A stretch of DNA of 64,000 bases. It comes from Klebsiella pneumoniae (GTDB taxonomy: Bacteria > Verrucomicrobiota > Verrucomicrobiia > Limisphaerales > SXTU01). Of the stretch, positions 1 to 64,000 are shown one piece after another. Each line of letters starts with the position of its first letter. Position 1 is the first letter of the stretch. The DNA lies in assembly GCA_943330855.2 (NCBI GenBank), contig CALQJI020000005.1, forward strand, positions 1-64,000. The letters run 5' to 3'. The position numbers and the translations under genes were made by a program. The notes below the pieces were generated by a model. It had not been told where the DNA came from. It worked only from the letters and a program-made list of their open reading frames with translations, and did no database searches.

Positions 1-146
1 CAACGCGGTGACCGAAGGGTTAAACTCTAAAATCCAGAGCCTCAAATCCGCCGCCCGAGGCTTCCGCAACTTCCAGAACTACCGGACGCGCATCCTGTTC
101 TTCTGCGGAAAGCTCGATCTTTACCCACTATGATCCCCGAAGGACG
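1..146 (+). mobile_element. Right end of an ISL3-family insertion sequence (truncated by window edge)
   Basis: The first 133 bases encode the C-terminus of an ISL3-family transposase. Just past its stop, bases about 134-146 (ATCCCCGAAGGAC) read on the other strand as GTCCTTCGGGGAT, which looks like the CTTCGG-containing terminal inverted repeats of this family. Pseudopilin coding sequence resumes at once. The left end, and any 8-bp target duplication, lie outside the window, so the exact right boundary is an estimate. Confidence 0.6.
2..133 (+). CDS. ISL3-family transposase, C-terminal fragment (5' part outside window)
   Basis: Reading from base 2 gives 43 codons to a TGA at 131-133. The peptide includes AVTEGLNSKIQSLKSAARGF followed by RNFQNYRTRILFFCGKLDLY, the very characteristic end of IS204/IS1001/ISL3 DDE transposases (EGLNxKIQ...ARGFRN...ILF.CGxLDL). 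This is the end of the catalytic domain, including the region of its last acidic residue (the E of TEGLN). Whether the rest of the gene is intact cannot be seen. It ends on top of the downstream reading frame (ATGA at 130-133), which is best explained by insertion rather than translational coupling. Confidence 0.8.
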   Translation, partial: NAVTEGLNSKIQSLKSAARGFRNFQNYRTRILFFCGKLDLYPL

Positions 147-819
147 AAATCTTTATGCCAGTGACAGCGATGACAAGATGCCCAGAGATGGCATGGGTTC
201 AGCGGGCACCTATGGAGTCGCGGGCACGAGCGGAAATCCTTCCGACATCGCCGCTTGGTTTAGCCTCCTGCCAACTTACATGAGTGAACGCCCCCTCTCC
301 TCTCAGTGGACCGCTCCGGGATCAACCGTGTATGCCAACAACTCCGCTACCCTGCCTTTTCCAGGAAACGGACGCGGCAAAAGCTGGCACTGCGCCGCAG
401 CTCGGCAAGGCCAACCCCCCCAGAACGGCGGCCAATATGGATTCTTCAGCATCGTGATGAACATTGACTTGAAAAAATCCGACGCGGCCGGCGTGACCGG
501 CCCGAACATGGGCTTTCCTGACATGCCTCGGATGGCTCAAATCATCAAGCCGACGAGCACCGTGATGATGTTTGACAGCGTATTCGACCCCGTCACAGAG
601 GTGGTAAACACTTCTCCACAATTCAACTCAGTGAACCCCGCAAACCGGTGGCGCAGCTTTGCAGTCCGGCACAGCAGCAGGGGTGGCAACATTGTATATC
701 TGGACGGGCACTCCTCATTTACAGGCACCAACAACATCCTTCCTCAGCAGGCCAACGGCAACGAAAAGCTCGGGGTCGACATCATCTGGAACAACCTGTA
801 TCGGGCCGCCAACCCGTAA
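130..819 (+). pseudogene. Type II secretion-like pseudopilin (prepilin-type), 5' end replaced by IS
   Basis: The 229-residue frame begins with NLYASDSDDKMP about 7 residues in, and ends with RHSSRGGNIVYLDGHSSF. These are the middle and C-terminal hallmarks of the large Verrucomicrobia/Planctomycetes family of H-X9-DG pseudopilins. Intact members start with a class III signal (FTLIELLVVIAIIAILA) about 50 residues before the YA.D.DDKMP motif, as in the intact gene at 44127-44909 of this window. Here that N-terminus is missing and the IS end sits in its place, so the protein would lack the prepilin peptidase site and membrane helix. Most likely a disrupted gene. The apparent ATG at 130 lies inside the IS. 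Confidence 0.7.
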
Positions 820-1968
820 CTAACTGCCCGGGAGCAGTCGTCGGTGCACTTCCATCGCATACCGGTCCGTCATCCCCGCCAGATAGTCGCAGACCGCCCG
901 CTGCCAGCCTTCTTTCTTCGCCCACTTGCGCGTCCACTCATCGTTATAGGAGCGGTGCTTGAGCAGGTGGTAAAACAGTTCCTCCAACATCTTCGTCGCG
1001 CGCACGTGGGGCTCGTGGACGGCGGCGCTCAAGTAGAGGTTTTGGTAGAGGTATTTCCGCAGCTCAAGGTTCAACTTCCGCCTCGCGTCGCTGTAACGGA
1101 TGAGCGGCTTGGCGTGCAGACGCACCGCATCGGCTGACTTCACTCCGGCGGCAGCGATGCTGGCCTCGCTCGTCTCCACCACGTCACGCACGTGGTCATC
1201 AATCAGGCAGCGGATGATGAAGTAGCGGCGACACTCGTCCGGCAGTTCACCGTGCTCGCGCTTCGTGCGGCGCGCGGCTCCCGTCCAGAGTTTCACGTCA
1301 CGGCGGAGTTTGGCTTCGGAGAGCAATCCGGCATCGAGCCCGTCGTCGAGGTCGTGGCTGTAGTAGGCGATTTCATCAGCGAGATTCGCGACTTGGGCTT
1401 CGAGGGAGGAGTGCTTCGCGTCGAAGTCGGGGCGCTTGCTGGGATGATCGCAGGCGGTGTAGTGCTTTACCAATCCTTCACGGACTTCCCACGAAAGATT
1501 CAGTCCGGGGAAGCCGGGATACTTCTGCTCGATTTGCTCGACGACGCGCAGGCTGTGGCGGTTGTGCTCAAAGCCGCCGTGCTTGCGCATCAGCCGGTCA
1601 AGCGTCTCCTCGCCGGTGTGGCCGAAGGGCGAGTGGCCGAGGTCGTGCGCCAGCGCGATGGCTTCGGTTAGGTCCTCATTGAGCCGCAGGGCGCGCGCGA
1701 TGTTTCGGGCGATGCCGGCGACTTCCATCGTGTGTGTGAGCCGCGTGCGGAGGTGGTCGCCGGTGCCGTTGAGGAAGACCTGCGTCTTGTATTCCAAGCG
1801 GCGAAAGGCGCGCGAGTGGATGATGCGGTCGCGATCTCGCTGGTAATGGGTGCGCCACTCGGGTGGCGTTTCCTTGTGCTTGCGCCCGCGGGTGTCGGCG
1901 GAGAACTGGGCAAACGGCGCGAGGAATTGGCGCTCGCGGCTTTCGAGTTCAGCGCGGGTGCAGGGCAT
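820..1968 (-). CDS. dgt: Deoxyguanosinetriphosphate triphosphohydrolase-like protein (HD domain)
   Basis: The 382-residue protein carries the HD-superfamily metal site of dGTPase-like enzymes: RLTHTMEVAGIARNIARAL (first His), IALAHDLGHSPFGHTGE (HD pair) and ADEIAYYSHDLDDG (distal Asp). It also has the family N-terminus RDRDRIIHSRAFRRLEYKTQV. Length and motifs fit the shorter, 'type 2' dGTPase-like subfamily, which hydrolyses dNTPs to nucleoside and triphosphate; the substrate cannot be assigned from sequence. It is the last gene of a compact minus-strand run (ispH, DUF433, DUF5615, this gene), starting 3 bases after the DUF5615 stop. Its stop codon directly abuts that of the pseudopilin remnant. 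Confidence 0.9.
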   Translation of the reverse strand: MPCTRAELESRERQFLAPFAQFSADTRGRKHKETPPEWRTHYQRDRDRIIHSRAFRRLEYKTQVFLNGTGDHLRTRLTHTMEVAGIARNIARALRLNEDLTEAIALAHDLGHSPFGHTGEETLDRLMRKHGGFEHNRHSLRVVEQIEQKYPGFPGLNLSWEVREGLVKHYTACDHPSKRPDFDAKHSSLEAQVANLADEIAYYSHDLDDGLDAGLLSEAKLRRDVKLWTGAARRTKREHGELPDECRRYFIIRCLIDDHVRDVVETSEASIAAAGVKSADAVRLHAKPLIRYSDARRKLNLELRKYLYQNLYLSAAVHEPHVRATKMLEELFYHLLKHRSYNDEWTRKWAKKEGWQRAVCDYLAGMTDRYAMEVHRRLLPGS

Positions 1969-1971
1969 GGC

Positions 1972-2313
1972 TCAAGGAACGCAGTCCATGCCGTCCCGCC
2001 GCAGCGTGACAAGTTTGTGAGTTTCAATGGCAACACGGACGGCATCCCAGTTCGCGTTCATAAAGACCTCGAACTGGCGCAGTCGCAAATTGCCAACGTG
2101 AACATGAATCACCTTCGGCGGGGGTTCAGAAACTGCGATGCGATGGGAGAAGTCGGAATCCTTGGTCACGATCACCCAATCGCGCTCACGCGCAAGATTC
2201 CAAAGTTCGCTGTCGGAACTCTTTGGCCCCAGTGCCTTCACGAAAAGGCAGTTGCCACTATGCCAGCAAGCGAGGCAATCCGGCAGGTTGTTATCAATCA
2301 GAAACCCCTTCAT
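1972..2313 (-). CDS. DUF5615 PIN-like toxin-type protein
   Basis: 113 residues starting MKGFLIDNNLP, with acidic residues in the PIN-like pattern (D7 near the N-terminus, TKDSDF in the middle). This matches the DUF5615/Mut7-C-like family, probably RNases that act as toxins. Its start overlaps the stop of the DUF433 gene by 4 bases, the usual antitoxin-first arrangement for this pair. Toxicity is inferred from family and context; the sequence itself shows only the fold-type motifs. Unusually, the pair sits between ispH and a dGTPase homologue with no room for its own promoter except inside or before ispH. Confidence 0.8.
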   Translation of the reverse strand: MKGFLIDNNLPDCLACWHSGNCLFVKALGPKSSDSELWNLARERDWVIVTKDSDFSHRIAVSEPPPKVIHVHVGNLRLRQFEVFMNANWDAVRVAIETHKLVTLRRDGMDCVP

Positions 2314-2546
2314 GCGGCGGCAGGCAAAGGCTGCCAGTGCCGGTCAAGCAAGCGGACAGCAAATTTGAGGCAGGCGTTGATGTCCGCTGGCTGAAGCTCG
2401 GGATAATAGCGCACGACTTCCTCGGGCGAGTCTCCTGCGCTCAAATATTCAACCACGCTCTGCACGGTGATGCGCGTGCCGATGATGACCGGCTTGCCGT
2501 TGCAGACATCGGGATCCCAGCCGATTCGTTCAGTAAGTAGTGTCAT
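2310..2546 (-). CDS. DUF433 antitoxin-type protein
   Basis: 78 residues with the signature of DUF433: W-D-P-x-V-C-N-G-K-P-V-I-x-G-T-R-I near the N-terminus, then a winged-helix-like segment (VEYLSAGDSPEEVVRYYPEL). DUF433 proteins are small DNA-binding antitoxins normally encoded just upstream of DUF5615 toxins, as here (4-base overlap). It begins 9 bases after the ispH stop, so the three genes are probably co-transcribed. It is likely to repress its own unit, but no operator can be pointed to. Confidence 0.85.
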   Translation of the reverse strand: MTLLTERIGWDPDVCNGKPVIIGTRITVQSVVEYLSAGDSPEEVVRYYPELQPADINACLKFAVRLLDRHWQPLPAAA

Positions 2547-2555
2547 GAGGTTTCC

Positions 2556-3785
2556 TTAGTTCCCCAACAACTCCTGCACAGCAATTCCGCGCAACTCGAA
2601 GAGGCGACGGATGGTGTCCTCAATCAAGTTGTTTGGGCAGCTCGCGCCGGCGGTGATGCCCACGGTGATGGTGCCGGCGGGCAGCCAACTCGGCGTCGTT
2701 TCCTCGAGGTGCGTGTGTTGATTCCAATGCCGGATGAGCGCGGCGGATTCCATCTTCGCGGCGTTCTTGATGAAATAAGTTGGCAGCACCTTTTCGCCCA
2801 TCTCGGCGAGGTGCGAGGTGTTCGAGGAATTGTAACCGCCCACGACGAGCAGCAGGTCGAGCTTCGTGTGGAGGAGTTTCTCCAGTGCGTCCTGCCGGTC
2901 CTGCGTCGCGCCGCAGATGGTGTCGAAGAAGCGGAAGTGGTCGGCCACTTTGACCGGTCCGTATTTCTTCTCCATCACGGCCTTGAAGCGGCGCTGCACC
3001 TCCTCGGTCTCGCCGCGCAACATCGTCGTTTGATTCGCCACGCCCACGGCCAGCAGGTGGAGGTCGGGGTCGAACCCAGGCGAGTAAGCGCCCTTGAATT
3101 TCTCCAGAAACTCCTCCTTGTTGCCGCCGCGCAGGATGTAGTCGCAGACGTAATCCGTCTCGCCGAGGGTGAACACGACGAGGTAATGGCCGGCGCCGTA
3201 GGCCGTCGCCTGCGAAGTCGTGGCCTTGGTTTCCTCGTGCTTGGCCTTGCCGTGGATGATGCTGGTGACGCTGTCCTTGGAGTATTGGCGGACGCGCTTC
3301 CACACGCTCATCACGTCGCCGCAGGTGGTGTCCACGAGCAGGCAGCCCTTTTCCTCCAGCTTGCGCCGCGTGGCGACCTCCGTGCCGAACGCGGGGATGA
3401 TGACCACGTCCTCACGCTGAAGGACGGACAGCTCCACATCGGTCGGCTTGTTCTCGAGCATGCGGATGCCGAGGTTGCGAATCTGATCGTTGACCTCGGG
3501 ATTGTGGATGATCTCGCCGAGCAGGTAGATGGGCTTCTCGGGCGGGAACGAGCGGCGGGCCGCGTAAGCGAGGTCAATCGCGCGCTCGACGCCGTAACAA
3601 AAACCAAACTCCTTCGCGAGCTTGATGGTCAGGCCGGGCGCGGCGAGTTCGTTGCCGTTGGCGCGGATGCGCTCCACCAGCGTGCTGCGGTAGTGGGACT
3701 CCACCTGAGCCTGGACGGCCTCCATGATCTCGGGCCGACGGAGGTTTATTTTCTGCGGAGGCGCTGGCGGCGCAATCGTTGACAT
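2556..3785 (-). CDS. ispH: 4-hydroxy-3-methylbut-2-enyl diphosphate reductase (IspH)
   Basis: Last enzyme of the MEP isoprenoid pathway: a cytosolic [4Fe-4S] enzyme reducing HMBPP to IPP and DMAPP. Counting from the ATG at 3785 (MSTIAPPA), the three cluster cysteines are seen in GFCYGVERA (about C63), DTTCGDVMS (about C155) and DTICGATQDRQ (about C292). IHGKAKHEETKATTS and the SCPNNLIED end are also present. At 409 residues it belongs to the long, cyanobacterial/plant-like type rather than the roughly 315-residue enterobacterial type. An upstream in-frame ATG at 3836 would add 17 residues. dxs, the first enzyme of the pathway, lies at 21996. Confidence 0.95.
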   Translation of the reverse strand: MSTIAPPAPPQKINLRRPEIMEAVQAQVESHYRSTLVERIRANGNELAAPGLTIKLAKEFGFCYGVERAIDLAYAARRSFPPEKPIYLLGEIIHNPEVNDQIRNLGIRMLENKPTDVELSVLQREDVVIIPAFGTEVATRRKLEEKGCLLVDTTCGDVMSVWKRVRQYSKDSVTSIIHGKAKHEETKATTSQATAYGAGHYLVVFTLGETDYVCDYILRGGNKEEFLEKFKGAYSPGFDPDLHLLAVGVANQTTMLRGETEEVQRRFKAVMEKKYGPVKVADHFRFFDTICGATQDRQDALEKLLHTKLDLLLVVGGYNSSNTSHLAEMGEKVLPTYFIKNAAKMESAALIRHWNQHTHLEETTPSWLPAGTITVGITAGASCPNNLIEDTIRRLFELRGIAVQELLGN

Positions 3786-3854
3786 GACGAGGCTAGTGTA
3801 ATCCGAGACCGGTCGAGGTCGAGCGTTGGTTTTCATTCACTCTCAAGCGATCGA

Positions 3855-3923
3855 GCAGCCGCCGAGGTCAGGAGGCGGATTTTGCGGGCCCAACAGAGTC
3901 CGCCTCCTCACCTCGGCGGCTAC
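3855..3923. repeat. Family A palindromic element, intergenic copy (A1)
   Basis: Left arm GCAGCCGCCGAGGTCAGGAG, right arm CTCCTCACCTCGGCGGCTAC: an imperfect inverted repeat of about 27 bases per arm with a short loop. Other copies lie at 7497, 23990, 28396, 38552 and 51714. This one lies between the divergent ispH and glnS genes. Confidence 0.9.
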
Positions 3924-3992
3924 AGGATATGGCCGTTCAGGAAACCTCTTCCTCCGCGCGGAACGCCTTTGCTACCGTCCCGCCCGCATCAA

Positions 3993-5801
<1,809 letters not shown>

Positions 5802-5804
5802 GGA

Positions 5805-5904
5805 AAAGCGGTGCTGAAGCCACCGCAGTCCAAACGCTTCGCGAGTTGCAGAGCCGTTGCGAGGGCGCGAAGCGTCGGGACTGCGACGTCTTCAGCGCCG
5901 CTTT
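5805..5904. repeat. Palindromic element between glnS and bioF (family D)
   Basis: AAAGCGGTGCTGAAG at the left pairs with CTTCAGCGCCGCTTT at the right. Inside it, GCAGTCC/GGACTGC and CGCTTCGCG/CGCGAAGCG also pair, giving a long interrupted hairpin of about 100 bases. Single copy in this window. Confidence 0.8.
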
Positions 5905-5973
5905 CGGATGCACCCCAAACACTCACCCACGGGAGGCTTTGCCGCCGTGCGCCGCGCTGTTACGCTGCTAGCC

Positions 5974-7191
5974 GTGACCGACTTCAACCAACAACTCGCC
6001 GCCGAGCTGTCCGCCTTGCGTGAGGCAGGTTTACTACGTGAGCTGCGGCGGGTGGAGTCGGCGGCGGGCACGCGGGTGAGCCTCGGCGGGCGCGCGTTGC
6101 TGAACTTCTCTTCCAACGACTACCTCGGTCTCGCCAATCATCCGGCGCTCAAGGAAGCGGCGGGGCTGGCCATCGAGAAGTTCGGGGCTGGGTCCGGTGC
6201 GTCGCGGCTCGTGTGCGGGTCGCTGGCGGTGCATCACGAGTTGGAGGAAGCGCTCGCGGCGTTCAAGGGCACGGAGGCGGCGCTGACTTTTTCCACCGGT
6301 TTTTCAGCGGCACAGGGAGCCATCATCGCGCTGCTGAGCAAGGGTGATATCCTCATCGTGGATAAGCTGGTCCACGCCTGCATCGTGGACGCGGCGAAGT
6401 TGTGCGGCGCGAAGCTGCGCGTCTTCCGACATAACGACTTGAACGATTTGGAGGCGAAGTTGAAGTGGGCGGGGAAGCAGGGAGCGGGCAGCGGGCAGCG
6501 GGCAGCAAGAATCTTGGTCGCCACCGAAAGTGTTTTCTCGATGGACGGCGACCTCGCGCCGCTGCGGGACATCGTGGAGCTAAAGGAGAGTTACGGCGCG
6601 TGGCTGATGGTGGACGAGGCACATGGGACGGGCTTGTTCGGCGCGTGCCGGAGCGGGCTGGTGGAAGAGTTTGAGCTGACGGGGCGCGTCGAGTTGCAAA
6701 TGGCCACGCTGGGCAAGGCCGTCGGCGCGGCGGGCGGTGCGATTTGCGGGAGTCGCCAGTTGATTGACCTGCTCGTGAATCGCGCGCGGAGTTTTGTATT
6801 CTCGACGGCTCCGGTGCCAGCCGCAGCGGCGGCGGCGCGGGCGGGCTTGGCCATCATCCAATCGCAGGAAGGCGAAACGCGGCGGCAACGGCTGTGGCTG
6901 CTTGTCGAAGAGTTGAAGCGCGTCCTCATCCGCGCGGGCTACCCGCCGTCCGCAGTGCGCGCGCCGATTGTGCCGGTGGTCGTGGGCGCGGAGGCCCGGG
7001 CCGTGGCGCTGTCCGCCGCGCTGCGGGACGCGGGCGTGTTCGTCCCGGCGATTCGTTTCCCGACCGTCGCGCGCGGCGCGGCGCGGCTGCGTTTCACGGT
7101 GTCGGCAGAGCACACGGCGGAAGATCTGGCCGAGTTATCCGGAGCGCTCGGTTCAATCGGCAATCGGCGATCGGCAATCGGCAATGCATAA
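5974..7191 (+). CDS. bioF: 8-amino-7-oxononanoate synthase (BioF)
   Basis: PLP-dependent alpha-oxoamine synthase of biotin synthesis, joining pimeloyl thioester and alanine. Visible motifs, counted from GTG 5974: NFSSNDYLGL (44-53), STGFSAAQGA, DEAHGTG (214-220) and the PLP lysine in LGKAVGAAGG (K248). Length is 405 residues, normal for the family. The frame is open back to ATG 5857, but that part lies in palindrome D; GTG 5974 (or GTG 5947) fits family N-termini better. It overlaps bioA by 8 bases. Residues about 170-176 (GAGSGQ) come from a heptamer repeat, and its last codons lie in another. bioB and bioD are not in the window. Confidence 0.93.
   Translation: MTDFNQQLAAELSALREAGLLRELRRVESAAGTRVSLGGRALLNFSSNDYLGLANHPALKEAAGLAIEKFGAGSGASRLVCGSLAVHHELEEALAAFKGTEAALTFSTGFSAAQGAIIALLSKGDILIVDKLVHACIVDAAKLCGAKLRVFRHNDLNDLEAKLKWAGKQGAGSGQRAARILVATESVFSMDGDLAPLRDIVELKESYGAWLMVDEAHGTGLFGACRSGLVEEFELTGRVELQMATLGKAVGAAGGAICGSRQLIDLLVNRARSFVFSTAPVPAAAAAARAGLAIIQSQEGETRRQRLWLLVEELKRVLIRAGYPPSAVRAPIVPVVVGAEARAVALSAALRDAGVFVPAIRFPTVARGAARLRFTVSAEHTAEDLAELSGALGSIGNRRSAIGNA
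6483..6503 (+). repeat. Heptanucleotide tandem repeat (AGCGGGC)3 inside bioF
   Basis: Three exact AGCGGGC units. Twenty-one bases, so the reading frame is kept; encodes part of a Gly/Ser-rich surface loop before the ARILVATESVF strand. Confidence 0.9.
7155..7182 (+). repeat. Heptanucleotide tandem repeat (AATCGGC)4 at the bioF/bioA junction
   Basis: AATCGGC, AATCGGC, GATCGGC, AATCGGC, then AATGCAT. The array encodes the end of BioF (SIGNRRSAIGNA) and finishes 2 bases before the bioA ATG (7184), in the space where a ribosome binding site would lie. Confidence 0.9.
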
Positions 7192-8755
7192 GCTCGCCCA
7201 ACTCGACCACGCGCACGTCTGGCATCCGTTCACGCAGATGCGCGACTGGCTAAGGCGCGAGCCGATTCTCATCACGGCGGGCCGGGGCACGGTGCTGCGG
7301 GACGTCCACGGGCGCGAGTATCTGGACGCAAACTCCTCCATCTGGACCAACCTCCACGGCCACAGCCACCCGAAGCTGAACGCGGCGTTGAAGCGACAGC
7401 TCGGGAAGATTGCCCACAGCTCGGCGCTGGGGTTTGCGAACGAACCGGCGAGCTTGCTGGCGGAGCAACTCGTTGGAATGGCGCGTGGCAAATTAGGTAG
7501 CCGCCGAGGTAAGGAGGCGCATTCGCTGGGTGGCTCGAAAGAATCCGCCTCCTCACCTCGGCGGCTACAGAAAGTTTTTTTCTCCGATGACGGGTCCACC
7601 GCGATGGAGGTCGCGCTGAAGCTCGCCTACGAGTTCACACGGCGCACGCGCGGGCCGCAGACCAAACCGCGCTTCCTCTCGCTGACGGGCGCGTATCACG
7701 GCGACACGGTCGGGGCGGTGAGCCTTGGGCACATTGACTTGTTCCACAAAGCTTACGGCGGGTTGCTCTTCAAGACGGACCAGGTGATGTCGCCGTATTG
7801 CTACCGCTGTCCGTTCAACCGCGCGAAGCCGGAGCGGGCGGACGCGCGTGTGACGCGGAAGTGCAACTGGGAGTGCGTGGGCAAGGTGGAGTCGAAGTGC
7901 GCGGCGGCCCGGAAGCGCGGGAATGACTACGCGGCGTTCGTCTTCGAGCCACGGATGCAGGGCGCGGCGGGGATGATTCCGCAACCCGACGGCTGGCTGA
8001 AGCGCGTGTCGGACATCGCGCGCGGCCACGGCGCGCTGCTGGTGGCGGATGAGGTGATGACGGGCTTTGGCCGCACCGGCGGCGGAGCAGGTGAGAAAGT
8101 GGGAAAGCGAGAAAGTGAGAGGAGCACACCGGCTCACACTCCCACTTTCTCATCTGCTCATTTTCCCACTCTCACCGCCTCGCACGCCGAGGGCGTGGCC
8201 CCCGACCTCCTCGCGCTCGCCAAGGGTCTCACCGGCGGCTACCTGCCGATGGCGGCGACACTGACGACGCAGGCGGTTTTTGATGCGTTCCTCGGGGAAT
8301 ACGAGGAGTTCAAGACCTTCTTCCACGGACACAGTTTCACGGGTAACCAGCTTGGTGCGGCGGCGGGGTTGGCGAGCTTGGAGTTACTGGCGGGCCAGGC
8401 GTCGGTCAAGGCGAGGGCGCGGCTGGAGGAGGATTTGCGGCGCGAGCTGAAGTCGCTCTGGTCGCTGCCCAACGTCGGCGATGTGCGGCAGGTGGGCCTG
8501 GTGGCGGGCGTCGAGCTGGTGCGCGATTGGCGGACACGGGAGCCCTTCGCGCTCGCCGAGCGCGCAGGCATCCGCGTGTGCGAGGCGATGGCGAAGCGCG
8601 GCGTGCTGACGCGGCCCATCGGCAGCGTGGTGGTGCTGATGCCGCCTTACTGCACGACGGCGGCGCAGGTGCGGCGGATGGTCACCGCGCTGCACGAGGC
8701 GGTGGAGGAAGTGCTCGGAGCGCGGACGCCCACGTCCGCAGCCGTTGCCCGATGA
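7184..8755 (+). CDS. bioA: Adenosylmethionine-8-amino-7-oxononanoate aminotransferase (BioA)
   Basis: Class III PLP aminotransferase converting KAPA to DAPA with SAM as amino donor. Motifs: HVWHPFTQM (11-19), YLDANSSIWTNLHGHSHP, FFSDDGSTAMEVALK, YHGDTVGAVS, DEVMTGFGRTG (289-299) and the PLP lysine in LALAKGLTGGY (K347). At 523 residues it is well over the usual 430-460. The excess is two in-frame inserts: residues about 105-128 are palindromic element A2, and residues about 303-331 are an AG-rich inverted repeat. The last residues (ARTPTSAAVAR) are read from a family B repeat. Motifs around the inserts are intact, so the enzyme is probably functional. Same operon as bioF (8-base overlap). Confidence 0.93.
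   Translation: MHKLAQLDHAHVWHPFTQMRDWLRREPILITAGRGTVLRDVHGREYLDANSSIWTNLHGHSHPKLNAALKRQLGKIAHSSALGFANEPASLLAEQLVGMARGKLGSRRGKEAHSLGGSKESASSPRRLQKVFFSDDGSTAMEVALKLAYEFTRRTRGPQTKPRFLSLTGAYHGDTVGAVSLGHIDLFHKAYGGLLFKTDQVMSPYCYRCPFNRAKPERADARVTRKCNWECVGKVESKCAAARKRGNDYAAFVFEPRMQGAAGMIPQPDGWLKRVSDIARGHGALLVADEVMTGFGRTGGGAGEKVGKRESERSTPAHTPTFSSAHFPTLTASHAEGVAPDLLALAKGLTGGYLPMAATLTTQAVFDAFLGEYEEFKTFFHGHSFTGNQLGAAAGLASLELLAGQASVKARARLEEDLRRELKSLWSLPNVGDVRQVGLVAGVELVRDWRTREPFALAERAGIRVCEAMAKRGVLTRPIGSVVVLMPPYCTTAAQVRRMVTALHEAVEEVLGARTPTSAAVAR
7497..7568. repeat. Family A palindromic element inside bioA (A2)
   Basis: 72 bases (24 codons): GTAGCCGCCGAGGTAAGGAG ... CTCCTCACCTCGGCGGCTAC. Read as SRRGKEA ... 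SASSPRRL. It lies between the MARGKL helix and the KVFFSDDGSTA strand of BioA, where family members have only a short loop. Confidence 0.92.
8091..8175. repeat. AG-rich inverted repeat inside bioA
   Basis: GTGAGAAAGTGGGA at the left is answered by TCCCACTTTCTCA and TCCCACTCTCAC at the right. It encodes an insert (GEKVGKRESERSTPAHTPTF and following) directly after the conserved FGRTG motif. Related AG-rich sequence precedes the sulfatase gene at about 12886-12917. Confidence 0.8.
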
Positions 8756-8781
8756 AACGCGGACGTAGGCGTCCGCGCTCC
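8717..8781. repeat. Family B palindromic element at the bioA 3' end (B1)
   Basis: GGAGCGCGGACGCCCACGTC at the left, GACGTAGGCGTCCGCGCTCC at the right. It contains the bioA stop and sits between two convergent genes, so it could also end transcription, though no U-run follows. Confidence 0.85.
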
Positions 8782-8782
8782 T

Positions 8783-9193
8783 TCATTGCGGATACCGCAC
8801 CATATTCGTGTAGCGGTGCGGGCCGAAGCCGAACGCTGCGTAGAACTCCTGCGCGTCCTTGGTGAAGAGGTCGATGCGGCAGCCGCTCAACTCGGGGTGT
8901 TCGAGGATGCAGGTAAGCAGCCACTTGCCGAGTCCGTGCCCACGATGACTCTCCGCAATCACCACATCGCACAAGTAACCCACGGTCGCGCGGTCAGTCA
9001 CGACGCGGGCAAAGCCGATCTGTTCCGCGCCCTGGAAGAGGCCGAAGTTCAACGAGTGGCGGAGGCTGCGCGCGGTGACTTCCGCCGGGCGGTCGGCGGC
9101 CCAGTAGGTGGTGTGGAGCAGCGCGGTGACTGCGGTCAGATCGAGTCGCGGGGTTTCGTCAGTGAGGGAGTAACCGCCGTGTTGCCAGTGCAT
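8783..9193 (-). CDS. GNAT-family N-acetyltransferase
   Basis: 136-residue single-domain GNAT. The acetyl-CoA pyrophosphate loop is visible as ESHRGHGLGKWLL, preceded by the strand ATVGYLCDVVI. The C-terminal FYAAFGFGPHRYTNMVRYP matches small amino-group acetyltransferases of the YjgM/aralkylamine type; the substrate is unknown. The start was taken at ATG 9193 (MHWQHGGYSL). An open frame continues upstream to 9340 but has no GNAT similarity. A copy of its first 34 codons plus upstream DNA exists at 60515-60878 with the start codon mutated. Convergent with bioA, 27 bases apart. Confidence 0.88.
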   Translation of the reverse strand: MHWQHGGYSLTDETPRLDLTAVTALLHTTYWAADRPAEVTARSLRHSLNFGLFQGAEQIGFARVVTDRATVGYLCDVVIAESHRGHGLGKWLLTCILEHPELSGCRIDLFTKDAQEFYAAFGFGPHRYTNMVRYPQ

Positions 9194-9416
9194 GGCGGGA
9201 GCGTAGGGAAGCGGAGGCGAGGGCGGGAGACGAAAGTAGGAGCGCGGGTGGTTTCGTTCATCGGGCGGGGGACTCAACGGGGAAGGCCGCTCCACGCCGC
9301 CGGCCAATCTCACCAACGTCGCTGACCGCTCCGTCGGCATCTACCCCCCCCACGACCGCAGCGCAACCTGAAGGTTGCGACTACGGGGACGCAGACGGCG
9401 GCGAACTCAGGCCCGG
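9091..9416. repeat. Long dispersed duplication, copy 1 (contains GNAT 5' end)
   Basis: About 326 bases that align along their whole length, with scattered substitutions, to 60515-60878. It covers the first 34 codons of the GNAT gene, about 170 bases upstream of it and one arm of repeat C. The other copy is 38 bases longer because it keeps both arms of repeat C. Confidence 0.9.
9361..9384. repeat. Family C palindromic repeat, single arm (C1)
   Basis: GCGCAACCTGAAGGTTGCGACTAC. Full two-arm copies lie at 49405-49470 and 60778-60846. Confidence 0.85.
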
Positions 9417-9448
9417 TGTGCCACGTGGTTGCATGGCCGGAAAAATCT

Positions 9449-9583
9449 ATGGCGTTGGCCTCCCAAGCCATCGCGTTGACCAGCCGGGAGGCGGTCCAAA
9501 CCATCAACGAGTTGAGCCAGACCGTCCACGATACGACCCAGACCACCAAAGTTACGACGTTGACCAACCGGGAAGTGGCCTAG
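9449..9583 (+). pseudogene. Short open frame of heptapeptide repeats, stopped by TAG
   Basis: ATG 9449 opens 44 codons (MALASQAIAL...) that settle into a 7-residue pattern: TSREAVQ, TINELSQ, TVHDTTQ, TTKVTTL, TNREVA, then TAG. The same phase continues past the stop as TGRGSIQ, TDRKVS, TAG, TDQFTIS. This looks like a decayed repeat protein or a short relic of one. No known family is recognised. It could be non-coding, the pattern being a by-product of the 21-bp DNA repeat. Confidence 0.3.
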
Positions 9584-9729
9584 ACCGGTCGCGGGAGCAT
9601 CCAGACCGACCGGAAAGTGAGCTAGACCGACCAATTTACGATCTCGACGGCGTAAACGTCGTGTGTTTGGTGGTCTGGCTCAACTCCCGACTGGTCTAGC
9701 TCAACTCCCGACCTGTCTGGACCGAAAAT
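9478..9729. repeat. Degenerate tandem array with 21-bp period (about 12 units)
   Basis: Units starting GACC occur at 9478, 9520, 9541, 9562, 9583, 9604 and 9625. The unit at 9499 starts AACC, and divergent units continue at 9646, 9667, 9688 and 9709. Well-preserved pairs are 9562/9604 (GACCAACCGGGAAGTGGCCT and GACCGACCGGAAAGTGAGCT) and 9667/9688, which share the block CTCAACTCC. The spacing is exactly 21 throughout although the sequence has drifted. Confidence 0.8.
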
Positions 9730-9825
9730 TTAGTTGTCCAGCCCATTGACACGTTCGGAAACGGTGCGACTGGCGACCTCCACATCGGATCAAACGCAGT
9801 TCAAACCATCCAAAAAGCCATTATT

Positions 9826-10731
9826 ATGAGTGCCAGCCTTGAAGCCGCCAACCTCCGTGGGCAAGCGACCCGCGACGCCCAAACCGCCATCGCCACCACC
9901 TGGGTTTGGGACGAGAAAACCCTCGCCCAGTGGATCGCCGAATTGATCGCTATCAACACGAAGAAGGTCGCCACCTCGGATTTGGAGGCGGACATGCTCG
10001 CCAAGCGCGCCACTTACGAGAGTGGCATCGTCGCGCTCCACGAGCGGACGGTCGAAGGACTGGGCATGGGGCGCGTGAAGTGGCGCAAGGACGAGGCGAA
10101 GAAGCATATTCTCTCCACTCTCAGCGCGTCGGGCGGCGGGCGCGAGACGGTGCAGTCGGAGGCGCAGGCGTGGGAGAGTGTGTGGGAGAAATTCGATGCG
10201 GCATGGAACCCCAGTCCGTTAAACACGCTCGCGGCATTCCGCACGCTCATCACGGACTCGGACTCGCAGGAGAATTTCTATAAGAAGGCGCACACGGACT
10301 GGCGCACGAGCGCGGAGGAGTTGTCGGTGTTGAGCCGCACGCTCTGGGAGGATGCGGTGGCGTGGTATGAGGCGGCCACGACGTTGTTCAAAGAGGGCAC
10401 GGCGATCGGGGACATGATCCGCAGCACCATTCCCACGAGTCCGACGACGCCGGTGCCGACGCCTTTGGAAATGGCCACGGCCACGGCGGTCGCGGGCAGC
10501 CACGTGGCGACGACTTACACGGCCGGGGGCGGCGCGCACGCGACGGTGGTGATGTTACAATGGAAGGTGGTGGGCGTGGACGCGGATTTTGGGCACGACA
10601 CAACGGTCAACGAGGGCGGGCAAACGGTCGCGACGGGCGGGTCCGTGGGCGCGGTGGTCCAGTTGCGCGTGCGGACGACCAACAGCACGGGCACGACGTT
10701 CAGCACGGTGAAGGTGGTGACGCTCGTGTGA
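9826..10731 (+). CDS. Hypothetical protein with C-terminal Ig/fibronectin-like segment
   Basis: 301 residues. No family recognised with confidence. Residues 1-200 are mostly charged and helical, rich in Ala/Glu/Thr/Lys, without a signal peptide or membrane segment. A Thr/Pro linker follows (about 202-215, IPTSPTTPVPTP). The last 85 residues are beta-like (VVMLQWKVVGVDADFG ... VVQLRVRTTNSTGTTFS TVKVVTLV) and resemble a fibronectin type III or Ig-like fold. Similar proteins in Verrucomicrobia and Bacteroidetes have no assigned role. It follows the 21-bp array by 96 bases, and its own stretches ADMLAKRATYESGIVALHE and TVEGLGMG may be a more ordered version of a helical repeat. Confidence 0.75.
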   Translation: MSASLEAANLRGQATRDAQTAIATTWVWDEKTLAQWIAELIAINTKKVATSDLEADMLAKRATYESGIVALHERTVEGLGMGRVKWRKDEAKKHILSTLSASGGGRETVQSEAQAWESVWEKFDAAWNPSPLNTLAAFRTLITDSDSQENFYKKAHTDWRTSAEELSVLSRTLWEDAVAWYEAATTLFKEGTAIGDMIRSTIPTSPTTPVPTPLEMATATAVAGSHVATTYTAGGGAHATVVMLQWKVVGVDADFGHDTTVNEGGQTVATGGSVGAVVQLRVRTTNSTGTTFSTVKVVTLV

Positions 10732-10797
10732 GGCCCTGCGGGCAGAAGTAAAAAGGTAAAAGACAAACGGCAAAAGTGGGGAGTGCAGCAGGGCGCT

Positions 10798-10950
10798 TCG
10801 ACTCCCTCTCCCTTCATCGGAGGAGGGGAGAAAGTTGAGGGTGAGGGGTTACGTGCGTCGGCGTTGGCGGCCCCAACCCCTCCTCCGGCCTGCGGCCACC
10901 TTCGCCCCTCCTCGGAGGAAGGGCGAAGGCGCGCGGCGGGGGGTTGGTCG
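10798..10950. repeat. Family F C/G-rich palindromic repeat cluster (F1)
   Basis: CCCTCTCCCTTCATCGGAGG AGGGGAG followed by a second, inverted block with CCTCCTCCGG and CCTCGGAGGAAGGGCGAAGG. Related CCCTCTCCC/GGGAGAGGG hairpins occur at 30215, 47371, 53060 and 61008. It fills most of the gap between the hypothetical gene and the lipoprotein gene. Confidence 0.75.
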
Positions 10951-11009
10951 GTGGCGGGGTGGGTGCATAGGGCGTGGCGCGGCGGGGGTGGTTGTGTCAT
11001 CCTGCGGCC

Positions 11010-11300
11010 ATGCAAGTTTTTCGCACGGTTTTACTGCTCGCGGTCGCCTGCGCGACGGGTTGTCTCACGTCCGACAAGGTCGCCACCGGATCGCCGGCGG
11101 CCAAGCCGAGGCCTTACGTGCTCTCGATGTGCTTAGTGAGCGATGAGAAACTGGCCAAAGGGGACCCGCTGATCATCTACCAGGGCCGGGAGATCCGCGT
11201 GTGCTGCGAGGGGTGTGTGAAAGACTTCCAGAAGGAGCCGGAGAAGTATCTTAAGCTGATCGAGGAGGAGGAGGCGAGGAAGGGCAAAGGCAAAAGGTAA
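11010..11300 (+). CDS. Small lipoprotein with TRASH/YHS-like Cys motif
   Basis: 96 residues from ATG 11010. The N-terminus MQVFRTVLLLAVACATGC looks like a lipoprotein signal with a slightly atypical lipobox (ATGC). The mature part contains VLSMCLVSDEKL ... CCEGCVKDFQKEPEKYL, the spacing of TRASH/YHS-type metal-binding modules (C ... CxxC-x-x-DF-x-K-x-P-x-KY) linked to copper or other heavy-metal handling. The C-terminus is a run of Glu and Lys. Metal binding is inferred from the cysteines. No metal-transport gene is adjacent, although an RND pump starts at 15611. Confidence 0.7.
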   Translation: MQVFRTVLLLAVACATGCLTSDKVATGSPAAKPRPYVLSMCLVSDEKLAKGDPLIIYQGREIRVCCEGCVKDFQKEPEKYLKLIEEEEARKGKGKR

Positions 11301-11436
11301 CCGGCTAAAGTGCCGAGGTGCAGCAGGGTGTTCTGCCTCTCATGTCACCCGGCTGAGACGAGGTTTGTGGGGGGACCCGGTGGGTGCGGCCGGTGGCGGG
11401 CGCTTGGGTTTTTATCGTCTGCGGCGGGGTTGGGTG

Positions 11437-11952
11437 TCACGGGGCGGCCAAAAACTTCCGCAGCATTGCTCGCACGGAGTCGAAGGCGATTTCTTCGAGG
11501 GCGATGGCGTCGCGCGGGAGCCAGCAAACTTCCGCGACTTCGCCGGGGTCGGCTTGCACGGTTTTTTCCTCCACGCGGCCAAGGTAGAAGAAGTCCAGCA
11601 CTTGGTAGGTCACGCCGCGGTAGTGATAGACGTTGGGCAGGGAGCAGAGGTAATCGAGTCGGGGCACGTCGAGGCCGACTTCTTCGCGGATTTCCCGGCG
11701 CAGCGCGTCTTCGGCGATCTCTCCGGCGTCCACGAAGCCGCCGGGCACGGAGAGTTTGCCTCGGTGTGGGTCTTTGGCGCGGCGGATGAGGAGCACGCTG
11801 TCGTCGGGCGCGAGGAGGACGGCGCCGACGGCGATGGCGGGATTGAAGTAGAAAAGAAAGCCGCAGCGGTCGCAGTGGAAGGGGGCCTGGCAGGGGTGGG
11901 TCGCAGCGGTGCCGCACTGGGGGCAGTGAAGGAAGGCGTCGGCGGGTTTCAT
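11437..11952 (-). CDS. Nudix hydrolase with N-terminal zinc ribbon
   Basis: 171 residues. Residues about 10-31 form a zinc ribbon (CPQCG ... CDRCGF). The Nudix box is complete: GGFVDAGEIAEDALRREIRE EVG (GX5EX7REUXEEXGU). Zinc ribbon plus Nudix is the layout of NADH pyrophosphatase (NudC) and of ADP-ribose-type pyrophosphatases. The NudC-specific SQPWPFPxS motif after the box is not present, so the substrate is left open. A monocistronic minus-strand gene, close to deoC. Confidence 0.88.
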   Translation of the reverse strand: MKPADAFLHCPQCGTAATHPCQAPFHCDRCGFLFYFNPAIAVGAVLLAPDDSVLLIRRAKDPHRGKLSVPGGFVDAGEIAEDALRREIREEVGLDVPRLDYLCSLPNVYHYRGVTYQVLDFFYLGRVEEKTVQADPGEVAEVCWLPRDAIALEEIAFDSVRAMLRKFLAAP

Positions 11953-11979
11953 GGGCGTGAGTCTAGAAAAAGCAGTTCA

Positions 11980-12010
11980 GCCACAGATGAACACAGATGG
12001 GCACAAATGG
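11980..12010. repeat. CCACAGATGAACACAGATGG-type dispersed repeat (K1)
   Basis: CCACAGATGAACACAGATGG followed by GCACAAATGG. A relative (CCACGGATGAAACACGGATG) is at 55825-55850. These short A-rich stretches stand out against the GC-rich background. Confidence 0.6.
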
Positions 12011-12036
12011 GGAGGTGCTGGGTGGACTGGGTCGAC

Positions 12037-12831
12037 TCAGTAGCCGCCTGCACCGATGGTGCCGCTGCCGGCGGCGCTCCCCTGCCCGGCGCGCTCGGCG
12101 GCTTCGCGGCGGCGGTAGTCGTCGAGCATCGCGGCGGTCGCGGTGGCCCCGCAGCGGGAGCCGCCGAGGTCGCGGACTTTGATGAGGCCATCGAGGTCGC
12201 GCACGCCGCCGGCGGCCTTGACCTGGACTTTGGCGGAGACGCTGGCGCGCATGAGGGCGAGGTCGTGTTCGGTCGCACCCTTGTAGTTGTAGCTGCCGTC
12301 GGGCTGTTTCACGAAGCCATAGCCGGAACTGGTTTTGACCCAGTCCGCGCCGGCGTGCTCGGAGAGTTGGCAGAGGCGCTGTTTGAAGGCGTCGCTGTCG
12401 AGGCCCGCGCCGCCTTTGGTGAGGTAGTCGTTCTCGAAGATGACTTTGACCTTCGCGCCGTGGCGGTGGGCCTCTTCGCAAACGGCGCGGATATCGTTGG
12501 CGACGTAGTCCCAGTCGCCGGTGAGGGCTTTGCCGATGTTGATGACCATGTCGATCTCGGCCGCGCCGTCCTGGCAGGCGAGCTGTGTCTCGTAGCGCTT
12601 CGACTCTGTGCAGGCGTTGCCGTGGGGAAAGCCGATGACGGCACCGACGAGCACGCCGGTGCCCCGGAGCAGGTGAACGGCGCGCTGCACGGCGTAGGGT
12701 TTGATGCACACGGAGGCGACTTGATACTGGGCGGCGACGTGGCAGCCGGCTTCGAGTTCCTGGTCCGTCATGGTCGGATGCAGGAGCGAGTGATCAATCA
12801 TCTTCGCGAGTTCTTCGTAGGTGTATTTCAT
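12037..12831 (-). CDS. deoC: Deoxyribose-phosphate aldolase
   Basis: 264-residue class I aldolase (TIM barrel) cleaving 2-deoxyribose-5-phosphate to glyceraldehyde-3-phosphate and acetaldehyde. Seen directly: IDHSLLHPT near the start, VIGFPHGN, AEIDMVINIG (catalytic D94), the Schiff-base lysine in DWVKTSSGYG (K166) and the second lysine in VQVKAAGGVRD (K205). The C-terminus is a Gly/Ser-rich tail (AGQGSAAGSGTIGAGGY) longer than in most homologues. No other deoxynucleoside catabolic genes are beside it, though a nucleoside-type transporter lies at 24127. Confidence 0.95.
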   Translation of the reverse strand: MKYTYEELAKMIDHSLLHPTMTDQELEAGCHVAAQYQVASVCIKPYAVQRAVHLLRGTGVLVGAVIGFPHGNACTESKRYETQLACQDGAAEIDMVINIGKALTGDWDYVANDIRAVCEEAHRHGAKVKVIFENDYLTKGGAGLDSDAFKQRLCQLSEHAGADWVKTSSGYGFVKQPDGSYNYKGATEHDLALMRASVSAKVQVKAAGGVRDLDGLIKVRDLGGSRCGATATAAMLDDYRRREAAERAGQGSAAGSGTIGAGGY

Positions 12832-12962
12832 ATCGGTCAGGGGCCGGAGAATCGCTGAAACGCGGGCGGGGGGGAAGGTTGGAGAATGGGAAAGTGGGTC
12901 AGCAAGAAAGTGAGAAAAAACTTTTACTCCCGAGGCCGCGGTATCTGATTAAACTAGGCGCC

Positions 12963-14426
12963 ATGAAACGCCTGCTCCTGTTCGCCGCGCTCGCCGCTTT
13001 CAACTTTCAGCTTTCATCTCTCAACTCCACCGCCGCCGAGGTGAAGCGTCCGAATATCCTCTGGCTCATCGGCGAGGATTTCTCGCCGCACCTGGGCTGC
13101 TACGGCACGAAGGAGGTCTGGACGCCGAATTTGGATAAACTGGCCGGGGAAGGGATGCGCTTCACGCGGGCGTTCAGCACCGCGCCGGTGTGCAGCGCGA
13201 GCCGCTCGGCGTTCATGACCGGGATGTATCAAACGACGATCGGCGCGCATCACCACCGCTCGCATCGCGACGACGGTTATCTGCTCCCCGCCGGCGTGAA
13301 GGTGGCCACGGATCGTTTCCGCGAGGCGGGCTACTTCACGGGGAACTTGGTGGAGCTGCCCGCGAGCTTCGGCTTCAAAGGCTCGGGCAAGACGGACTGG
13401 AATTTTACCTACGCGGGCAAGCCCTTCGACAGCCGGAGCTGGGACGAGTTGAAATCGCACCAACCCTTTTACGCGCAGATCAACTTCCAGGAGACGCACC
13501 GCAAATTCCACGCGCCGCCCAAGGCCGAGCCGGCGATGGTGGAACTGCCGCCCAGCTACCCGGACCATCCCCTCGCGCGGAAGGACTGGGCCGAGTATCT
13601 CGACGCCGCGAGCGAGCTGGACCGGAAGATCGGCCTCATCTTGAAACAGCTCGAAGCCGACGGCCTCGCGGACAATACGATGGTCTTCTTCATGGCCGAC
13701 CACGGCCAAGCCCACGTGCGTGGCAAACAGTTCGTGTATGACGACGGTTTGCACATCCCGCTCATCATCCGCTGGCCGAAGGCGCTGCCCGCGCCGAAGC
13801 ATTTCAAGGCCGGCACCGTGAGCGACCAGCTCGTGTGCTCGCTGGACTTCACCGCGACTTCGCTCGCGCTGGCCGGCGTGCCGAAGCCCGCCGCCATGCA
13901 GGGCCGCAGCTTCCTCGGCGAGCAGTCCGAGCCGCCGCGCCAGTTCGTCTTCGGCGCGCGCGACCGCTGCGACGAGACGATGTTCCGCTTCCGCACGGTG
14001 CGCGACGCACGCTGGCGCTACATCCGGAACTTCATGCCGGAGCGCCCCTTCCTTCAGACCAACGACTACAAGGAGCGCAGCTACCCGGTCTGGAATCTCA
14101 TCAAAGAACTCGGTGCAGCGGGCAAGCTGACTGATTGGCAGAAGAGTTTTTATCTCGCGCCCACGATGCCGCCGGAAGAGTTGTTCGACATGAACGCGGA
14201 CCCGCACTCCATGAACAACCTCGCCACCTCGACGCAGCCGGAACATCAGGCCGCGCTCAAGCGCCTCCGCGCCGAGTTGGAGCAGTGGCTCAATGAGAGC
14301 AACGACCAAGGCCGCATCCCCGAACCCCCGGAAGTCACCGCGCGCAAAGGCGCGACCAAGGCCACCACGCCCGACGCCGAGCCGAAGGGCAAGAAGGCCA
14401 AGGCGAAGAAGGCAGCGGAAAAATAG
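12963..14426 (+). CDS. Secreted sulfatase (arylsulfatase A family)
   Basis: 487 residues with an N-terminal signal (KRLLLFAALAAF ...). The sulfatase fold is clear: NILWLIGEDFSPHLGCYG (metal-binding acidic pair), then the formylglycine motif CSASR (C77-R81) in place of the commonest CxPxR, MADHGQ, and a C-terminal family segment (FDMNADPHSMNNL). CxAxR is an accepted variant for the radical-SAM formylglycine-forming enzyme. The tail is Lys/Ala-rich. It is probably periplasmic, acting on sulfated polysaccharide. The start is ATG 12963; an ATG 28 codons upstream lies in AG-rich repeat sequence. Part of the signal peptide is encoded by a heptamer repeat. Followed 12 bases later by a PIG-L deacetylase. 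Confidence 0.92.
   Translation: MKRLLLFAALAAFNFQLSSLNSTAAEVKRPNILWLIGEDFSPHLGCYGTKEVWTPNLDKLAGEGMRFTRAFSTAPVCSASRSAFMTGMYQTTIGAHHHRSHRDDGYLLPAGVKVATDRFREAGYFTGNLVELPASFGFKGSGKTDWNFTYAGKPFDSRSWDELKSHQPFYAQINFQETHRKFHAPPKAEPAMVELPPSYPDHPLARKDWAEYLDAASELDRKIGLILKQLEADGLADNTMVFFMADHGQAHVRGKQFVYDDGLHIPLIIRWPKALPAPKHFKAGTVSDQLVCSLDFTATSLALAGVPKPAAMQGRSFLGEQSEPPRQFVFGARDRCDETMFRFRTVRDARWRYIRNFMPERPFLQTNDYKERSYPVWNLIKELGAAGKLTDWQKSFYLAPTMPPEELFDMNADPHSMNNLATSTQPEHQAALKRLRAELEQWLNESNDQGRIPEPPEVTARKGATKATTPDAEPKGKKAKAKKAAEK
12997..13024 (+). repeat. Degenerate heptamer repeat in sulfatase signal peptide
   Basis: CTTTCAA, CTTTCAG, CTTTCAT, CTCTCAA. Same unit as the five exact CTTTCAG copies in the other sulfatase signal peptide (36646-36680). 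Confidence 0.85.
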
Positions 14427-14438
14427 TCCAACACCCCC

Positions 14439-15224
14439 ATGAAATCCGCCCTCGCCCTCTTCGCGCACCCCGACGACATCGAGTTCGTCGCCGCCGGCAC
14501 GTTGCTTCAGCTCAAGCAGCGCGGCTGGGAAATCCATTACCTGAACGTCTCCACCGGCAACTGCGGCAGCGCCGAGTTCAGCCCAGCGAAAACCCGCCGC
14601 GTGCGGCTCGCAGAGGCGAAAGCGGCGGCGAAGATTCTCGGCGCACACTTCCATCCGCCGCTCTGCGATGACTTGGAGATCCGCTACGAGATGAAGCTGT
14701 TGCGCCGCGTCGCGGCGGTGATCCGCGAGTCGCAGGCCAGCATCGTTCTCACCCACTCGCCGCAGGATTACATGGAGGACCACATGAGCACCTGCCGGCT
14801 GGCCGTGACCGCAGCCTTCACGCACGGGATGCCGAACTTCCACACCACGCCGCCGCGCCCGACCTACGCGCACGATGTGACGCTCTATCACGCCATGCCG
14901 CACGGCCTGTGCGACCCATTGCGGCGGAAAATAATCCCCGGCGCGTTCGTCAACACGACTGCGGTCCACGCCACCAAACTCGCCGCGCTCGCCGCGCACC
15001 AAAGCCAGCAAGGCTGGCTGGACGTGAGCCAGGGGATGAACTCCTACCTGCGCTCGATGGAGGAGATGTCCCGCGCGGTCGGCAAGCTCTCGAAGAAGTT
15101 TAAGTTAGCGGAAGGCTGGCGTCGGCATCTGCACCTGGGCTTCAGCGCGAACGACATTGACCCGCTGGCGGAGGTGCTGGGGAAGGATTGCCAGGTGAAC
15201 GCGGCCTACGAGCGGGGACTTTGA
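14439..15224 (+). CDS. PIG-L/LmbE family deacetylase
   Basis: 261 residues. The zinc site motif AHPDD appears at residues 9-13, with the second part in the YMEDHMSTCRL segment (His ligand). The family (MshB, BshB, PIG-L) removes acetyl groups from N-acetylglucosamine-type substrates. The specific substrate cannot be told; the preceding sulfatase suggests a role in breaking down modified glycans. No signal peptide is visible, so it is probably cytosolic. Starts 12 bases after the sulfatase stop, likely the same transcript. Confidence 0.9.
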   Translation: MKSALALFAHPDDIEFVAAGTLLQLKQRGWEIHYLNVSTGNCGSAEFSPAKTRRVRLAEAKAAAKILGAHFHPPLCDDLEIRYEMKLLRRVAAVIRESQASIVLTHSPQDYMEDHMSTCRLAVTAAFTHGMPNFHTTPPRPTYAHDVTLYHAMPHGLCDPLRRKIIPGAFVNTTAVHATKLAALAAHQSQQGWLDVSQGMNSYLRSMEEMSRAVGKLSKKFKLAEGWRRHLHLGFSANDIDPLAEVLGKDCQVNAAYERGL

Positions 15225-15287
15225 AGCCGACGCTTCCGGACGGCGAGAGTTGCAAGGCGTTTGGGCAAAGCTCCCGTGGTGAAGAAA

Positions 15288-15373
15288 TGGTGGTAGGACC
15301 TGGATTCGAACCAGGGAAGGCGTGAGCCAGCAGATTTACAGTCTGCCCCCGTTGGCCACTTGGGTATCCTACC
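15288..15373 (-). tRNA. tRNA-Tyr (anticodon GTA)
   Basis: Read on the minus strand: acceptor GGTAGGA pairs with TCCTACC, discriminator A and encoded CCA follow, anticodon stem-loop CAGACTGTAAATCTG gives GTA, and the T arm contains GGTTCGAATCC. The long variable arm and the 86-base length are typical for bacterial tRNA-Tyr. Confidence 0.96.
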
Positions 15374-15403
15374 AGCCAGCCTCGCGATCGCTCGCGGGGG
15401 GCG

Positions 15404-15433
15404 GATTAAGCCAAACAGACACCGGCGGCTCAA
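15404..15433 (-). promoter_or_regulatory. Possible sigma-70 promoter for tRNA-Tyr
   Basis: On the minus strand: TTGAGC, an 18-base spacer, then TTAATC, about 30 bases before the tRNA 5' end. A GC-rich discriminator follows, as for stable RNA genes. Pattern match only. Confidence 0.35.
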
Positions 15434-15610
15434 GGGGAATCTTGGGCTAACTCGTGAACACTCCTGGAAATGAGTTAAAGAGTTGAGAGGTTAAAGGGAG
15501 GAGTGTCGCTGACCGCTGGCCGCTGCCTCCTGCCTCCTCTCAGCGAATCGTCTACTCTCTCGCTTCCCGCCTTGTAACCCCCCTGCCCCGCCGACAGTCT
15601 TCCCGCCCAC

Positions 15611-18600
15611 ATGAATTTGGTCCGCCTCGCCCTTCGCCGTCCGCTCACGGTTGTTGTGGCGGTCATCGCCGTCGCGCTGGGCGCGTGGATTGCCCTCCAG
15701 CGCATGACCCGCGACGTGTTCCCGCCACTGGGCATCCCGACGATTTACGTCGCGCAGCCCTTCGGCGGCATGGACCCCGCGCAGATGGAGGGCTACATCA
15801 CCTACTTCTACGAATACCACTTCCTCTACATCACCGGCATCGAGCATGTGGAGTCGAAGTCCATCCAAGGCGCTTCGATAATGAAGCTTCAGTTCCACCC
15901 TGGCACCGACATGGCTTCCGCGCTGTCCGAGGTGGTGGCCTACGTGAACCGCTCGCGCGCCTTCATGCCGCCGGGCACGCCGGGACCATTCATCACGCGC
16001 TTCGACGCCGGTAGCGTGCCGGTCGGCTACCTTGTCTTCTCCACCACCAACGCCAACCGCACCGTCGGCGAGATGCAGAACGCCGCCTTGAACCAAGTGC
16101 GCCCGCTCTTCGCGCCGTTGCCGGGCGTGTCCGCTCCGCCCCCGTTCGGCGGCAGCGCGCGGACGATTCTCGTCAACCTCAAGCCCGACCGCCTGCGCAG
16201 CTACGGCATTTCCGCCGATGAAGTCGTCACTGCGATGGCTGCTGCCAACACGCTCAGCCCGTCCGGCAATCTCCCGCTCGGTGACAAGTATCCCTTCGTC
16301 CCCATCAACGCGGTGGTGAAGAACATTCAAGACCTCGCCGCCGTGCCCATCCGCACAGGACCGAACGGCGCGGTGTTCATCCGCGACCTCGGTGACGTGG
16401 CTGACGGCGCGGACCTCATCACCAGCTACGCGCTCGCGAACGGCAAGCGCACGGTCTATATGCCCGTGACCAAGCGCTCGGACGCGAGCACGCTCTCGGT
16501 GGTCGAGCTGGTGAATAAGAACATTCCCGAATTCAAGAAGGTGCTGCCCGACGACATCGAGGTAACTTACGAGTTCGACCAATCACCCTATGTCGTGCGC
16601 GCCATCCGCGACCTCGTGAAGGAAGGTGCGCTCGGTGCCGTGCTGACGGGCCTGATGGTGCTGCTCTTCCTCCGCGACTGGCGCAGCGCGTTCATCGTCG
16701 TCATCAACATCCCCGTGTCGCTGCTGGCCGGCACGTTCGCGCTCTGGGTCAGCGGACAGAACGTGAACCTGATGACACTCGGCGGCCTCGCGCTGGCCGT
16801 CGGCATCCTCGTGGACGAGGCGACCGTGGCGATTGAGAACATCCATGTGCATCTCGCGCGCGGTCGTCCGCTCGCCCGCGCGGCTCTAGACGCCACGGTG
16901 GAAACGACCGGCCCGCGCTTCCTCGCGATGCTCTGCGTGCTGGCGGTGTTCATCCCGGCCTTCTTCATGCAAGGCGCGGCGAAAGCGCTCTTCACCCCGC
17001 TCGCGCTGGCCGTGGGCTTCTCGATGGTCGCGAGCTTCGTGCTGTCGAGCACACTGGTGCCGGTGTTGAGCGTGTGGCTGCTGCGCGGGCACGAGAGTGA
17101 CACCCATGAGTCGGGTTTCTTCGGACGCATGACCGCCGTGTATGCCGCGTTGGTGAAGCCGCTGGTTTCCGCCCGCTGGCTCGTGCTGCTGGTCTATCTC
17201 GGCGTCGCTGCTGCTGCGCTTTGGCTCATCATCCCGCGCCTCGGCACTGAAATTTTCCCGAAGGTGGACGCCGGCCAAATCCAGCTCCGCCTCCGCGCCA
17301 CGCCCGGCACACAGCTTGAGAAGACCGAAGCCATCGCCTTGCGCGTCCTGGACCTCATCAAGCGCGAAGCTGGCCCCGACAATGTCCAGATGAGCATCGG
17401 CCTCGTCGGCGTCCACGCGGCAAACTACCCGGTCAACCTCATCCACCAGTGGAACGCGGGCCCCGAGGAAGGCGTGCTGCAAATCCAGTTCAAGCCCGGC
17501 TCCGTCCGCACCGAGCCGCTCAAGGAAAAGCTGCGCGCCGTTTTCAAGGCCGAGCTGCCCGACGTGCTCGTGTCGTTCGAGCCGAGCGACATTGTCGAGC
17601 GCGTGATGAGCTTCGGCGCGCCCACGCCCATCGAGATTGCCGTGCAAGGCCAGAGCCTGCCCGCCAGCAAGGAGTTCGCCGACAAGCTCCGCGAGCGGCT
17701 GGCGAAGATTCCTTCCCTGCGCGACCTCCAGTTCGCCCAGGTCCTCGACTACCCGACGCTCGACGTGAACATCAACCGCGAGCGCGCCGGCCTGCTCGGC
17801 GTGAGGATGAGCGACGCAACCAAGTCGCTCGTCGCCAGCACCGCGAGCAGCCGCTTCACCGTGCCGAACTATTGGGCCGACCCTGGCAGCGGCATCGCCT
17901 TCAGCGTGCAGGTGCAGGTGCCGCAGGGTCGCGTGAACTCGGTCGAGGAATTCAAGAACACGCCCGTCACGACCGCCGGCGGCAAGGCCACGCTGCTCCG
18001 GAACATCGCGAGCGTCAGCGAAGGCACCGCGCCGCAGACCTACGAGCGCTACAATCTCGTCCGCGTCGTCTCGCTCACCGCGAACATCCACGGCTCCGAC
18101 CTCGGCAGCGTCGCAAAGGAAATCCACCAGGCCATCAAGGAAGTCGGTGCGCCGCCTGCGCGGACGAGCGTGGCCGTGCGCGGGCAGATTCCGCCGATGG
18201 AGGAGATGTTCACCGGCCTGCGCACCGGACTCGTCCTCGCCGTGGTCGTCATCTTCCTGCTGCTGGCGGCGAACTTTCAGTCGTTGCGCCTCTCGGTCGT
18301 GGTCATCTCCACCGTGCCCGCCGTCATCGCGGGCGTCGCGCTGACGCTCTGGCTGACGCACACCACGCTGAACATCCAGAGCTTCATGGGTGCCATCATG
18401 GCCGTGGGCGTGGCCGTGGCGAACGCTATCCTGCTTGTGACCTTCGCCGAGCGCGCGCGAATGAGTGGTGATTCCGCCGCCGCCCTCACCGGCGCGACCT
18501 CCCGCCTGCGCCCCATCCTGATGACCAGCTTCGCGATGATGGCCGGCATGCTCCCGCTCGCCCTCGGCCTCGGCGACGGCGGCGACCAGACCGCCCCGCT

Positions 18601-18757
18601 GGGCCGCGCCGTCATCGGCGGACTCGCCGCCGCGACGCTCGCCACGCTCTTCATCCTCCCGTCCGTCTTCGCCGTGGTGATGGCCGGCAAGCACACCCGC
18701 TCCGCCAGCCTCGACCCGGATGACGCGGACAGCCCGCAGTTCAGCGCCGCCAAATGA
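15611..18757 (+). CDS. RND multidrug/metabolite efflux pump, inner-membrane subunit (AcrB/HAE1-like)
   Basis: 1048 residues, the normal length. A first TM helix lies at residues 11-30, then the periplasmic porter domain (about 35-335), TM2-TM6 with the proton-relay region (GGLALAVGILVDEATVAIENI, the acidic TM4 motif, although only one Asp is followed by Glu), a second porter domain (about 550-850) and TM8-TM12 (ending MAGMLPLALGLGDGGDQTAP LGRAVIGG). It pumps substrates from periplasm or membrane outward, driven by protons. First gene of a pump-adaptor-OMP operon; the adaptor start overlaps its stop (ATGA). No regulator gene is adjacent. Confidence 0.95.
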   Translation: MNLVRLALRRPLTVVVAVIAVALGAWIALQRMTRDVFPPLGIPTIYVAQPFGGMDPAQMEGYITYFYEYHFLYITGIEHVESKSIQGASIMKLQFHPGTDMASALSEVVAYVNRSRAFMPPGTPGPFITRFDAGSVPVGYLVFSTTNANRTVGEMQNAALNQVRPLFAPLPGVSAPPPFGGSARTILVNLKPDRLRSYGISADEVVTAMAAANTLSPSGNLPLGDKYPFVPINAVVKNIQDLAAVPIRTGPNGAVFIRDLGDVADGADLITSYALANGKRTVYMPVTKRSDASTLSVVELVNKNIPEFKKVLPDDIEVTYEFDQSPYVVRAIRDLVKEGALGAVLTGLMVLLFLRDWRSAFIVVINIPVSLLAGTFALWVSGQNVNLMTLGGLALAVGILVDEATVAIENIHVHLARGRPLARAALDATVETTGPRFLAMLCVLAVFIPAFFMQGAAKALFTPLALAVGFSMVASFVLSSTLVPVLSVWLLRGHESDTHESGFFGRMTAVYAALVKPLVSARWLVLLVYLGVAAAALWLIIPRLGTEIFPKVDAGQIQLRLRATPGTQLEKTEAIALRVLDLIKREAGPDNVQMSIGLVGVHAANYPVNLIHQWNAGPEEGVLQIQFKPGSVRTEPLKEKLRAVFKAELPDVLVSFEPSDIVERVMSFGAPTPIEIAVQGQSLPASKEFADKLRERLAKIPSLRDLQFAQVLDYPTLDVNINRERAGLLGVRMSDATKSLVASTASSRFTVPNYWADPGSGIAFSVQVQVPQGRVNSVEEFKNTPVTTAGGKATLLRNIASVSEGTAPQTYERYNLVRVVSLTANIHGSDLGSVAKEIHQAIKEVGAPPARTSVAVRGQIPPMEEMFTGLRTGLVLAVVVIFLLLAANFQSLRLSVVVISTVPAVIAGVALTLWLTHTTLNIQSFMGAIMAVGVAVANAILLVTFAERARMSGDSAAALTGATSRLRPILMTSFAMMAGMLPLALGLGDGGDQTAPLGRAVIGGLAAATLATLFILPSVFAVVMAGKHTRSASLDPDDADSPQFSAAK

Positions 18758-20202
18758 ATCTCGCTATGAAACCCAACTCCCCGAGCGCAGACGTAGGCGT
18801 CCGCGCTCCAGCCGCATTGGCCTTCGCGTTGGCCATCTTCGCCTCGCCCCTGCTCGCCGCCGACGCCCCCGCCGTCCGCGTCGCCACGCCCACGCGCGGC
18901 GAAATCCACCGCTTCGTCACGCAGCCTGGCACCATCCGCCCGCTCCAGCAGGCGACCCTTTACGCGCGCGTGCCCGGCTACTTGAAGAGCATCGCCGTGG
19001 ACAAGGGCGATGCCGTCAAGACCGGCGCGCTGCTGGCCGAACTCGAAGCCCCCGAACTGCTCGTGGACCTCGCCCGCGCCCGCGGCGAACTCGCCAAGGC
19101 CAAGGCCGACACCGCCCGTGCCGGAGCCGAGTTGGCGAAATCTCAGGCCGACATCGCGCGCGTCCAAGCCGAGGCGGCGCTGGCTGGCGCGATGGCCCAC
19201 AAGGCACAGGCTGAGTTAATCGCGGCGAAGGCCGTCGCCGCCCGCGCTCAAGCCGAGCTGCCGAAAGCCCAGGCGGAACTTGACCTCGCCAAGCTGGACT
19301 ACGACCGACTCACCGAGGGCCGCCGCAAGGCCCCCGACCTCGTGGTGCCCGCGCAAGTGGACGCCGCCAAGGCGCGGCTCGAAACCACCCGCGCGCAAAT
19401 GGGCGTGCTCAGTGCCGCCGTGGAAGCCGCCGCCGCCGAGGCCGAAGCCGTCAGCGCTCGTCGCGCCGGTGCCGAGGCCACCATCCAAGCCGCGCGCGCC
19501 CAAGCCGAGGCCGCGCAGGCCAGCCACGCCGCCGCGCGCGCGGTGGTCGGCGCTTATCAGGCGGGCGTCGAAGTCGCGGAGGCGAACCTCGAACGCACTT
19601 CCACCCTCGCTCAGTTCACCCGGCTCACCGCGCCGTTCAGCGGCATCATCACCGCGCGCTTCGTGGACCCCGGCGCGTTCATCCCCGCCGCGCCCGGGCA
19701 AAACGCTGCGCTCGTGACGCTCATGGACTTCGACACCGTGCGCGTGCAGGTGCCGATGACGGAGCTGGAAGCCGCGCTCGTCGCGAAGGGCCAACCGGTG
19801 AAGGTCGCGCTCGACGGCTTGCCCGGAAAACTCTTCGAGGGCCAAGTCACGCGCTTCTCCGGCGCGCTGGATGAGGCGACGAAGACGATGCTCGTCGAAG
19901 CCGAGTTGCCGAACCCCGGCCACAAGCTGCGCCCCGGAATGTATGCCACCGTGCGCGTGGGCGTGGAGCAGCACACGAACGTCATGCTCGTCCCCACCGA
20001 GGCGCTGGTGATGGAGAAGGCCAACGCGTTCCTCTTCCTCGTCGCCGACGGCAAGGCGAAGAAGACGCCGGTGAAGATTGGCTTCAACGACGGGGCGAAG
20101 GTGGAAGTCATCTCCGGCCTCGCGGAGACGGCGAAGGTGATTCTCGTTGGGAAACTCGCGCTGGCCGATGGACAGGCCGTGAACGTGCAGGAGAGCAAGT
20201 GA
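18754..20202 (+). CDS. RND efflux periplasmic adaptor (membrane fusion protein)
   Basis: 482 residues. A hydrophobic signal segment at about 22-35 is followed by the beta-barrel/lipoyl half-motif GEIHRFVTQPGTIRPLQQAT LYARVPGYL. A very long alpha-helical hairpin rich in Ala/Glu/Lys (about 100-285) comes next, then the second lipoyl half (TRLTAPFSGIITARFVDPGA) and a membrane-proximal domain. The hairpin is longer than in AcrA/MexA. It connects the inner-membrane pump to the outer-membrane channel. Residues about 11-18 (ADVGVRAP) come from a short family B palindrome, so ATG 18754 or 18766 precedes an altered signal peptide. Overlaps both neighbouring genes by 4 bases. Confidence 0.93.
   Translation: MNLAMKPNSPSADVGVRAPAALAFALAIFASPLLAADAPAVRVATPTRGEIHRFVTQPGTIRPLQQATLYARVPGYLKSIAVDKGDAVKTGALLAELEAPELLVDLARARGELAKAKADTARAGAELAKSQADIARVQAEAALAGAMAHKAQAELIAAKAVAARAQAELPKAQAELDLAKLDYDRLTEGRRKAPDLVVPAQVDAAKARLETTRAQMGVLSAAVEAAAAEAEAVSARRAGAEATIQAARAQAEAAQASHAAARAVVGAYQAGVEVAEANLERTSTLAQFTRLTAPFSGIITARFVDPGAFIPAAPGQNAALVTLMDFDTVRVQVPMTELEAALVAKGQPVKVALDGLPGKLFEGQVTRFSGALDEATKTMLVEAELPNPGHKLRPGMYATVRVGVEQHTNVMLVPTEALVMEKANAFLFLVADGKAKKTPVKIGFNDGAKVEVISGLAETAKVILVGKLALADGQAVNVQESK
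18783..18809. repeat. Family B short palindrome inside adaptor gene (B2)
   Basis: GAGCGCAGACG TAGG CGTCCGCGCTC: 27 bases (9 codons) in frame, just before the signal-peptide hydrophobic core. Confidence 0.85.
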
Positions 20203-21512
20203 AGGATTCAGTGTTCAGTGTTCAGTGTTCAGCCTTCGCGGCGCTGCTGTGCTTCAGCCTCGTCGCCACGGCCGCGACGAACCAACCCATTGACTTCCCC
20301 ACCGCTCTCAAGCTGGCTGGTGCCCAAAACCTCGACGTGCAGCTCGCCCGCGAGCGATTGCGCGAGGCGCAGGCCAACCACGACGCCGCGCTCTATAACT
20401 TCTTCCCGTGGCTGTCCCCCGGTGTCGCCTTCAAACGGCACGAGGGTCGCCTCCAAGATGTCGGCGGCACGGTCCTCGACACCACCAAGCAGAACTACAC
20501 CGTCGGCCTCAACGTCGAGGCTCGGCTGGAGTTGGGCGAGACGTGGTTCAAAGCCCTCGCCGCCAAGCAGCTTGCCCGCGCCGCCGACCACGCCGTCGAA
20601 GCGCAGCGGCAGGAGAGCGTGTTCCTCGCGGCGCTCGGCTACTTCGACCTCGTGAAAGCCCGCGCCACCGCCGCCGTTGCCGCCGACGCCGCGCGCATCG
20701 CCGGTGACTACGCCGACCAACTCCAGCGCGGCGTCGAGCTGGGCCTCACTTTCAAGGGCGACGCCCTCCGCGCGCGCGGCCAGGCCGAGCGCAACCAACT
20801 CGCCGTCCAGCAAGCCACCGAGCAGCAGCGCCTCGCCGCCGCCCGCCTCGCGCAAATCCTCCGCCTCGACCCTGCGGTTGACCTCCTCCCCGCCGACAGC
20901 GAACTCCTCCCGCTCACCCTTACCGCCACCAACGCCGCGCTCGACTCCCTCGTCGCGCAAGCGCTCGCCACGCGACCTGAGCTGAAGCAAGGCGAGGCGC
21001 TCACCGCCGCCGCGAAGAAGACGCGCGATGCCGCCACCGTCGGACCGCTGATTCCCAGCCTCGGCGCGCAGGCGTTCCTCGGTGGTCTCGGCGGCGGACG
21101 CGGCAGCAGCACCGGCAGTTTTGGCGACACGGAGAGCGTCGCGCTCACACTCGGCTGGCGGCTTGGCCCCGGCGGCATTTTCGATTCCGCCCGCGAAAAG
21201 TCCGCCACCGCCCGCCTCACCGCGACCTCGCTCGCCGCCGACAAAGCGAAGGACGAAATCATCCGCCAAGTCGTCGAGGCGCACACCCGCGTCCACTCCC
21301 TCACCGCCCAGCTCGCCACGCTCAAACGCGCCCTGGCCACGGCGGAGGAAGCCTTTCGCCTGACCCGCGAGCGCAAGGAACGCGGCTTCGGCGTGGTGCT
21401 GGAAAACATCTTCGCCGAGCAGGAACTGACCCGCGCCCGCAGCGATTACGTCGCGGCCGTGGCCGAGTTCAACAAGGCGCAGTATGGCCTGCTACGCGCG
21501 ACTGGACGTTGA
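20199..21512 (+). CDS. TolC-family outer-membrane efflux protein
   Basis: 437 residues starting at a GTG that overlaps the adaptor stop (GTGA). Signal peptide at about 8-26 (ending ATA), then two TolC-type helical repeats: PIDFPTALKLAGAQNLDVQL ARERLREAQA is the usual opening, and the second repeat starts near NAALDSLVAQALATRPELKQ. The sequence ends in the long helix EQELTRARSDYVAAVAEFNK AQ. It forms the outer-membrane channel for the RND pump encoded just upstream. The first residues (KDSVFSVQCSAF) are read from a heptamer repeat. Confidence 0.92.
   Translation: MKDSVFSVQCSAFAALLCFSLVATAATNQPIDFPTALKLAGAQNLDVQLARERLREAQANHDAALYNFFPWLSPGVAFKRHEGRLQDVGGTVLDTTKQNYTVGLNVEARLELGETWFKALAAKQLARAADHAVEAQRQESVFLAALGYFDLVKARATAAVAADAARIAGDYADQLQRGVELGLTFKGDALRARGQAERNQLAVQQATEQQRLAAARLAQILRLDPAVDLLPADSELLPLTLTATNAALDSLVAQALATRPELKQGEALTAAAKKTRDAATVGPLIPSLGAQAFLGGLGGGRGSSTGSFGDTESVALTLGWRLGPGGIFDSAREKSATARLTATSLAADKAKDEIIRQVVEAHTRVHSLTAQLATLKRALATAEEAFRLTRERKERGFGVVLENIFAEQELTRARSDYVAAVAEFNKAQYGLLRATGR
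20207..20234 (+). repeat. Heptanucleotide tandem repeat (TTCAGTG)3 plus variant in TolC-like signal peptide
   Basis: TTCAGTG three times, then TTCAGCC. Begins 8 bases into the gene. Confidence 0.9.
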
Positions 21513-21657
21513 CCGACTAGGAACGCGCGGAGCGCTGCCTCTTGGCGGACGAGTTAGCCACCCCCGTTGGCTTTGTAAGAAATTTCGTTGCGCTTCTGAC
21601 TCCGTCGCTTCGGATATGGGCTAGACGTGTTTCCGCGCTTCCCCTACTTTCCGCTCA

Positions 21658-21930
21658 ATGTCGAAAGCTGCCCAAGCCAGTGCGGCGACTCCCCCGGCGG
21701 CGGATCAGCCCTTCGAGGAAGCGCTCCAGAAGCTCGAAGCCATCGTGGAAGCGATGGAGTCGCAGGACTTGCCGTTGGAGACGCTGCTCACGCGCTACGC
21801 GGAAGGCACGCGGCTCGCAGCGGTCTGCCAGGCCAAGCTCGCCGAAGCGGAACTGAAGGTGAAACAGCTTGAGCAGCGGGCTGGCGGCGGGTTTGAACTC
21901 AAGCCTGTGGCCGTGGGGGCTGAGGATTAG
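21658..21930 (+). CDS. xseB: Exodeoxyribonuclease VII small subunit
   Basis: 90 residues. The core FEEALQKLEAIVEAMESQDL PLE ... YAEGTRL ... CQAKLAEAELKVKQL is the XseB helical hairpin that binds the large subunit XseA in the single-strand-specific exonuclease. An Ala/Pro-rich N-terminal extension of about 18 residues precedes it. xseB beside dxs is a common bacterial arrangement and is kept here. xseA is not in the window. Confidence 0.93.
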   Translation: MSKAAQASAATPPAADQPFEEALQKLEAIVEAMESQDLPLETLLTRYAEGTRLAAVCQAKLAEAELKVKQLEQRAGGGFELKPVAVGAED

Positions 21931-21995
21931 GAATCAGAGCCAGAGCCTCAGGGCTTCTGCATCTCAATCTCGGCCACAATCTCAATTTTTAACCA

Positions 21996-23981
21996 ATGAA
22001 CCGATACCTCGATATGGTGGACAGCCCGGAGCACGTGAAGAAACTCACCCCGGACCAACTCACCTCGCTCGCGCAAGACATCCGCGGTGAACTCATCACC
22101 AAGCTCGCCAAGGCCGGCGGCCACCTCGGCCCCAACCTCGGCGTGGTGGAACTCACCATCGCCCTCCACCGCGTCTTCAGCACGCCGAAGGACAAGTTCG
22201 TCTGGGACGTGAGCCATCAGGTCTATGTCCACAAGCTGCTCACCGGCCGCAAAGACCGCTTCCACACCATCCGCCAGACGGACGGCTTGAACGGCTTCGC
22301 GCTGCGTTCGGAGTCCGAGCACGACAGCTTCGGCGCGGGCCACGCGGGCACGGCGCTTTCCGCCGCCCTCGGGATGTGCGCCGCGCGCGACCAGCGCAAG
22401 AGCGACGAGCATGTCGTCTGCATCTTCGGCGACGCCGCGTTGACCAACGGCGTGTCCTTCGAGGCGCTGAACAACATCGCGCACACGACCAAAAAGTTCA
22501 TCGGCATCCTCAACGACAACGAGTGGTCCATCGCCAAGAACGTCGGCGCGATTTCCGGCTACCTGAACAAGCTCATCACCAACCCGACCTACAACCAGCT
22601 CCAGAAGGACTTCGAGTCCTTCATGCGCCGGATGCCGCGGGGTGAAATCACTTACAAGATTGGCCAGAAGGTCGAAGAGGCGGTGAAGGGCGTCGTGAAG
22701 GAAGTCACGCTTCGCCACAACCCCGCGAGCGACGACGATGATGGGCGCGGCGGCTTCGGCAGCAGCCTCATCTTCGAGGAGCTCGGGGTGCGCTACCTCG
22801 GGCCGATTGATGGCCACGACTTGCCGTTGCTCGTCGAGGCACTGGAGTTTGCGAAGCACTGCGACTACCCCATCGTGCTTCACGTTCTCACCAAGAAGGG
22901 CAAGGGCTTCGACGCAGCCGTCAAGCACCCCGAGAAGTTCCACGGCCTCGGACCTTACTGCGCCGAAACTGGCGAGACACCCTCCGCCAAGCCCGGCACG
23001 CCGCCCGCCTACCAAGACGTGTTCGGCCACACGCTCGTGAAACTCTGCCAGAAGGACGCCACGCTCGTCGGCATCACGGCGGCTATGCCCACGGGCACGG
23101 GCCTGAAGCACTTGGAGAAGGCGTTGCCCGGCCGCTACTACGACGTGGGCATCGCCGAGGAGCACGCCGTCATCTTCGCCGCCGGCATGGCGACGATGGG
23201 CTTCCACCCGGTCGTGGCGATTTACTCGACCTTCCTCCAGCGCGCCTACGACTGCATCCACCACGACGTGTGCTTGCAGGACTTGCCGGTAATTTTCTGC
23301 ATGGACCGCGCGGGCCTGAGCGCCAACGACGGTCCCACGCACCACGGCCTCTTCGACATCGCCTACCTGCGCTGCCTCCCCAACGTCATCGCGATGGCTC
23401 CGAAGGATGAGGATGAGCTCGCGGACATGATGTTCACCTGCACTCTCCAGAAGCACCCCACCTTCATCCGCTACCCGCGCGGCAACGGCGAAGGCGTGCC
23501 GATCAAGGAAACACCCGCGTTGCTCGAAGTCGGCAAGGCGGAAATCACCCGGCAGTTCGCGAACAGCGGCGGCAAGAAAGTCGCGCTGTTCGGTCTCGGT
23601 CAGATGCACGGCATCGCAAAGAAGGCCGCCGACCAACTCGCCGCCGAGGGCTTCGATGTCGCCGTCATCAACCCGCGCTGGACCAAGCCGATTGACGCCG
23701 GCACGCACGAGTTCTTTGGCCGGGCCGCCGACCTCGTCATCACGTTGGAAGACCATGTCCTCATGGGCGGCTACGGCAGCACCGTGCTGGAGCACTTCGC
23801 CGACGCGCAAATCACGACGCCCGTCGCGCGCATCGGCTGGCCCGACCAGTTCATCGAGCACGCGAGCACGATGGACTACCTCCGTAACAAATACGGACTG
23901 ACGGTCGCGAACACCGTCGCGCAGGCGAAGGCCAGACTCGCCGCGACCGCCGCCGAGCAGGCGAACTTCAAGGCCGCGTAG
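21996..23981 (+). CDS. dxs: 1-deoxy-D-xylulose-5-phosphate synthase
   Basis: 661-residue thiamine-diphosphate enzyme for the first MEP-pathway step (pyruvate + glyceraldehyde-3-phosphate to DXP). Visible: GGHLGPNLGVVELTIALH near residue 42, the active-site segment FGAGHAGTALSAALGM, the ThDP/Mg region GDAALTNGVSFEALNNIAH, YLGPIDGHD, the catalytic Glu in DVGIAEEHAV, and DRAGLSANDGPTHHG. The GDA in place of GDG is seen in other PVC-group Dxs proteins and the metal-binding Asn is kept, so activity is expected. A usual Dxs is 620-640 residues. Downstream of xseB by 65 bases. Confidence 0.96.
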   Translation: MNRYLDMVDSPEHVKKLTPDQLTSLAQDIRGELITKLAKAGGHLGPNLGVVELTIALHRVFSTPKDKFVWDVSHQVYVHKLLTGRKDRFHTIRQTDGLNGFALRSESEHDSFGAGHAGTALSAALGMCAARDQRKSDEHVVCIFGDAALTNGVSFEALNNIAHTTKKFIGILNDNEWSIAKNVGAISGYLNKLITNPTYNQLQKDFESFMRRMPRGEITYKIGQKVEEAVKGVVKEVTLRHNPASDDDDGRGGFGSSLIFEELGVRYLGPIDGHDLPLLVEALEFAKHCDYPIVLHVLTKKGKGFDAAVKHPEKFHGLGPYCAETGETPSAKPGTPPAYQDVFGHTLVKLCQKDATLVGITAAMPTGTGLKHLEKALPGRYYDVGIAEEHAVIFAAGMATMGFHPVVAIYSTFLQRAYDCIHHDVCLQDLPVIFCMDRAGLSANDGPTHHGLFDIAYLRCLPNVIAMAPKDEDELADMMFTCTLQKHPTFIRYPRGNGEGVPIKETPALLEVGKAEITRQFANSGGKKVALFGLGQMHGIAKKAADQLAAEGFDVAVINPRWTKPIDAGTHEFFGRAADLVITLEDHVLMGGYGSTVLEHFADAQITTPVARIGWPDQFIEHASTMDYLRNKYGLTVANTVAQAKARLAATAAEQANFKAA

Positions 23982-23989
23982 TTGGGAGC

Positions 23990-24058
23990 ATAGCCGGCCG
24001 AGGTAAGGGGGTGGATTCGTCCGAGCGACGGTTTCCGCCTCGTCACATAGGCGGCTAC
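23990..24058. repeat. Family A palindromic element, diverged intergenic copy (A3)
   Basis: CATAGCCGGCCGAGGTAAGG ... CGTCACATAGGCGGCTAC. Several mismatches between its arms. It begins 9 bases after the dxs stop. Confidence 0.75.
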
Positions 24059-24126
24059 AGCATCGGTCCCGCTTGAATGGCCTCGCACCGCGTATAGTCG
24101 GTAGAGGGACTCCAAAGCACAACGCT

Positions 24127-25353
24127 ATGTCCCCTACCCTCTATCTTCGCCTCTGGCTCATGGTGTTCCTCCACTACTTCGTGTGGGGCACTTGGTATGT
24201 CACGATGGGCACCTACCTCCACTCAACGCTCAAGTTCGAGGGGGGGCAAATCGGACTCGCCTATGGGAGCACAGCCATCGGTGCGATGGTGTCGCCCTTC
24301 TTCGCGGGCATTGTGGCGGATCGGTTCTTCGCCACTCAGCGGCTGCTCGGGACGTTGCACCTCATCGGCGCGGCGCTGCTCTACTACGTCTCGACGTTGA
24401 AGAACTTCGGGGATTTTTACCCCGTCCTCATTGCCTACACCATTAGCTACATGGCCGGACACGGGCTGACGAACGCCCTCACGCTCACGCACTCGAAGAA
24501 CCCGGCGAAGGAATTTCCGCTGGTGATGCTCATGGGCAGCGTAGGTTGGATTGCCGCAGGCATCACGGTGAGCGCGCTGAAGTTCGAGGACAACGCGGGG
24601 ATGTTCCAACTCGCGGCGGGCGCGGCGCTGCTGATGGGCCTCTACTCCTTCACGCTCCCGAACACACCCCCGAGGGGTGCGGGCGCACCGATCAACGCGC
24701 GCACCATGCTCGGCCTCGATGCGCTCAAGCTCATGCGCGACCGCTCGTTCTGCACCTTCATTATCTGCTCGTTCCTCATCTGCGTGCCGCTGAGTTTCTA
24801 TTTCAACTGGATGCATGTCTTCATGGGCGAGTTGAAGATTGAAAATGCGGCCATGAAAATGACCGGCGCCCAAGTGTCCGATGTGGTCTTCCTGCTGCTG
24901 TTGCCGTTGCTGCTCAAGCGGCTTGGGGTGAAGGGCATCCTCATCCTTGGCATGGTCGCGTGGACAGTGCGCTTCGGGCTGCTGGCTCAATTCCCGCAGG
25001 CGACCAACGCGGCATGGATGCTCTTCGTCGCCATCGCGGTCCACGGCATGTGCTACGACTACATCTTCGTAATGGGCCGGATGTATGTGGACCAGCGAGC
25101 CAGCGAGGACATCCGCGCGGCCACGCAGGGCTTCCATGCTTTCGTGACGCTCGGCGCGGGGATGTTCGTGGGGTCGTGGCTCTCCGGCGTGATCGGGCAG
25201 CACTACACGAACGCCGGGGGCGCGACGCACAACTGGTCTGGCATCTGGCTCGTGCCAGCGGTGATGTCGGCGGTGCTCATCTTCGTGTTCGCGGTGTTGT
25301 TCAAGGACAACGCTAAGACCACAAAGGCTGAAGCGCCTGCGTCAGCGCCTTGA
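24127..25353 (+). CDS. MFS transporter, nucleoside:H+ symporter-like (NupG/XapB type)
   Basis: 408 residues from ATG 24127 (MSPTLYLRLWLMVFLHYFVW), with about 12 hydrophobic segments. The N-terminal part FLHYFVWGTWYVTMGTYL, the GGQIGLAYGSTAIGAMVSPF FAGIVADRFF loop and the late GMCYDYIFVMGRMYVDQRAS match the Nuc_H_symport family, whose members import nucleosides; many Verrucomicrobia and Planctomycetes paralogues have unknown substrates. The C-terminus is cytosolic, Lys/Ala-rich. An upstream ATG at 24073 would add 18 non-conserved residues. Possible partner of deoC, but that link is only an inference. Confidence 0.85.
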   Translation: MSPTLYLRLWLMVFLHYFVWGTWYVTMGTYLHSTLKFEGGQIGLAYGSTAIGAMVSPFFAGIVADRFFATQRLLGTLHLIGAALLYYVSTLKNFGDFYPVLIAYTISYMAGHGLTNALTLTHSKNPAKEFPLVMLMGSVGWIAAGITVSALKFEDNAGMFQLAAGAALLMGLYSFTLPNTPPRGAGAPINARTMLGLDALKLMRDRSFCTFIICSFLICVPLSFYFNWMHVFMGELKIENAAMKMTGAQVSDVVFLLLLPLLLKRLGVKGILILGMVAWTVRFGLLAQFPQATNAAWMLFVAIAVHGMCYDYIFVMGRMYVDQRASEDIRAATQGFHAFVTLGAGMFVGSWLSGVIGQHYTNAGGATHNWSGIWLVPAVMSAVLIFVFAVLFKDNAKTTKAEAPASAP

Positions 25354-25464
25354 GAGCATCGGAGGAATTGCCGTGCCAATCCCCGCCTCCCGATGGGAGG
25401 CAAGGATACGATGAGCGTCGTGGCCTGCGCTTGGCAGGCCAGCGACTTTCACCGGAAATTGGGA

Positions 25465-25560
25465 TCAGACCGGGCGACGGGAGACTGGGGGGGCCGCCTT
25501 TGGCTTTTCCTTCTTGGGCTTCTTGGTTTCTTTCTTCTGACTGTTGTTTCCTTTGGCCAT
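25465..25560 (-). CDS. Tiny lysine-rich protein (31 residues)
   Basis: ATG 25560 to TGA 25465. The sequence starts MAKGNNSQKKETKKPKKEKP and ends KAAPPVSRRPV. About one third Lys, no hydrophobic segment. Short proteins opening MAKGNNSQKK... are found in many bacterial genomes without an assigned function; a nucleic-acid-binding or ribosome-associated role is a guess from charge. It lies alone between two convergent genes. An A/T-rich leader (AAATTTAATCAAAAACTCAT) precedes the start, unlike the surrounding GC-rich DNA. Confidence 0.6.
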   Translation of the reverse strand: MAKGNNSQKKETKKPKKEKPKAAPPVSRRPV

Positions 25561-25704
25561 ATGAGTTTTTGATTAAATTTGCGACGCGACTCTCGCTGCT
25601 TTGAGGAGCTTTACAACAGCAGACTCTCCTTGGATGAACCAAACATGGGGACTGCGGTGGGCTCGACTTCTGCCTTCCCGCCCACTCCCCACTCTGCCAC
25701 CAGC

Positions 25705-27573
25705 TCAGTTCCCAGCCTTTCCCTCCGCCAACCGCTCGAGGGCGGTGGCGTGGAACAGCTCGGCCATGCGGTTATCAATCGGCTGCATCTTCATCGAGCG
25801 TTCGGTGAAGGCTTTGACCTTGGCCCAGTCCTCCAGTTGCGCGTAGTGCCACGCGACGTGCGCGAGGGTGAAGCCGCCGTTGGGGTCCAGTGCGAGCGCG
25901 CGGTGGAAGTGGCGGGTGGCGAGTTGTCGTTCGCCCAGCAGGTCGAGGCACATTCCGTAACGCAGGCGCGGATAGCTATCGTAGGGGTTCAGTGTTGCTG
26001 CGCGGTCGAACCACTCCATCGCCGACTCGGCCATCTCGCGGTAGCTATCCGTGCGCTCCCACGCGGTCACGCGCTGCACTTCGCCGATGTCGAAACAGGT
26101 GTCGGCGTTCGCCGGTTCGAGTGCGTGGGCGCGGAAGAGGAACGCGAGTTGGGCCGAGGCGGTCGGGGCGGCGTCCGCTTGCGTGAGCAGTGTCCGCTCG
26201 TAGGCGCGGCAGAAGGCCTCGTGCCCCAGCCCGCCCGCCACCACCAATCCCAGCGCCGTGAGCGCCACGCGGAGTCCCAGCCTTGGGCGGACCCAGTGGC
26301 CATCCGTGGCGAAGCGGAAATGAGCGGCGAGCAGGGCCATGAGGGCGACGGCGGCGGTAGCGTTGGCTGGGATGTGGAAGTTAAAATCCACGACCGAGTG
26401 CAGCAACAGGGAGAACAACGCGATGGAGCCGCCGAGCACGAAGGCCATGCGATTGCTCTGCCGCGAGCGGAAGTCATCACCTTCCCGCTGGATATACTTC
26501 CACACGCGGAACACGCCGATGAACACGAGCGCGAAGGCGGTTGCCACAAGCGCGGCGCCCACCAGGCCGTAGTCGGCGAGCGCGTCGAGGTAGTCGTTGT
26601 GCGCGCGACCGGGGCGGGCTTGGATGAAACCATCGCGGTGCAGTCGGAAGAGCGGATCGAAGTGGGCCGGCCCCGCGCCCCACCAGAAATTTTCCTGCCA
26701 GATTTTCACCGCTGCTGGCCAGATTTTGAAGCGCGGGTCGTCGAGTTTCTCCGGATTGAACGCCTTGTCCACCCGCTCGGAAGTCGTCTTCACCTCGGAG
26801 ACGATCCATACCGCCGCCACGGTGAGGAGGACGAGCACGATGAGCGCGGGCAGCCGCTGCCCGCGCTGACCCAGCAAGACCGCGAGCAACACGAGCAACG
26901 ACAGCGCCGCCGCCGCCCAGCCGCCGCGCGATTCCGTGCTCACCAACCCGGCGATCATCACCAGCACCGAGTAGCCGAGCAGGATGCGCACGAGGTGGCC
27001 GAGCCGGCCCGAGAGCAAATACGCGAGGGCGAGCGGGAGGGCGATTTCCAGCAAGCCGGCAAGGTGGTTTGGACAAATGTAGGGGCCGGAGCCGCGCCCG
27101 GCGTAGCTCGCGGGCCGCACGAAATGCCAGACGTGGCCGGACTTGGTGAGGAGTTGGGTGATCGCATACATCGCCGCGAAGGTCGCTACGGCGATGAGCG
27201 CGCCGGCAATCCAATTGGCGGAGTGCTGACGGTTGAGGTTGTTGAGCGTGACGAAGAAGACGATTCCGTAGAGGGCGATGTGGAGAAGTTCGCCGCGTGC
27301 GGTGTATTCGAGGACCGCCGCGTGCCCGCGCAAGACGGCGTAAATCAGAAACGCGGCGACGGCCCACGCCAGCGGCGGCCAAAGCAGCGCAAAATCTGGC
27401 TTCAACCAAATCCGCACCAGCCAGAGGAGCAGCGCGCTGACGCCCAGCCCGGCCATCACTGCGAAGAACTCCGCGTGTGTGCCACCCAAGGCCAAGGGCC
27501 CGAAGACGAGCAGCACGACCATGAGGACGTGAATCCCCCGTTCGCACCAGACATCCAGTCGTTCGCGCCACAT
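25705..27573 (-). CDS. O-antigen ligase-like (Wzy_C) membrane protein with C-terminal TPRs
   Basis: 622 residues from ATG 27573 (MWRERLDVW). About 11 hydrophobic segments occupy residues 15-450. The family landmarks are present: PNHLAGLLEIALPLALAY, STESRGGW, and the large periplasmic loop containing WWGAGPAHFDPLF and GRAHNDYLDALADYGLVG. The last 150 residues look like TPR helices (FRAHALEPANADTCFDIGEV; FHRALALDPNGGFTLAHVAW). Wzy_C proteins join or polymerise lipopolysaccharide or other glycans at the outer face of the inner membrane. The frame is open to 27669, but that part reads through repeat B3; ATG 27615 is also possible. No glycosyltransferase genes are adjacent. Confidence 0.85.
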   Translation of the reverse strand: MWRERLDVWCERGIHVLMVVLLVFGPLALGGTHAEFFAVMAGLGVSALLLWLVRIWLKPDFALLWPPLAWAVAAFLIYAVLRGHAAVLEYTARGELLHIALYGIVFFVTLNNLNRQHSANWIAGALIAVATFAAMYAITQLLTKSGHVWHFVRPASYAGRGSGPYICPNHLAGLLEIALPLALAYLLSGRLGHLVRILLGYSVLVMIAGLVSTESRGGWAAAALSLLVLLAVLLGQRGQRLPALIVLVLLTVAAVWIVSEVKTTSERVDKAFNPEKLDDPRFKIWPAAVKIWQENFWWGAGPAHFDPLFRLHRDGFIQARPGRAHNDYLDALADYGLVGAALVATAFALVFIGVFRVWKYIQREGDDFRSRQSNRMAFVLGGSIALFSLLLHSVVDFNFHIPANATAAVALMALLAAHFRFATDGHWVRPRLGLRVALTALGLVVAGGLGHEAFCRAYERTLLTQADAAPTASAQLAFLFRAHALEPANADTCFDIGEVQRVTAWERTDSYREMAESAMEWFDRAATLNPYDSYPRLRYGMCLDLLGERQLATRHFHRALALDPNGGFTLAHVAWHYAQLEDWAKVKAFTERSMKMQPIDNRMAELFHATALERLAEGKAGN

Positions 27574-27652
27574 CGGCGCGACGCTAAGGAACGCGGCCGC
27601 AGTGGTCACGCCCATATTCGCGCACAGATCGGCCGGGCGAACACGCCGTCTT

Positions 27653-27865
27653 GGAGCGCGGACGCCCACGTCCGCATGCGGAGGCTTTCAGCCGGCCACT
27701 GCACCCGTAGACGCGACGACTCGTCGCCGGGGTTAGCCGCACCGAACGGTGGGCCAGACCAACACGCGGCGAGGCGTCGCTGCTAAGGTGGCGGTCGACC
27801 GCACCGTTCAACTGCATCGTTCCGGTTCAGTTCCCATCGGCTGCGGACGTGGGCGTCCGCGCTCC
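27653..27865. repeat. Family B element with widely separated arms (B3) filling the intergenic gap
   Basis: GGAGCGCGGACGCCCACGTC at 27653 and GACGTGGGCGTCCGCGCTCC ending at 27865, about 170 bases apart. Between them is another inverted pair (GACGACTCGTCGCCG and GGCGAGGCGTCGCTGCTAA); GCAGCGACGCCTCGTCGC also occurs at 59098. Nothing protein-like is seen between 27574 and 27880. Confidence 0.75.
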
Positions 27866-27880
27866 ATTCCACGGGTAGGT

Positions 27881-28765
27881 TCAGGGGCTGAACTCGCGAC
27901 AACCGGCGGGCCGTTGGTTCTCCCCGATCCACGCGAGCACTTGCGCAACGGCCTGGCGCGTGCCGGTGCCCAACACGTTGTGGTCGGCAGTCCAGACGAC
28001 GCGGTCCGCGCGCCAACCGGGGCACTCGCGTCGGAGCCAGCGCTGCGCCGGAGGCCACGGCACCACAGGGTCCAGCACGCCGGCGAGCTGAAACACGGGC
28101 AGGGTCGCGGCACGCGCGATGGCCTGCGGGTCGTTCCCCGCGATCAGGCGCAGCCGATGTGCGGCGGCGTGGCGGAGCGGTTCGCCCCAGCGAGCCTTGA
28201 AGTCGCGGAGCGCGGCGAGAACTTCGGGGCTTTGCTTGAATCGCCAGCGCGCGATGACGGCGTAACTGTTAACGATCGTCCTCAGCCACACCAGCGGTGC
28301 TCGACGGCAAAGCCACTCCGTCGCCCGCACTCCACCGAGCCACGGGTGTCGCGCAAAGCCACCCGCGAGAATGAGGCCGTCCGCGTGAAACGCAGGTGGC
28401 CGTCGAGATGAGGAGTCGGACTTCTCCAATTCCGGATGCCGAAGTGCGAGGTGTGAATCCGCCTCCTCACCTCGGCGGCTACGCGCGAGGAGCGGCCACG
28501 CGACTTGCGATCCGAAGGACTCCGCCAGCAGCCAGCCGCGCCCGATACCGTGCTCGCGCAGCTTCGTTTCCACCGCTGCCGCGAAATCGTCCAGCGACCA
28601 CGTCACCGAGTTCGGGTAAGTGAACTCCACGAAGCGCACGCGCCCGGCCACGGCCAGCCGGAAGCGAGTGACCAGCAACCAGTCGCCGTGCAGACCGGGC
28701 AGGTAGATGAGCGTCGGCAGCGAGGCATCGCCGTGGACGCGGATTTGGAGGCTGTCCGACTCCAT
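27881..28765 (-). CDS. Alpha/beta-hydrolase with in-frame palindromic element
   Basis: 294 residues. Strand YLPGLHGDWLL carries the oxyanion region. The nucleophile elbow is LAESFGSQVAW (S83), the acidic residue probably lies in QLAGVLDPVVPW, and the His in WTADHNVL near the end. It is a general carboxyl-ester or lipase-type hydrolase of unknown substrate, without signal peptide. Residues about 96-124 (SRRGEEADS ... SDSSSRRP) are encoded by element A4 between the nucleophile helix and the next strand, where homologues have a short loop. Nine bases separate it from the methyltransferase gene upstream, so the two are likely co-transcribed. Confidence 0.85.
   Translation of the reverse strand: MESDSLQIRVHGDASLPTLIYLPGLHGDWLLVTRFRLAVAGRVRFVEFTYPNSVTWSLDDFAAAVETKLREHGIGRGWLLAESFGSQVAWPLLARSRRGEEADSHLALRHPELEKSDSSSRRPPAFHADGLILAGGFARHPWLGGVRATEWLCRRAPLVWLRTIVNSYAVIARWRFKQSPEVLAALRDFKARWGEPLRHAAAHRLRLIAGNDPQAIARAATLPVFQLAGVLDPVVPWPPAQRWLRRECPGWRADRVVWTADHNVLGTGTRQAVAQVLAWIGENQRPAGCREFSP
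28396..28482. repeat. Family A palindromic element inside alpha/beta-hydrolase gene (A4)
   Basis: 87 bases (29 codons). The right arm CTCCTCACCTCGGCGGCTAC is intact; the left arm GTGGCCGTCGAGATGAGGAG has drifted. Read on the minus strand as SRRGEEADS ... SDSSSRR. Confidence 0.85.
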
Positions 28766-28774
28766 GTCACAGCC

Positions 28775-29938
28775 TCAGCTCCGTGCGACTTCCGGTCCCG
28801 CCCGCAGGTCCGCCACGCACTCGACGTGCTGCGTCTGCGGGAACATGTCGTGCGGCGTCACCTTGGCCAGCGTGTAGGCTCCGTCGGCGCAGAGAATTTG
28901 CAGGTCGCGAGCGAGCGTGGCCGGGTGGCACGAGACGTAAATCACCTGGTGTGGTCGCGCGCGGCGGATGCGTTGCAACGCGTCCGGCGGGACGCCGGTG
29001 CGCGGTGGGTCGATCACCAGCGTCGTCGGCACACCAGGATGCCGCGCGAGCAGGCCGCCCAGATAATCCTCCGCCGGGCCGCTGACGAACTGGCCGTTCT
29101 TCAGGCCGCGCTCCGCCATGTTGGCTTTCGCAGCCTTGATGGCGAGGGCATCGTATTCCACGCCCACGAAGGATTCGACCAAGTCCGCCAGCTCCAGCGC
29201 GAAGAAACCCACGCCGCAATACGCGTCAATCAAGTGCCGTGTCCCCGCGTCTTGCAGCCGCTCGCGCACGGTCTCGACGAGCTTGGGCAGCAGAAAGAAA
29301 TTGTTTTGAAAAAAGGAATCGCGCGGCACGACCCAGCCTTCGGGCGTCACCCGCAGTGTCACCTTCAATCCACCGCGCGGCGGCGGGTTCGCGCGGACCT
29401 TCTGCAAGTCCTCGTTGAGCACTGCCTCCGCCAGCAGGCACTCCGTGATGTCCACGACGAACTCGTTGTCGATGCCGAGGAAGCCCAACTCGATGCGTTT
29501 CTGCTGCTTGTTCCACTGCGTCCGCACCATGATCCGGTTGCGGTAGCCGTAGGGTTCCGGGCACGGCGCCACCGGGTCAATCACCACGCCGCTGAAGCCG
29601 CCGATGCGCTGGAAGAGGTCGCTGATTTGCTTGTGCTTCAAGCGGAGCTGCGCCGCGTAGCCGATGTGCTGATACTGGCAGCCGCCGCATTGGCCGAAGT
29701 AACGACACGGCGGCTCCACGCGCTCCGGCGACGCCTGCACCACACGCACCAGCCGGGCGCGCGCGAACTTCTTCTTCACCTCCGTCACCTCGACCTCGAC
29801 CACTTCGCCGGGAATGACGAACGGGACGAACACCACGAGGTCTTCCAAGCGTCCGACTCCTTCGCCTCCGAAGGCGAGGTCGTGAATCGTCACCGTGACG
29901 CGCTGGCCTATCGAGATGGAAGTGGGTTCAACTGTCAT
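28775..29938 (-). CDS. rlmD: 23S rRNA (uracil-5-)-methyltransferase, RlmD/RumA type
   Basis: 387 residues from ATG 29938 (MTVEPTSISIG). An N-terminal TRAM domain (about 8-65) is followed by the Fe-S cysteine cluster CRYFGQCGGCQYQHI and a further Cys in CPEPYGYRNRI. The SAM site DAYCGVGFFALELA, the motif VIDPPRTGV and the catalytic Cys in VSCHPATLARDL are present. These enzymes methylate U in 23S rRNA (U1939 in E. coli), and some members act on tRNA (TrmA-like), so the exact target is not settled. An open frame reaches 30100, but the upstream part is non-conserved. Operon with the hydrolase downstream. Confidence 0.92.
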   Translation of the reverse strand: MTVEPTSISIGQRVTVTIHDLAFGGEGVGRLEDLVVFVPFVIPGEVVEVEVTEVKKKFARARLVRVVQASPERVEPPCRYFGQCGGCQYQHIGYAAQLRLKHKQISDLFQRIGGFSGVVIDPVAPCPEPYGYRNRIMVRTQWNKQQKRIELGFLGIDNEFVVDITECLLAEAVLNEDLQKVRANPPPRGGLKVTLRVTPEGWVVPRDSFFQNNFFLLPKLVETVRERLQDAGTRHLIDAYCGVGFFALELADLVESFVGVEYDALAIKAAKANMAERGLKNGQFVSGPAEDYLGGLLARHPGVPTTLVIDPPRTGVPPDALQRIRRARPHQVIYVSCHPATLARDLQILCADGAYTLAKVTPHDMFPQTQHVECVADLRAGPEVARS

Positions 29939-30003
29939 GGGAAGAGCTTCGCGCGGATGCACTGGCGGAATCAATCTTCTCGCGGCGGCGGGATGGTGTG
30001 GCT

Positions 30004-30149
30004 GCCGGAGCGCCGACTTCCATGCCGACTTTGGTGGTGCGAAGCCCGAATCGTGGTAACTGGCCGTTTGGCGCTCCGCCACGCAACTGGGAAAACGCAT
30101 TCCAACCGTTTCAGAACGCGGTAAGCCGGCTTGGAAGCCGGTGCTCCGA
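30004..30149. repeat. Family E palindromic element
   Basis: Left arm GCCGGAGCGCCGACTTCCAT, right arm GGAAGCCGGTGCTCCG preceded by GCCGGCTT; about 95 bases of loop. One copy in the window. Confidence 0.7.
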
Positions 30150-30214
30150 CGGCACCACTTCGAAGAACGCGAGCGGTAGCCAGCGGAAGATCAGCATTGT
30201 CAGCGGAGCGGAAA

Positions 30215-30270
30215 ACCCGCCCACCACCGCCCTCCCCCCGTGAGGGGAGAGGGCGTCCCAGGGTGGGTTT
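30215..30270. repeat. Family F hairpin (F2)
   Basis: CCACCGCCCTCCCCCCGTGA followed by GGGGAGAGGGCG: the widespread CCCTC...GAGGG element. Confidence 0.65.
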
Positions 30271-30314
30271 GGGGATACTCCCGGTGCCTCCTGAAAGACT
30301 CCGGGGGTGAAGAG

Positions 30315-31388
30315 TCACTTGCGATGGGCCTGCTCGTAATGCCGCTTGAGCAGGTCCGCGCCAAAGTCATTCTCGAAGTCGCGCCAGACGGCGTGGACGT
30401 GGTTCGCGTTGTTCTGAGTATTGTCGTATTCGAGCAGGAAGGTCGGGCCTTGCACGCGGTAGTAGTGACCTTCGCCACGCTCCAAGCCACCCGCCCACGC
30501 GAAGGAGGTCTTCTCCCAGCCAGCCTTCGCCACCTTCGCTAGGTCGCCTTTCGCCACATCGGAACGGACGCGATTGGCATACTCGGCGACTATCTTCTTG
30601 AGCAACTCCTGCTGCGCACCGTTCAGCTTGCCGTAGCTGATGCCCTCGGGTGTGAGTGGGGAAACCTTCACGGGAGGTCCTTTCGATCCGGCCGGACCCG
30701 CGGCGGTGATGATGTCGGCGGGTGCCTTGTCTGCGTAAATGGCGACCTTGCGGTGTTCGGCCGAGAGGGACTTCACGAGCTCACGGCCCAAGTCCTCCTC
30801 CACGCCCAGCACGCGCAGGCCCTTCTTCGGCCCCTCGCGGACTTCCGCCGGGTTCGTGCCCATGAAGGACGGGACGGCGGAGACTTCCTTGCCGTCCACG
30901 ATGGTGAAGCTCAGGGACAGGTGATGCCCCTCGAAGCGCCACGCCCAAGTGCCCTTCGCGTCCGGCGTGCCGTAGATGCTGACGAAGTAGAGGATGGGGT
31001 TCCGGTCCACCTTTCCGTTCTTCTCGAACTCCTTGAGCACTGCTTCGAGGGTGAAGATGCCGTTGGCCTTCGCGTAGCCGCCTTCGCTCAAGGCGGATTG
31101 CAGCAGGGCCAACGCGAGCTTGCGCTGGTCGTCGGCCATCTCGGTCATCGGCAGGCCCTTGCGCCCGAAGGAAACCATCTCTGTGGGAATGAAGTGCCAT
31201 GCCTGCCGGGCATCAGCCTTCAAGTCAGCGTAATGAGCCTTGGCCTTCTGCTCAGGCTTGAGCGTGGCGAGGAATTTCTTGGCCGCGTCCGTCATCGCAT
31301 CGGCGGCCGGATGCGCCTGGATTGAGATGGAAAAAGCGAGGCCAGCGGTCAGCAACAAAGCGTGACGAAGGAACGAGCGGTTGTTCAT
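30315..31388 (-). CDS. DUF3500 family exported protein
   Basis: 357 residues from ATG 31388. A clear signal peptide (MNNRSFLRHALLLTAGLAFS ISIQAHP) precedes the DUF3500 domain. Recognisable parts are FLATLKPEQKAKAHYADLKA, RQAWHFIPTEM, ILYFVSIYGTP, WAWRFEGHHLSLSFTIVDG and, at the end, TFLLEYDNTQNNANHVHAVW RDFENDFG. The conserved His, Asp and Asn residues of the last two blocks suggest an enzyme or ligand-binding site, but the family has no established activity. A stand-alone gene, divergent from the SMP-30 gene at 31651. Confidence 0.88.
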   Translation of the reverse strand: MNNRSFLRHALLLTAGLAFSISIQAHPAADAMTDAAKKFLATLKPEQKAKAHYADLKADARQAWHFIPTEMVSFGRKGLPMTEMADDQRKLALALLQSALSEGGYAKANGIFTLEAVLKEFEKNGKVDRNPILYFVSIYGTPDAKGTWAWRFEGHHLSLSFTIVDGKEVSAVPSFMGTNPAEVREGPKKGLRVLGVEEDLGRELVKSLSAEHRKVAIYADKAPADIITAAGPAGSKGPPVKVSPLTPEGISYGKLNGAQQELLKKIVAEYANRVRSDVAKGDLAKVAKAGWEKTSFAWAGGLERGEGHYYRVQGPTFLLEYDNTQNNANHVHAVWRDFENDFGADLLKRHYEQAHRK

Positions 31389-31650
31389 GCGGTGATTCAA
31401 GACGACCGCAGTGCGAAGACAATGCAAAAAACTTTTACCGCTGCTGGAGTGAGTATCCGCGCACTGTCCCTGGAGCGCGGCATTCCAGACCGAAGCGGGT
31501 GATTTGCGCGGTGGTGTGGGAGTTCACCACCCGCAGACTTCGCGCGACTGCTGCGGACGCGACTCCCGCGCTCCCGCGCCCGCGCTCGGAGTTTTCCTTG
31601 CCTTGCCCTCGCGGCCTTTTCACTCTCCGCCCCGTCGCCACACACACACC

Positions 31651-32766
31651 ATGAACACTCCCTCCGCCCTCAACCGCCGTTCCTTCCTCACCACCGCTGC
31701 CACCGCTGTCGCGGGCGTCGCCGCCGCTGCCGAACGTGATTGGACCGGCAAGATTCCCACGCGCTACCCGGACCCAGACATCATCTCACTGGACAAGCGC
31801 TTCAAGGCCAAGCTGGGCAACACGCCCATCCAGCGGATTTACCACGGCGCAAACACCATGTGGACGGAAGGCCCGGCGTGGAATGCCGTGGGCCGTTACC
31901 TGCTCTGGAGCGACATCCCGAACAACCTCCAGCAGCGCTGGATTGAGGACGACGGACACGTGAGCATCTTCCGCAGTCCGGTCAACAATACCAACGGCAA
32001 CACCTTCGACTACGAGGGTCGCCAGCTCTCCTGCGAGCACCTCACCCGCCGCGTCGTGCGCCACGAGCACAACGGCACCGTCTCCGTGCTGGCGGACAAG
32101 TTCGGCGGCAAGTCCTTCAACGCGCCGAACGACGTAGTGGTCCATCCGAACGGCGACATCTGGTTCACCGACCCCGGCTACGGCGGCTTGATGAACTACG
32201 AGGGCGAGCGCGTGAAGTCTGCAACCTTCCAGCCGAACCAGAAGGAGGCGGTGTATGTGATTGATGGCAAGACCGGCAAGCTGGACAAGGTCACGGACGA
32301 AATCTTCAAGCCCAACGGCCTCTGTTTTTCGCCCGACTACAAGAAGCTCTACGTGGCCGACACGGGCGCGAGCCACTACGACAACGCGCCCAAAAATATC
32401 AAGGTGTGGGATGTGGATGGAAAAAAGCTGAAGGGCGGGAAGGAGTTCGCCTCAATGAAGTTAGTCATGAACGAGGTGGAAGTTGTGAATGGCAAAATGG
32501 TTCCAGTGCCAAGGGCCGGCTTCGCCGACGGCATCCGCTGCGACACCGAGGGAAACATCTGGGCCAGCGCCGGATGGGTGGGCGCGGGCTACGATGGCGT
32601 CCACATCTTCGCCGGCACAGACGGTCAGCGCATCGGGCAGATTCTGCTGCCGGAGATTTGCTCGAACGTCTGCTTCGGCGGCGCGAAGCGGAACCGACTC
32701 TTCATGACCGCCAGCACCTCGGTGTATGCAGTGTATGTCGAGACCCAAGGCGCGCACATCACCTAG
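31651..32766 (+). CDS. SMP-30/gluconolactonase-like protein, exported
   Basis: 371 residues. The N-terminus has a Tat-like signal (LNRRSFLTTAATAVAGVAAA A). A six-bladed beta-propeller of the SMP-30/gluconolaconase/LRE type follows: TMWTEGPAWNAVGRYLLWSD (metal-binding Glu), NAPNDVVVHPNGDIWFTDPG (metal-binding Asn), KPNGLCFSPDYKKLYVADTG and GFADGIRCDTEGNIWAS (Asp). Such enzymes hydrolyse sugar lactones in the periplasm. Start at ATG 31651, because the frame upstream to 31504 shows no similarity. The gap 31389-31650 contains inverted-repeat sequence with GGTGGTG/CACCACC near 31512-31533. Confidence 0.9.
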   Translation: MNTPSALNRRSFLTTAATAVAGVAAAAERDWTGKIPTRYPDPDIISLDKRFKAKLGNTPIQRIYHGANTMWTEGPAWNAVGRYLLWSDIPNNLQQRWIEDDGHVSIFRSPVNNTNGNTFDYEGRQLSCEHLTRRVVRHEHNGTVSVLADKFGGKSFNAPNDVVVHPNGDIWFTDPGYGGLMNYEGERVKSATFQPNQKEAVYVIDGKTGKLDKVTDEIFKPNGLCFSPDYKKLYVADTGASHYDNAPKNIKVWDVDGKKLKGGKEFASMKLVMNEVEVVNGKMVPVPRAGFADGIRCDTEGNIWASAGWVGAGYDGVHIFAGTDGQRIGQILLPEICSNVCFGGAKRNRLFMTASTSVYAVYVETQGAHIT

Positions 32767-32796
32767 CCCGGTTCGGCAAGCTCGCAGTCGTCGGCC

Positions 32797-33720
32797 TCAC
32801 GACCAAATCTGCGCTTCCCGCTCGAAGCTGGCGCGGAAGTCCGTCAAGAGCGCGTCCAGTTCCGCCTTGGGCTTATCCCCGAAGAGTTTCAGTTGTTTGC
32901 CCAGCTTCAGCAGCAGGTCACGTTGGTCAGGGTAACCTTCCGGGCTGCCGATGTTCGCAGTATGCGCAGCGGCGTCGCAGAACTTGATGAGCCCGACCTT
33001 GAAATCAGCGTCGGTATCCAACCCCTCAAACGGCGAGTGATAGTGCAGGAGAACCACCGACAAATCGCCCGGGAGATTCCAGCGGTTCGCCACCAGCGCG
33101 CCGATGATGGGATGGGAGAACCCCAGTTCCGCCTTCTCGGCGGTCACGTAGTCCTCGCGGTGTGCCCGGATGCGGGCCAGCACCCGGAGACAGGTCGCCC
33201 GCGTCTGCGGATGGGCTGCGAACGCGAATTGGCCAAGCCGATGCAGGACGCCGGTGAGTAACAAGGCGTCGGCGTCCCGGCGTATCAGCCGGCGCGCCAC
33301 GGCCCGCGCGAGCAACCCCGTGGCCACCGCATTGTCGCGCACGAGGCGGTCGAAGGGGCCGGGTTGACGGTTGAGCCGGGTGAGCGCCTGCGCGAGGACG
33401 ACGTGCCTGAGATTGGTCAAGCCGATGAAGCCGATGCCTTCGCGGACGGTGGCGACCTGACGCTGTCGCGCAAACATGGCCGAGTTCGACAGCTTGAGTA
33501 TGGCGAACGCGATGGCCGCATCCCCGCTGGCCGCTTCGGCGAGCGCCTCGGTCTCGACGTTTGGATCGTTAAGCAGTTGGAGCAGCTTGGCCGCCGTGTG
33601 CGGCAGCGGAGGCAACTCGGCAGCGAAGCGCATGACTGCCTCGCGGTCCACACCGTGCTCACACTCAGCTGAGTATTCGGCGATTGGGTCGGTTTCACAG
33701 ACAGCACTCATCTTGCCCAT
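32797..33720 (-). CDS. HDOD-domain signalling protein
   Basis: 307 residues from ATG 33720 (ATG 33711 is an alternative). The HDOD core is visible: LPPLPHTAAKLLQLLNDPNV ETEALAEAASGDAAIAFAIL KLSNSAMF, then GIGFIGLTNLRHVVLAQAL and the degenerate HD region (TGVLHRLGQFAFAAH; GFSHPIIGALVANRW). HDOD proteins are enzymatically inactive HD relatives that scaffold c-di-GMP, chemotaxis or stress signalling. No receiver or GGDEF domain is attached here. Convergent with the SMP-30 gene and followed upstream by the PVC dehydrogenase. Confidence 0.88.
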   Translation of the reverse strand: MGKMSAVCETDPIAEYSAECEHGVDREAVMRFAAELPPLPHTAAKLLQLLNDPNVETEALAEAASGDAAIAFAILKLSNSAMFARQRQVATVREGIGFIGLTNLRHVVLAQALTRLNRQPGPFDRLVRDNAVATGLLARAVARRLIRRDADALLLTGVLHRLGQFAFAAHPQTRATCLRVLARIRAHREDYVTAEKAELGFSHPIIGALVANRWNLPGDLSVVLLHYHSPFEGLDTDADFKVGLIKFCDAAAHTANIGSPEGYPDQRDLLLKLGKQLKLFGDKPKAELDALLTDFRASFEREAQIWS

Positions 33721-33795
33721 GCATCGGCACGAACGGTGCCGGGCTTTAAGCAAAAATTCACATCTACTCGTCTCGAAAACTCGCAGCCTAACAGC

Positions 33796-36408
33796 CTACT
33801 TAAACATCGCGCTCTTCGCATCCCCGCCGCTCAGGACATAGGCCACGAGGTCGAGGATTTCGTCCTGCTTAAGCATGTTGATGAGACCTTCGGGCATCGG
33901 GGAAATCTTCGACGGCTCCATCTTCACGACCAGCTTACGATCCACGCCGAGGCGCTGGTTCGGGTCGGTGAGGTCGGTGTTCACCTGCACGGTGTCGCCG
34001 TTCAGGTTCACGATGATGCCCGTGATTTTCTCGCCGTCGGTCTTGGTCAGCACCACGGGGACGAACTGCTCGTTGATTTCCTTGCTCGGATTGATGACCT
34101 GGTCGAGGAAGTCGCGCGCGTTGTAGCGGCCGCCGGCCCCGGTGAGGTCGGGGCCGGTCATGCCGCCCTCGTTGCCGAAGCGGTGGCAAGCAAAGCACGC
34201 GGCGGCTCCGAACATCTTGCGACCGTTCTCGTAGCTGCGGCCTTTGAGGCCCTTGTCGGCGATGGTGGCAAGTTCGTCGAGCTTCCACTCCTTCACGTAA
34301 GCGCGTCCGGCGAAGGCCTCGGCGAGGGCTTCGAGCGGGGACTTCTTCACGGGCTTCTTGGCGAGCAAGTCAGCGAGCGTAGCCTTCTCGGCGTCGGTCA
34401 GCGTGGCCTCGGCACCGGTGCGGATGAACTCGATGAACTTCTCGAAGCTCGCGCCGCCCCGGTAGTTCGCGGCGCGCAGGAACCAGTTGAACTGGTCGGT
34501 TCGCAGCGCGGTGGTCCAGCCGGTCTTGAGCATGCGCAGCGAGCGCGCGTATTCCATCTGCTCCTCTTGGCCGGGCGCGTTCTTCAGCGCGGCGATGCCT
34601 TTGGCGGCGATGGTCGGCGACTGGAGCGCGACGAGCGTTTCGCAGAGCACCCAGTTGAGCGGGAAGTTCTCGGCGGGGAACAGCGGGTCGAGCTTGGCAA
34701 TGGCGCGTTGGCGCGTGGCTTCATCCGGCTGGCCGAAGCGGACGAGGCTGATGGAGTAAGTGCGGACGAAGGCGAGGCGTTGTTCTTGGTTGAGCTGCTT
34801 CCAATCCACCTTGCCCAGCGCGGCATAAATCTTCGCGGCCATCGCGGTGTCCACGGGCGCGTCGGTGGGTTTGCGATGCTGCGGGTCAATGCCCGTCAGG
34901 CGCACGAGGCCGAGCAAGGCTTCGACTTGCTTGCCGCCGTCCTTCTCGGTGAGCGCCTTGTCGGCCCACGACGCGGCAGGTTGCCATTCGAGTGCGGTGC
35001 GCGCGGCCCAGCGGAGGTAGCGGTCGCTGTTGTTTAAGTGCGGCCAGGCGGCGGTGATGGCTTTCGGGTCGGCCTTGCCGTGGAAAGCTTCGAGCGAACG
35101 GCGGAGGTCACGGGCCTTCGCAGCGACGGAGTCGGCCGTGGGCTTCGACGGCGCGGTGGATTCCTTGCCCGTGTAGGTCACGCGGTAGAGGCCGGACTGC
35201 ACCTTGCGTCCGCCGATGGCGAAATACATCGCGCCGTCCTGCGGGTGGATGATGGCGTCGGTGAGCGGCAGCGGCGCGCCGGAGAGGAATTCCTCGCGCG
35301 TGGCGGTGTAGCTGGAGCCGTCGGGCTTGAGGTGGACGGCGTATAGCTTGCCCCAGCTCCAATCGAGGATGAAGAGCGCGTCCTGATACTTGGCGGGGAA
35401 CTTCGCGCCGTAGCCGAAGGTCACGCCGGTGGGCGAGCCGGGGCCGATGTTGGCAACCGCGCCGAGGTTGTCGGGATACCACTCGGGGCGTTTGCCCGCG
35501 CCGTTGCGCCAGCCGTATTCGCTGCCGCTGGTGACGTGGTTCACGCGCGTGGGCCGATACCACGGGGTGTTGAAATCGTATTCCATGTCGGCGTCGTAGG
35601 TGAACAACTCGCCGTCACGGTTCATGGCCCCGTCGAAGATGTTGCGGTAGCCGGAGGAGTAGGCCTCGAAGTCTTTTCCATCGAGCGACACGCGATAAAT
35701 GATGCCGCCGGGGCCGAGCACTTCGCGCATGAAGCCGCGCCCGTCGGGCATGCGCGGGAGGACGTGGTCCTCGCCCCAGATGAGCGGGACGCGCGAGGAG
35801 CTGAACGCCGTGGGCTTGGTGCCGTTGCCGGTGATGAGGAAGAGCGACTTCGCATCGGGGGCGAGCACGATGGCGTGAACGCCGTGGTCGCCGCGCGCGT
35901 TCATCTCGCGGAGGAGTTCCACCTTGTCGAGCACGTCGTCGTTCTTCGAGGAGGTGACGCGGTAGAGGCCGCTGGGGATTTTGTTCTCGTAGTCATTCAC
36001 GGCGCAGTAGAGGCCGTTGTTGAACCAGAGCAGGCCATTCACGGCGCGAATGGCGGCGGGGACTTTCTCAATCTTCGCCGGGTCGAGCGCTTGGCCGGGC
36101 GCGGGCGGGGCGAAGCGGTAGAGCCCGCCGTATTGGTCGCTGGCGAGGATGCGGCCCTTGCCGTCGGTGCAGAGGTTGACCCAGGAACCTTGCTCGCCGA
36201 TGGGGACGGAGTGGAGCAGTTCGACCTTGAAGTCCTTGAGCACCTTGATGCGTTCGAGAGGCGTGGCCTTGTTCTCGTTGATGGCCTGGCCAGCGTTGGG
36301 CGCGGACGCTTTCTTGGCGTCCTTCTTGGCGGGCTTGGCGTCCTGCGCGACGGCGGAGGCGAGGCCAAGCGCGAGGGTGAGGGCGGTGAGGCGGAGCAGT
36401 TGATTCAT
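33796..36408 (-). CDS. PVC-type membrane-bound dehydrogenase with C-terminal haem c domain
   Basis: 870 residues from ATG 36408 (MNQLLRLTALTLALGLASAV AQ, signal peptide). Residues about 50-460 are a beta-propeller of the L-sorbosone/glucose dehydrogenase type (GSWVNLCTDGKGRILASDQY; YRVSLDGKDFEAYSSGYRNI FDGAMNRDGELFTYDADMEY). A helical HEAT-like middle (about 480-740) follows. The C-terminal part has the haem motif CFACH (GAAACFACHRFG) and GGMTGPDLTGAGGRYNARDF LDQVINPSKEIN, the haem-binding domain typical of Pirellula/Verrucomicrobium proteins. It probably oxidises a sugar or polyol in the periplasm and passes electrons to a cytochrome chain; substrate unknown. Confidence 0.9.
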   Translation of the reverse strand: MNQLLRLTALTLALGLASAVAQDAKPAKKDAKKASAPNAGQAINENKATPLERIKVLKDFKVELLHSVPIGEQGSWVNLCTDGKGRILASDQYGGLYRFAPPAPGQALDPAKIEKVPAAIRAVNGLLWFNNGLYCAVNDYENKIPSGLYRVTSSKNDDVLDKVELLREMNARGDHGVHAIVLAPDAKSLFLITGNGTKPTAFSSSRVPLIWGEDHVLPRMPDGRGFMREVLGPGGIIYRVSLDGKDFEAYSSGYRNIFDGAMNRDGELFTYDADMEYDFNTPWYRPTRVNHVTSGSEYGWRNGAGKRPEWYPDNLGAVANIGPGSPTGVTFGYGAKFPAKYQDALFILDWSWGKLYAVHLKPDGSSYTATREEFLSGAPLPLTDAIIHPQDGAMYFAIGGRKVQSGLYRVTYTGKESTAPSKPTADSVAAKARDLRRSLEAFHGKADPKAITAAWPHLNNSDRYLRWAARTALEWQPAASWADKALTEKDGGKQVEALLGLVRLTGIDPQHRKPTDAPVDTAMAAKIYAALGKVDWKQLNQEQRLAFVRTYSISLVRFGQPDEATRQRAIAKLDPLFPAENFPLNWVLCETLVALQSPTIAAKGIAALKNAPGQEEQMEYARSLRMLKTGWTTALRTDQFNWFLRAANYRGGASFEKFIEFIRTGAEATLTDAEKATLADLLAKKPVKKSPLEALAEAFAGRAYVKEWKLDELATIADKGLKGRSYENGRKMFGAAACFACHRFGNEGGMTGPDLTGAGGRYNARDFLDQVINPSKEINEQFVPVVLTKTDGEKITGIIVNLNGDTVQVNTDLTDPNQRLGVDRKLVVKMEPSKISPMPEGLINMLKQDEILDLVAYVLSGGDAKSAMFK

Positions 36409-36618
36409 AAACGTGCACGCTAGTAGAGCAGAAGCGGGGCGGGAGGGGGAAGGGGTTAGTGATTGTTGAAGAGTTGAAGAGTTCAAGGGGCGCGCATCGG
36501 TGATACGAGAGCTTCACACGACTCGAACAACTCGCTTACTACGGTAGAGCGTCTGTCAGCAGCGGGGCCCAAGCAGCAGGCTTGTAACCTCCCCGCCGCT
36601 CTTCGCATCCTCCGCCCC

Positions 36619-38535
36619 ATGACACGCGTTCTCCTGCTCACCGCGCTTTCAGCTTTCAGCTTTCAGCTTTCAGCTTTCAGCGCCGCCGGCCCCAACATTC
36701 TCTGGCTCACCAGCGAGGACCACAGCCCGACGATGGGCTGCTACGGCGACAAATTCGCCACCACCCCGAACGTGGACGCGCTCGCCGCGCGCGGGCTGCG
36801 CTACCGGTTCGCGTGGTCGTGTGCGCCGGTCTGCGCGCCGGCGCGCACCACGCTCATCAGCGGGCTTTACCCGCCGAGCACGGGGGCGGAGCACATGCGC
36901 TCGATGGTGCCGCTGCCGACGGGCTTCAAGATGTATCCGCAGTTCCTGCGCGAGGCCGGTTACTATTGCTCGAACAACTCCAAGGAAGACTACAACCTCG
37001 CCAAGCCCGGCCAGGTTTGGGACGAGTCCAGCGGCAAGGCGCATTACAAGAACCGCGCGGCGGGCCAGCCCTTCTTCGCCATCTTCAACTCCACCAAGAG
37101 CCACGAGAGCCAGATCCGCACGCGCCCGCACACCGCGGTCCACGATCCCGCCAAGGTCCGCGTCCCCGCCTACCATCCTGACACGCCGGAGGTCCGGCAG
37201 GACTGGGCGCAATACTACGACCAAGTTTCCGCCGTGGACGCCGACGCGGGCCGGCACTTGAAGGAACTGGCCGACGCCGGCCTCGCGGACGACACCATCG
37301 TCTTCTATTACGCCGACCACGGCTCCGGCATGCCGCGCAGCAAGCGCTGGCCCTGCAACTCCGGCCTGCAAGTCCCCGTCGTCGTTCACTTCCCGGCGAA
37401 GTGGAAGCACCTCGCGCCGCCCGAATACAAGGCGGGCGGCGTCAGTGACCGGCTCATCAGCTTCGTGGACTTCGCGCCCACGGTCCTGAGCCTCGCGGGC
37501 ATCGAGCCGCCGAAGTGGATGCAGGGCCACGCCTTCGCCGGGAAGTTCACCGCGCCGATGCAGCCGTTCATCTACGGCTTCCGTGGGCGGATGGACGAAC
37601 GCATCGACTGCGTCCGCAGCGTGAGCGATGGCCGCTACGTTTACCTGCGCAACTTCATGCCGCACCTTTCGCAAGCCCAGCACGTGGACTATCAATTCGC
37701 CACGCCGACCACGCGCGTGTGGTTCGATCTCTACAAGTCCGGCAAAGCCACCGAAGCCCAGTCCATCTTCTGGCGCACGCCCAAAGCGCCAGAGGAGCTC
37801 TACGACCTCACGACCGACCCCGATGAAGTGCAGAACCTCGCCGCGTCGGCGCAGCATCAGGAAGTGCTCGCGAAGTTCCGCAAGGCGCAGTCAGACCTCG
37901 CCGCCAAAATCCGCGACGTTGGCTTTCTACCTGAGGGCGAAATTCATTCCCGCTCCGCCGGCAGCGCGCCCTACACGATGGGCCACGACGACACGAAGTT
38001 CCCCTTCGCCCGCGTCTTCGCCACCGCCGACCTCGCCTCGAACCTCAAGCCCGACGCGCTTCCCGAACTTCGCAAGCACCTCGCCGACCCCGACAGCGCC
38101 ATTCGCTATTGGGCCGCGCTCGGCGTGCTCATGCGTGGCAAGGAGTCAGTCACCACAGCTCGCGTGGACTTGCAGAAGACTCTCGCGGACCCATCGCCCT
38201 TCGTCCGCATCCCCGCCGCACAGGCGCTCGCGCAGCACGGGGACGCTGCTGATTTGGCAAAGGCATTGCCTGTCCTGTTGGAGCAGGCGGATTGGAACAA
38301 GAGCGGCGTGTTCGCGTCTGTGTCTGCGCTGAACGCACTCGGGGCACTCGGCCCGAAAGCCGTGACGGCTGCGGACGCCATCAAGTCGCTGCCGGAGAAA
38401 GGCGCTTCCCCGGATGGCCGCTATAACTCCTACATCCCGCGCCTGCTCGCCGACCTGACAACCGATCTGGGGGGCGGCTCGAAAGCCGGAAAGGAAAAGG
38501 CCCCGGCGAAGAAGGCGAAGAAGAAGGCGGAGTAG
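36619..38535 (+). CDS. Secreted sulfatase with C-terminal HEAT-like extension
   Basis: 638 residues. Signal peptide at 1-23 (LLLTALSAFSFQLSAFS), much of it encoded by five CTTTCAG repeats. Sulfatase motifs: NILWLTSEDHSPTMGCYGDK (metal E33/D34), formylglycine motif CAPAR (C72-R76), ADHGSGMPRSKRWPCNSGLQ. After the sulfatase domain (to about residue 430), a helical HEAT/armadillo-like part follows (LPELRKHLADPDSAIRYWAA LG; FVRIPAAQALAQHGDAADLA KAL). The tail is Lys-rich. This architecture is common in PVC-group bacteria that degrade sulfated glycans. Another sulfatase lies at 12963. Confidence 0.93.
   Translation: MTRVLLLTALSAFSFQLSAFSAAGPNILWLTSEDHSPTMGCYGDKFATTPNVDALAARGLRYRFAWSCAPVCAPARTTLISGLYPPSTGAEHMRSMVPLPTGFKMYPQFLREAGYYCSNNSKEDYNLAKPGQVWDESSGKAHYKNRAAGQPFFAIFNSTKSHESQIRTRPHTAVHDPAKVRVPAYHPDTPEVRQDWAQYYDQVSAVDADAGRHLKELADAGLADDTIVFYYADHGSGMPRSKRWPCNSGLQVPVVVHFPAKWKHLAPPEYKAGGVSDRLISFVDFAPTVLSLAGIEPPKWMQGHAFAGKFTAPMQPFIYGFRGRMDERIDCVRSVSDGRYVYLRNFMPHLSQAQHVDYQFATPTTRVWFDLYKSGKATEAQSIFWRTPKAPEELYDLTTDPDEVQNLAASAQHQEVLAKFRKAQSDLAAKIRDVGFLPEGEIHSRSAGSAPYTMGHDDTKFPFARVFATADLASNLKPDALPELRKHLADPDSAIRYWAALGVLMRGKESVTTARVDLQKTLADPSPFVRIPAAQALAQHGDAADLAKALPVLLEQADWNKSGVFASVSALNALGALGPKAVTAADAIKSLPEKGASPDGRYNSYIPRLLADLTTDLGGGSKAGKEKAPAKKAKKKAE
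36646..36680 (+). repeat. Heptanucleotide tandem repeat (CTTTCAG)5 in sulfatase signal peptide
   Basis: Five exact, adjacent CTTTCAG units encoding the hydrophobic core LSAFSFQLSAF. Because 7 is not a multiple of 3, gain or loss of one unit would shift the frame. Confidence 0.95.
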
Positions 38536-38551
38536 TGACGACAACATCCTT

Positions 38552-38621
38552 GTAGCCGCCGAGGTCAGGAGACGGATGCTGCTGCGCTCGGAAGAATCCT
38601 CCTCCTCACCTCGGCGGCTAC
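38552..38621. repeat. Family A palindromic element, intergenic copy (A5)
   Basis: GTAGCCGCCGAGGTCAGGAG ... CTCCTCACCTCGGCGGCTAC, 70 bases, between the convergent sulfatase and D-threonine-aldolase-like genes. Unlike the three copies inside genes, its length is not a multiple of 3. Confidence 0.92.
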
Positions 38622-38626
38622 CTACT

Positions 38627-39736
38627 TCAGATCGTCAGCTCTCGCTCCCGCGCCGTCACCTTCCAGCGCTCCCCTGCCCTGCCCTCGCGCACCGTGGTCA
38701 CGAAGGCGTGCAGCGCCACCGTCGGGCAGATGTGGCGCGGAATTCCGTAGAGCACGTCGCCGGCGGCGAACTCGCTGGCGCGGGTAGTCTCCACCACGAG
38801 GTGTTCCTCGCTCTGCATCAGCGCCGGGGCATCCGGCAGGTTCAGAAACTTCACGCGCGGATGCGGGTTCTCCGCTGCGACCGCCTTGTGGCCGAGGTCG
38901 AGGCACAGGCGGTTTTCGCCCGGCTTGCTGATGACGCGTGTGAGCAACACGGCAGCGGGCAGAAAGTCCATGTCCGGCAGCTTCTCGCCGTAGCCGAAAT
39001 CCCACAGCACGCAGGTGCCCGGGCTGCACTCCACGTCGGCGCGCTTGGCGTGAATCGGAAAAGTCGGCGTGCCGCCTGCGACCACATTGGGCACCGGCAA
39101 TTGCGCCGCCTTCAACTCGGCGCGCAGCGACTCCACCGTCGCCCACTCGCGCTCACATTGCTCCGTGCGCTGGACCAGGTCCATCACGTGATTGTGGCCG
39201 TCGTAGCAGTGCAAACCCGCTGCCTTCAGCCCCGGCGTGCTGGCGATGAACCGGTAAAGCTCCACCGCCTTCGGCCCCGGCACGACGCCCGTGCGGTGCA
39301 TGCCCATGTCCACGTCGAGGTAAAGTTCCAGCGTGCGCCCCGCCGCTGCGAAAGCCGCGCCCAGCGCGCGGATGGCGTCCGCGTCGTCCGCCACGGCGGA
39401 GAACTTCGTGCCCGGAAACTTCTGCGCGAGCGCCAGCATCCGGCCCACGTTCGGCCCGACCGGTTGATACGCCAGCAACGCGTCCGGCGCACCGCAGCCC
39501 GCGACCATCTCCGTCTCCGCGATGGTGGCGCACTTGAATTTCGTGATGCCCAGCCCGAGCTGGAGCTGGATGATGTCGGGCATCTTGTGCGTCTTCATGT
39601 GCGGCCGCAGCCGCGCCACGCCGCCCGCGAGCACAATCATCCTCCGCACGTTCTCCGCCACGCGGTCGGGATAAACGAGCAGCGAGGGCGAAGGCACTTC
39701 GGCGACATTGGCGACGCGATACCAGTCAGGATTCAT
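38627..39736 (-). CDS. D-threonine aldolase-like PLP enzyme (alanine racemase N-terminal fold)
   Basis: 369 residues. The N-terminal fold-III barrel has the PLP lysine in RPHMKTHKMP (about K49) and GITKFKCATIAETEMV. The C-terminal domain has LCLDLGHKAVAAENP (metal/PLP region of D-threonine aldolase) and SEEHLVVE (metal-binding His). Enzymes of this D-TA family cleave or dehydrate D-beta-hydroxy amino acids; the exact substrate is not readable. The next two genes upstream in the same strand are RidA homologues, which remove the reactive enamine/imine products that PLP enzymes release, supporting a shared function. The stop lies 5 bases from repeat A5. Confidence 0.88.
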   Translation of the reverse strand: MNPDWYRVANVAEVPSPSLLVYPDRVAENVRRMIVLAGGVARLRPHMKTHKMPDIIQLQLGLGITKFKCATIAETEMVAGCGAPDALLAYQPVGPNVGRMLALAQKFPGTKFSAVADDADAIRALGAAFAAAGRTLELYLDVDMGMHRTGVVPGPKAVELYRFIASTPGLKAAGLHCYDGHNHVMDLVQRTEQCEREWATVESLRAELKAAQLPVPNVVAGGTPTFPIHAKRADVECSPGTCVLWDFGYGEKLPDMDFLPAAVLLTRVISKPGENRLCLDLGHKAVAAENPHPRVKFLNLPDAPALMQSEEHLVVETTRASEFAAGDVLYGIPRHICPTVALHAFVTTVREGRAGERWKVTARERELTI

Positions 39737-39806
39737 GAGCGGAGCTTCGGGGAAAGCCCGCGCGCGCGGAAGGGGAAATTCTCAACCCGCCGCTCGGCTG
39801 AGTGAG

Positions 39807-40493
39807 TCACGGCAGAATCTCAAACACCGCCTCGACTTCCACCGCCACGTTGCTGGGCAGGGAGGCGACGCCCACGGCGCTGCGCGCGCCGAGGCCGCGC
39901 TCGCGCCCGAACACGTCGAGGAACAGCTCGCTGCAACCGTTGACGACCTGCGACTGGTCCTTGAAGCCGGGCGGGCAATTCACCATGCCCAGCACCTTCA
40001 CCACGCGGCGCACGCGGTCGAGGGTGCCGAGTTCCTGCCGCAGCGACGCGAGGATAGCGAGGCCGCACTGGCGCGCGGCGTCCTTGCCTTGTGCAATGGT
40101 GAGTTCCTCGCCCACGCGGCCCGTGATGAGCTTGCCGTCCGCCGCGCGAGAGATGTGGCCGGAGACGAACGCGAGGTTCCCGCTGACGACCACGGAGGTG
40201 AGCGTGGCGGAGGGGCCGGGTTTACTGGCGGGTGGGAGCGTGAGCTTCAACTCCGCGACGCGGCGCTCGATGGTGTCGGGCAGCGGGGTGACGGTGGTGG
40301 TGACTTGCGGCAGAGGCGAAGGGGATTGGCAGGCGGTGAGGGCGAGGAGCGAAAGCGCGGCGAACAGGGCCGGAGTTGAAGAGTGAAACACTCTTCTCTG
40401 CGCCTGTCCCGTCTCTGCGATGAACTCGCCTTTGTCAGCACCGCAGAGGCGGGACGGACGCAGAGATTTGATTTGGGTTGGCGGCGCGTTCAT
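39807..40493 (-). CDS. RidA family protein with lipoprotein signal
   Basis: 228 residues. Residues about 36-55 (VFHSSTPALFAALSLLALTA C) look like a lipoprotein signal with lipobox LTAC. The remaining 150 residues are a RidA/YjgF domain close to the next gene: SVVVSGNLAFVSGHISRAAD GKLITGRVG, DAARQCGLAILASLRQELG, LGARSAVGVASLPSNVAVEV E. It would act in the periplasm, unusual for RidA. The first 35 residues are read through palindrome I (40396-40465), so the true start may be GTG about 40389 (VFHSSTP), directly before the signal. The catalytic Arg of classic RidA is not obvious. Confidence 0.8.
   Translation of the reverse strand: MNAPPTQIKSLRPSRLCGADKGEFIAETGQAQRRVFHSSTPALFAALSLLALTACQSPSPLPQVTTTVTPLPDTIERRVAELKLTLPPASKPGPSATLTSVVVSGNLAFVSGHISRAADGKLITGRVGEELTIAQGKDAARQCGLAILASLRQELGTLDRVRRVVKVLGMVNCPPGFKDQSQVVNGCSELFLDVFGRERGLGARSAVGVASLPSNVAVEVEAVFEILP
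40396..40465. repeat. Palindromic element I at the start of the lipoprotein-RidA gene
   Basis: CTCTGCGCCTGTCCCGTCTC TGCG pairs with CGCAGAGGCGGGACGGACGC AGAG across a 22-base loop. It separates the two RidA genes' coding cores. Confidence 0.9.
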
Positions 40494-40497
40494 TTGC

Positions 40498-40959
40498 TCA
40501 CCTCAGCTCAAAAATGCACTCCACCTCCACCGCGATGTTCCCCGGCAGCGGCCCCATGCCCACCGCGCTGCGCGCACCGACGCCGTGGTCGGGGCCGAAA
40601 ACATCCGCCATGAGTTGGCTGAAGCCGTTCATCACAGCGGGTTGCTGGTAAAAGTCCGGCGCGCTGTTGACCATGCCGAGGGTTTTTACGAGGCGCTTCA
40701 CGCGGTCAAGGCTGCCCAGCTCGTTGCGCACGGTGGCGAGGATCGCGAGCCCGCACTGGCGCGCGGCGAACTGGCCTTGTTCCAAGTTCAAGTCCTTGCC
40801 GACGAGGCCGGTGATCATGGTCTTGTCAGTCTTCAACGGGCCGTGGCCGGAGACGTAGCACAGGTTCCCGACGACGACGACGGGCTTGTAGACGTGCGCG
40901 GGCTTCGGGGCGGCGGGGAGGTCGAGGTTGAGTTCAGAGATGCGGGCGTCGGGGCTCAT
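40498..40959 (-). CDS. RidA family protein (cytosolic)
   Basis: 153 residues, single RidA/YjgF domain: VVVVGNLCYVSGHGPLKTDK, QFAARQCGLAILATVRNELG SLDRVKRLVKTLGMVNSAPD F, GARSAVGMGPLPGNIAVEVE CIFEL. This belongs to the longer, 'RutC/Rid6-like' branch rather than archetypal RidA. It is clearly a paralogue of the adjacent gene at 39807 (shared GLAIL.S/T.R.ELG.LDRV and GARSAVG blocks), so a tandem duplication followed by addition of a lipoprotein signal is likely. No signal peptide here. Probable order of transcription: this gene, lipoprotein RidA, then the PLP enzyme. Confidence 0.9.
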   Translation of the reverse strand: MSPDARISELNLDLPAAPKPAHVYKPVVVVGNLCYVSGHGPLKTDKTMITGLVGKDLNLEQGQFAARQCGLAILATVRNELGSLDRVKRLVKTLGMVNSAPDFYQQPAVMNGFSQLMADVFGPDHGVGARSAVGMGPLPGNIAVEVECIFELR

Positions 40960-41295
40960 GATGCTGTTTTAGTGGGTGGATTCGTTGAGACGGGGAAGAG
41001 CTTCCGGTGAGTGTGAAAGTGCGGCAAGGAGTTTTTGACAGGGGGTTGTGCCAGTGAGCCAGCGCGGCAGGACTGGCAGAAACTCCACCACTTGCCGCGA
41101 ACGGAGACTGCCGGAAGAGGACCTCATTCCACGTCAGGCCGGCAATGAGGGGAAGTCGCTGCCGGTTCAGAAGTGCAGCCTGCGATGTGCGAGGAGTGAC
41201 TGACTTCAGAGTTCGGATTTTGGCTTCAGATTTCAATCCGCTCTTGCGTTGGGAAGCAGGGCTTTCCTATTGTCCGCCTGCGTTAAGGGCGCAAG
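40960..41295. other. Intergenic region, no gene seen
   Basis: 336 bases between the RidA gene and tRNA-Thr. No coding signal in any frame. The repeated word GCCAG/CTGGC around 41049-41079 (CCAGTGAGCCAG ... CTGGCAG) could be an operator, but this is weak. The last 55 bases hold the probable tRNA promoter. Confidence 0.5.
41244..41273 (+). promoter_or_regulatory. Possible sigma-70 promoter for tRNA-Thr
   Basis: TTGCGT at 41244 and TATTGT at 41268, spacer 18, ending 22 bases before the tRNA, followed by a GC-rich discriminator. Pattern match only. Confidence 0.35.
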
Positions 41296-41370
41296 GCCAG
41301 TGTAGCTCAGTGGCAGAGCAGCTGTTTCGTAAACAGCAGGTCGTCGGTTCGAACCCGACCACTGGCTCCA
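41296..41370 (+). tRNA. tRNA-Thr (anticodon CGT)
   Basis: Acceptor GCCAGTG pairs with CACTGGC, then T and encoded CCA. D arm GCTCAGTGGCAGAGC, anticodon stem GCTGT/ACAGC with loop TTCGTAA (CGT, reads ACG), T arm GTCGGTTCGAACCCGAC. 75 bases with CCA. Confidence 0.96.
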
Positions 41371-41407
41371 GACCCCTCTTCCGCGCCACCCTTTCCTACT
41401 TCCGCCC

Positions 41408-42361
41408 ATGAAAATAGTTATCCTCGACGGCCACACGCTGAACCCCGGTGATTTGAGCTGGGCTGCCTTGCAAGCGCTCGGCACCTGTGAAATCCACGAC
41501 CGCACACCGCCGGAGCACGTCGTGGCGCGCTGCGCGGATGCGGAGATTGTCATCACCAACAAGGCGCTCTTGCCGCGCGAGGTCATCAACGCGCTGCCGA
41601 AGCTGCGCTTCATCGCCGTCACCGCCACCGGTTTCAATGTCGTGGACGCCCCCGCCGCCCGCGAGCGCGGCATCCCCGTCAGCAACGTCCCGCTTTACGG
41701 CACCCGCGCGGTTGCGCAGTTCACCATCGCGATGCTGCTGGAGCTTTGCCACCACGTCGGCGCGCACTCCGACTCGGTGCGGGCCGGCGACTGGGTGAAG
41801 TCCGCCGACTGGTGCTACGCGCGCACTCCGCTGCTGGAACTCGATGGGCTGACCCTCGGCGTAGTGGGTTGGGGCCGCATCGGGCAAGCCACGGCGGACA
41901 TCGCGCGGGCGATGGGGATGAAAATCATCGCTGCCAGCCGCACGCCGAAGCCGGCGAGGGACGGCGTGGAATTCGTGGACATGGAAACCCTCTTCCGCCG
42001 CGCGGACGTGGTGAGCCTGCATTGCCCGCTCACCCCGGAGACGAAGGCGTTGGTGAACGCAGAGCGACTCGCGCTCATGAAGCCCACTGCATTTCTCCTC
42101 AACACCAGCCGAGGCCCGCTGCTGGACGAAGCCGCCGTGGCCGCCGCGCTGAACAGTGGCCGCCTCGCCGCCGCCGGGTTGGACGTGCTCTCCTGCGAGC
42201 CGCCGAAAGCCGACAACCCACTCCTCACGGCGCGGAACTGCGTCATCACTCCCCATCAAGCGTGGGCTGCCAAGGCCGCCCGCGCGCGCCTCTTGGACAC
42301 GACTGCGGCCAACGTGAAAGCCTTCCTCTCCGGCACGCCGCTGAACGTAGTGAACGGGTGA
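41408..42361 (+). CDS. D-isomer-specific 2-hydroxyacid dehydrogenase (glycerate dehydrogenase-like)
   Basis: 317 residues. The NAD-binding Rossmann motif is GVVGWGRIGQATADIARAMG (about 151-170), with the substrate-domain elements VTATGFNVVDAPAARERGIP VSN and the catalytic residues in LLNTSRGPLLDE (Arg), GLDVLSCEPP (Glu) and TPHQAW (His). The YGT.AVAQ.T segment and overall look are closest to HprA-type hydroxypyruvate/glycerate dehydrogenases. Cytosolic, reducing a 2-keto acid with NAD(P)H. Starts 38 bases after tRNA-Thr and is followed by a palindrome and a good terminator. Confidence 0.92.
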   Translation: MKIVILDGHTLNPGDLSWAALQALGTCEIHDRTPPEHVVARCADAEIVITNKALLPREVINALPKLRFIAVTATGFNVVDAPAARERGIPVSNVPLYGTRAVAQFTIAMLLELCHHVGAHSDSVRAGDWVKSADWCYARTPLLELDGLTLGVVGWGRIGQATADIARAMGMKIIAASRTPKPARDGVEFVDMETLFRRADVVSLHCPLTPETKALVNAERLALMKPTAFLLNTSRGPLLDEAAVAAALNSGRLAAAGLDVLSCEPPKADNPLLTARNCVITPHQAWAAKAARARLLDTTAANVKAFLSGTPLNVVNG

Positions 42362-42363
42362 TC

Positions 42364-42440
42364 GGAGCGTGGACGCCCTCGTCTGCAAGTCGAGTTGCGT
42401 TGGCGGCGGGAGTGGCTGCGGCCGTGGGCGTCCGCGCTCC
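42364..42440. repeat. Family B palindromic element (B4)
   Basis: GGAGCGTGGACGCCCTCGTC at the left and GGGCGTCCGCGCTCC at the right, 3 bases after the dehydrogenase stop. Confidence 0.75.
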
Positions 42441-42445
42441 ATGAA

Positions 42446-42477
42446 AAATCCCCGCCCTCGCGAGAGGACGGGGATTT
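42446..42477. terminator. Bidirectional intrinsic terminator
   Basis: AAATCCCCGCCCTCGCGAGA followed by GGACGGGGATTT: an 11-13 bp GC-rich stem flanked by A's on one side and T's on the other. It lies between the convergent dehydrogenase and peroxiredoxin genes, so it would serve both. Confidence 0.75.
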
Positions 42478-42499
42478 CGAGAATACGTTTGGGCGTGGC

Positions 42500-43042
42500 T
42501 TACTTCTTCTCCGCCACACCGAGTTCCTTGAGCTTGGCAGCGATGTCCATGGCGTGGGTGGCGGGCTTCACGGCCTTGTCCACATGGAGGATTTTGCCGT
42601 CCTTGCCGATGTAGTAGGTCCAGCGAGAGGCCATGCCTTTTTCATTCAGCACGCCCAGCGCCTTGGCCGTGTCCTTCTTCGGATCACTCAAGATGGCGTA
42701 GTCAAGGTCGAGGGATTTCGCGAAGGCCGTGTTGCCCTTCTCGCCGTCCGCCGCGTCCACGCTGGCGGTGAAGTAGGCCACGTCGAACTTGCGAATGGCC
42801 GCACCGTCCGCGCGCATCGACTTGCATTCAGCAGTGCAACCACCGGTGAAGGCTTTCGGGAACCACGCGATGACAATGGCTTTCTTGCCCTTGAAATCGG
42901 CGAGGCTGTAGGTCTTGCCGTCGCTGCCCTGGAGTTTGAAGTCCGGGGCGGGATCGCCGGCTTTGAGTTCAGCGGCCACAGCAGCCAGGCCCGTGAGGGC
43001 GAGAGCGGCGACGATGGAGCTGAGGCGGAAGAGATTTTTCAT
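42500..43042 (-). CDS. Exported peroxiredoxin (BCP/PrxQ-like)
   Basis: 180 residues. Signal peptide at 1-23 (MKNLFRLSSIVAALALTGLA AVA). The thioredoxin-fold peroxidase domain follows: GDPAPDFKLQGSDGKTYSLA DF, then the peroxidatic Cys motif AFTGGCTAEC, where a second Cys five residues on may act as the resolving Cys as in PrxQ. It reduces peroxides in the periplasm. The Pro of the usual PxxxTxxC is seen as P-KAFTGGC. Next to another peroxiredoxin 34 bases upstream on the same strand, suggesting a two-compartment defence pair. Confidence 0.9.
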   Translation of the reverse strand: MKNLFRLSSIVAALALTGLAAVAAELKAGDPAPDFKLQGSDGKTYSLADFKGKKAIVIAWFPKAFTGGCTAECKSMRADGAAIRKFDVAYFTASVDAADGEKGNTAFAKSLDLDYAILSDPKKDTAKALGVLNEKGMASRWTYYIGKDGKILHVDKAVKPATHAMDIAAKLKELGVAEKK

Positions 43043-43076
43043 GGTGAAGCTTTGGACGGCGGGCGGCCGGCAAGAG

Positions 43077-43556
43077 TTACTGGAGCTTGGCGAGCACTTC
43101 CTTCACGGCGGCGAAGTTGGGCAGGTCCTTCACGGTCGCGGTCTGCTCGCTATATTGAACGACCCCAGCCTTATCCACGACGAAGGCTGCGCGGGCGCTG
43201 ACGGCACCGAAGCCGCCCAAGTCAGGCAGGAGCACGCCGTAAGCGGTGGCGGTCTGCTTGTTGAGATCGCTGGCGATGGTGATGCCGATGTTGTGCTGCT
43301 TGGCCCAGGCTTCCTGCGCGAAGGGGCTGTCCACGCTGATGGCGATGACGTCCGCGTTCAGGCCGGAGTAGGCGGAGAGGCCGGCGGTGATGTCACACAT
43401 CTCCGTGGTGCAGACGCCGGTGAAGGCGAGCGGGAAGAAGAGGATAACGGTGTTCTTCTGGCCGGCGTTGGCCGAGAGTTTCACGTCCGTGATTCCAGCG
43501 GCGTTCTTGCTCTTGAGGGAGAAATCCGGGGCTTTGGTTCCGACTGCGATGGGCAT
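43077..43556 (-). CDS. Peroxiredoxin (AhpE/TSA-like)
   Basis: 159 residues from ATG 43556. GTKAPDFSLKSKNAAGITDV KLS opens the fold. The peroxidatic Cys is in FFPLAFTGVCTTEMC (PLAFTGVCT), the full PxxxTxxC motif. DVIAISVDSPFAQEAWAKQH and the Arg in SARAAFVVDKAGV complete the active site. Without signal peptide, so cytosolic. An open frame extends 41 codons upstream, but MPIAVGTKAP is the normal N-terminus. Divergent from the lipoprotein gene at 43688. Confidence 0.92.
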   Translation of the reverse strand: MPIAVGTKAPDFSLKSKNAAGITDVKLSANAGQKNTVILFFPLAFTGVCTTEMCDITAGLSAYSGLNADVIAISVDSPFAQEAWAKQHNIGITIASDLNKQTATAYGVLLPDLGGFGAVSARAAFVVDKAGVVQYSEQTATVKDLPNFAAVKEVLAKLQ

Positions 43557-43687
43557 AATTTTTTTGAGTTCTGGGTTTAGTAAACTGCGGGCGGACATAT
43601 ACGGCCCGGCTGGGGAGGTGTCAAACGACGATTCCGCCCGCGCCGGAGCTTTGACACAGCCACGCCAAGCCAATAGCATTTGCGGCC

Positions 43688-44119
43688 ATGAATAACCACT
43701 TGCTTAAGAAATCACTCTACTTCGCTCTGGCTGCTTCAACGCTTGCGTTCGGTGGCTGCCGCAAGCGGGGCGGGACTGCGGCATCCAGTCCCGGAACAAC
43801 TGATCCCAACGCTTCCTCGTCCTCCGCACCAGCAGCTCCGAAAGGAGAATTCACCCCTGCACCAGCGGTGCCCGCCGACTCACCAGCGGCAAAGGCGCAC
43901 AGTGAGATGGACCAGAAGCTCGCCAGCGGGAATGTGCAGTTGCAACTTCAGGTGCTTGATGAACTGGTGCAGGCTTGGGTCATGTCGCAGAACGCAATCC
44001 CGAAGAATCTAGAGGCGTTGGTGCAGGCCAAGATGTTGACCAAGCTGCCAGCTCCGCCAGCGGGCAAGCGGTTCGCCGTTGATCAGAAGACCGGCCGAGC
44101 CGTTTTGGTAAATCAGTAG
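43688..44119 (+). CDS. Putative lipoprotein of unknown function
   Basis: 143 residues. The N-terminal signal MNNHLLKKSLYFALAASTLA FGGC has a lipobox (FGGC). A Ser/Pro/Ala-rich linker (about 30-75) precedes a helical C-terminal part (LQLQVLDELVQAWVMSQNAI PKNLEALVQAKML) ending AGKRFAVDQKTGRAVLVNQ. This last block resembles short proteins found beside prepilin genes in Verrucomicrobia, and a prepilin-type gene is indeed the convergent neighbour, 7 bases away. No function can be assigned. Confidence 0.8.
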   Translation: MNNHLLKKSLYFALAASTLAFGGCRKRGGTAASSPGTTDPNASSSSAPAAPKGEFTPAPAVPADSPAAKAHSEMDQKLASGNVQLQLQVLDELVQAWVMSQNAIPKNLEALVQAKMLTKLPAPPAGKRFAVDQKTGRAVLVNQ

Positions 44120-44126
44120 CCGTGGG

Positions 44127-44909
44127 CTACTGGCGATCCCACAGGGCGAGCGGATGGCCGACAGGGAGCGTCGCGCCGGTAGTCGGGTCCTGAAAGCCAA
44201 ACTTGCTGGCGGGCATGAAGTCGGCCCGGCCGTTCATGAAGACGGCCGCTGCCCGGCCGCTGTGGCGGTTGGCTACCCGCTCACCGTTGGCTGCACCCAA
44301 GCCGGTCCGTTCGTAGTAAGGGGAGTTGGACGGAGTGCGCCACAACTGAGTTCCGGAGAAAGGCGTCTGTAATATCCAGTTATCCGGACTGAGCGTCGGA
44401 GAAGGAATCGAGTTAAGGTCCATCTGGCCCGCATCGGCCAACACAATAGTGTCCTCAGGTTTCGCAATTTCATGCTCCTTCAGCGAGTTGTTGCCGGTGG
44501 GAATCCACCTTCCCAACTCGGAGTGATTCATGCCGATGCCGATACCAGTGGTGCCGACCTTGACGCTGGGGCATTTGAAAATGTCCCGGTTTCCGCTCAC
44601 CTGCTTGGCGAGTAAGTCCGGCCACCACTTGTGCAGCGCGCTGGGGAGAATTGGGTTCGGGATGGGGTTCAGCACCATGTCGCTATCGCGGGCCAGTTCG
44701 ACAATCTTTCCGTCAGAATCATCCGTGTAAAACTTGTAGGCAAACGCGAGTTGACGGGAGTTGCTCATGCACCGTGTTCCCAGCGCCTTTTCCTTCGCCT
44801 TCGCCAACGCCGGCAACAGCATCCCCGCCAGTATCGCGATGATGGCGATGACGACGAGCAGTTCGATGAGGGTGAAGGCGGCGCGCGCTTGAGGGTTGAT
44901 TCGCTTCAT
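44127..44909 (-). CDS. Prepilin-type N-terminal cleavage/methylation protein (pseudopilin)
   Basis: 260 residues. The class III signal is complete: RAAFTLIELLVVIAIIAILA GMLLPALAKAKEKA (the conserved Glu at +5). CMSNSRQLAFAYKFYTDDSD GK, KWWPDLLAKQVSGNRDIFKC PS and the C-terminal NRHSGRAAAVFMNGRADFM are standard for the family. It would be cut by prepilin peptidase and inserted in the inner membrane, possibly as part of a type II secretion or pseudopilus system, though genomes of this group carry many such genes without nearby machinery. It shows what the broken copy at 130-819 has lost. Confidence 0.92.
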   Translation of the reverse strand: MKRINPQARAAFTLIELLVVIAIIAILAGMLLPALAKAKEKALGTRCMSNSRQLAFAYKFYTDDSDGKIVELARDSDMVLNPIPNPILPSALHKWWPDLLAKQVSGNRDIFKCPSVKVGTTGIGIGMNHSELGRWIPTGNNSLKEHEIAKPEDTIVLADAGQMDLNSIPSPTLSPDNWILQTPFSGTQLWRTPSNSPYYERTGLGAANGERVANRHSGRAAAVFMNGRADFMPASKFGFQDPTTGATLPVGHPLALWDRQ

Positions 44910-45023
44910 AAGTGACTCGGGCTAGTATTTTGATGCGCTTATCTGGCGGTTTAGTCAACCAAGGGCTTGGGGCTAAGTGGCTTTCGACTGGCTTCCTCAC
45001 CGCCCTTCGCCGCACTTTGCGCC

Positions 45024-45677
45024 GTGCCCAAGTGGTTCAAGTTTATTCTCGGTTTCCTCCTCCTCCCGGTGTGCGCGGGGGCGGTGCCGGCGTTGGTGCA
45101 AGTCGTGCGCGTGGGCGGCGGGGCTTCGGAAGTCTGGGTGCCGCTCGGGGCGGGCGCGGCGTGCTGGCTGGTGGTCTTTGCGCTGCTGCCCAAGCCGATG
45201 TGGATTTACGTGGTCGGGCATGAGCTGACACACGTCGTGTGGTCGTGGCTCTTCGGTGGCAAGTTGAAGAAGTTCAAGGCCACGTCGCAGGGCGGTGAGG
45301 TGGTCATCACGAAGTCCAACTTCCTCGTCGCGCTCGCGCCGTATTTTTTCCCGCTCTACGCGGTGCTGGTGGTGCTCGGGTTCCTCACCGGCCACCTCAT
45401 CTGGGGCTGGGCGAGGTGGACGCCGTTCTTCCACCTGCTGCTGGGCGCGGCCTACGCGTTCCACCTCACGCTCACGTGGGAGATTCTCCAGACCCGGCAG
45501 TCCGACATCACCGGGCAGGGCTACCTCTTCTCCGGCGTCATCATCTTCCTCGGCAACGCGCTCGTGCTGCTGCTGGGCATCCCGCTGCTCACGGGACAAG
45601 GCCGCTTGCTCACCGTGCTGGGCTGGTGGATGGAAGCGACGGGCGCGCTGCTGAAGCGGCTCGGTGCGCTGCTGTGA
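45024..45677 (+). CDS. M50-like (site-2 protease type) membrane metallopeptidase
   Basis: 217 residues from GTG 45024 (TTG 44967 upstream is possible). Five or six hydrophobic segments. The zinc motif is IYVVGHELTHVVWSWLFGGK (HELTH, the HExxH site inside a membrane helix), as in M50 proteases. A second motif for the third ligand (NxxPxxPLDG in S2P) is not evident; NFLVALAPYFFPLYAV may take its place. A small family of such proteins in PVC bacteria is annotated only as M50 family. It may act in regulated intramembrane proteolysis, but no partner gene is adjacent. Confidence 0.75.
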   Translation: MPKWFKFILGFLLLPVCAGAVPALVQVVRVGGGASEVWVPLGAGAACWLVVFALLPKPMWIYVVGHELTHVVWSWLFGGKLKKFKATSQGGEVVITKSNFLVALAPYFFPLYAVLVVLGFLTGHLIWGWARWTPFFHLLLGAAYAFHLTLTWEILQTRQSDITGQGYLFSGVIIFLGNALVLLLGIPLLTGQGRLLTVLGWWMEATGALLKRLGALL

Positions 45678-45686
45678 GGGGCGGGA

Positions 45687-45811
45687 ATTGCCCGCGGATA
45701 ACGCGGATGAGGACGCCACGCGGCAAATTGATGGTGACACGACACGGTTCCGCAGAGTGGGCCATTCCCGACTCTTTCTTATCCGCGTCATCTGCGTTAT
45801 CCGCGGGCAAT
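45687..45811. repeat. Long inverted repeat (family J)
   Basis: ATTGCCCGCGGATAACGCGG ATGA at the left and TCATCTGCGTTATCCGCGGG CAAT at the right, 125 bases in all. It lies between the peptidase and the giant fusion gene. Confidence 0.9.
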
Positions 45812-45878
45812 GCCTCTACTTTCGGCCTTAAGAATCTCCTACCGCCACCGCGCCTGCTTTCCTAATCTCCGCCCAGCC

Positions 45879-48800
45879 ATGAACCGACTCTTGCGCCCGC
45901 TCCTCCTGCTCGCCCTCGCCAGCACCTTCGCCTCCGCCGCGCCCGCGGACATCTTCGCCCGCTCGAACCTCGTCGCGTGGTGCATCGTGCCCTTCGATGC
46001 GAAGAAGCGCGGCCCCGCCGAGCGCGCGGAGATGGTCGCGAAGCTCGGCTTCCCGCGCGTCGCCTACGACTGGCGCGCGGAACACGTCGCCGAGTTCGAG
46101 ACGGAGATTCTGGAATACAAGAAGCGCGGCCTCGACTACTTCGCCTTCTGGGCCATGCACGAGGAGGCGTTCAAGCTCTTCGCCAAGCACGGCCTGCACC
46201 CGCAGATTTGGATGACCGTGCCGAGTCCCGCCGGGGCGACGCAGGCCGAGCGGGTCGAGAAGGCCGCCGCGCAAATACTCTCGTCCGCCGAGCGCGCGCG
46301 GAAGGCTGGCAGCCAGCTCGGCCTCTACAACCACGGCGGCTGGGGCGGCGAGCCGGAAAACATGGTGGCCGTCTGCGAACAGCTCCGCACCAAGCACAGC
46401 GCAACGAACGTCGGCATCATCTACAACCTCCACCACGGCCACGACCACGTGGACCGCTTCGCCGCCGCGCTTGCCGCGATGAAGCCGCACCTGCTCTGCC
46501 TCAACCTCAACGGCATGACCCGCGACGGCGAGAAGCGCGGGCAGAAAATTCTCCCGCTCGGCTCCGGCGAACTCGACCTCGCGCTCCTGCAACTCATCCG
46601 CGACTCCGGCTATCGCGGTCCCATCGGCATCATCGGCCACACGAACGACGATGTGGAGCAGCGCCTCCGCGACAATCTCGACGGCCTCGACTGGTTGCTC
46701 CCACAGCTCAACGGCCAGCCCGCCGGGCCGAAGCCCAAGTATCGCACGCTGGCCGCAGTGAAGGCCGACGCACCTGCTGCACAGCCTCGTCTTGCCGCGA
46801 ACAACGTTCCGGCTGGCCAGCCCTCACTCGCTGCTGCATTCGGCAGAGCCCTCGCTGGCGGGATGCTCGTCGAGGGCAAGGCGGCTTACCGCGAGTTGCC
46901 GCTCACAGTCGAACTCCGCGCGAAGCTCAACTCCAAAGGTGGTTTCAACATCCTCGTCGCCAGCGACACGAAGGCGTCCGCGCAGCACTGGGAACTCTAC
47001 AGTTACGGTGGCAGCGGCGTGTTCAGCCTCTACCTGCCGGGCCGGGGCGGGGAGTTCAAATCCTCCACCGACATCTGCGACGGCCAGTGGCACGCGCTCG
47101 CCGCCCTCATCGAGGCGCAGCGCGTGCGGCTCTTCGTGGACGGGAAGCAAGTGCTCGACGCGCCAGCCAAGGCGCTCTCTGGCACGCCGCAGCCGGGCGG
47201 GCTGGCCTTCGGGCGGCTCGTGGAAGGCGGCATGGGCTGCGATGGCTTGGTGGATGACGTGCGCCTCTCGAAGGGCGTGCGGGAAATCAACGGCGTGCCG
47301 AAGGAGCCGCTGAAGCCGGACGCGCAGACCATCGGGCTGTGGAACTTCGATGACCTGAAGACTTCGGTCGTCCCCCTCACCCCAGCCCTCTCCCCCGGTG
47401 GGAGAGAGGGAGTCAAAGCGGCGGTGAAACCCACGCTGCTCTACCCCAAGCAACCCACCCGCGAAGCCACCGAGCAGGCCGCGACCGCCGCGAACTTGAA
47501 ACAACTCCCCGCCGTCCGCCTCGCGTCCATCCACGCGCTGTCCGCCGCGCCGACGCTGAAGCCCGACGGCTCCGCTGATATGTCCGGGGCCACCGTCCTC
47601 CAGCTCCCCAGCGCCCAGTGGACCACGCTCGACGCCGCGACCAAGTCCCTCTTCTTCACGTTCTACGCCGATGCCGACCGCGACGTCACGCTGCGCATCG
47701 GCTGCAAGCGGCCCGTGCAGACCAAGTTCAACAACGGCCCGTTGCCCTCCGACCTCGGCCCGCCCGGCTGGCTCGCCGGGCAGATTGGCAACATCGCCGA
47801 CCCCGTGCCGTTCCACGTCCGGCTGCGCGCGGGTGACAACTTCCTCGCGCTCACTTTCACCGAGACGGTGCCGTTCTACTTCGAGCTGGACGCGCTGGGC
47901 CGCGACTTGCGCGAGCAGCTCAACGCGCGGTTGAGCGCCGACTTTCCACCGACGGGCGAGGCGCGCTACTACAAGCTGGAGACCGTCGCGGTGCCCAGCG
48001 GCATCGCGCTGGAGGTGGGCGGCATGGCGTTCAACAGCGACGGCTCCCTGATGGTCTGCACGCGACGCGGGGAAATCTGGCGCTACGTGAACGCGACGTT
48101 GCAAGCCGAGTGCGCGAAGCCCGGCCTGAACCGCGCGGCAATGCTCAAGGGTGCTGGTAGGGACGCGCTGCGCGCGTCCTCGACCGCCCATGAAGGCCGA
48201 CCACAGGTCGGCCCTACCGGCTACGGGGACAAGTGGGAACTCTTCGCCACCGGCCTGCACGAGCCGCTCGGGCTCCTCACCGGCAAGCCCGGCGAAGTCT
48301 TCGTCGTGCAGCGCTCCGAGCTGACGCGCATCACGGACACCGACGGAGATGGCAAGGCCGACCTCTTCGAGACGCTCGACCAGAACTGCGGCGTCTCCGG
48401 CAGCCAGCACGCCTACATCTTCGGCCCCGTGCGCGACCAGGCGGGCAACCTCTGGGGGGCCATCTCCGGCATCGGCGTGAGCGGGCCGGGCAAGTATTTT
48501 GGCTGGAGTTTTAAGGTCACGCCCAAGGGCGAGTTCATCCCCGTGAGCAAAGGCCTGCGTTCACCCAACGGCCTGTGCATGACCCCGGAAGGCGACCTCT
48601 TCATCACCGACAATCAAGGCGAATGGATGGGCACCTCGCCCCTGCATCACGTCAGCAAAGACGCCTTCCACGGCCACCCGCAGGCGCTCAAGTGGGACCC
48701 GACCTTCACCGCGCTCCCCGTCGCCGACGAGCTGGCGAAGATTCGCAAGCTCCCCGCCATCCAGTTCCCCTACGGCACCATGGGCCAGTCCCTCGCCGAG

Positions 48801-49421
48801 CCGGTGGTGGACACGACCGGCGGCAAGTTCGGCCCCTTCGCCGGGCAGATGTTTGTGTGCGACGAGAGCAAGTGCCTCGTCGTGCGCGTGGCGCTGGAGA
48901 AGGTGGACGGCGAATGGCAGGGCGCGTGCCTGCCCTTCCGCAGCGGCTTCCAGGGCGGTAACAACCGCGCCGCCTTCGCGCCCGATGGCAGCCTCTACGT
49001 GGGCCAGACCGACCGCGGCTGGGGCAGCACTGGCGGCAAATCCTTCGGCCTGCAACGCCTCGCGTGGAGCGGCGAAGTGCCCTTCGAGATTGAGACGATG
49101 AAGCTGACCCCCGACGGCTTCGACGTGCGCTTCACCCGCCCCGTGGATAAGTCCACCGCCGCGAACCCGGCCCACTGGTCCCTCTCGCACTACCACTACC
49201 TCTACCGCCCGCAATACGGCTCCCCGCAGCAGGACATCACGCCGGTGCAGGTGGCGAGCGCCACCGTCTCCGCCGACGGGCGCACCGTGCGGCTGAAGCT
49301 GCCCGAGCTGCGGACGGGGAAGGTTTACGAACTCCACCACACGAACCTCCGCGCCGACGACGGCACCGCCCCGCTGCACACCTCGGCGTATTACACGCTG
49401 AACCGTAGTCGCAGGCTTTAG
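45879..49421 (+). CDS. Giant exported fusion: TIM-barrel, LamG and propeller domains
   Basis: 1180 residues with signal peptide (LLRPLLLLALASTFASA). Residues about 25-300 are a sugar-phosphate isomerase/epimerase-like TIM barrel (KLGFPRVAYDWRAEHVAEFE; GPIGIIGHTNDDVEQRL). About 335-490 is a concanavalin/LamG domain (FSLYLPGRGGEFKSSTDICD GQWHALAALI; RLFVDGKQVLDAPA). About 590-1080 is a PVC dehydrogenase-type propeller (GGMAFNSDGSLMVCTRRGEI WRY; GPVRDQAGNLWGAISGIG; CMTPEGDLFITDNQGEWMG). Carbohydrate binding and oxidation outside the cytosol is likely. Two palindromes are read in frame (498-511 and 760-780), and the last six residues come from repeat C2. Start at ATG 45879, after repeat J. Confidence 0.85.
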   Translation: MNRLLRPLLLLALASTFASAAPADIFARSNLVAWCIVPFDAKKRGPAERAEMVAKLGFPRVAYDWRAEHVAEFETEILEYKKRGLDYFAFWAMHEEAFKLFAKHGLHPQIWMTVPSPAGATQAERVEKAAAQILSSAERARKAGSQLGLYNHGGWGGEPENMVAVCEQLRTKHSATNVGIIYNLHHGHDHVDRFAAALAAMKPHLLCLNLNGMTRDGEKRGQKILPLGSGELDLALLQLIRDSGYRGPIGIIGHTNDDVEQRLRDNLDGLDWLLPQLNGQPAGPKPKYRTLAAVKADAPAAQPRLAANNVPAGQPSLAAAFGRALAGGMLVEGKAAYRELPLTVELRAKLNSKGGFNILVASDTKASAQHWELYSYGGSGVFSLYLPGRGGEFKSSTDICDGQWHALAALIEAQRVRLFVDGKQVLDAPAKALSGTPQPGGLAFGRLVEGGMGCDGLVDDVRLSKGVREINGVPKEPLKPDAQTIGLWNFDDLKTSVVPLTPALSPGGREGVKAAVKPTLLYPKQPTREATEQAATAANLKQLPAVRLASIHALSAAPTLKPDGSADMSGATVLQLPSAQWTTLDAATKSLFFTFYADADRDVTLRIGCKRPVQTKFNNGPLPSDLGPPGWLAGQIGNIADPVPFHVRLRAGDNFLALTFTETVPFYFELDALGRDLREQLNARLSADFPPTGEARYYKLETVAVPSGIALEVGGMAFNSDGSLMVCTRRGEIWRYVNATLQAECAKPGLNRAAMLKGAGRDALRASSTAHEGRPQVGPTGYGDKWELFATGLHEPLGLLTGKPGEVFVVQRSELTRITDTDGDGKADLFETLDQNCGVSGSQHAYIFGPVRDQAGNLWGAISGIGVSGPGKYFGWSFKVTPKGEFIPVSKGLRSPNGLCMTPEGDLFITDNQGEWMGTSPLHHVSKDAFHGHPQALKWDPTFTALPVADELAKIRKLPAIQFPYGTMGQSLAEPVVDTTGGKFGPFAGQMFVCDESKCLVVRVALEKVDGEWQGACLPFRSGFQGGNNRAAFAPDGSLYVGQTDRGWGSTGGKSFGLQRLAWSGEVPFEIETMKLTPDGFDVRFTRPVDKSTAANPAHWSLSHYHYLYRPQYGSPQQDITPVQVASATVSADGRTVRLKLPELRTGKVYELHHTNLRADDGTAPLHTSAYYTLNRSRRL
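47371..47411. repeat. Family F hairpin inside the fusion gene (F3)
   Basis: TCCCCCTCACCCCAGCCCTC TCCCCCGGTGGGAGAGAGGG A, read in frame as VPLTPALSPGGREG. The PLTPALSPxGRE peptide is a known signature of this repeat wherever it is translated. Confidence 0.85.
48156..48218. repeat. Family G palindromic element inside the fusion gene
   Basis: GGTAGGGACGCGCTGCGCGC ... GGTCGGCCCTACC: the outer arms GGTAGGG/CCCTACC pair, and GCGCTGCGCGC and GGCCGACC.ACAGGTCGGCC form inner hairpins. 63 bases = 21 codons, read as GRDALRASSTAHEGRPQVGP T. Confidence 0.85.
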
Positions 49422-49470
49422 CCTGCGCGTGGTGTGGTTGACTGAAGCGCAACCTGAAGGTTGCGACTAC
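49405..49470. repeat. Family C palindromic element (C2), supplies a stop codon
   Basis: GTAGTCGCAGGCTTTAGCCT GCGC ... GCGCAACCTGAAGGTTGCGA CTAC. The fusion gene runs 17 bases into it and stops at TAG inside the first arm (RSRRL-stop). Confidence 0.92.
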
Positions 49471-49485
49471 GGGCCGACGCCGAGC

Positions 49486-50772
49486 TCACTTCGCCATCAG
49501 CTCCTCAATCTCCTCCGCCTCCACCGGAGTCCCCGCCATCAAGTCCACCGGACCCTCCGGCGTCACCACGATGTCGTTCTCCAAGCGCACGGCGAAGCCT
49601 TCCTTCGGGATGTAAATGCCCGGCTCGACCGTCAGCACCCAGCCGGGCGCGAACGGCTCAGTGGTGAAGCCCACGTCATGCACGTCCAGCCCGAGCGGGT
49701 GGCCCAGGCCGTGCATAAAATACTTCCGGCAGGCCAGCTCGTCCTCGGTCTGCTTCTTGATGTCGGCCTTCGTGATGAGGCCGAGCGCCAGCAGTTCATC
49801 GTTCATCATGAACTGCGATTCCTTCTGCCAGTCGCGCGCCAGCTTGCCCACGGTCGCGCCCGCGATGCTCGCCCGCATGACGCGCAGCACGGCGTTATAA
49901 ACCGCTTTTTGCCGGCGCGTGAACTTGCCGCTCACGGGAATCGTGCGCGTGAGGTCGGCGTTGTAATTGGCGTAGCTCGCTGCGACGTCGAGGAGCAGCA
50001 GGTCGCCTTTCTTGCACGGCTGGTCGTTCTGGTTGTAGTGCAGCACGCAGGCGTTCGCGCCGCTGGCGATGATGGGGTTGTAGGCAAACTTCGCGCGGTT
50101 CCGCACGAACTCGTGCACCAGCTCGGCTTCGACTTCGCACTCGTTCACGCCGGGTTTCACGAACTTGAGCAGTCGGCGGAAACCTTTCTCGGTGATGCCA
50201 ACGGCCTGCTGGAGCAACGCGATTTCCGTATCGGTCTTCACCACGCGCAACGGGTGCATGAGCCGCGCGAGGCGGTGGTAGCTGTGCAACGGGAACTTCG
50301 CCTGGCACTCGCGCGCGAACCGGGTGTCGCGCGTCTCCACCTCCACGGCGGCGCGCTTGTGTTCGTTGGAGTTGAGCCAGACGTGCTCCAGTTCGCACAT
50401 GATTTGGCGAAAGAGGACGGGGAACTCGGACAGCCACTTGACCTGCGGGAGGCCGGAGATTTTGGTGGCCGCGTCCTTCGTGTGCTTGTGGCCTTCCCAA
50501 ATCTTCAGGTGCTCGTTCGGCTCACGGAGGAAGAGGATTTCGCGGTGCTTCGGGTCGAAGGCATCCGGCGCGAGGAGCAGGATGCTCTCCTCCTGCTCGA
50601 TGCCGGTCAGGTAAAACAGGTCGGAGTTCGGGTGCATCATCAGCGAGCCGTCGGCGTTGGTGGGCAACACGTCGTTGGCGTTGACGATGGCGAGGGACTT
50701 GGCGGGCAGGAGCTTCTTGAGTCGCTCGCGGTTTTGGACAAACAACTTTGAGTCAATCGGTGCATGGCGCAT
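49486..50772 (-). CDS. pepP: Xaa-Pro aminopeptidase (aminopeptidase P)
   Basis: 428 residues, normal length. The N-terminal AMP_N domain (FYLTGIEQEESILLLAPDAF) is followed by a pita-bread peptidase domain. The dinuclear metal ligands are seen in LLLLDVAASYANYNADLTRT IP (two Asp), FMHGLGHPLGLDVHDVG (His), LTVEPGIYI (Glu) and GFAVRLENDIVVT (Glu). It removes an N-terminal residue preceding proline, in the cytosol. Single gene, convergent with the fusion protein gene across repeat C2. Confidence 0.94.
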   Translation of the reverse strand: MRHAPIDSKLFVQNRERLKKLLPAKSLAIVNANDVLPTNADGSLMMHPNSDLFYLTGIEQEESILLLAPDAFDPKHREILFLREPNEHLKIWEGHKHTKDAATKISGLPQVKWLSEFPVLFRQIMCELEHVWLNSNEHKRAAVEVETRDTRFARECQAKFPLHSYHRLARLMHPLRVVKTDTEIALLQQAVGITEKGFRRLLKFVKPGVNECEVEAELVHEFVRNRAKFAYNPIIASGANACVLHYNQNDQPCKKGDLLLLDVAASYANYNADLTRTIPVSGKFTRRQKAVYNAVLRVMRASIAGATVGKLARDWQKESQFMMNDELLALGLITKADIKKQTEDELACRKYFMHGLGHPLGLDVHDVGFTTEPFAPGWVLTVEPGIYIPKEGFAVRLENDIVVTPEGPVDLMAGTPVEAEEIEELMAK

Positions 50773-50865
50773 GGGTGGAGTGTGGCAAAGGAGCGGGCGA
50801 GAGCCGAGTGAAGATTTTCGGGTAGGAGACGGTGTGAGGAGTCTCTCACTGCTCGGCGGAAGCAG

Positions 50866-53019
50866 TCAGAGACGCCTCACGTCGTCTCCGACTTGGAAGA
50901 CGGCGAGCACGGCCTGCGCTTGCGCCGGGTCGTTCAAGCACAACGCGCCAGCAGAGATTTTTGGAACCGGCTCGCCCACCAGTCGCAATGGGAACCGCTC
51001 CCGCAATTGCTGTGCGTAGGCGGGGAAGTCCGCGCAGCGCGCCGTCCGCAGCCCCGCCGCGTTGACGAGGTGGAAGGTCCCGTGCGCACCGGGCGCGGCG
51101 CGCTTCATCAGCTCCAACGTGAGTCGCCCCATCGTGTAGCGCGGGTTCATTTCGACGACGGGCTTGAGGCGGGCGCGGCCTTCGGTGTCGCGATAGACGA
51201 AGGCGTCCACGCCGAGCGCGCCGAGGTAGCCGACGGCGGTAAGTTCGGGAGCGAGCCGCTGAAGGAGGTCGGCGAACAGCCCGTGGAGCAACGCTGGCGC
51301 GCCGGGCTGGTCACGGAAACACGCGAGCACGGCGGAGGGCAGCGAGCGAGCGTGCTGCGGCGCGGCGGTGTTGGCGACGAACTGGCCCTTCGCATCCGTC
51401 TGCAAGCCGGTGTAGCCGACGAGTTGCAGGCCGTCCGCGCCCATCTCCAGTTGCACGGAGAAGTCCACGAGGCGTTCCAGCCACGGCTCGATGACAAGCT
51501 GCCGTCCGCCCAGCAACGACTTCTCCAGCCAGCGCCGCTGCGGCTCCAGCAGCTCCGGCTCCCACAGCCGAAGCGCGTTGTGTCCCGCGAGACCGAAGGC
51601 TTGTTTCACCACGACGCGGTGGTGCCCACGAGCGCGAATCGCCGCGATGGCGTGGAGCGCGGCGGCCAGCGTGTCCACGGCGATGCCGACTTCATCCGGG
51701 GTGCAAAGCCAGGGTAGCCGCCGAAGTAAGGAGGCGGATTCGGAAGCGATGGGCTCACCCCATTCCGCCTCCTCACCTCGGCGGCTACTGGCCAGCCAGC
51801 GTTTCAAAAACTCCGCGCTCCACGCCTTCGAGTAAAGCGGCGCGATGCGTTCGTGGAACGAAGACTCCGCCGTGCGTTCCTCGCCGGTGAGGTTGGTAAA
51901 GAGCGGTGCGAGCAACTCCACGCTGTCCGGCCCCCACGCCCACGGACGCAGCCGGCCCAGCTTGCGGTGCGCGAGCGCAGGCAGGACACCGCGCCCGACC
52001 TCCACGAACTCCGGCAGCGGGAAGCCGGCCTGCTTGATGCCGCTGAGGAACTCCACCGCTGGCCGCTGATCCACGAGCACGATGTCGTCCTGACGGCAGA
52101 GGAACTGCGGCAAATTCGCGAGCTCGCGCGCGAGTTGCGCCTGATGCTTCACGGGCGTGAAGGCTTTCCCCAGCGCGATGCGAGCCTCGGCGAACGGGTT
52201 GAAGACGAAGACGCTCGGCGTGCGGCCTTTCGACTGTGAGTAAACATCCAGCTCCGCGATGAACCCCGCGTCGAGTCCGGCGGCGCGGCGGCCTTCCACG
52301 TTCAGCGAGAGACCCTTCGCCCGCTGCGGCGAGAGGGGGAACTTCAGTTGCTGGCAGAACGCATCCCAGTCGCTCTGCCCCGCTTGCTTCCAGCGGCGAA
52401 ACCACTTCAGCCCGTAAGCCACATGGCCAATCTCATCGCGGTAGATTTGGTCGAGGAGCTTCGCCGTCTCGGCGTCGCCCACCGTCGCGAAGCTGCGCGC
52501 GAAGTGGCGAGCGAAGTCGAGATTCGCCTGCTCGAACGTCAGGCTCAGGCCCGCGACGTAATCCATCGGGCTGCTCATGCCCGACACCGCGCGCCAGAAG
52601 TAGCCGCTCACCGGCAGCTCGCCGAACGCGATGCCGCACGCCTGCATCCGCGCGAGGTAGAGCCGCGTGTGCTCCTGTTCATCGCGCAAAGTCTGGAGCA
52701 CGCCACGTCGGAAGACGGCAGGAGCATCGGGAAAACGCAGTAGCACGAGCGCCATCAGCTCGGTTGCGAGCAACTCGTGGTTCGCGAAGAAGTGCAGCAG
52801 CCGCCCGCGCTCGCGCTCGTCATCGAGGCGGTGGAGCCCGGGGAACTCGGCCTTGGCGGAACCGGCCGGTTTGAAGACGAGCTCCGGCGGGCGACCGGGA
52901 ACTGGCGGCGCAGCGAGCGCGGCGCCGGGCTGATCGTCCGTGACCACGGCGGGACACTGGAGCTTCTCCTCCAGCGTCGTCGCGCAGAGCACGCGCTCGG
53001 CAAGTTCACGCAGTTCCAT
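50866..53019 (-). CDS. DUF455 ferritin-like domain fused to an ATP-grasp domain
   Basis: 717 residues from ATG 53019 (MELRELAERVLCATTLEEKL). Residues about 1-245 match DUF455, a ferritin-like four-helix family: HELLATELMALVLLRFPDAP (E82/E87), LRDEQEHTRLYL (E114xxH117), FEQANLDFARHF (E163), YRDEIGHVAYGLKWF (E196xxH199), a complete di-iron ligand set. Residues about 265-717 look like an ATP-grasp enzyme: HRVVVKQAFGLAGHNALRLW (nucleotide-binding K472), LVIEPWLERLVDFSVQLEM, GALGVDAFVYRD, and LKPVVEMNPRYTMGR (metal-binding E623, N625). Residues 411-435 are element A6, in the interdomain region. Both activities in one chain suggest a peptide- or metabolite-modifying enzyme; substrate unknown. Upstream in-frame codons to 53190 lie in a family F repeat. 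Confidence 0.85.
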   Translation of the reverse strand: MELRELAERVLCATTLEEKLQCPAVVTDDQPGAALAAPPVPGRPPELVFKPAGSAKAEFPGLHRLDDERERGRLLHFFANHELLATELMALVLLRFPDAPAVFRRGVLQTLRDEQEHTRLYLARMQACGIAFGELPVSGYFWRAVSGMSSPMDYVAGLSLTFEQANLDFARHFARSFATVGDAETAKLLDQIYRDEIGHVAYGLKWFRRWKQAGQSDWDAFCQQLKFPLSPQRAKGLSLNVEGRRAAGLDAGFIAELDVYSQSKGRTPSVFVFNPFAEARIALGKAFTPVKHQAQLARELANLPQFLCRQDDIVLVDQRPAVEFLSGIKQAGFPLPEFVEVGRGVLPALAHRKLGRLRPWAWGPDSVELLAPLFTNLTGEERTAESSFHERIAPLYSKAWSAEFLKRWLASSRRGEEAEWGEPIASESASLLRRLPWLCTPDEVGIAVDTLAAALHAIAAIRARGHHRVVVKQAFGLAGHNALRLWEPELLEPQRRWLEKSLLGGRQLVIEPWLERLVDFSVQLEMGADGLQLVGYTGLQTDAKGQFVANTAAPQHARSLPSAVLACFRDQPGAPALLHGLFADLLQRLAPELTAVGYLGALGVDAFVYRDTEGRARLKPVVEMNPRYTMGRLTLELMKRAAPGAHGTFHLVNAAGLRTARCADFPAYAQQLRERFPLRLVGEPVPKISAGALCLNDPAQAQAVLAVFQVGDDVRRL
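51714..51788. repeat. Family A palindromic element inside the DUF455/ATP-grasp gene (A6)
   Basis: 75 bases (25 codons): GTAGCCGCCGAAGTAAGGAG ... CTCCTCACCTCGGCGGCTAC. Read on the minus strand as SSRRGEEAEW ... ESASLLRRL. Confidence 0.92.
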
Positions 53020-53059
53020 GCGGCCGGGATGCTTAGCAGTTGAACGTCCGGGTGGCGAG

Positions 53060-53105
53060 TCTGCGCCCCCTCTTCCGATGGGGGAGAGGGTGGGCGCCGG
53101 TGGCC
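53060..53105. repeat. Family F hairpin (F4)
   Basis: CGCCCCCTCTTCCGATGGGG GAGAGGGTGGGCGCC between two divergent genes; translated as TLSPIGRGG in the rejected upstream frame. Confidence 0.7.
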
Positions 53106-53214
53106 GCTCATCCTCAGCCGTTACCCACTCAAAACAACTGGGCTGCTCACTTTCCTGCTTCGCACTCGCCGTTTTTTCCTGCGACCGCATCCGCGCTCAT
53201 GGCACACTCCGGCC

Positions 53215-55794
53215 ATGTCTTCAGCCCTCTGTCTCGTCCCGACCACACGGCTCGCATGCGCCCTCTCAATGGCGGCGCTGTTCATCGCTCCCAGCCAAAT
53301 CACCCCGGCCTTCGCGCAAGGTTCCAAGGCCGACTACGAGCGGGCGAACAGTTTGCGCGAGCGGGTCGCGAACCAGGTCTTCCGCGCGGAGGTGAAGGCC
53401 AACTGGCTGCCCGGCAACACCCGCTTCTGGTATCGCGTGCAGACCGGCGCGCAGCAGCATGAGTTCGTGCTCGTGGATGCGGTGGCGGGCAAGCGCGCTC
53501 CGGCCTTCGACCACGCAAAGCTTGCGGAGGCGTTGACCAAGGCGGGGGAGAAGGATGTGCGCGCCGACCGGCTCGCGTTGGAACAAGTGGAGTTCAGCGC
53601 CGAGGTTTCGCGCGTCAGCTTCTCGCATCGTGGCAAGCGCTGGCAGTGGGGGCTGCCCGGCGGCGTGTTGACGCTCTCCGCGCAACCCTTGCCGGCCCCG
53701 GTCCAAGGGAAAGCCCTGACGCAAATCCCCCGCGCGAGCACGCGCACGGGCGGCGACACCCGCATCACCTTCCTCAACCGCCTGCCGGTGGCAGTCGAGC
53801 TGTTCTGGCTTTCGACTGAGGGCGAACGGCGCAGCTACGGCAAGCTCGCGGCCGGTGAGCGCCGCGAGCAGCACACGTTCGCCGGCCATGTCTGGCTCGT
53901 CGTGGATGCGAAGGGAGAAACGCTCGCTGGGTTCGCGGGTGAGGAGGCAGCGATGACGGCGGAAATCACCGGCGGGAACCTGCCCGGCCCAGTCGCGACA
54001 GCCAAGGACTCCCCGAAGTCGGCCAAAGGAACGCGCCGCGCTGGAACATCCCCGGACGGCAAGTGGCGCGCGTTCGTGAAGGACTTCAACGTCTGGCTGG
54101 CCGACACGACCAGCGGCACAGAAACGCGTCTGAGCCAGGACGGTCGGGAGGGAGACGCCTACAGCCAGCAGTTCGCCTGGTCACCGGACTCGCAGAACCT
54201 GGTGGCGATGCGCGTCGAGGCCGGGCAGGAGCGCAAGGTCACGCTCGTCGAGTCGTCACCGAAGGACCAGTTGCAGCCGAAGGTCTCGACCTATGACTAC
54301 TTCAAGCCCGGCGACAAACTGCCGCACCCGCGCCCGCAGTTGTTCGAGGTGGTGGCCAAGCGGCAACTCCCCGTGAGCGAAACGCTGTTCCCGAATCCCT
54401 TCACCGAGAGCGGCAACGTGCCGGTGCGCTGGGAGCGCGACTCGAAGCGCTTCACTTTCTCCTACAACCAGCGCGGTCATCAGGTCTTCCGGGTCATCGC
54501 CGTGGAGGCGGCGAGCGGTGCGGCTCAGGCTATCGTGAACGAGGAGTGCCAGACGTTCTTCTGCTACAGCAGCAAACAGTTTCAGCACTGGCTGGAGGAC
54601 ACGCGCGAGCTGGTCTGGATGTCCGAGCGTGATGGCTGGAATCACCTCTGGCTCTACGACGCCGCGACGGGACAGGTGAAGAATCAGGTCACGCGCGGCG
54701 CGTGGGCCGTGCGCGGGGTGGACAAGGTGGACGAACAGGCGCGGCAGATTTGGTTCCGTGCCGGGGGCATCCGTCCCGGGCAGGACCCGTATCACGTCCA
54801 CCATTGCCGCGTGAACTTCGATGGCACCGGGCTGGTTATCCTCACGGAGGGAGACGGCTCGCACACCATCGAATGGTCGCCCGACCGGAAGTTCTTTGTG
54901 GATACGTGGTCGCGCACGGACCTGCCGCCAGTGAACGAGTTGCGCCGCGCCGACGGCACGCGGGTGTGCGACTTGGAGCGCGCGGATGGGCAGGCGTTGC
55001 TCGCGACCGGCTGGCGCGCCCCGGAGCGTTTCGTGGCGCAGGGCCGCGATGGCACGACGGACATCCACGGCGTCATCTATCGGCCGACGGGCTTTGACCC
55101 GGCGAAGAAGTATCCCGTCATCGAATACATCTACGCCGGCCCGCACAGCGCGTTCGTGCCGAAGGCGTTTGGGGCGATGCCCGGCGGCTGGGTGCGCGAG
55201 ATGGCGGAGCTGGGCTTCATCGTCGTGCAATGCGACGGCATGGGGACGAGCCATCGCTCGAAGGCGTTTCATGATGTGTGCTGGCAGAACCTCGGTGACT
55301 CCGGCTTTCCCGACCGCATCGCGTGGCTGAAGGCGGCCGCTGCGAAGCATCCCGAACTGGACCTGACGCGCGTGGGCATTTACGGCGGCAGTGCGGGCGG
55401 CCAGAGCAGCACGCGCGCGCTGCTGGCGCACGGGGATTTTTACAAGGTGGCCGTGTCCGACTGCGGCTGCCACGACAACCGCATGGACAAGATTTGGTGG
55501 AACGAGCAGTGGATGGGCTGGCCGGTGGGCCCGCACTACGCGGAGCAGTCCAACGTGACGCAGGCGAAGCAGCTCGTGGGCAAGCTCATGCTCGTGGTGG
55601 GCGAGCTGGACAAGAACGTGGACCCGGCCAGCACGATGCAAGTCGCCAACGCACTTCAAAAGGCGGACAAGGATTTCGAGCTGCTCGTCATGACCGGCGC
55701 GGGGCACGGCGCGGCGGAGTCGCCCTACGGACGGCGGCGGCGCGCGGAGTTTTTTATGCGGCACCTGCTGGGCGCAGCGCCACGGACGCGATGA
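53215..55794 (+). CDS. S9 family serine peptidase (dipeptidyl peptidase IV-like), exported
   Basis: 859 residues. Signal peptide near residues 10-35 (ending PAFAQ). The N-terminal beta-propeller (DPP IV type) contains [27 protein letters not shown] and [14 protein letters not shown]. The C-terminal alpha/beta-hydrolase domain has the nucleophile in [12 protein letters not shown], the Asp in [11 protein letters not shown] and the His in [17 protein letters not shown]-type enzymes release N-terminal X-Pro dipeptides outside the cytosol. The Glu-Glu motif that binds the substrate N-terminus was not pinpointed. A short divergent gap (196 bases, with repeat F4) separates it from the DUF455/ATP-grasp gene. 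Confidence 0.92.
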
Positions 55795-55824
55795 TTTGAG
55801 ACGCGTCAGCCGGAAACATTCTTT

Positions 55825-55850
55825 AGCCACGGATGAAACACGGATGGGGA
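55825..55850. repeat. CCACGGATGAAACACGGATG-type dispersed repeat (K2)
   Basis: Related to K1 at 11980-12010; lies just after the S9 peptidase gene. Confidence 0.55.
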
Positions 55851-56028
55851 CAAGTCGAACGCTTCCTGCGAGGGCAGTGAACGCGCCCCCAAGGGGTGGT
55901 GAGGAGCACAGCAGCACAGCGGTAATAATTTTGCCCACTGTTCCGTGTTCCATCCGCGGCTCAACTGCCTGGGCGATGTGTCAGTCGGCGGGATTGCTAT
56001 CGGCGACTCGCATGAGCAAAGTCAGCTT

Positions 56029-58941
56029 ATGTCATCCAAAAAGGGTCTCATCCGCTCGAAACCAGCCCTAGCCACCGCACCCACGCCGAAGCCATCGCGC
56101 GACCTGAAACCCGCCGCGGCCAAACCGCCCGCACCAGCCCCCGCCGCGCCAGCCCCCGCCGCGCCGGCCCGGCTCCCGCGGGCCGAACGCGAGCGCGGCT
56201 TCCCCATCGTCGGCATCGGAGCTTCGGCGGGTGGGCTGGAGGCGCTCGACGAGTTGTTCGCGCAGATGCCGACGGATACCGGCATGGCCTTCGTCGTCAT
56301 CACCCACCAGCATCCCGGGCACACCAGCCTCCTGCCGGAACTGCTGGGCAAGATCACCGGCATCAAGGTGCTGGCCGCGGCGGACGGGATGCGGGTCGAG
56401 CCGAACCACGTCTATGTCAGCCCGCCGGGCGGCTCCCTCGCCATTCTCGGCGGCACGCTGCACCGGATGGAGGTGGAGAAAAAGGAGGCCCCGCACCTGC
56501 CCATTGATTACTTCCTGCGCTCGCTGGCGGCGGACCAGAGCGACCGGGCCATCTGCATCATCCTCTCCGGCACGGGGACCGACGGCACGCTCGGCTTGAA
56601 GGCCATCAAGGGCGAGTCGGGCATGGTGATGGTGCAGCAGGTCCAGTCGGCCAAATACAGCGGCATGCCCAGCAGCGCGGTCGCCACGGGGCTCGCGGAT
56701 TTCGTGCTGCCGGCGGAAGCGATGCCCAAGCAACTCATCGCCTACGCGCGCGGGCCGTATCTCGCGCAGCCGCCCATCGAGGAGGATTCCGCCCCTTTGC
56801 CGGAGCCGATGCAGAAGATTTTCGTCCTCCTGCGCTCGCGCACGGGCCACGACTTCTCCTGCTACAAGCCCAACACCATCCGGCGGCGCATCGAGCGGCG
56901 GATGAACCTCCACCAGATCAAAGGCCCGGGGCAGTATGTCCAATACCTCCAGGAGAACCCGCACGAGATCGACATCCTGTTCAAGGAGTTGCTCATCAGC
57001 GTGACGAACTTCTTCCGTGACCCGGAGGCCTTCGAGTCGCTGGCGAAAGTGGCCCTGCCGGCCCTGCTGGAGGCGCGCCCGGCGAATCACGCCTTCCGGG
57101 TCTGGGTGCCCGGCTGCGCCAGCGGCGAGGAGGTCTTCTCGCTCGCCATCCTGCTGCGCGAGGCGATGGAGACCGCGCAGCGCCACGGCGAGGTGCAGGT
57201 CTTCGGCACCGACCTCGACAGCGAAGCCATCGAGGCCGCGCGCAATGGCCACTACCCGGAAGGCATCTCCAGCGATGTCTCCCGGCCGCGCTTGGAACGC
57301 AACTTCACCTGCAACGACGGCACGTATCGCATCCGCAAGGAGGTCCGCGAGATGACCGTCTTCGCCGTGCAAAACGTCATCAAGGACCCGCCCTTCACCA
57401 AGCTCGACCTCATCGCCTGCCGCAACCTGCTCATCTACCTCAACGCCGACCTGCAACGCCGGCTGCTGCCCATCTTCCATTACGCGCTCAAGCCCGGCGG
57501 CCTGCTCTTCCTCGGCTCCTCGGAGACCATTGGCGGCTTCGGCGACTTGTTCGAGGTGGTGGACAAGAAGTGGAAGATTTTCCGCCGCAAGGAGACCGTG
57601 CCGAACGCGCAGCCCTTCCTCGGGTTCCCAACGCCGCCGCGCTTGGCGGAGCACGAGGCGCGGGTGTCCCTGCCCTCTGCCCCCGTGAAGGAGTCGAACC
57701 TCAACACGCAGATGGACCGGCTGCTGCTCGCGCAGTTCGCCCCCGCCAGCGTGGTCGTCAGCGAGCGGGGCGACGTGGTCTATATCCACGGCCGCACCGG
57801 TTATTTCCTCGAGCCCGCCACCGGGCGGCCCCGCTTGAACATCCTCGATATGGCGCGCGAGGGTCTGCAAGTCCACCTCGCCTCCGCGCTCCGGCAGGCG
57901 GTCACGCAGACCACCGCCGTCACACGCGAAGACCTCCGGGTGAAGACCAACGGCGACTACTCCCAAGTGGACCTCACCGTCGCCCAGCTCCTGGAGCCAG
58001 AGAGCCTGCGCGGCTTGTTCCTCGTCACCTTCCGCCTGCGTCCCCCCGTCCCGAAAACCGCCCCGGGGAAAGGCCGTGCGCCGGGCAAACGCCAGGAGAG
58101 CCACAGTCAGGACCTCGAACGCGAACTGCGCAGCACCCGGGAATCCCTGCAAACCAGCATCGAGGAACTGGAGACCGCGAACGAGGAGCTCAAGTCCACC
58201 AACGAGGAACTCCAATCCACCAACGAAGAACTCCAGAGCACCAACGAGGAAATGGAGACCTCGAAGGAGGAGATGCAGTCCCTCAACGAGGAACTGACCA
58301 CCCTCAACGCCGAGATGCAGTCGAAGGTCGAGGACTTGTCCGACACCAACGACGACATGCAGAACCTGCTCAACAGCACCGAGGTCGCCACCGTCTTCCT
58401 CGATCGCGACCTGAACATCAGACGCTACACCGAGCAGGCCCGACAGTTGATCAACCTCATCCCGACCGACGTGGGCCGGCCGCTCGCGGATCTGGTCTCG
58501 AACCTGGCCTACGAGGTCCCTGTCGCCGACTGCCGGGAAGTGCTCCGCACCCTCGTCTTCAAGTTCACCGAGGTGCGAACCAAGGAGGGCCGCTGGTATC
58601 TCATGCGCGTCATGCCCTACCGCACCGCCGAGAACGTCATCGATGGCGTGGTCATCACCTTCGTGGACATCAACCAGGTCAAGGCGGCGCAGAAGTCGCT
58701 GCATCGCATGACGAAGGTGTTCCTCGAAGGCATCGAGCCGCCCATGATGATCGTGGACCTGGCCGGGTGCGTCCTTGACTTGAATCTCGAAGCCGAGCGC
58801 ACCTACGGCTGGACGCGAAAGGAAATAATCGGCCAGCCTTTGCAACTCATCGTGCCCAAAGCCGAGAGAAAACCCACCGCCAGCGCCCTCGCGAGCTGCC
58901 GCACCGGCAAGACCCTCGCAATGTCGCAGGGGTGCGCGTGA
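56029..58941 (+). CDS. CheB-CheR-PAS chemotaxis-like fusion protein, frameshifted near its 3' end
   Basis: 970 residues from ATG 56029. After an Ala/Pro linker, a CheB methylesterase domain (about 45-235) has GIGASAGGLEAL, THQHPGHTSLLPELL and GTGTDGTLGLKAI (Ser/His/Asp). A CheR methyltransferase (about 265-530) shows NFFRDPEAFESL and the SAM motif GCASGEEVFSLAILL. A coiled coil of repeated NEEL units (about 700-775) leads to PAS domains. The last PAS stops at 58941 (SQGCA), but the other frame continues the fold as RNVAGVRVTKAGRELPDTFT FTLLTDDHGQPDAICIVAK to TGA 59048, so a 1-base indel near 58905-58916 has truncated it by about 45 residues. It lacks a receiver domain. Next gene: histidine kinase. 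Confidence 0.88.
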   Translation: MSSKKGLIRSKPALATAPTPKPSRDLKPAAAKPPAPAPAAPAPAAPARLPRAERERGFPIVGIGASAGGLEALDELFAQMPTDTGMAFVVITHQHPGHTSLLPELLGKITGIKVLAAADGMRVEPNHVYVSPPGGSLAILGGTLHRMEVEKKEAPHLPIDYFLRSLAADQSDRAICIILSGTGTDGTLGLKAIKGESGMVMVQQVQSAKYSGMPSSAVATGLADFVLPAEAMPKQLIAYARGPYLAQPPIEEDSAPLPEPMQKIFVLLRSRTGHDFSCYKPNTIRRRIERRMNLHQIKGPGQYVQYLQENPHEIDILFKELLISVTNFFRDPEAFESLAKVALPALLEARPANHAFRVWVPGCASGEEVFSLAILLREAMETAQRHGEVQVFGTDLDSEAIEAARNGHYPEGISSDVSRPRLERNFTCNDGTYRIRKEVREMTVFAVQNVIKDPPFTKLDLIACRNLLIYLNADLQRRLLPIFHYALKPGGLLFLGSSETIGGFGDLFEVVDKKWKIFRRKETVPNAQPFLGFPTPPRLAEHEARVSLPSAPVKESNLNTQMDRLLLAQFAPASVVVSERGDVVYIHGRTGYFLEPATGRPRLNILDMAREGLQVHLASALRQAVTQTTAVTREDLRVKTNGDYSQVDLTVAQLLEPESLRGLFLVTFRLRPPVPKTAPGKGRAPGKRQESHSQDLERELRSTRESLQTSIEELETANEELKSTNEELQSTNEELQSTNEEMETSKEEMQSLNEELTTLNAEMQSKVEDLSDTNDDMQNLLNSTEVATVFLDRDLNIRRYTEQARQLINLIPTDVGRPLADLVSNLAYEVPVADCREVLRTLVFKFTEVRTKEGRWYLMRVMPYRTAENVIDGVVITFVDINQVKAAQKSLHRMTKVFLEGIEPPMMIVDLAGCVLDLNLEAERTYGWTRKEIIGQPLQLIVPKAERKPTASALASCRTGKTLAMSQGCA

Positions 58942-59052
58942 CCAAAGCGGGCCGCGAGCTGCCCGACACGTTCACGTTCACACTGTTGACCGACGATCAC
59001 GGCCAACCGGATGCCATCTGCATCGTCGCCAAACACGCCGCCGCCTGAAGCC

Positions 59053-60531
59053 ATGCCCAAGCCCCGCCCCCAGTCAGCCAAACCAACCGCCCCCGTAGCA
59101 GCGACGCCTCGTCGCCCGGGCCGGACCCACGCGCGGCTGGCCCCCACGCCCAGCCTGCGCGAGCGGGCCGAGGCGACCCTGACTCCTTCGCCCACGGCCC
59201 CCGCCCCACGGTCCCCGGCGGAAACCCAGCGGCTCGTCCACGAGCTCCAAGTGCATCACATCGAGCTGGAGATGCAGAACGAGGAGCTGCGCCGCGCGCA
59301 GGCGGAGCTGGGCGAATCCCGCGACCGCTTCCATCAGCTCTACGACTTCGCGCCTGTCGGCTACGTGACGCTCGCTCCCGACGGCTCCGTGCGGGAGGCG
59401 AACCACACGCTCACCACGCTGCTCGGCATCCCGCGGGGTAAACTCGTCGGCCGCAAATTCACCGCCTTCGTCCCGCCCCAAGCGCAGGACGCGCTCTACC
59501 TGCACCTGCGGGCCGCGCTCGACCACGAGGTGAAGCAGGCGTGCGAGCTCAACCTGCGCCGGGCGGACCGAACGACCTTCGCCGCGCGGCTGGAAACCGT
59601 TGTCCTCCAGGACACCGTTTCGGGTGTCCGATACCATTTGATCGCGGTCACCGACATCACCGAGCGCCAGCAAGCCGAGGCCCAACGCCGCCAGTTCAAC
59701 ACCGAACTCGAGCAGCGCGTGACCGAGCGCACGCGGGAATTACGGGCCGCCGTCACTGAACTGGAACAGGAAATAGCCAAGCACAAGCGGCGGGAGCTGG
59801 AAATCCTGGACATCAGCGAGCGCGAGCAGCGGAAGTTCGGCTTCGACCTGCACGACGGCCTGGGCCAGGAGCTGACCGGCCTGAGCATGTTGAGCCACGC
59901 CTTGGGGGAGGATTTGCAAGGCCACGCCCCCGCCCTGACCCAGCACGCCCGCCGGCTGAGCCAAGGGTTGTCCTTGGCGGTGACGCACGCGCGGCAACTC
60001 TCGCACGGCCTCGCGCCGGTGGCGTTGCAGGGCGAAGGGTTGATGCACGGCTTGCAGGAATTGGCCGCCAACACGAGCCAGCGTGCGGGCGTGACCTGCC
60101 GGTTCCGCTGCACCCCGCCGGTGCAGATCCAGGACATGAAGACGGCGACGAACCTGTATCGCATCGCGCAGGAGGCGGTGAACAACGCCTTGAAGCACGG
60201 CCGGGCCAAGCGGATTGACCTCCGCCTGACCGAGCGGGCGGACCAAGTGGAGTTGAGCGTGGCGAACAATGGCCGCCCCCTGCCGCCGGCCCCGAGCGCG
60301 AACCGGGGCATCGGCCTGCACGTCATGCGCTACCGCGCGGAGACGGTTGGGGCACGCCTGACCATCAAGTCCGGCAAAGACAAGGGCGTGCGCGTCACCT
60401 GCATTTTACCAAGGAAAAAACAGGAGAACATGACTAGCCCGGCCCGCGCGGAAGCGGCGCATCCTGCTCGTGGACGATCATCCCATGACGCGCGAGGGCC
60501 TCGCCCTCAACATCGGTCGGCGGCCCAGTAG
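59053..60531 (+). CDS. PAS-domain histidine kinase of the NarL/HisKA_3 class
   Basis: 492 residues. After a Pro-rich start (part read from the GCAGCGACGCCTCGTCGC repeat at 59098), a coiled coil (HELQVHHIELEMQNEELRRA QAEL) precedes a PAS domain (about 85-210). A second coil is followed by the HisKA_3 dimerisation domain with the phospho-acceptor His in REQRKFGFDLHDGLGQELTG L. The HATPase domain has an N box (LYRIAQEAVNNALKHGRAKR I) and a G box (NRGIGLHVMRYRAETVGARL TI). No membrane segments, so a cytosolic sensor. The last 30-35 residues (after CILPRKK) read over the start of the response regulator and a duplicated segment, so the native C-terminus is probably altered. Confidence 0.88.
   Translation: MPKPRPQSAKPTAPVAATPRRPGRTHARLAPTPSLRERAEATLTPSPTAPAPRSPAETQRLVHELQVHHIELEMQNEELRRAQAELGESRDRFHQLYDFAPVGYVTLAPDGSVREANHTLTTLLGIPRGKLVGRKFTAFVPPQAQDALYLHLRAALDHEVKQACELNLRRADRTTFAARLETVVLQDTVSGVRYHLIAVTDITERQQAEAQRRQFNTELEQRVTERTRELRAAVTELEQEIAKHKRRELEILDISEREQRKFGFDLHDGLGQELTGLSMLSHALGEDLQGHAPALTQHARRLSQGLSLAVTHARQLSHGLAPVALQGEGLMHGLQELAANTSQRAGVTCRFRCTPPVQIQDMKTATNLYRIAQEAVNNALKHGRAKRIDLRLTERADQVELSVANNGRPLPPAPSANRGIGLHVMRYRAETVGARLTIKSGKDKGVRVTCILPRKKQENMTSPARAEAAHPARGRSSHDARGPRPQHRSAAQ
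60446..60514 (+). pseudogene. Response-regulator receiver remnant (first ~22 codons only)
   Basis: In the frame +1 to the kinase, RKRRILLVDDHPMTREGLAL NI is unmistakably the start of a NarL/LuxR-type receiver domain (acidic pair DD, Met/Thr/Arg helix). At 60515 it is replaced by the duplicated GNAT-region segment, so the phospho-acceptor Asp, the rest of the receiver and the DNA-binding domain are gone. The nearest ATG (60430) is in a different frame, so an additional indel has occurred. The cognate kinase has thus lost its neighbour regulator. Confidence 0.75.
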
Positions 60532-60617
60532 GTGGTGTGGAGCAACGCGGTCACTGCGGTCAGATCGAGTCGCTGGGTTTCGTCAGTGAGGGAGTAACCA
60601 CCGTGTTGCCAGTGCCT
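60515..60617 (-). pseudogene. GNAT acetyltransferase 5' fragment without start codon
   Basis: Encodes HWQHGGYSLTDETQRLDLTA VTALLHTTYWAADR, near-identical to the N-terminus of the GNAT at 8783-9193, then ends at the duplication boundary. The start codon is mutated and the acetyl-CoA site is absent. Confidence 0.85.
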
Positions 60618-60777
60618 GGCGGGAGCGGAGGGAAGCGGAGGCGGGGGCGGGAGACGAGAGTAGGAGCGCGTGGGGTTTCGTTCATCGGGAGGGGGACTCA
60701 ACGGGGAAGCCCGCTCCACGCCGCCGGCCAATCTCACCAACGTCGCCGCCCGCTCCGTCGGCACCTACCACCCCCAC

Positions 60778-60846
60778 GTAGTCGCAGGCTTCAGCCTGCG
60801 CATCAGAGCCCCCACGACCGCAGCGCAACCTGAAAGTTGCGACTAC
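60778..60846. repeat. Family C palindromic element (C3)
   Basis: GTAGTCGCAGGCTTCAGCCT GCGC ... GCGCAACCTGAAAGTTGCGA CTAC, inside duplication copy 2. Confidence 0.92.
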
Positions 60847-60878
60847 GGGGACGCGGACGTCGGCGAGCTCAGGCCCGG

Positions 60879-61202
60879 ACGCGGGCAGTTTCCCCGGCCG
60901 CTTCTACCGGGTGATGGAACGCTGACCCCATGGAACGAGCGTCCACATCCCGTCGGCCGACTTCCGGCCAGTCAGCGCCACCGCCTGCCAACCAGCGCGG
61001 CCTGCGTTCCTCCCTCTCCCTTCCTCGGAGGCGGGAGAGGGTTGGGGTGAGGGGTTGCGTGCGCGGCGTGACGTCCGGTTGGTATTCCTCCCGAGTTCCA
61101 CCGTGTCGTGGGGTCAACCCAAAAACCGGAGCCAAGATTTTGAACCACGGAGGGAAGCCGACGCCCACGGATGCAACCGAAGGCCACGCGGGACGCGCTG
61201 GC
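60879..61202. other. Intergenic region with family F repeat, no gene seen
   Basis: Contains CCCTCTCCCTTCCTCGGAGG CGGGAGAGGG (61011-61040) followed by TTGGGGTGAGGGGTTGCGTG. No coding signal in either strand; the next gene ends at 61203. Confidence 0.55.
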
Positions 61203-62390
61203 CTACTCCAAAGCCTTCGCCACGGCGAGAGCGAGCTTCTGTCGGTAGTCGGGGCTGGCGAGAAGCTTGGCTTCGTTGCGGTCGGAGAGGTAGCCGGCTT
61301 CGATGAGGATGGCGGGGCGTTGCTGAGTTTTCAGCACGGCCATGAACCGAGCCCGCTGCACACCACGGTCGGGCATACCGACGTTTTGGAGCAAGGAGCG
61401 GTGGACGCGCATCGCAAGGTGAAGGCTCTGGAAGTCCTGCGAGTTGCCAGGCAACACAATGTTCGTCGGGTCGGCGTAGTTGCGCGTGAGCGTGGAGGTC
61501 ATGCCAGCAGGGGTGAGGCAATACGTCTCCAGCCCAGCGGCACCGGCAGCGGCGGCGTTCAGGTGCAGGCTGATGAAGAGGTCGGCCTGCTGCTGCTCGG
61601 CGATGAGGACGCGCTCGGTCAACTCGACGGTGCGGTCGGTGGTGCGGGTGAGCACGACCTTCCAGCCGCGCGCTTCGAGGAGCGGTTTGAGGCGCATGGC
61701 CCAGTCGAGCGTGTAGGTCTTCTCGAATGAGTTACCGAGCACGCTCTTGGTGCCGACCTCGATGCCGCCGTGGCCGGGGTCCAGCACGATGACGCCGCGT
61801 CCACGCGCGACGGGGCGGTTCACTTGCAGGAGCGGGGCGAGGTTTTTGTCAGCGTCGAGACTGTGGATGAAAGGCACACCGTTGGTGGATGCCGGGGCGA
61901 AGCCGAGGTGGAACTTGTAGCCATTCCAACTCGCGGCGCGCGTGCCGATGGTGAGCTGGAACGCACCGGCTGCGGACTTGATTTGGAACGCGGTGGCACT
62001 GACGCGCACGGGCGCGGGCAGGCCCATCTGCGCGGCCCAGGTCTGCAAGGGTATCCACTGCGGGCGGGCGGCTGGTTGGACGGGCGCCGGCACGGGCACT
62101 TGCTGAGGCACGGGCGCGATGACAAGCGGGGGCGGGGTGGGCGGCGGGCGGTAGATGGGGGGAACCGGCGGTTGCGTGACGATGCGGGGCTGTTGGTAAG
62201 GGGGCGGAGACGGTCGCTTCGTGCCAGTGGTTCCGGGCATGAGGCGAGGACTGGTCTCGGACGTTTTTTTTGCCGGCCCGCCGCAGCCGCAGAACGCAGC
62301 CGCCAATAGGATGGGCGCGCACGCGAGGAGCCGGCGAAGTGTGTGGACGGCAGTGGGCTGGTTCACAAAGGGAGTTAGATGGCTTTTCAA
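61203..62390 (-). CDS. N-acetylmuramoyl-L-alanine amidase (Amidase_3)
   Basis: 395 residues. An N-terminal signal ends in AAAFCGCGG, suggesting a lipoprotein. A long Pro-rich linker (about 48-110) is followed by the zinc amidase domain: VIVLDPGHGGIEVGTKS (His and Glu ligands), DLFISLHLNAAAAG (second His) and PAILIEAGYLSDRNEA (catalytic Glu). It cleaves the amide bond between MurNAc and the stem peptide in the periplasm, as AmiA/B/C and CwlD relatives do. The Pro-rich arm might span to the peptidoglycan layer. Divergent from ubiX. Confidence 0.92.
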   Translation of the reverse strand: MKSHLTPFVNQPTAVHTLRRLLACAPILLAAAFCGCGGPAKKTSETSPRLMPGTTGTKRPSPPPYQQPRIVTQPPVPPIYRPPPTPPPLVIAPVPQQVPVPAPVQPAARPQWIPLQTWAAQMGLPAPVRVSATAFQIKSAAGAFQLTIGTRAASWNGYKFHLGFAPASTNGVPFIHSLDADKNLAPLLQVNRPVARGRGVIVLDPGHGGIEVGTKSVLGNSFEKTYTLDWAMRLKPLLEARGWKVVLTRTTDRTVELTERVLIAEQQQADLFISLHLNAAAAGAAGLETYCLTPAGMTSTLTRNYADPTNIVLPGNSQDFQSLHLAMRVHRSLLQNVGMPDRGVQRARFMAVLKTQQRPAILIEAGYLSDRNEAKLLASPDYRQKLALAVAKALE

Positions 62391-62514
62391 GCCACAGGCG
62401 GAAGGGCGCTCACCACAAGTTGCATTCCAGCAGTTTGCGAAGCAGCCAAGTTGAAGGCAACGCGATAATCGCGCGCCTTGCCGCTCGTCGCGCGCGCCGA
62501 CATATTAACGGCCT

Positions 62515-63072
62515 TTGAGAATCGTCATCGCCATCACGGGCGCGAGCGGGTCGCTCTACGCGCAGCGGTTACTGGATAACCTCGACGCCCGCGCGCACGA
62601 GGTCCACGTCGTCCTGAGCAACTACGCGCACGCGGTGCTCGCGGAGGAATTGCCCGGCGGGCTGCGGCTGCCGACGGGCGCGGTGCAGCACGGGCTGAAG
62701 AGCATGAACGTCCCGTTCGCCAGCGGCTCGAACCCGTTCGACGTGATGGTGGTCATCCCGTGCAGCATGGGCACGCTGGGCCGGATCGCGCACGGCATCA
62801 GTGACGACGTGCTGCTGCGCGCGGCGGACGTGATGCTCAAGGAACGCAAGAAGCTCATCCTCGTGCCGCGCGAGACGCCGCTGAGTTTGGTTCACTTGAA
62901 GAACCTTGAACTACTGTTCCTCGCGGGTGCGACCATCCTGCCGGCAAATCCGTCTTTCTACACGCGTCCGCAAACGGTGGAACAAGTGGTGGATACGGTC
63001 GTGGCACGCGTGCTGGACCATATGGGATTGCCACAGCAGCTCGTGGCGCGCTGGCAGGCGGAGCGGGACTGA
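62515..63072 (+). CDS. ubiX: Flavin prenyltransferase UbiX
   Basis: 185 residues starting at TTG 62515 (RIVIAITGASGSLYAQRLLD). The GASGS FMN-binding loop, VVIPCSMGTLGRIAHGISDD VLLRAADVMLKERKKLILVP RETPLS and the C-terminal FYTRPQTVEQVVD are typical. It prenylates FMN to make the cofactor of UbiD-type decarboxylases for quinone or aromatic metabolism. The cognate ubiD gene is not in the window. Convergent with the adenylate cyclase gene. Confidence 0.95.
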   Translation: MRIVIAITGASGSLYAQRLLDNLDARAHEVHVVLSNYAHAVLAEELPGGLRLPTGAVQHGLKSMNVPFASGSNPFDVMVVIPCSMGTLGRIAHGISDDVLLRAADVMLKERKKLILVPRETPLSLVHLKNLELLFLAGATILPANPSFYTRPQTVEQVVDTVVARVLDHMGLPQQLVARWQAERD

Positions 63073-63123
63073 CGAGGGCGGGGAGGTATCGAAACGCGCA
63101 AAGCGGGCCTCGTCCACGACGAT

Positions 63124-64000
63124 TCAGGCGTGCGCTTTTTCCGGCTTGGCCTCAGCGGATGGAAGCTCCGGCGTGCCGGGCGGGAGAAATTTTCTCCACG
63201 GCACTTCCCAAATGCGAACGGGCATTGAGAAGCCCTTCGGCGTCACTGATTCCAGCTCGACGCACAAGGCTCCAAGCTCCATGTCAAACTTCTCCAACTC
63301 GCGGAAAGTGGCCTCACCGATGACGATGCGGCTGTGGCCAGAGACGCTCTCGAGGCGGCTGGCGAGGTTCACCTCGCGACCGAAGACGGTATAATTCATG
63401 AGGTGCGCCTCGGACCCCATCATACCGACGATAGCAGTGCCGCTGTTGATGCCGGTGCCGAGGGCGAGGAGCGGCAGCGGGTTCAGCAACTCCTTTCCCG
63501 CAGCTACTCGCTGGAGATTTTCCGCCTCGATCTGTCGGTTATCAGCTGCCCGCCCGACGTTGATGAGGTGCATGGCGATCTGTGCGTCCATCGCAGCGCG
63601 CACGCAGGAGAGGGCGTGCTGTGGCTCGGGATTGGGCGCGCCCCAAAAGGCCATCACGCAATCGCCGATGTATTTATCCAAGGTGCCATCGTGTTTCTTA
63701 ACCTGATCGGCAATGGCGGCCAGGTAAAGATTCACGGTGCGGAGAGTGTCCTCGGCGTTCTGGTCGAAGTGGGCCTCCGCCGCCGCGCCGGTGAGGTGAT
63801 GGTCCCGCACGTAGTTCTCGGCGCGGGTCTGATTCGTATCGGTGAGCTTGGTGAAGCCGCGCACGTCGGCGAAGAAGACGGTGATTTGCTCGCGCGTGCC
63901 CTCCAGCTTGATGACATCGCGTCCGAGGAGCTGGCTGACGACGTTGGGGGAAACCAGCTTGGCGAAAACTCCTGTGACACGGCGCTTCTCCCGCTGCTCG
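63124..64000 (-). CDS. Adenylate/guanylate cyclase domain protein (5' part outside window)
   Basis: The visible 291 residues run to the window edge without a start. The class III cyclase domain is clear: GTREQITVFFADVRGFTKLT (metal Asp), KHDGTLDKYIGDCVMAFWGA PN (second Asp), GTGINSGTAIVGMMGSEAHL MNYTVFGREVNLASRLESVS. The segment just before it (FAKLVSPNVVSQLLGRD) is the usual helix linking to upstream sensor domains. The product nucleotide cannot be decided here. The tail is Pro/Ala/Lys-rich. A long helical insert (residues like NVGRAADNRQIEAENLQRVA AGKELL) sits in the middle of the domain, seen in several PVC cyclases. Confidence 0.9.
   Translation of the reverse strand, partial: EQREKRRVTGVFAKLVSPNVVSQLLGRDVIKLEGTREQITVFFADVRGFTKLTDTNQTRAENYVRDHHLTGAAAEAHFDQNAEDTLRTVNLYLAAIADQVKKHDGTLDKYIGDCVMAFWGAPNPEPQHALSCVRAAMDAQIAMHLINVGRAADNRQIEAENLQRVAAGKELLNPLPLLALGTGINSGTAIVGMMGSEAHLMNYTVFGREVNLASRLESVSGHSRIVIGEATFRELEKFDMELGALCVELESVTPKGFSMPVRIWEVPWRKFLPPGTPELPSAEAKPEKAHA

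Follow-up and report, generated by a model that had tools for sequence, protein, structure and literature searches.

Intragenic GTAG REPs have been published for Opitutus terrae, a member of the Verrucomicrobia (Di Nocera et al. 2013, PMC3733652), with limits of 5–13 bp for the stem and 2–20 nt for the loop given in Table 1. As described in the available text of that paper, the O. terrae repeats carry a GTAG tag on a stem-loop arm, form head-to-head dimers with short spacers and, inside ORFs, add 20–30 aa, sometimes with two copies per gene, and other species have REPs inserted inside small palindromes; this text follows no single site through relatives and reports no unrelated families at one codon. 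In Rickettsia, palindromic elements (RPEs) of 100–150 bp (PMC3767692) lie in frame within unrelated genes, and different RPE types occur at the same site of orthologues (PMC3767692, PMC10969869). In the available part of PMC3767692, hot spots and one diverged insert were posed as alternatives, and a common origin was chosen for RPE-4, RPE-6 and RPE-7. Coding sequences of Nematomorpha mitochondria likewise contain inverted repeats, in part at positions held in common, according to the accessible text of PMC6649704, but those repeats are perfect and encode conserved residues in both arms, whereas the inserts considered here are dispersed and many of them lack a hairpin.

The DNA analysed (the window) was a stretch of 64,000 nt from a Verrucomicrobia-like genome of 5.42 Mb, 85.75% complete (G000). 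It contained 11 matches (3 or fewer mismatches) to a palindrome arm with the consensus GTAGCCGCCGAGGTNAGGAGGCGGA, against 0.01 expected, and none of 100 shuffles reached 11. These arms belonged to six copies of an element, family A, of 69, 72, 69, 87, 70 and 75 nt in order of position, and both the places and the lengths given in the earlier note (72, 87 and 75 nt for copies within genes; 69, 69 and 70 nt for the others) were confirmed. The copy at nt 3855–3923 (+ strand, 69 nt) was crossed by no open frame with at least 25 codons on both sides. The degenerate copy at nt 23990–24058 (69 nt) and that at nt 38552–38621 (+, 70 nt, the commonest length in the genome) each followed closely on the end of an open + frame, just 3′ of its stop codon; the former fell below the arm cut-off and is thus outside the 71 paired elements treated below. 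A search for known RNA families in the window matched only tRNA.

The remaining three copies were in frame inside genes. The 72-nt copy (nt 7497–7568, +; arms at 7497–7524 and 7541–7568) lay within bioA (nt 7184–8755, +), which encoded a 523-aa class III aminotransferase resembling DAPA synthase, as judged from Pfam PF00202, matches to PDB 6wnn and 3dod, and homologues. This gene possessed a second in-frame palindrome of 96 nt (nt 8081–8176, +; fold −43.5 kcal/mol), unrelated to family A, in a stretch unaligned to both PDB chains shown (3dod and 6wnn). The 87-nt copy (nt 28396–28482, −) was in an alpha/beta-hydrolase-like gene, open from stop to stop at nt 27884–28774 (−), and the 75-nt copy (nt 51714–51788, −) in a DUF455 gene, open from stop to stop at nt 50869–53196 (−), with PF04305 at residues 93–313 and the insert at residues 469–494. 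Of the identities proposed earlier for the hosts, the aminotransferase and DUF455 were supported by Pfam and the hydrolase, without a Pfam match, by the presence of both flanks in 7 congeners, while Pfam gave no match for the ATP-grasp portion proposed in the DUF455 gene. With p and q denoting the codon bases before and after the element, all three copies had p = 1 and q = 2 (GSRRGKEAHSLGGSKESASSPRRLQ in bioA) and were open in the phase xGT AGC CGC CGA, giving SRRG[EK]EA at the start and RR at the end on either strand, as had been noted.

In the whole of G000, 254 arms (2 or fewer mismatches) were found and none with the reversed control pattern, so somewhat more than 100 elements are present. 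Paired elements were collected from the DNA surrounding perfect arms or intact cores; after removal of 3 redundant or false pairs from 74, 71 were examined, of which 27 were 70 nt long, and 17 further arms had no recognised partner. The 340 arms from the loci read had the layout GTAG, 5 bases, GA.GT.AGGA and 5 bases, and the two 5-base blocks paired. Among 56 distinct types of stem pair, six were fully paired (CCGCC/GGCGG, GAGAC/GTCTC, CAGCC/GGCTG, GAGCC/GGCTC, CCCCC/GGGGG and CCACC/GGTGG) around one common loop; by number alone these six were no excess over the permuted value of 5.2, but mean pairing of the distinct types was 3.57 of 5 bases versus a permuted mean of 3.22 and a permuted maximum of 3.46 (1000 permutations). 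Because the blocks pair and covary, the arm was read as a GTAG-tagged stem-loop with a 5-bp stem and a 10-nt loop, and the element as a head-to-head pair. At position 15, one arm had G and the other A or C in 49 of 68 cleaner elements, and the hairpin is therefore usually mismatched there.

Family A is thus a REPIN-like REP dimer, in which two GTAG-tagged stem-loops face each other within approximately 70 nt. It has the features that define the GTAG REP superfamily, namely GTAG at one end of the palindrome, a self-complementary stem (5–13 bp) with a loop (2–20 nt), and head-to-head dimers spaced about 20–100 nt, the last in the 71 paired elements. Although the string GTAGCCGCC is absent from the main text of PMC3733652, the tag, the arm, the dimers with short spacers, the copies adding residues within ORFs and the occurrence in Verrucomicrobia are all shared with the O. 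terrae repeats as described there, and since intragenic GTAG REPs have been published for that species, the kind of element is already known. The parallel with Rickettsia elements drawn in the earlier note holds for behaviour, the closest published match being the O. terrae GTAG REP dimers.

Within the genus and order, at least one arm occurred in 39 of 58 genomes and at least ten in 23, with no more than 2 matches per genome for the reversed control, and among 286 genomes sampled from the class, 39 matched a wider pattern. The 80 named arm-bearing records listed were mostly Verrucomicrobia MAGs, a few being labelled Acidobacteria, Proteobacteria and others; a plasmid search with a consensus-like, typed 70-nt query gave no copies. 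Acquisition of family A by transfer as a Rickettsia-type element would account for in-frame palindromes in genes, as in the 18 genic copies and 128 slot comparisons described below, and for same-site inserts in orthologues, both of which are on record for RPEs (PMC3767692). It is nevertheless hardly credible, as the commonest length is 70 nt instead of 100–150 bp, the arms are GTAG-tagged, and the spread in the searches made was mainly within Verrucomicrobia-like genomes. By their published description, RPEs differ in phylum, size and sequence.

Genes backed by Pfam or by congener orthologues contained 18 of the 71 paired elements, and 53 lay outside supported genes. The hosts included a sulfatase, an ABC transporter, four aminotransferases (two copies in one of them), a DAO oxidoreductase and a debranching enzyme (GDE); further hosts were a gamma-carboxylase-like HTTM protein, a hopene cyclase (SHC), a YfhO-like protein, an FG-GAP protein and the DUF455 protein, and the remainder were the hydrolase and two more proteins lacking a Pfam match, of which one had two copies. 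The count of 18 leaves aside L016, L022 and L026, which were open through the copy but had the Pfam domain wholly downstream of it, as well as L090, L048, L077 and other open frames outside the Pfam testing. With 254 arms and 18 genic copies, the view of family A as a proliferating palindrome carried in open frame by unrelated conserved proteins was upheld.

The phase observed in the window did not extend to the genome. The genic copies were distributed over six combinations of p and q: (0,1) and (1,0) in five cases each, (1,1) and (1,2) in three each, and (0,0) and (0,2) in one each, the (1,2) cases being exactly the three window copies, so that the phase described as invariant was used in only 3 of 18. 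An arm at p = 2 places TAG in frame, and the six other combinations are stop-free; all six were seen, so that the phases are those left open by the arm. The genic copies of G000 were detected as open frames through the copy, and p = 2 and frame-breaking copies were therefore excluded beforehand and the kept frame is partly a product of construction. Nor were lengths generally multiples of 3, as only 4 of 18 genic copies were: remainders of 0, 1 and 2 were found in 4, 4 and 10 genic copies (n = 18) versus 14, 31 and 5 others (n = 50), an excess of remainder 2 within genes (p = 0.0002). Genic copies thus follow the frame of the host gene and not one phase.

Corresponding sites were compared for 17 of the 18 genic copies (the FG-GAP gene was left out) in ten congeners. 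Both flanks were found in the fetched DNA for 128 of 170 site-congener pairs, the other 42 being outside the comparison, and the congener assemblies were fragmentary. Nine of 137 ortholog rows had been removed, comprising six of the antisense frame L060p, a sulfatase paralogue (G005), a duplicate place (L018, G010) and one row with less than 50% identity (L018.0, G007), itself also in frame. All 128 comparisons were in frame with no stop, a common frame being no requirement of the method; the sites were picked by the presence of family A in G000, and the same-gene controls consisted of the 60-residue flanks and fold controls only. These flanks had a median identity of 86%, and 238 of 256 flank alignments were ungapped. 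More than 10 aa stood at the site in 81 comparisons and 10 or fewer in 47. What congeners carried at one codon thus ranged from palindromes, whether of family A, of its variants or of other dispersed kinds, through heptamer repeats to next to nothing: 17 slots held family A (two of these rows being half-copies in bioA), 8 variant A1 (GTAGCAGCCGACGT), 4 variant A2 (GTAGGAGACGACGT), 23 other inverted repeats, 11 heptamer repeats, 20 other sequence and 45 a short stretch, where a family was assigned with as many as 6 mismatches in 24 and an inverted repeat spans at least 12 bp with mismatches, some of the 23 being short (12–15 bp). Tandem repeats of heptamers such as AATTCGC, GAATGCG and AACTCAA, in part forming inverted repeats, were in frame in the same slots, and heptamer repeats were also observed in the loops of the genic copies L085, L097, L098 and L102.

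At five slots (SHC, DAO, L018.1, GDE and DUF455) the palindrome of a congener was from a different family with 49 to 223 matches in that genome, match counts including both arms of a dimer. The family at the SHC slot, AGCACCCGGCTTCAGCCGGGTG, had 49 matches in G002, 56 in G008 and 7 in G000; the GGAGCGCCGGTSTCCRACC family was in the L018 slot of G006 (174 matches) and the DAO slot of G005 (76), with 11 in G000; and the GTGCCGGCGG.. family, found at the DUF455 and GDE slots, had 136 in G002, 223 in G006, 115 in G008 and 30 in G000. Reversed controls gave none, save one G008 match for the GTGCCGGCGG family. The slot itself was among the listed family matches at four of the five sites, the DAO case being assigned by its insert sequence, and each site was short (net 3–30 nt) in at least one congener. 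Unrelated inserts at the same sites in relatives had been named in the earlier note as grounds for abandoning its reading; their presence at five sites bears out part of that objection, yet it points to shared slots and not away from mobile DNA.

It is improbable that each slot goes back to one ancestral insertion, the families being drifted versions of it, which is the reading given for RPE-4, RPE-6 and RPE-7 in the available text of PMC3767692. Some sites do fit descent of this kind: a related insert occupies the sulfatase site in 4 of 9 genomes (G000 included), the inserts at site 1 of the aminotransferase L095 and in the YfhO-like gene appear related between species, and in bioA of G001 and G003 a family A copy is reduced to its right half. 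At the five sites, in contrast, a different family with many copies in the congener, together with at least one short congener each, is not expected from point divergence and argues for re-occupation. Whereas a common origin was read for the Rickettsia types, the families found here can be told apart, are each present in many copies and share a codon with short alleles among species of a single genus, which makes the choice between a hot spot and a diverged insert directly testable. The published cases are extended in this respect; one open-access library yielded no report of re-occupation of a single site by unrelated families outside Rickettsia.

The slot of bioA was consistent with clean insertion, with 16 versus 40 residues, a difference equal to 72 nt. 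Elsewhere the net gain over the shortest relatives was often less than the element, as at aminotransferase site 1 (24 versus 34 residues for a 71-nt copy), and clean insertion is therefore not demonstrated outside bioA. At the level of the order, 62 BioA loci were read from 101 matching genomes; 61 of the slots were in frame, with 9–53 residues, some of them native, and the single out-of-frame slot was in a genome 57% complete. Among 35 slots with at least 20 residues, 13 had a significant hairpin, versus none of 27 shorter ones; as 32 of the 62 loci had been selected for a split match, long slots are over-represented. Among the 120 closest BioA proteins the slot was similarly diverse, and it could be excised in 110. 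A single residue in the PDB chains 3dod and 6wnn corresponds to 25 residues of the window BioA. The predicted structure of BioA was unusable (mean pLDDT 53), and the position of its loop was therefore taken from sequence alignment.

A paralogous class III aminotransferase (AT3, L095) carried two inserts, the first of which, by alignment, was in the loop homologous to the BioA slot, so that the bioA insert and this one occupy one loop of paralogous enzymes, in favour of structural tolerance there. The AT3 model (mean pLDDT 77, pTM 0.82) agreed in fold with solved aminotransferases. In this model, the insert at residues 111–134 was mostly of low confidence, between a helix and a strand, and the second half of that at 205–228 was placed inside a helix (216–233). 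The suggestion of a hydrophilic surface insert would accordingly suit the former, a low-confidence loop, but not the second half of the latter, which is predicted to be ordered. At AT3 site 1 (L095:1674–1744), the last residues of the insert, LRLLTSAAT, stood where many homologues have native LR.L..A, and the phase present there seems to fit the local fold.

Hairpins (z < −2) were found in 38 of the 81 long inserts of the congener comparison versus 3 of 161 same-gene controls, and 43 had no significant hairpin, which was either lost or never present. Retention of genic inserts for a function, as an RNA hairpin tuning expression or as a useful peptide, could be argued from the strong hairpins in those 38 and from the confidently modelled helix that takes in part of the insert at AT3 site 1. 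We regard this as quite doubtful, given that the other 43 lack a significant hairpin, the peptides change from phase to phase and from family to family, and 10 or fewer residues occupy 47 of the 128 slots compared in congeners.

HUH/Y1 transposition leaves no target duplication. In 68 elements, three more long or degenerate ones having been removed from the 71, no significant duplication of 1–5 bp was observed (2 bp, 6 versus 5.2 expected; 4 bp, 2 versus 0.4 expected, p = 0.07). This result fits HUH/Y1 transposition and agrees with REPIN/RAYT systems (REPtrons), which lack a duplication, whereas the duplication of a classical MITE of a DDE insertion sequence is missing. Family A further resembles REPIN-RAYT systems in having two inverted REPs in one hairpin, a high copy number and RAYT genes in the genome, but the RAYT genes read here were flanked by two other repeat families, B and C. 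Family A was not seen as a RAYT-flanking repeat in the loci read: none of 34 distinct Y1 loci (including L104–L113 and L138, with L137 counted as the same place as L120), taken from a listing of at least many more and with G000 itself 85.75% complete, had a RAYT/Y1 gene flanked by family A arms. The arms seen there were stray ones, with 3 mismatches in L119 and 4 in L125, and an A1 dimer beside L121, which proved to be the insert carried by the adjacent DAO gene. GGAGCGC.. palindromes bordered four genes that scored above the RAYT cut-off (NF047646; L120, L121, L122 and L136), and a weaker relative, L138, lay between GTAGTCGCAACCTTCAGGTTGCGA repeats, as read by eye. Of two RAYT-like genes in G000, one was situated between GGAGCGC palindromes (G000:C18) and the other, as read by eye, between GTAGTCGCAACCTTCAGGTTGCGA repeats (G000:C91). 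From its class, the absence of target duplication and its dispersal, family A was likely spread by a RAYT-type (Y1) transposase.

Other repeats were also observed in the window. Family B palindromes (GGAGCGCGGACGCCCACGTCCGC and kin) were at nt 8714–8783, 18783–18811, 27650–27676, 27839–27867 and 42361–42442 and had a GGAGCGC end in common with the palindromes that border the RAYT of G000:C18. Family C repeats, of the GTAGTCGCAACCTTCAGGTTGCGA type found around the RAYT-like gene at G000:C91, were at nt 9354–9387, 49440–49473 and 60816–60849. Direct repeats of 265 nt and 70 nt, each 94% identical, were shared by nt 9090–9416 and 60514–60878, 51 kb apart.

The flanks of the 68 elements were biased outward (G 66 versus C 30 at +3, p = 0.0003), possibly reflecting a weak target preference, and flank complementarity was weak (133 versus 115.7 for all elements, p = 0.03; genic copies alone, p = 0.05; others, p = 0.21). 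The outward flanks were G-rich from +1 to +4 and C/T-rich at +5. Both signals, along with the insertion of REPs within small palindromes in other species described in the available text of PMC3733652, would be expected if the slots were DNA targets, with transposases hitting existing hairpins or a motif, palindromes replacing palindromes, and tolerance of the protein being secondary. Such targeting at the DNA level is the main alternative but an unlikely one, because the slots also hold heptamer and unclassified inserts, the motif is weak, and one loop is common to two paralogous enzymes.

Tolerant slots that are repeatedly refilled constitute the most likely account, and we consider it probable that family A is a REPIN-like REP dimer, likely RAYT-spread, whose genic copies lie in tolerant slots refilled again and again by unrelated palindrome families. 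The elements would insert with at most weak site preference, frame-breaking and stop-making inserts would be lost, and those surviving would be the ones in structurally tolerant places. The hairpin may later decay, be trimmed in frame or give way to another palindrome family, by which the slot would be refilled over time. On the sequence, the inserts are predicted to be translated as protein segments. More speculatively, core enzymes may possess standing docking slots that any mobile palindrome family can enter in an open frame, to be replaced in the next species, leaving new loops or helix residues behind; hairpins would then be a continuous source of protein segments, and palindromes would preferentially replace palindromes. 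If true, these slots would amount to a natural map of the places at which conserved enzymes, among them BioA, aminotransferases, hopene cyclase and glycogen debranching enzyme, admit 20–50 additional residues, and would be an instance of protein sequence being supplied by selfish DNA.
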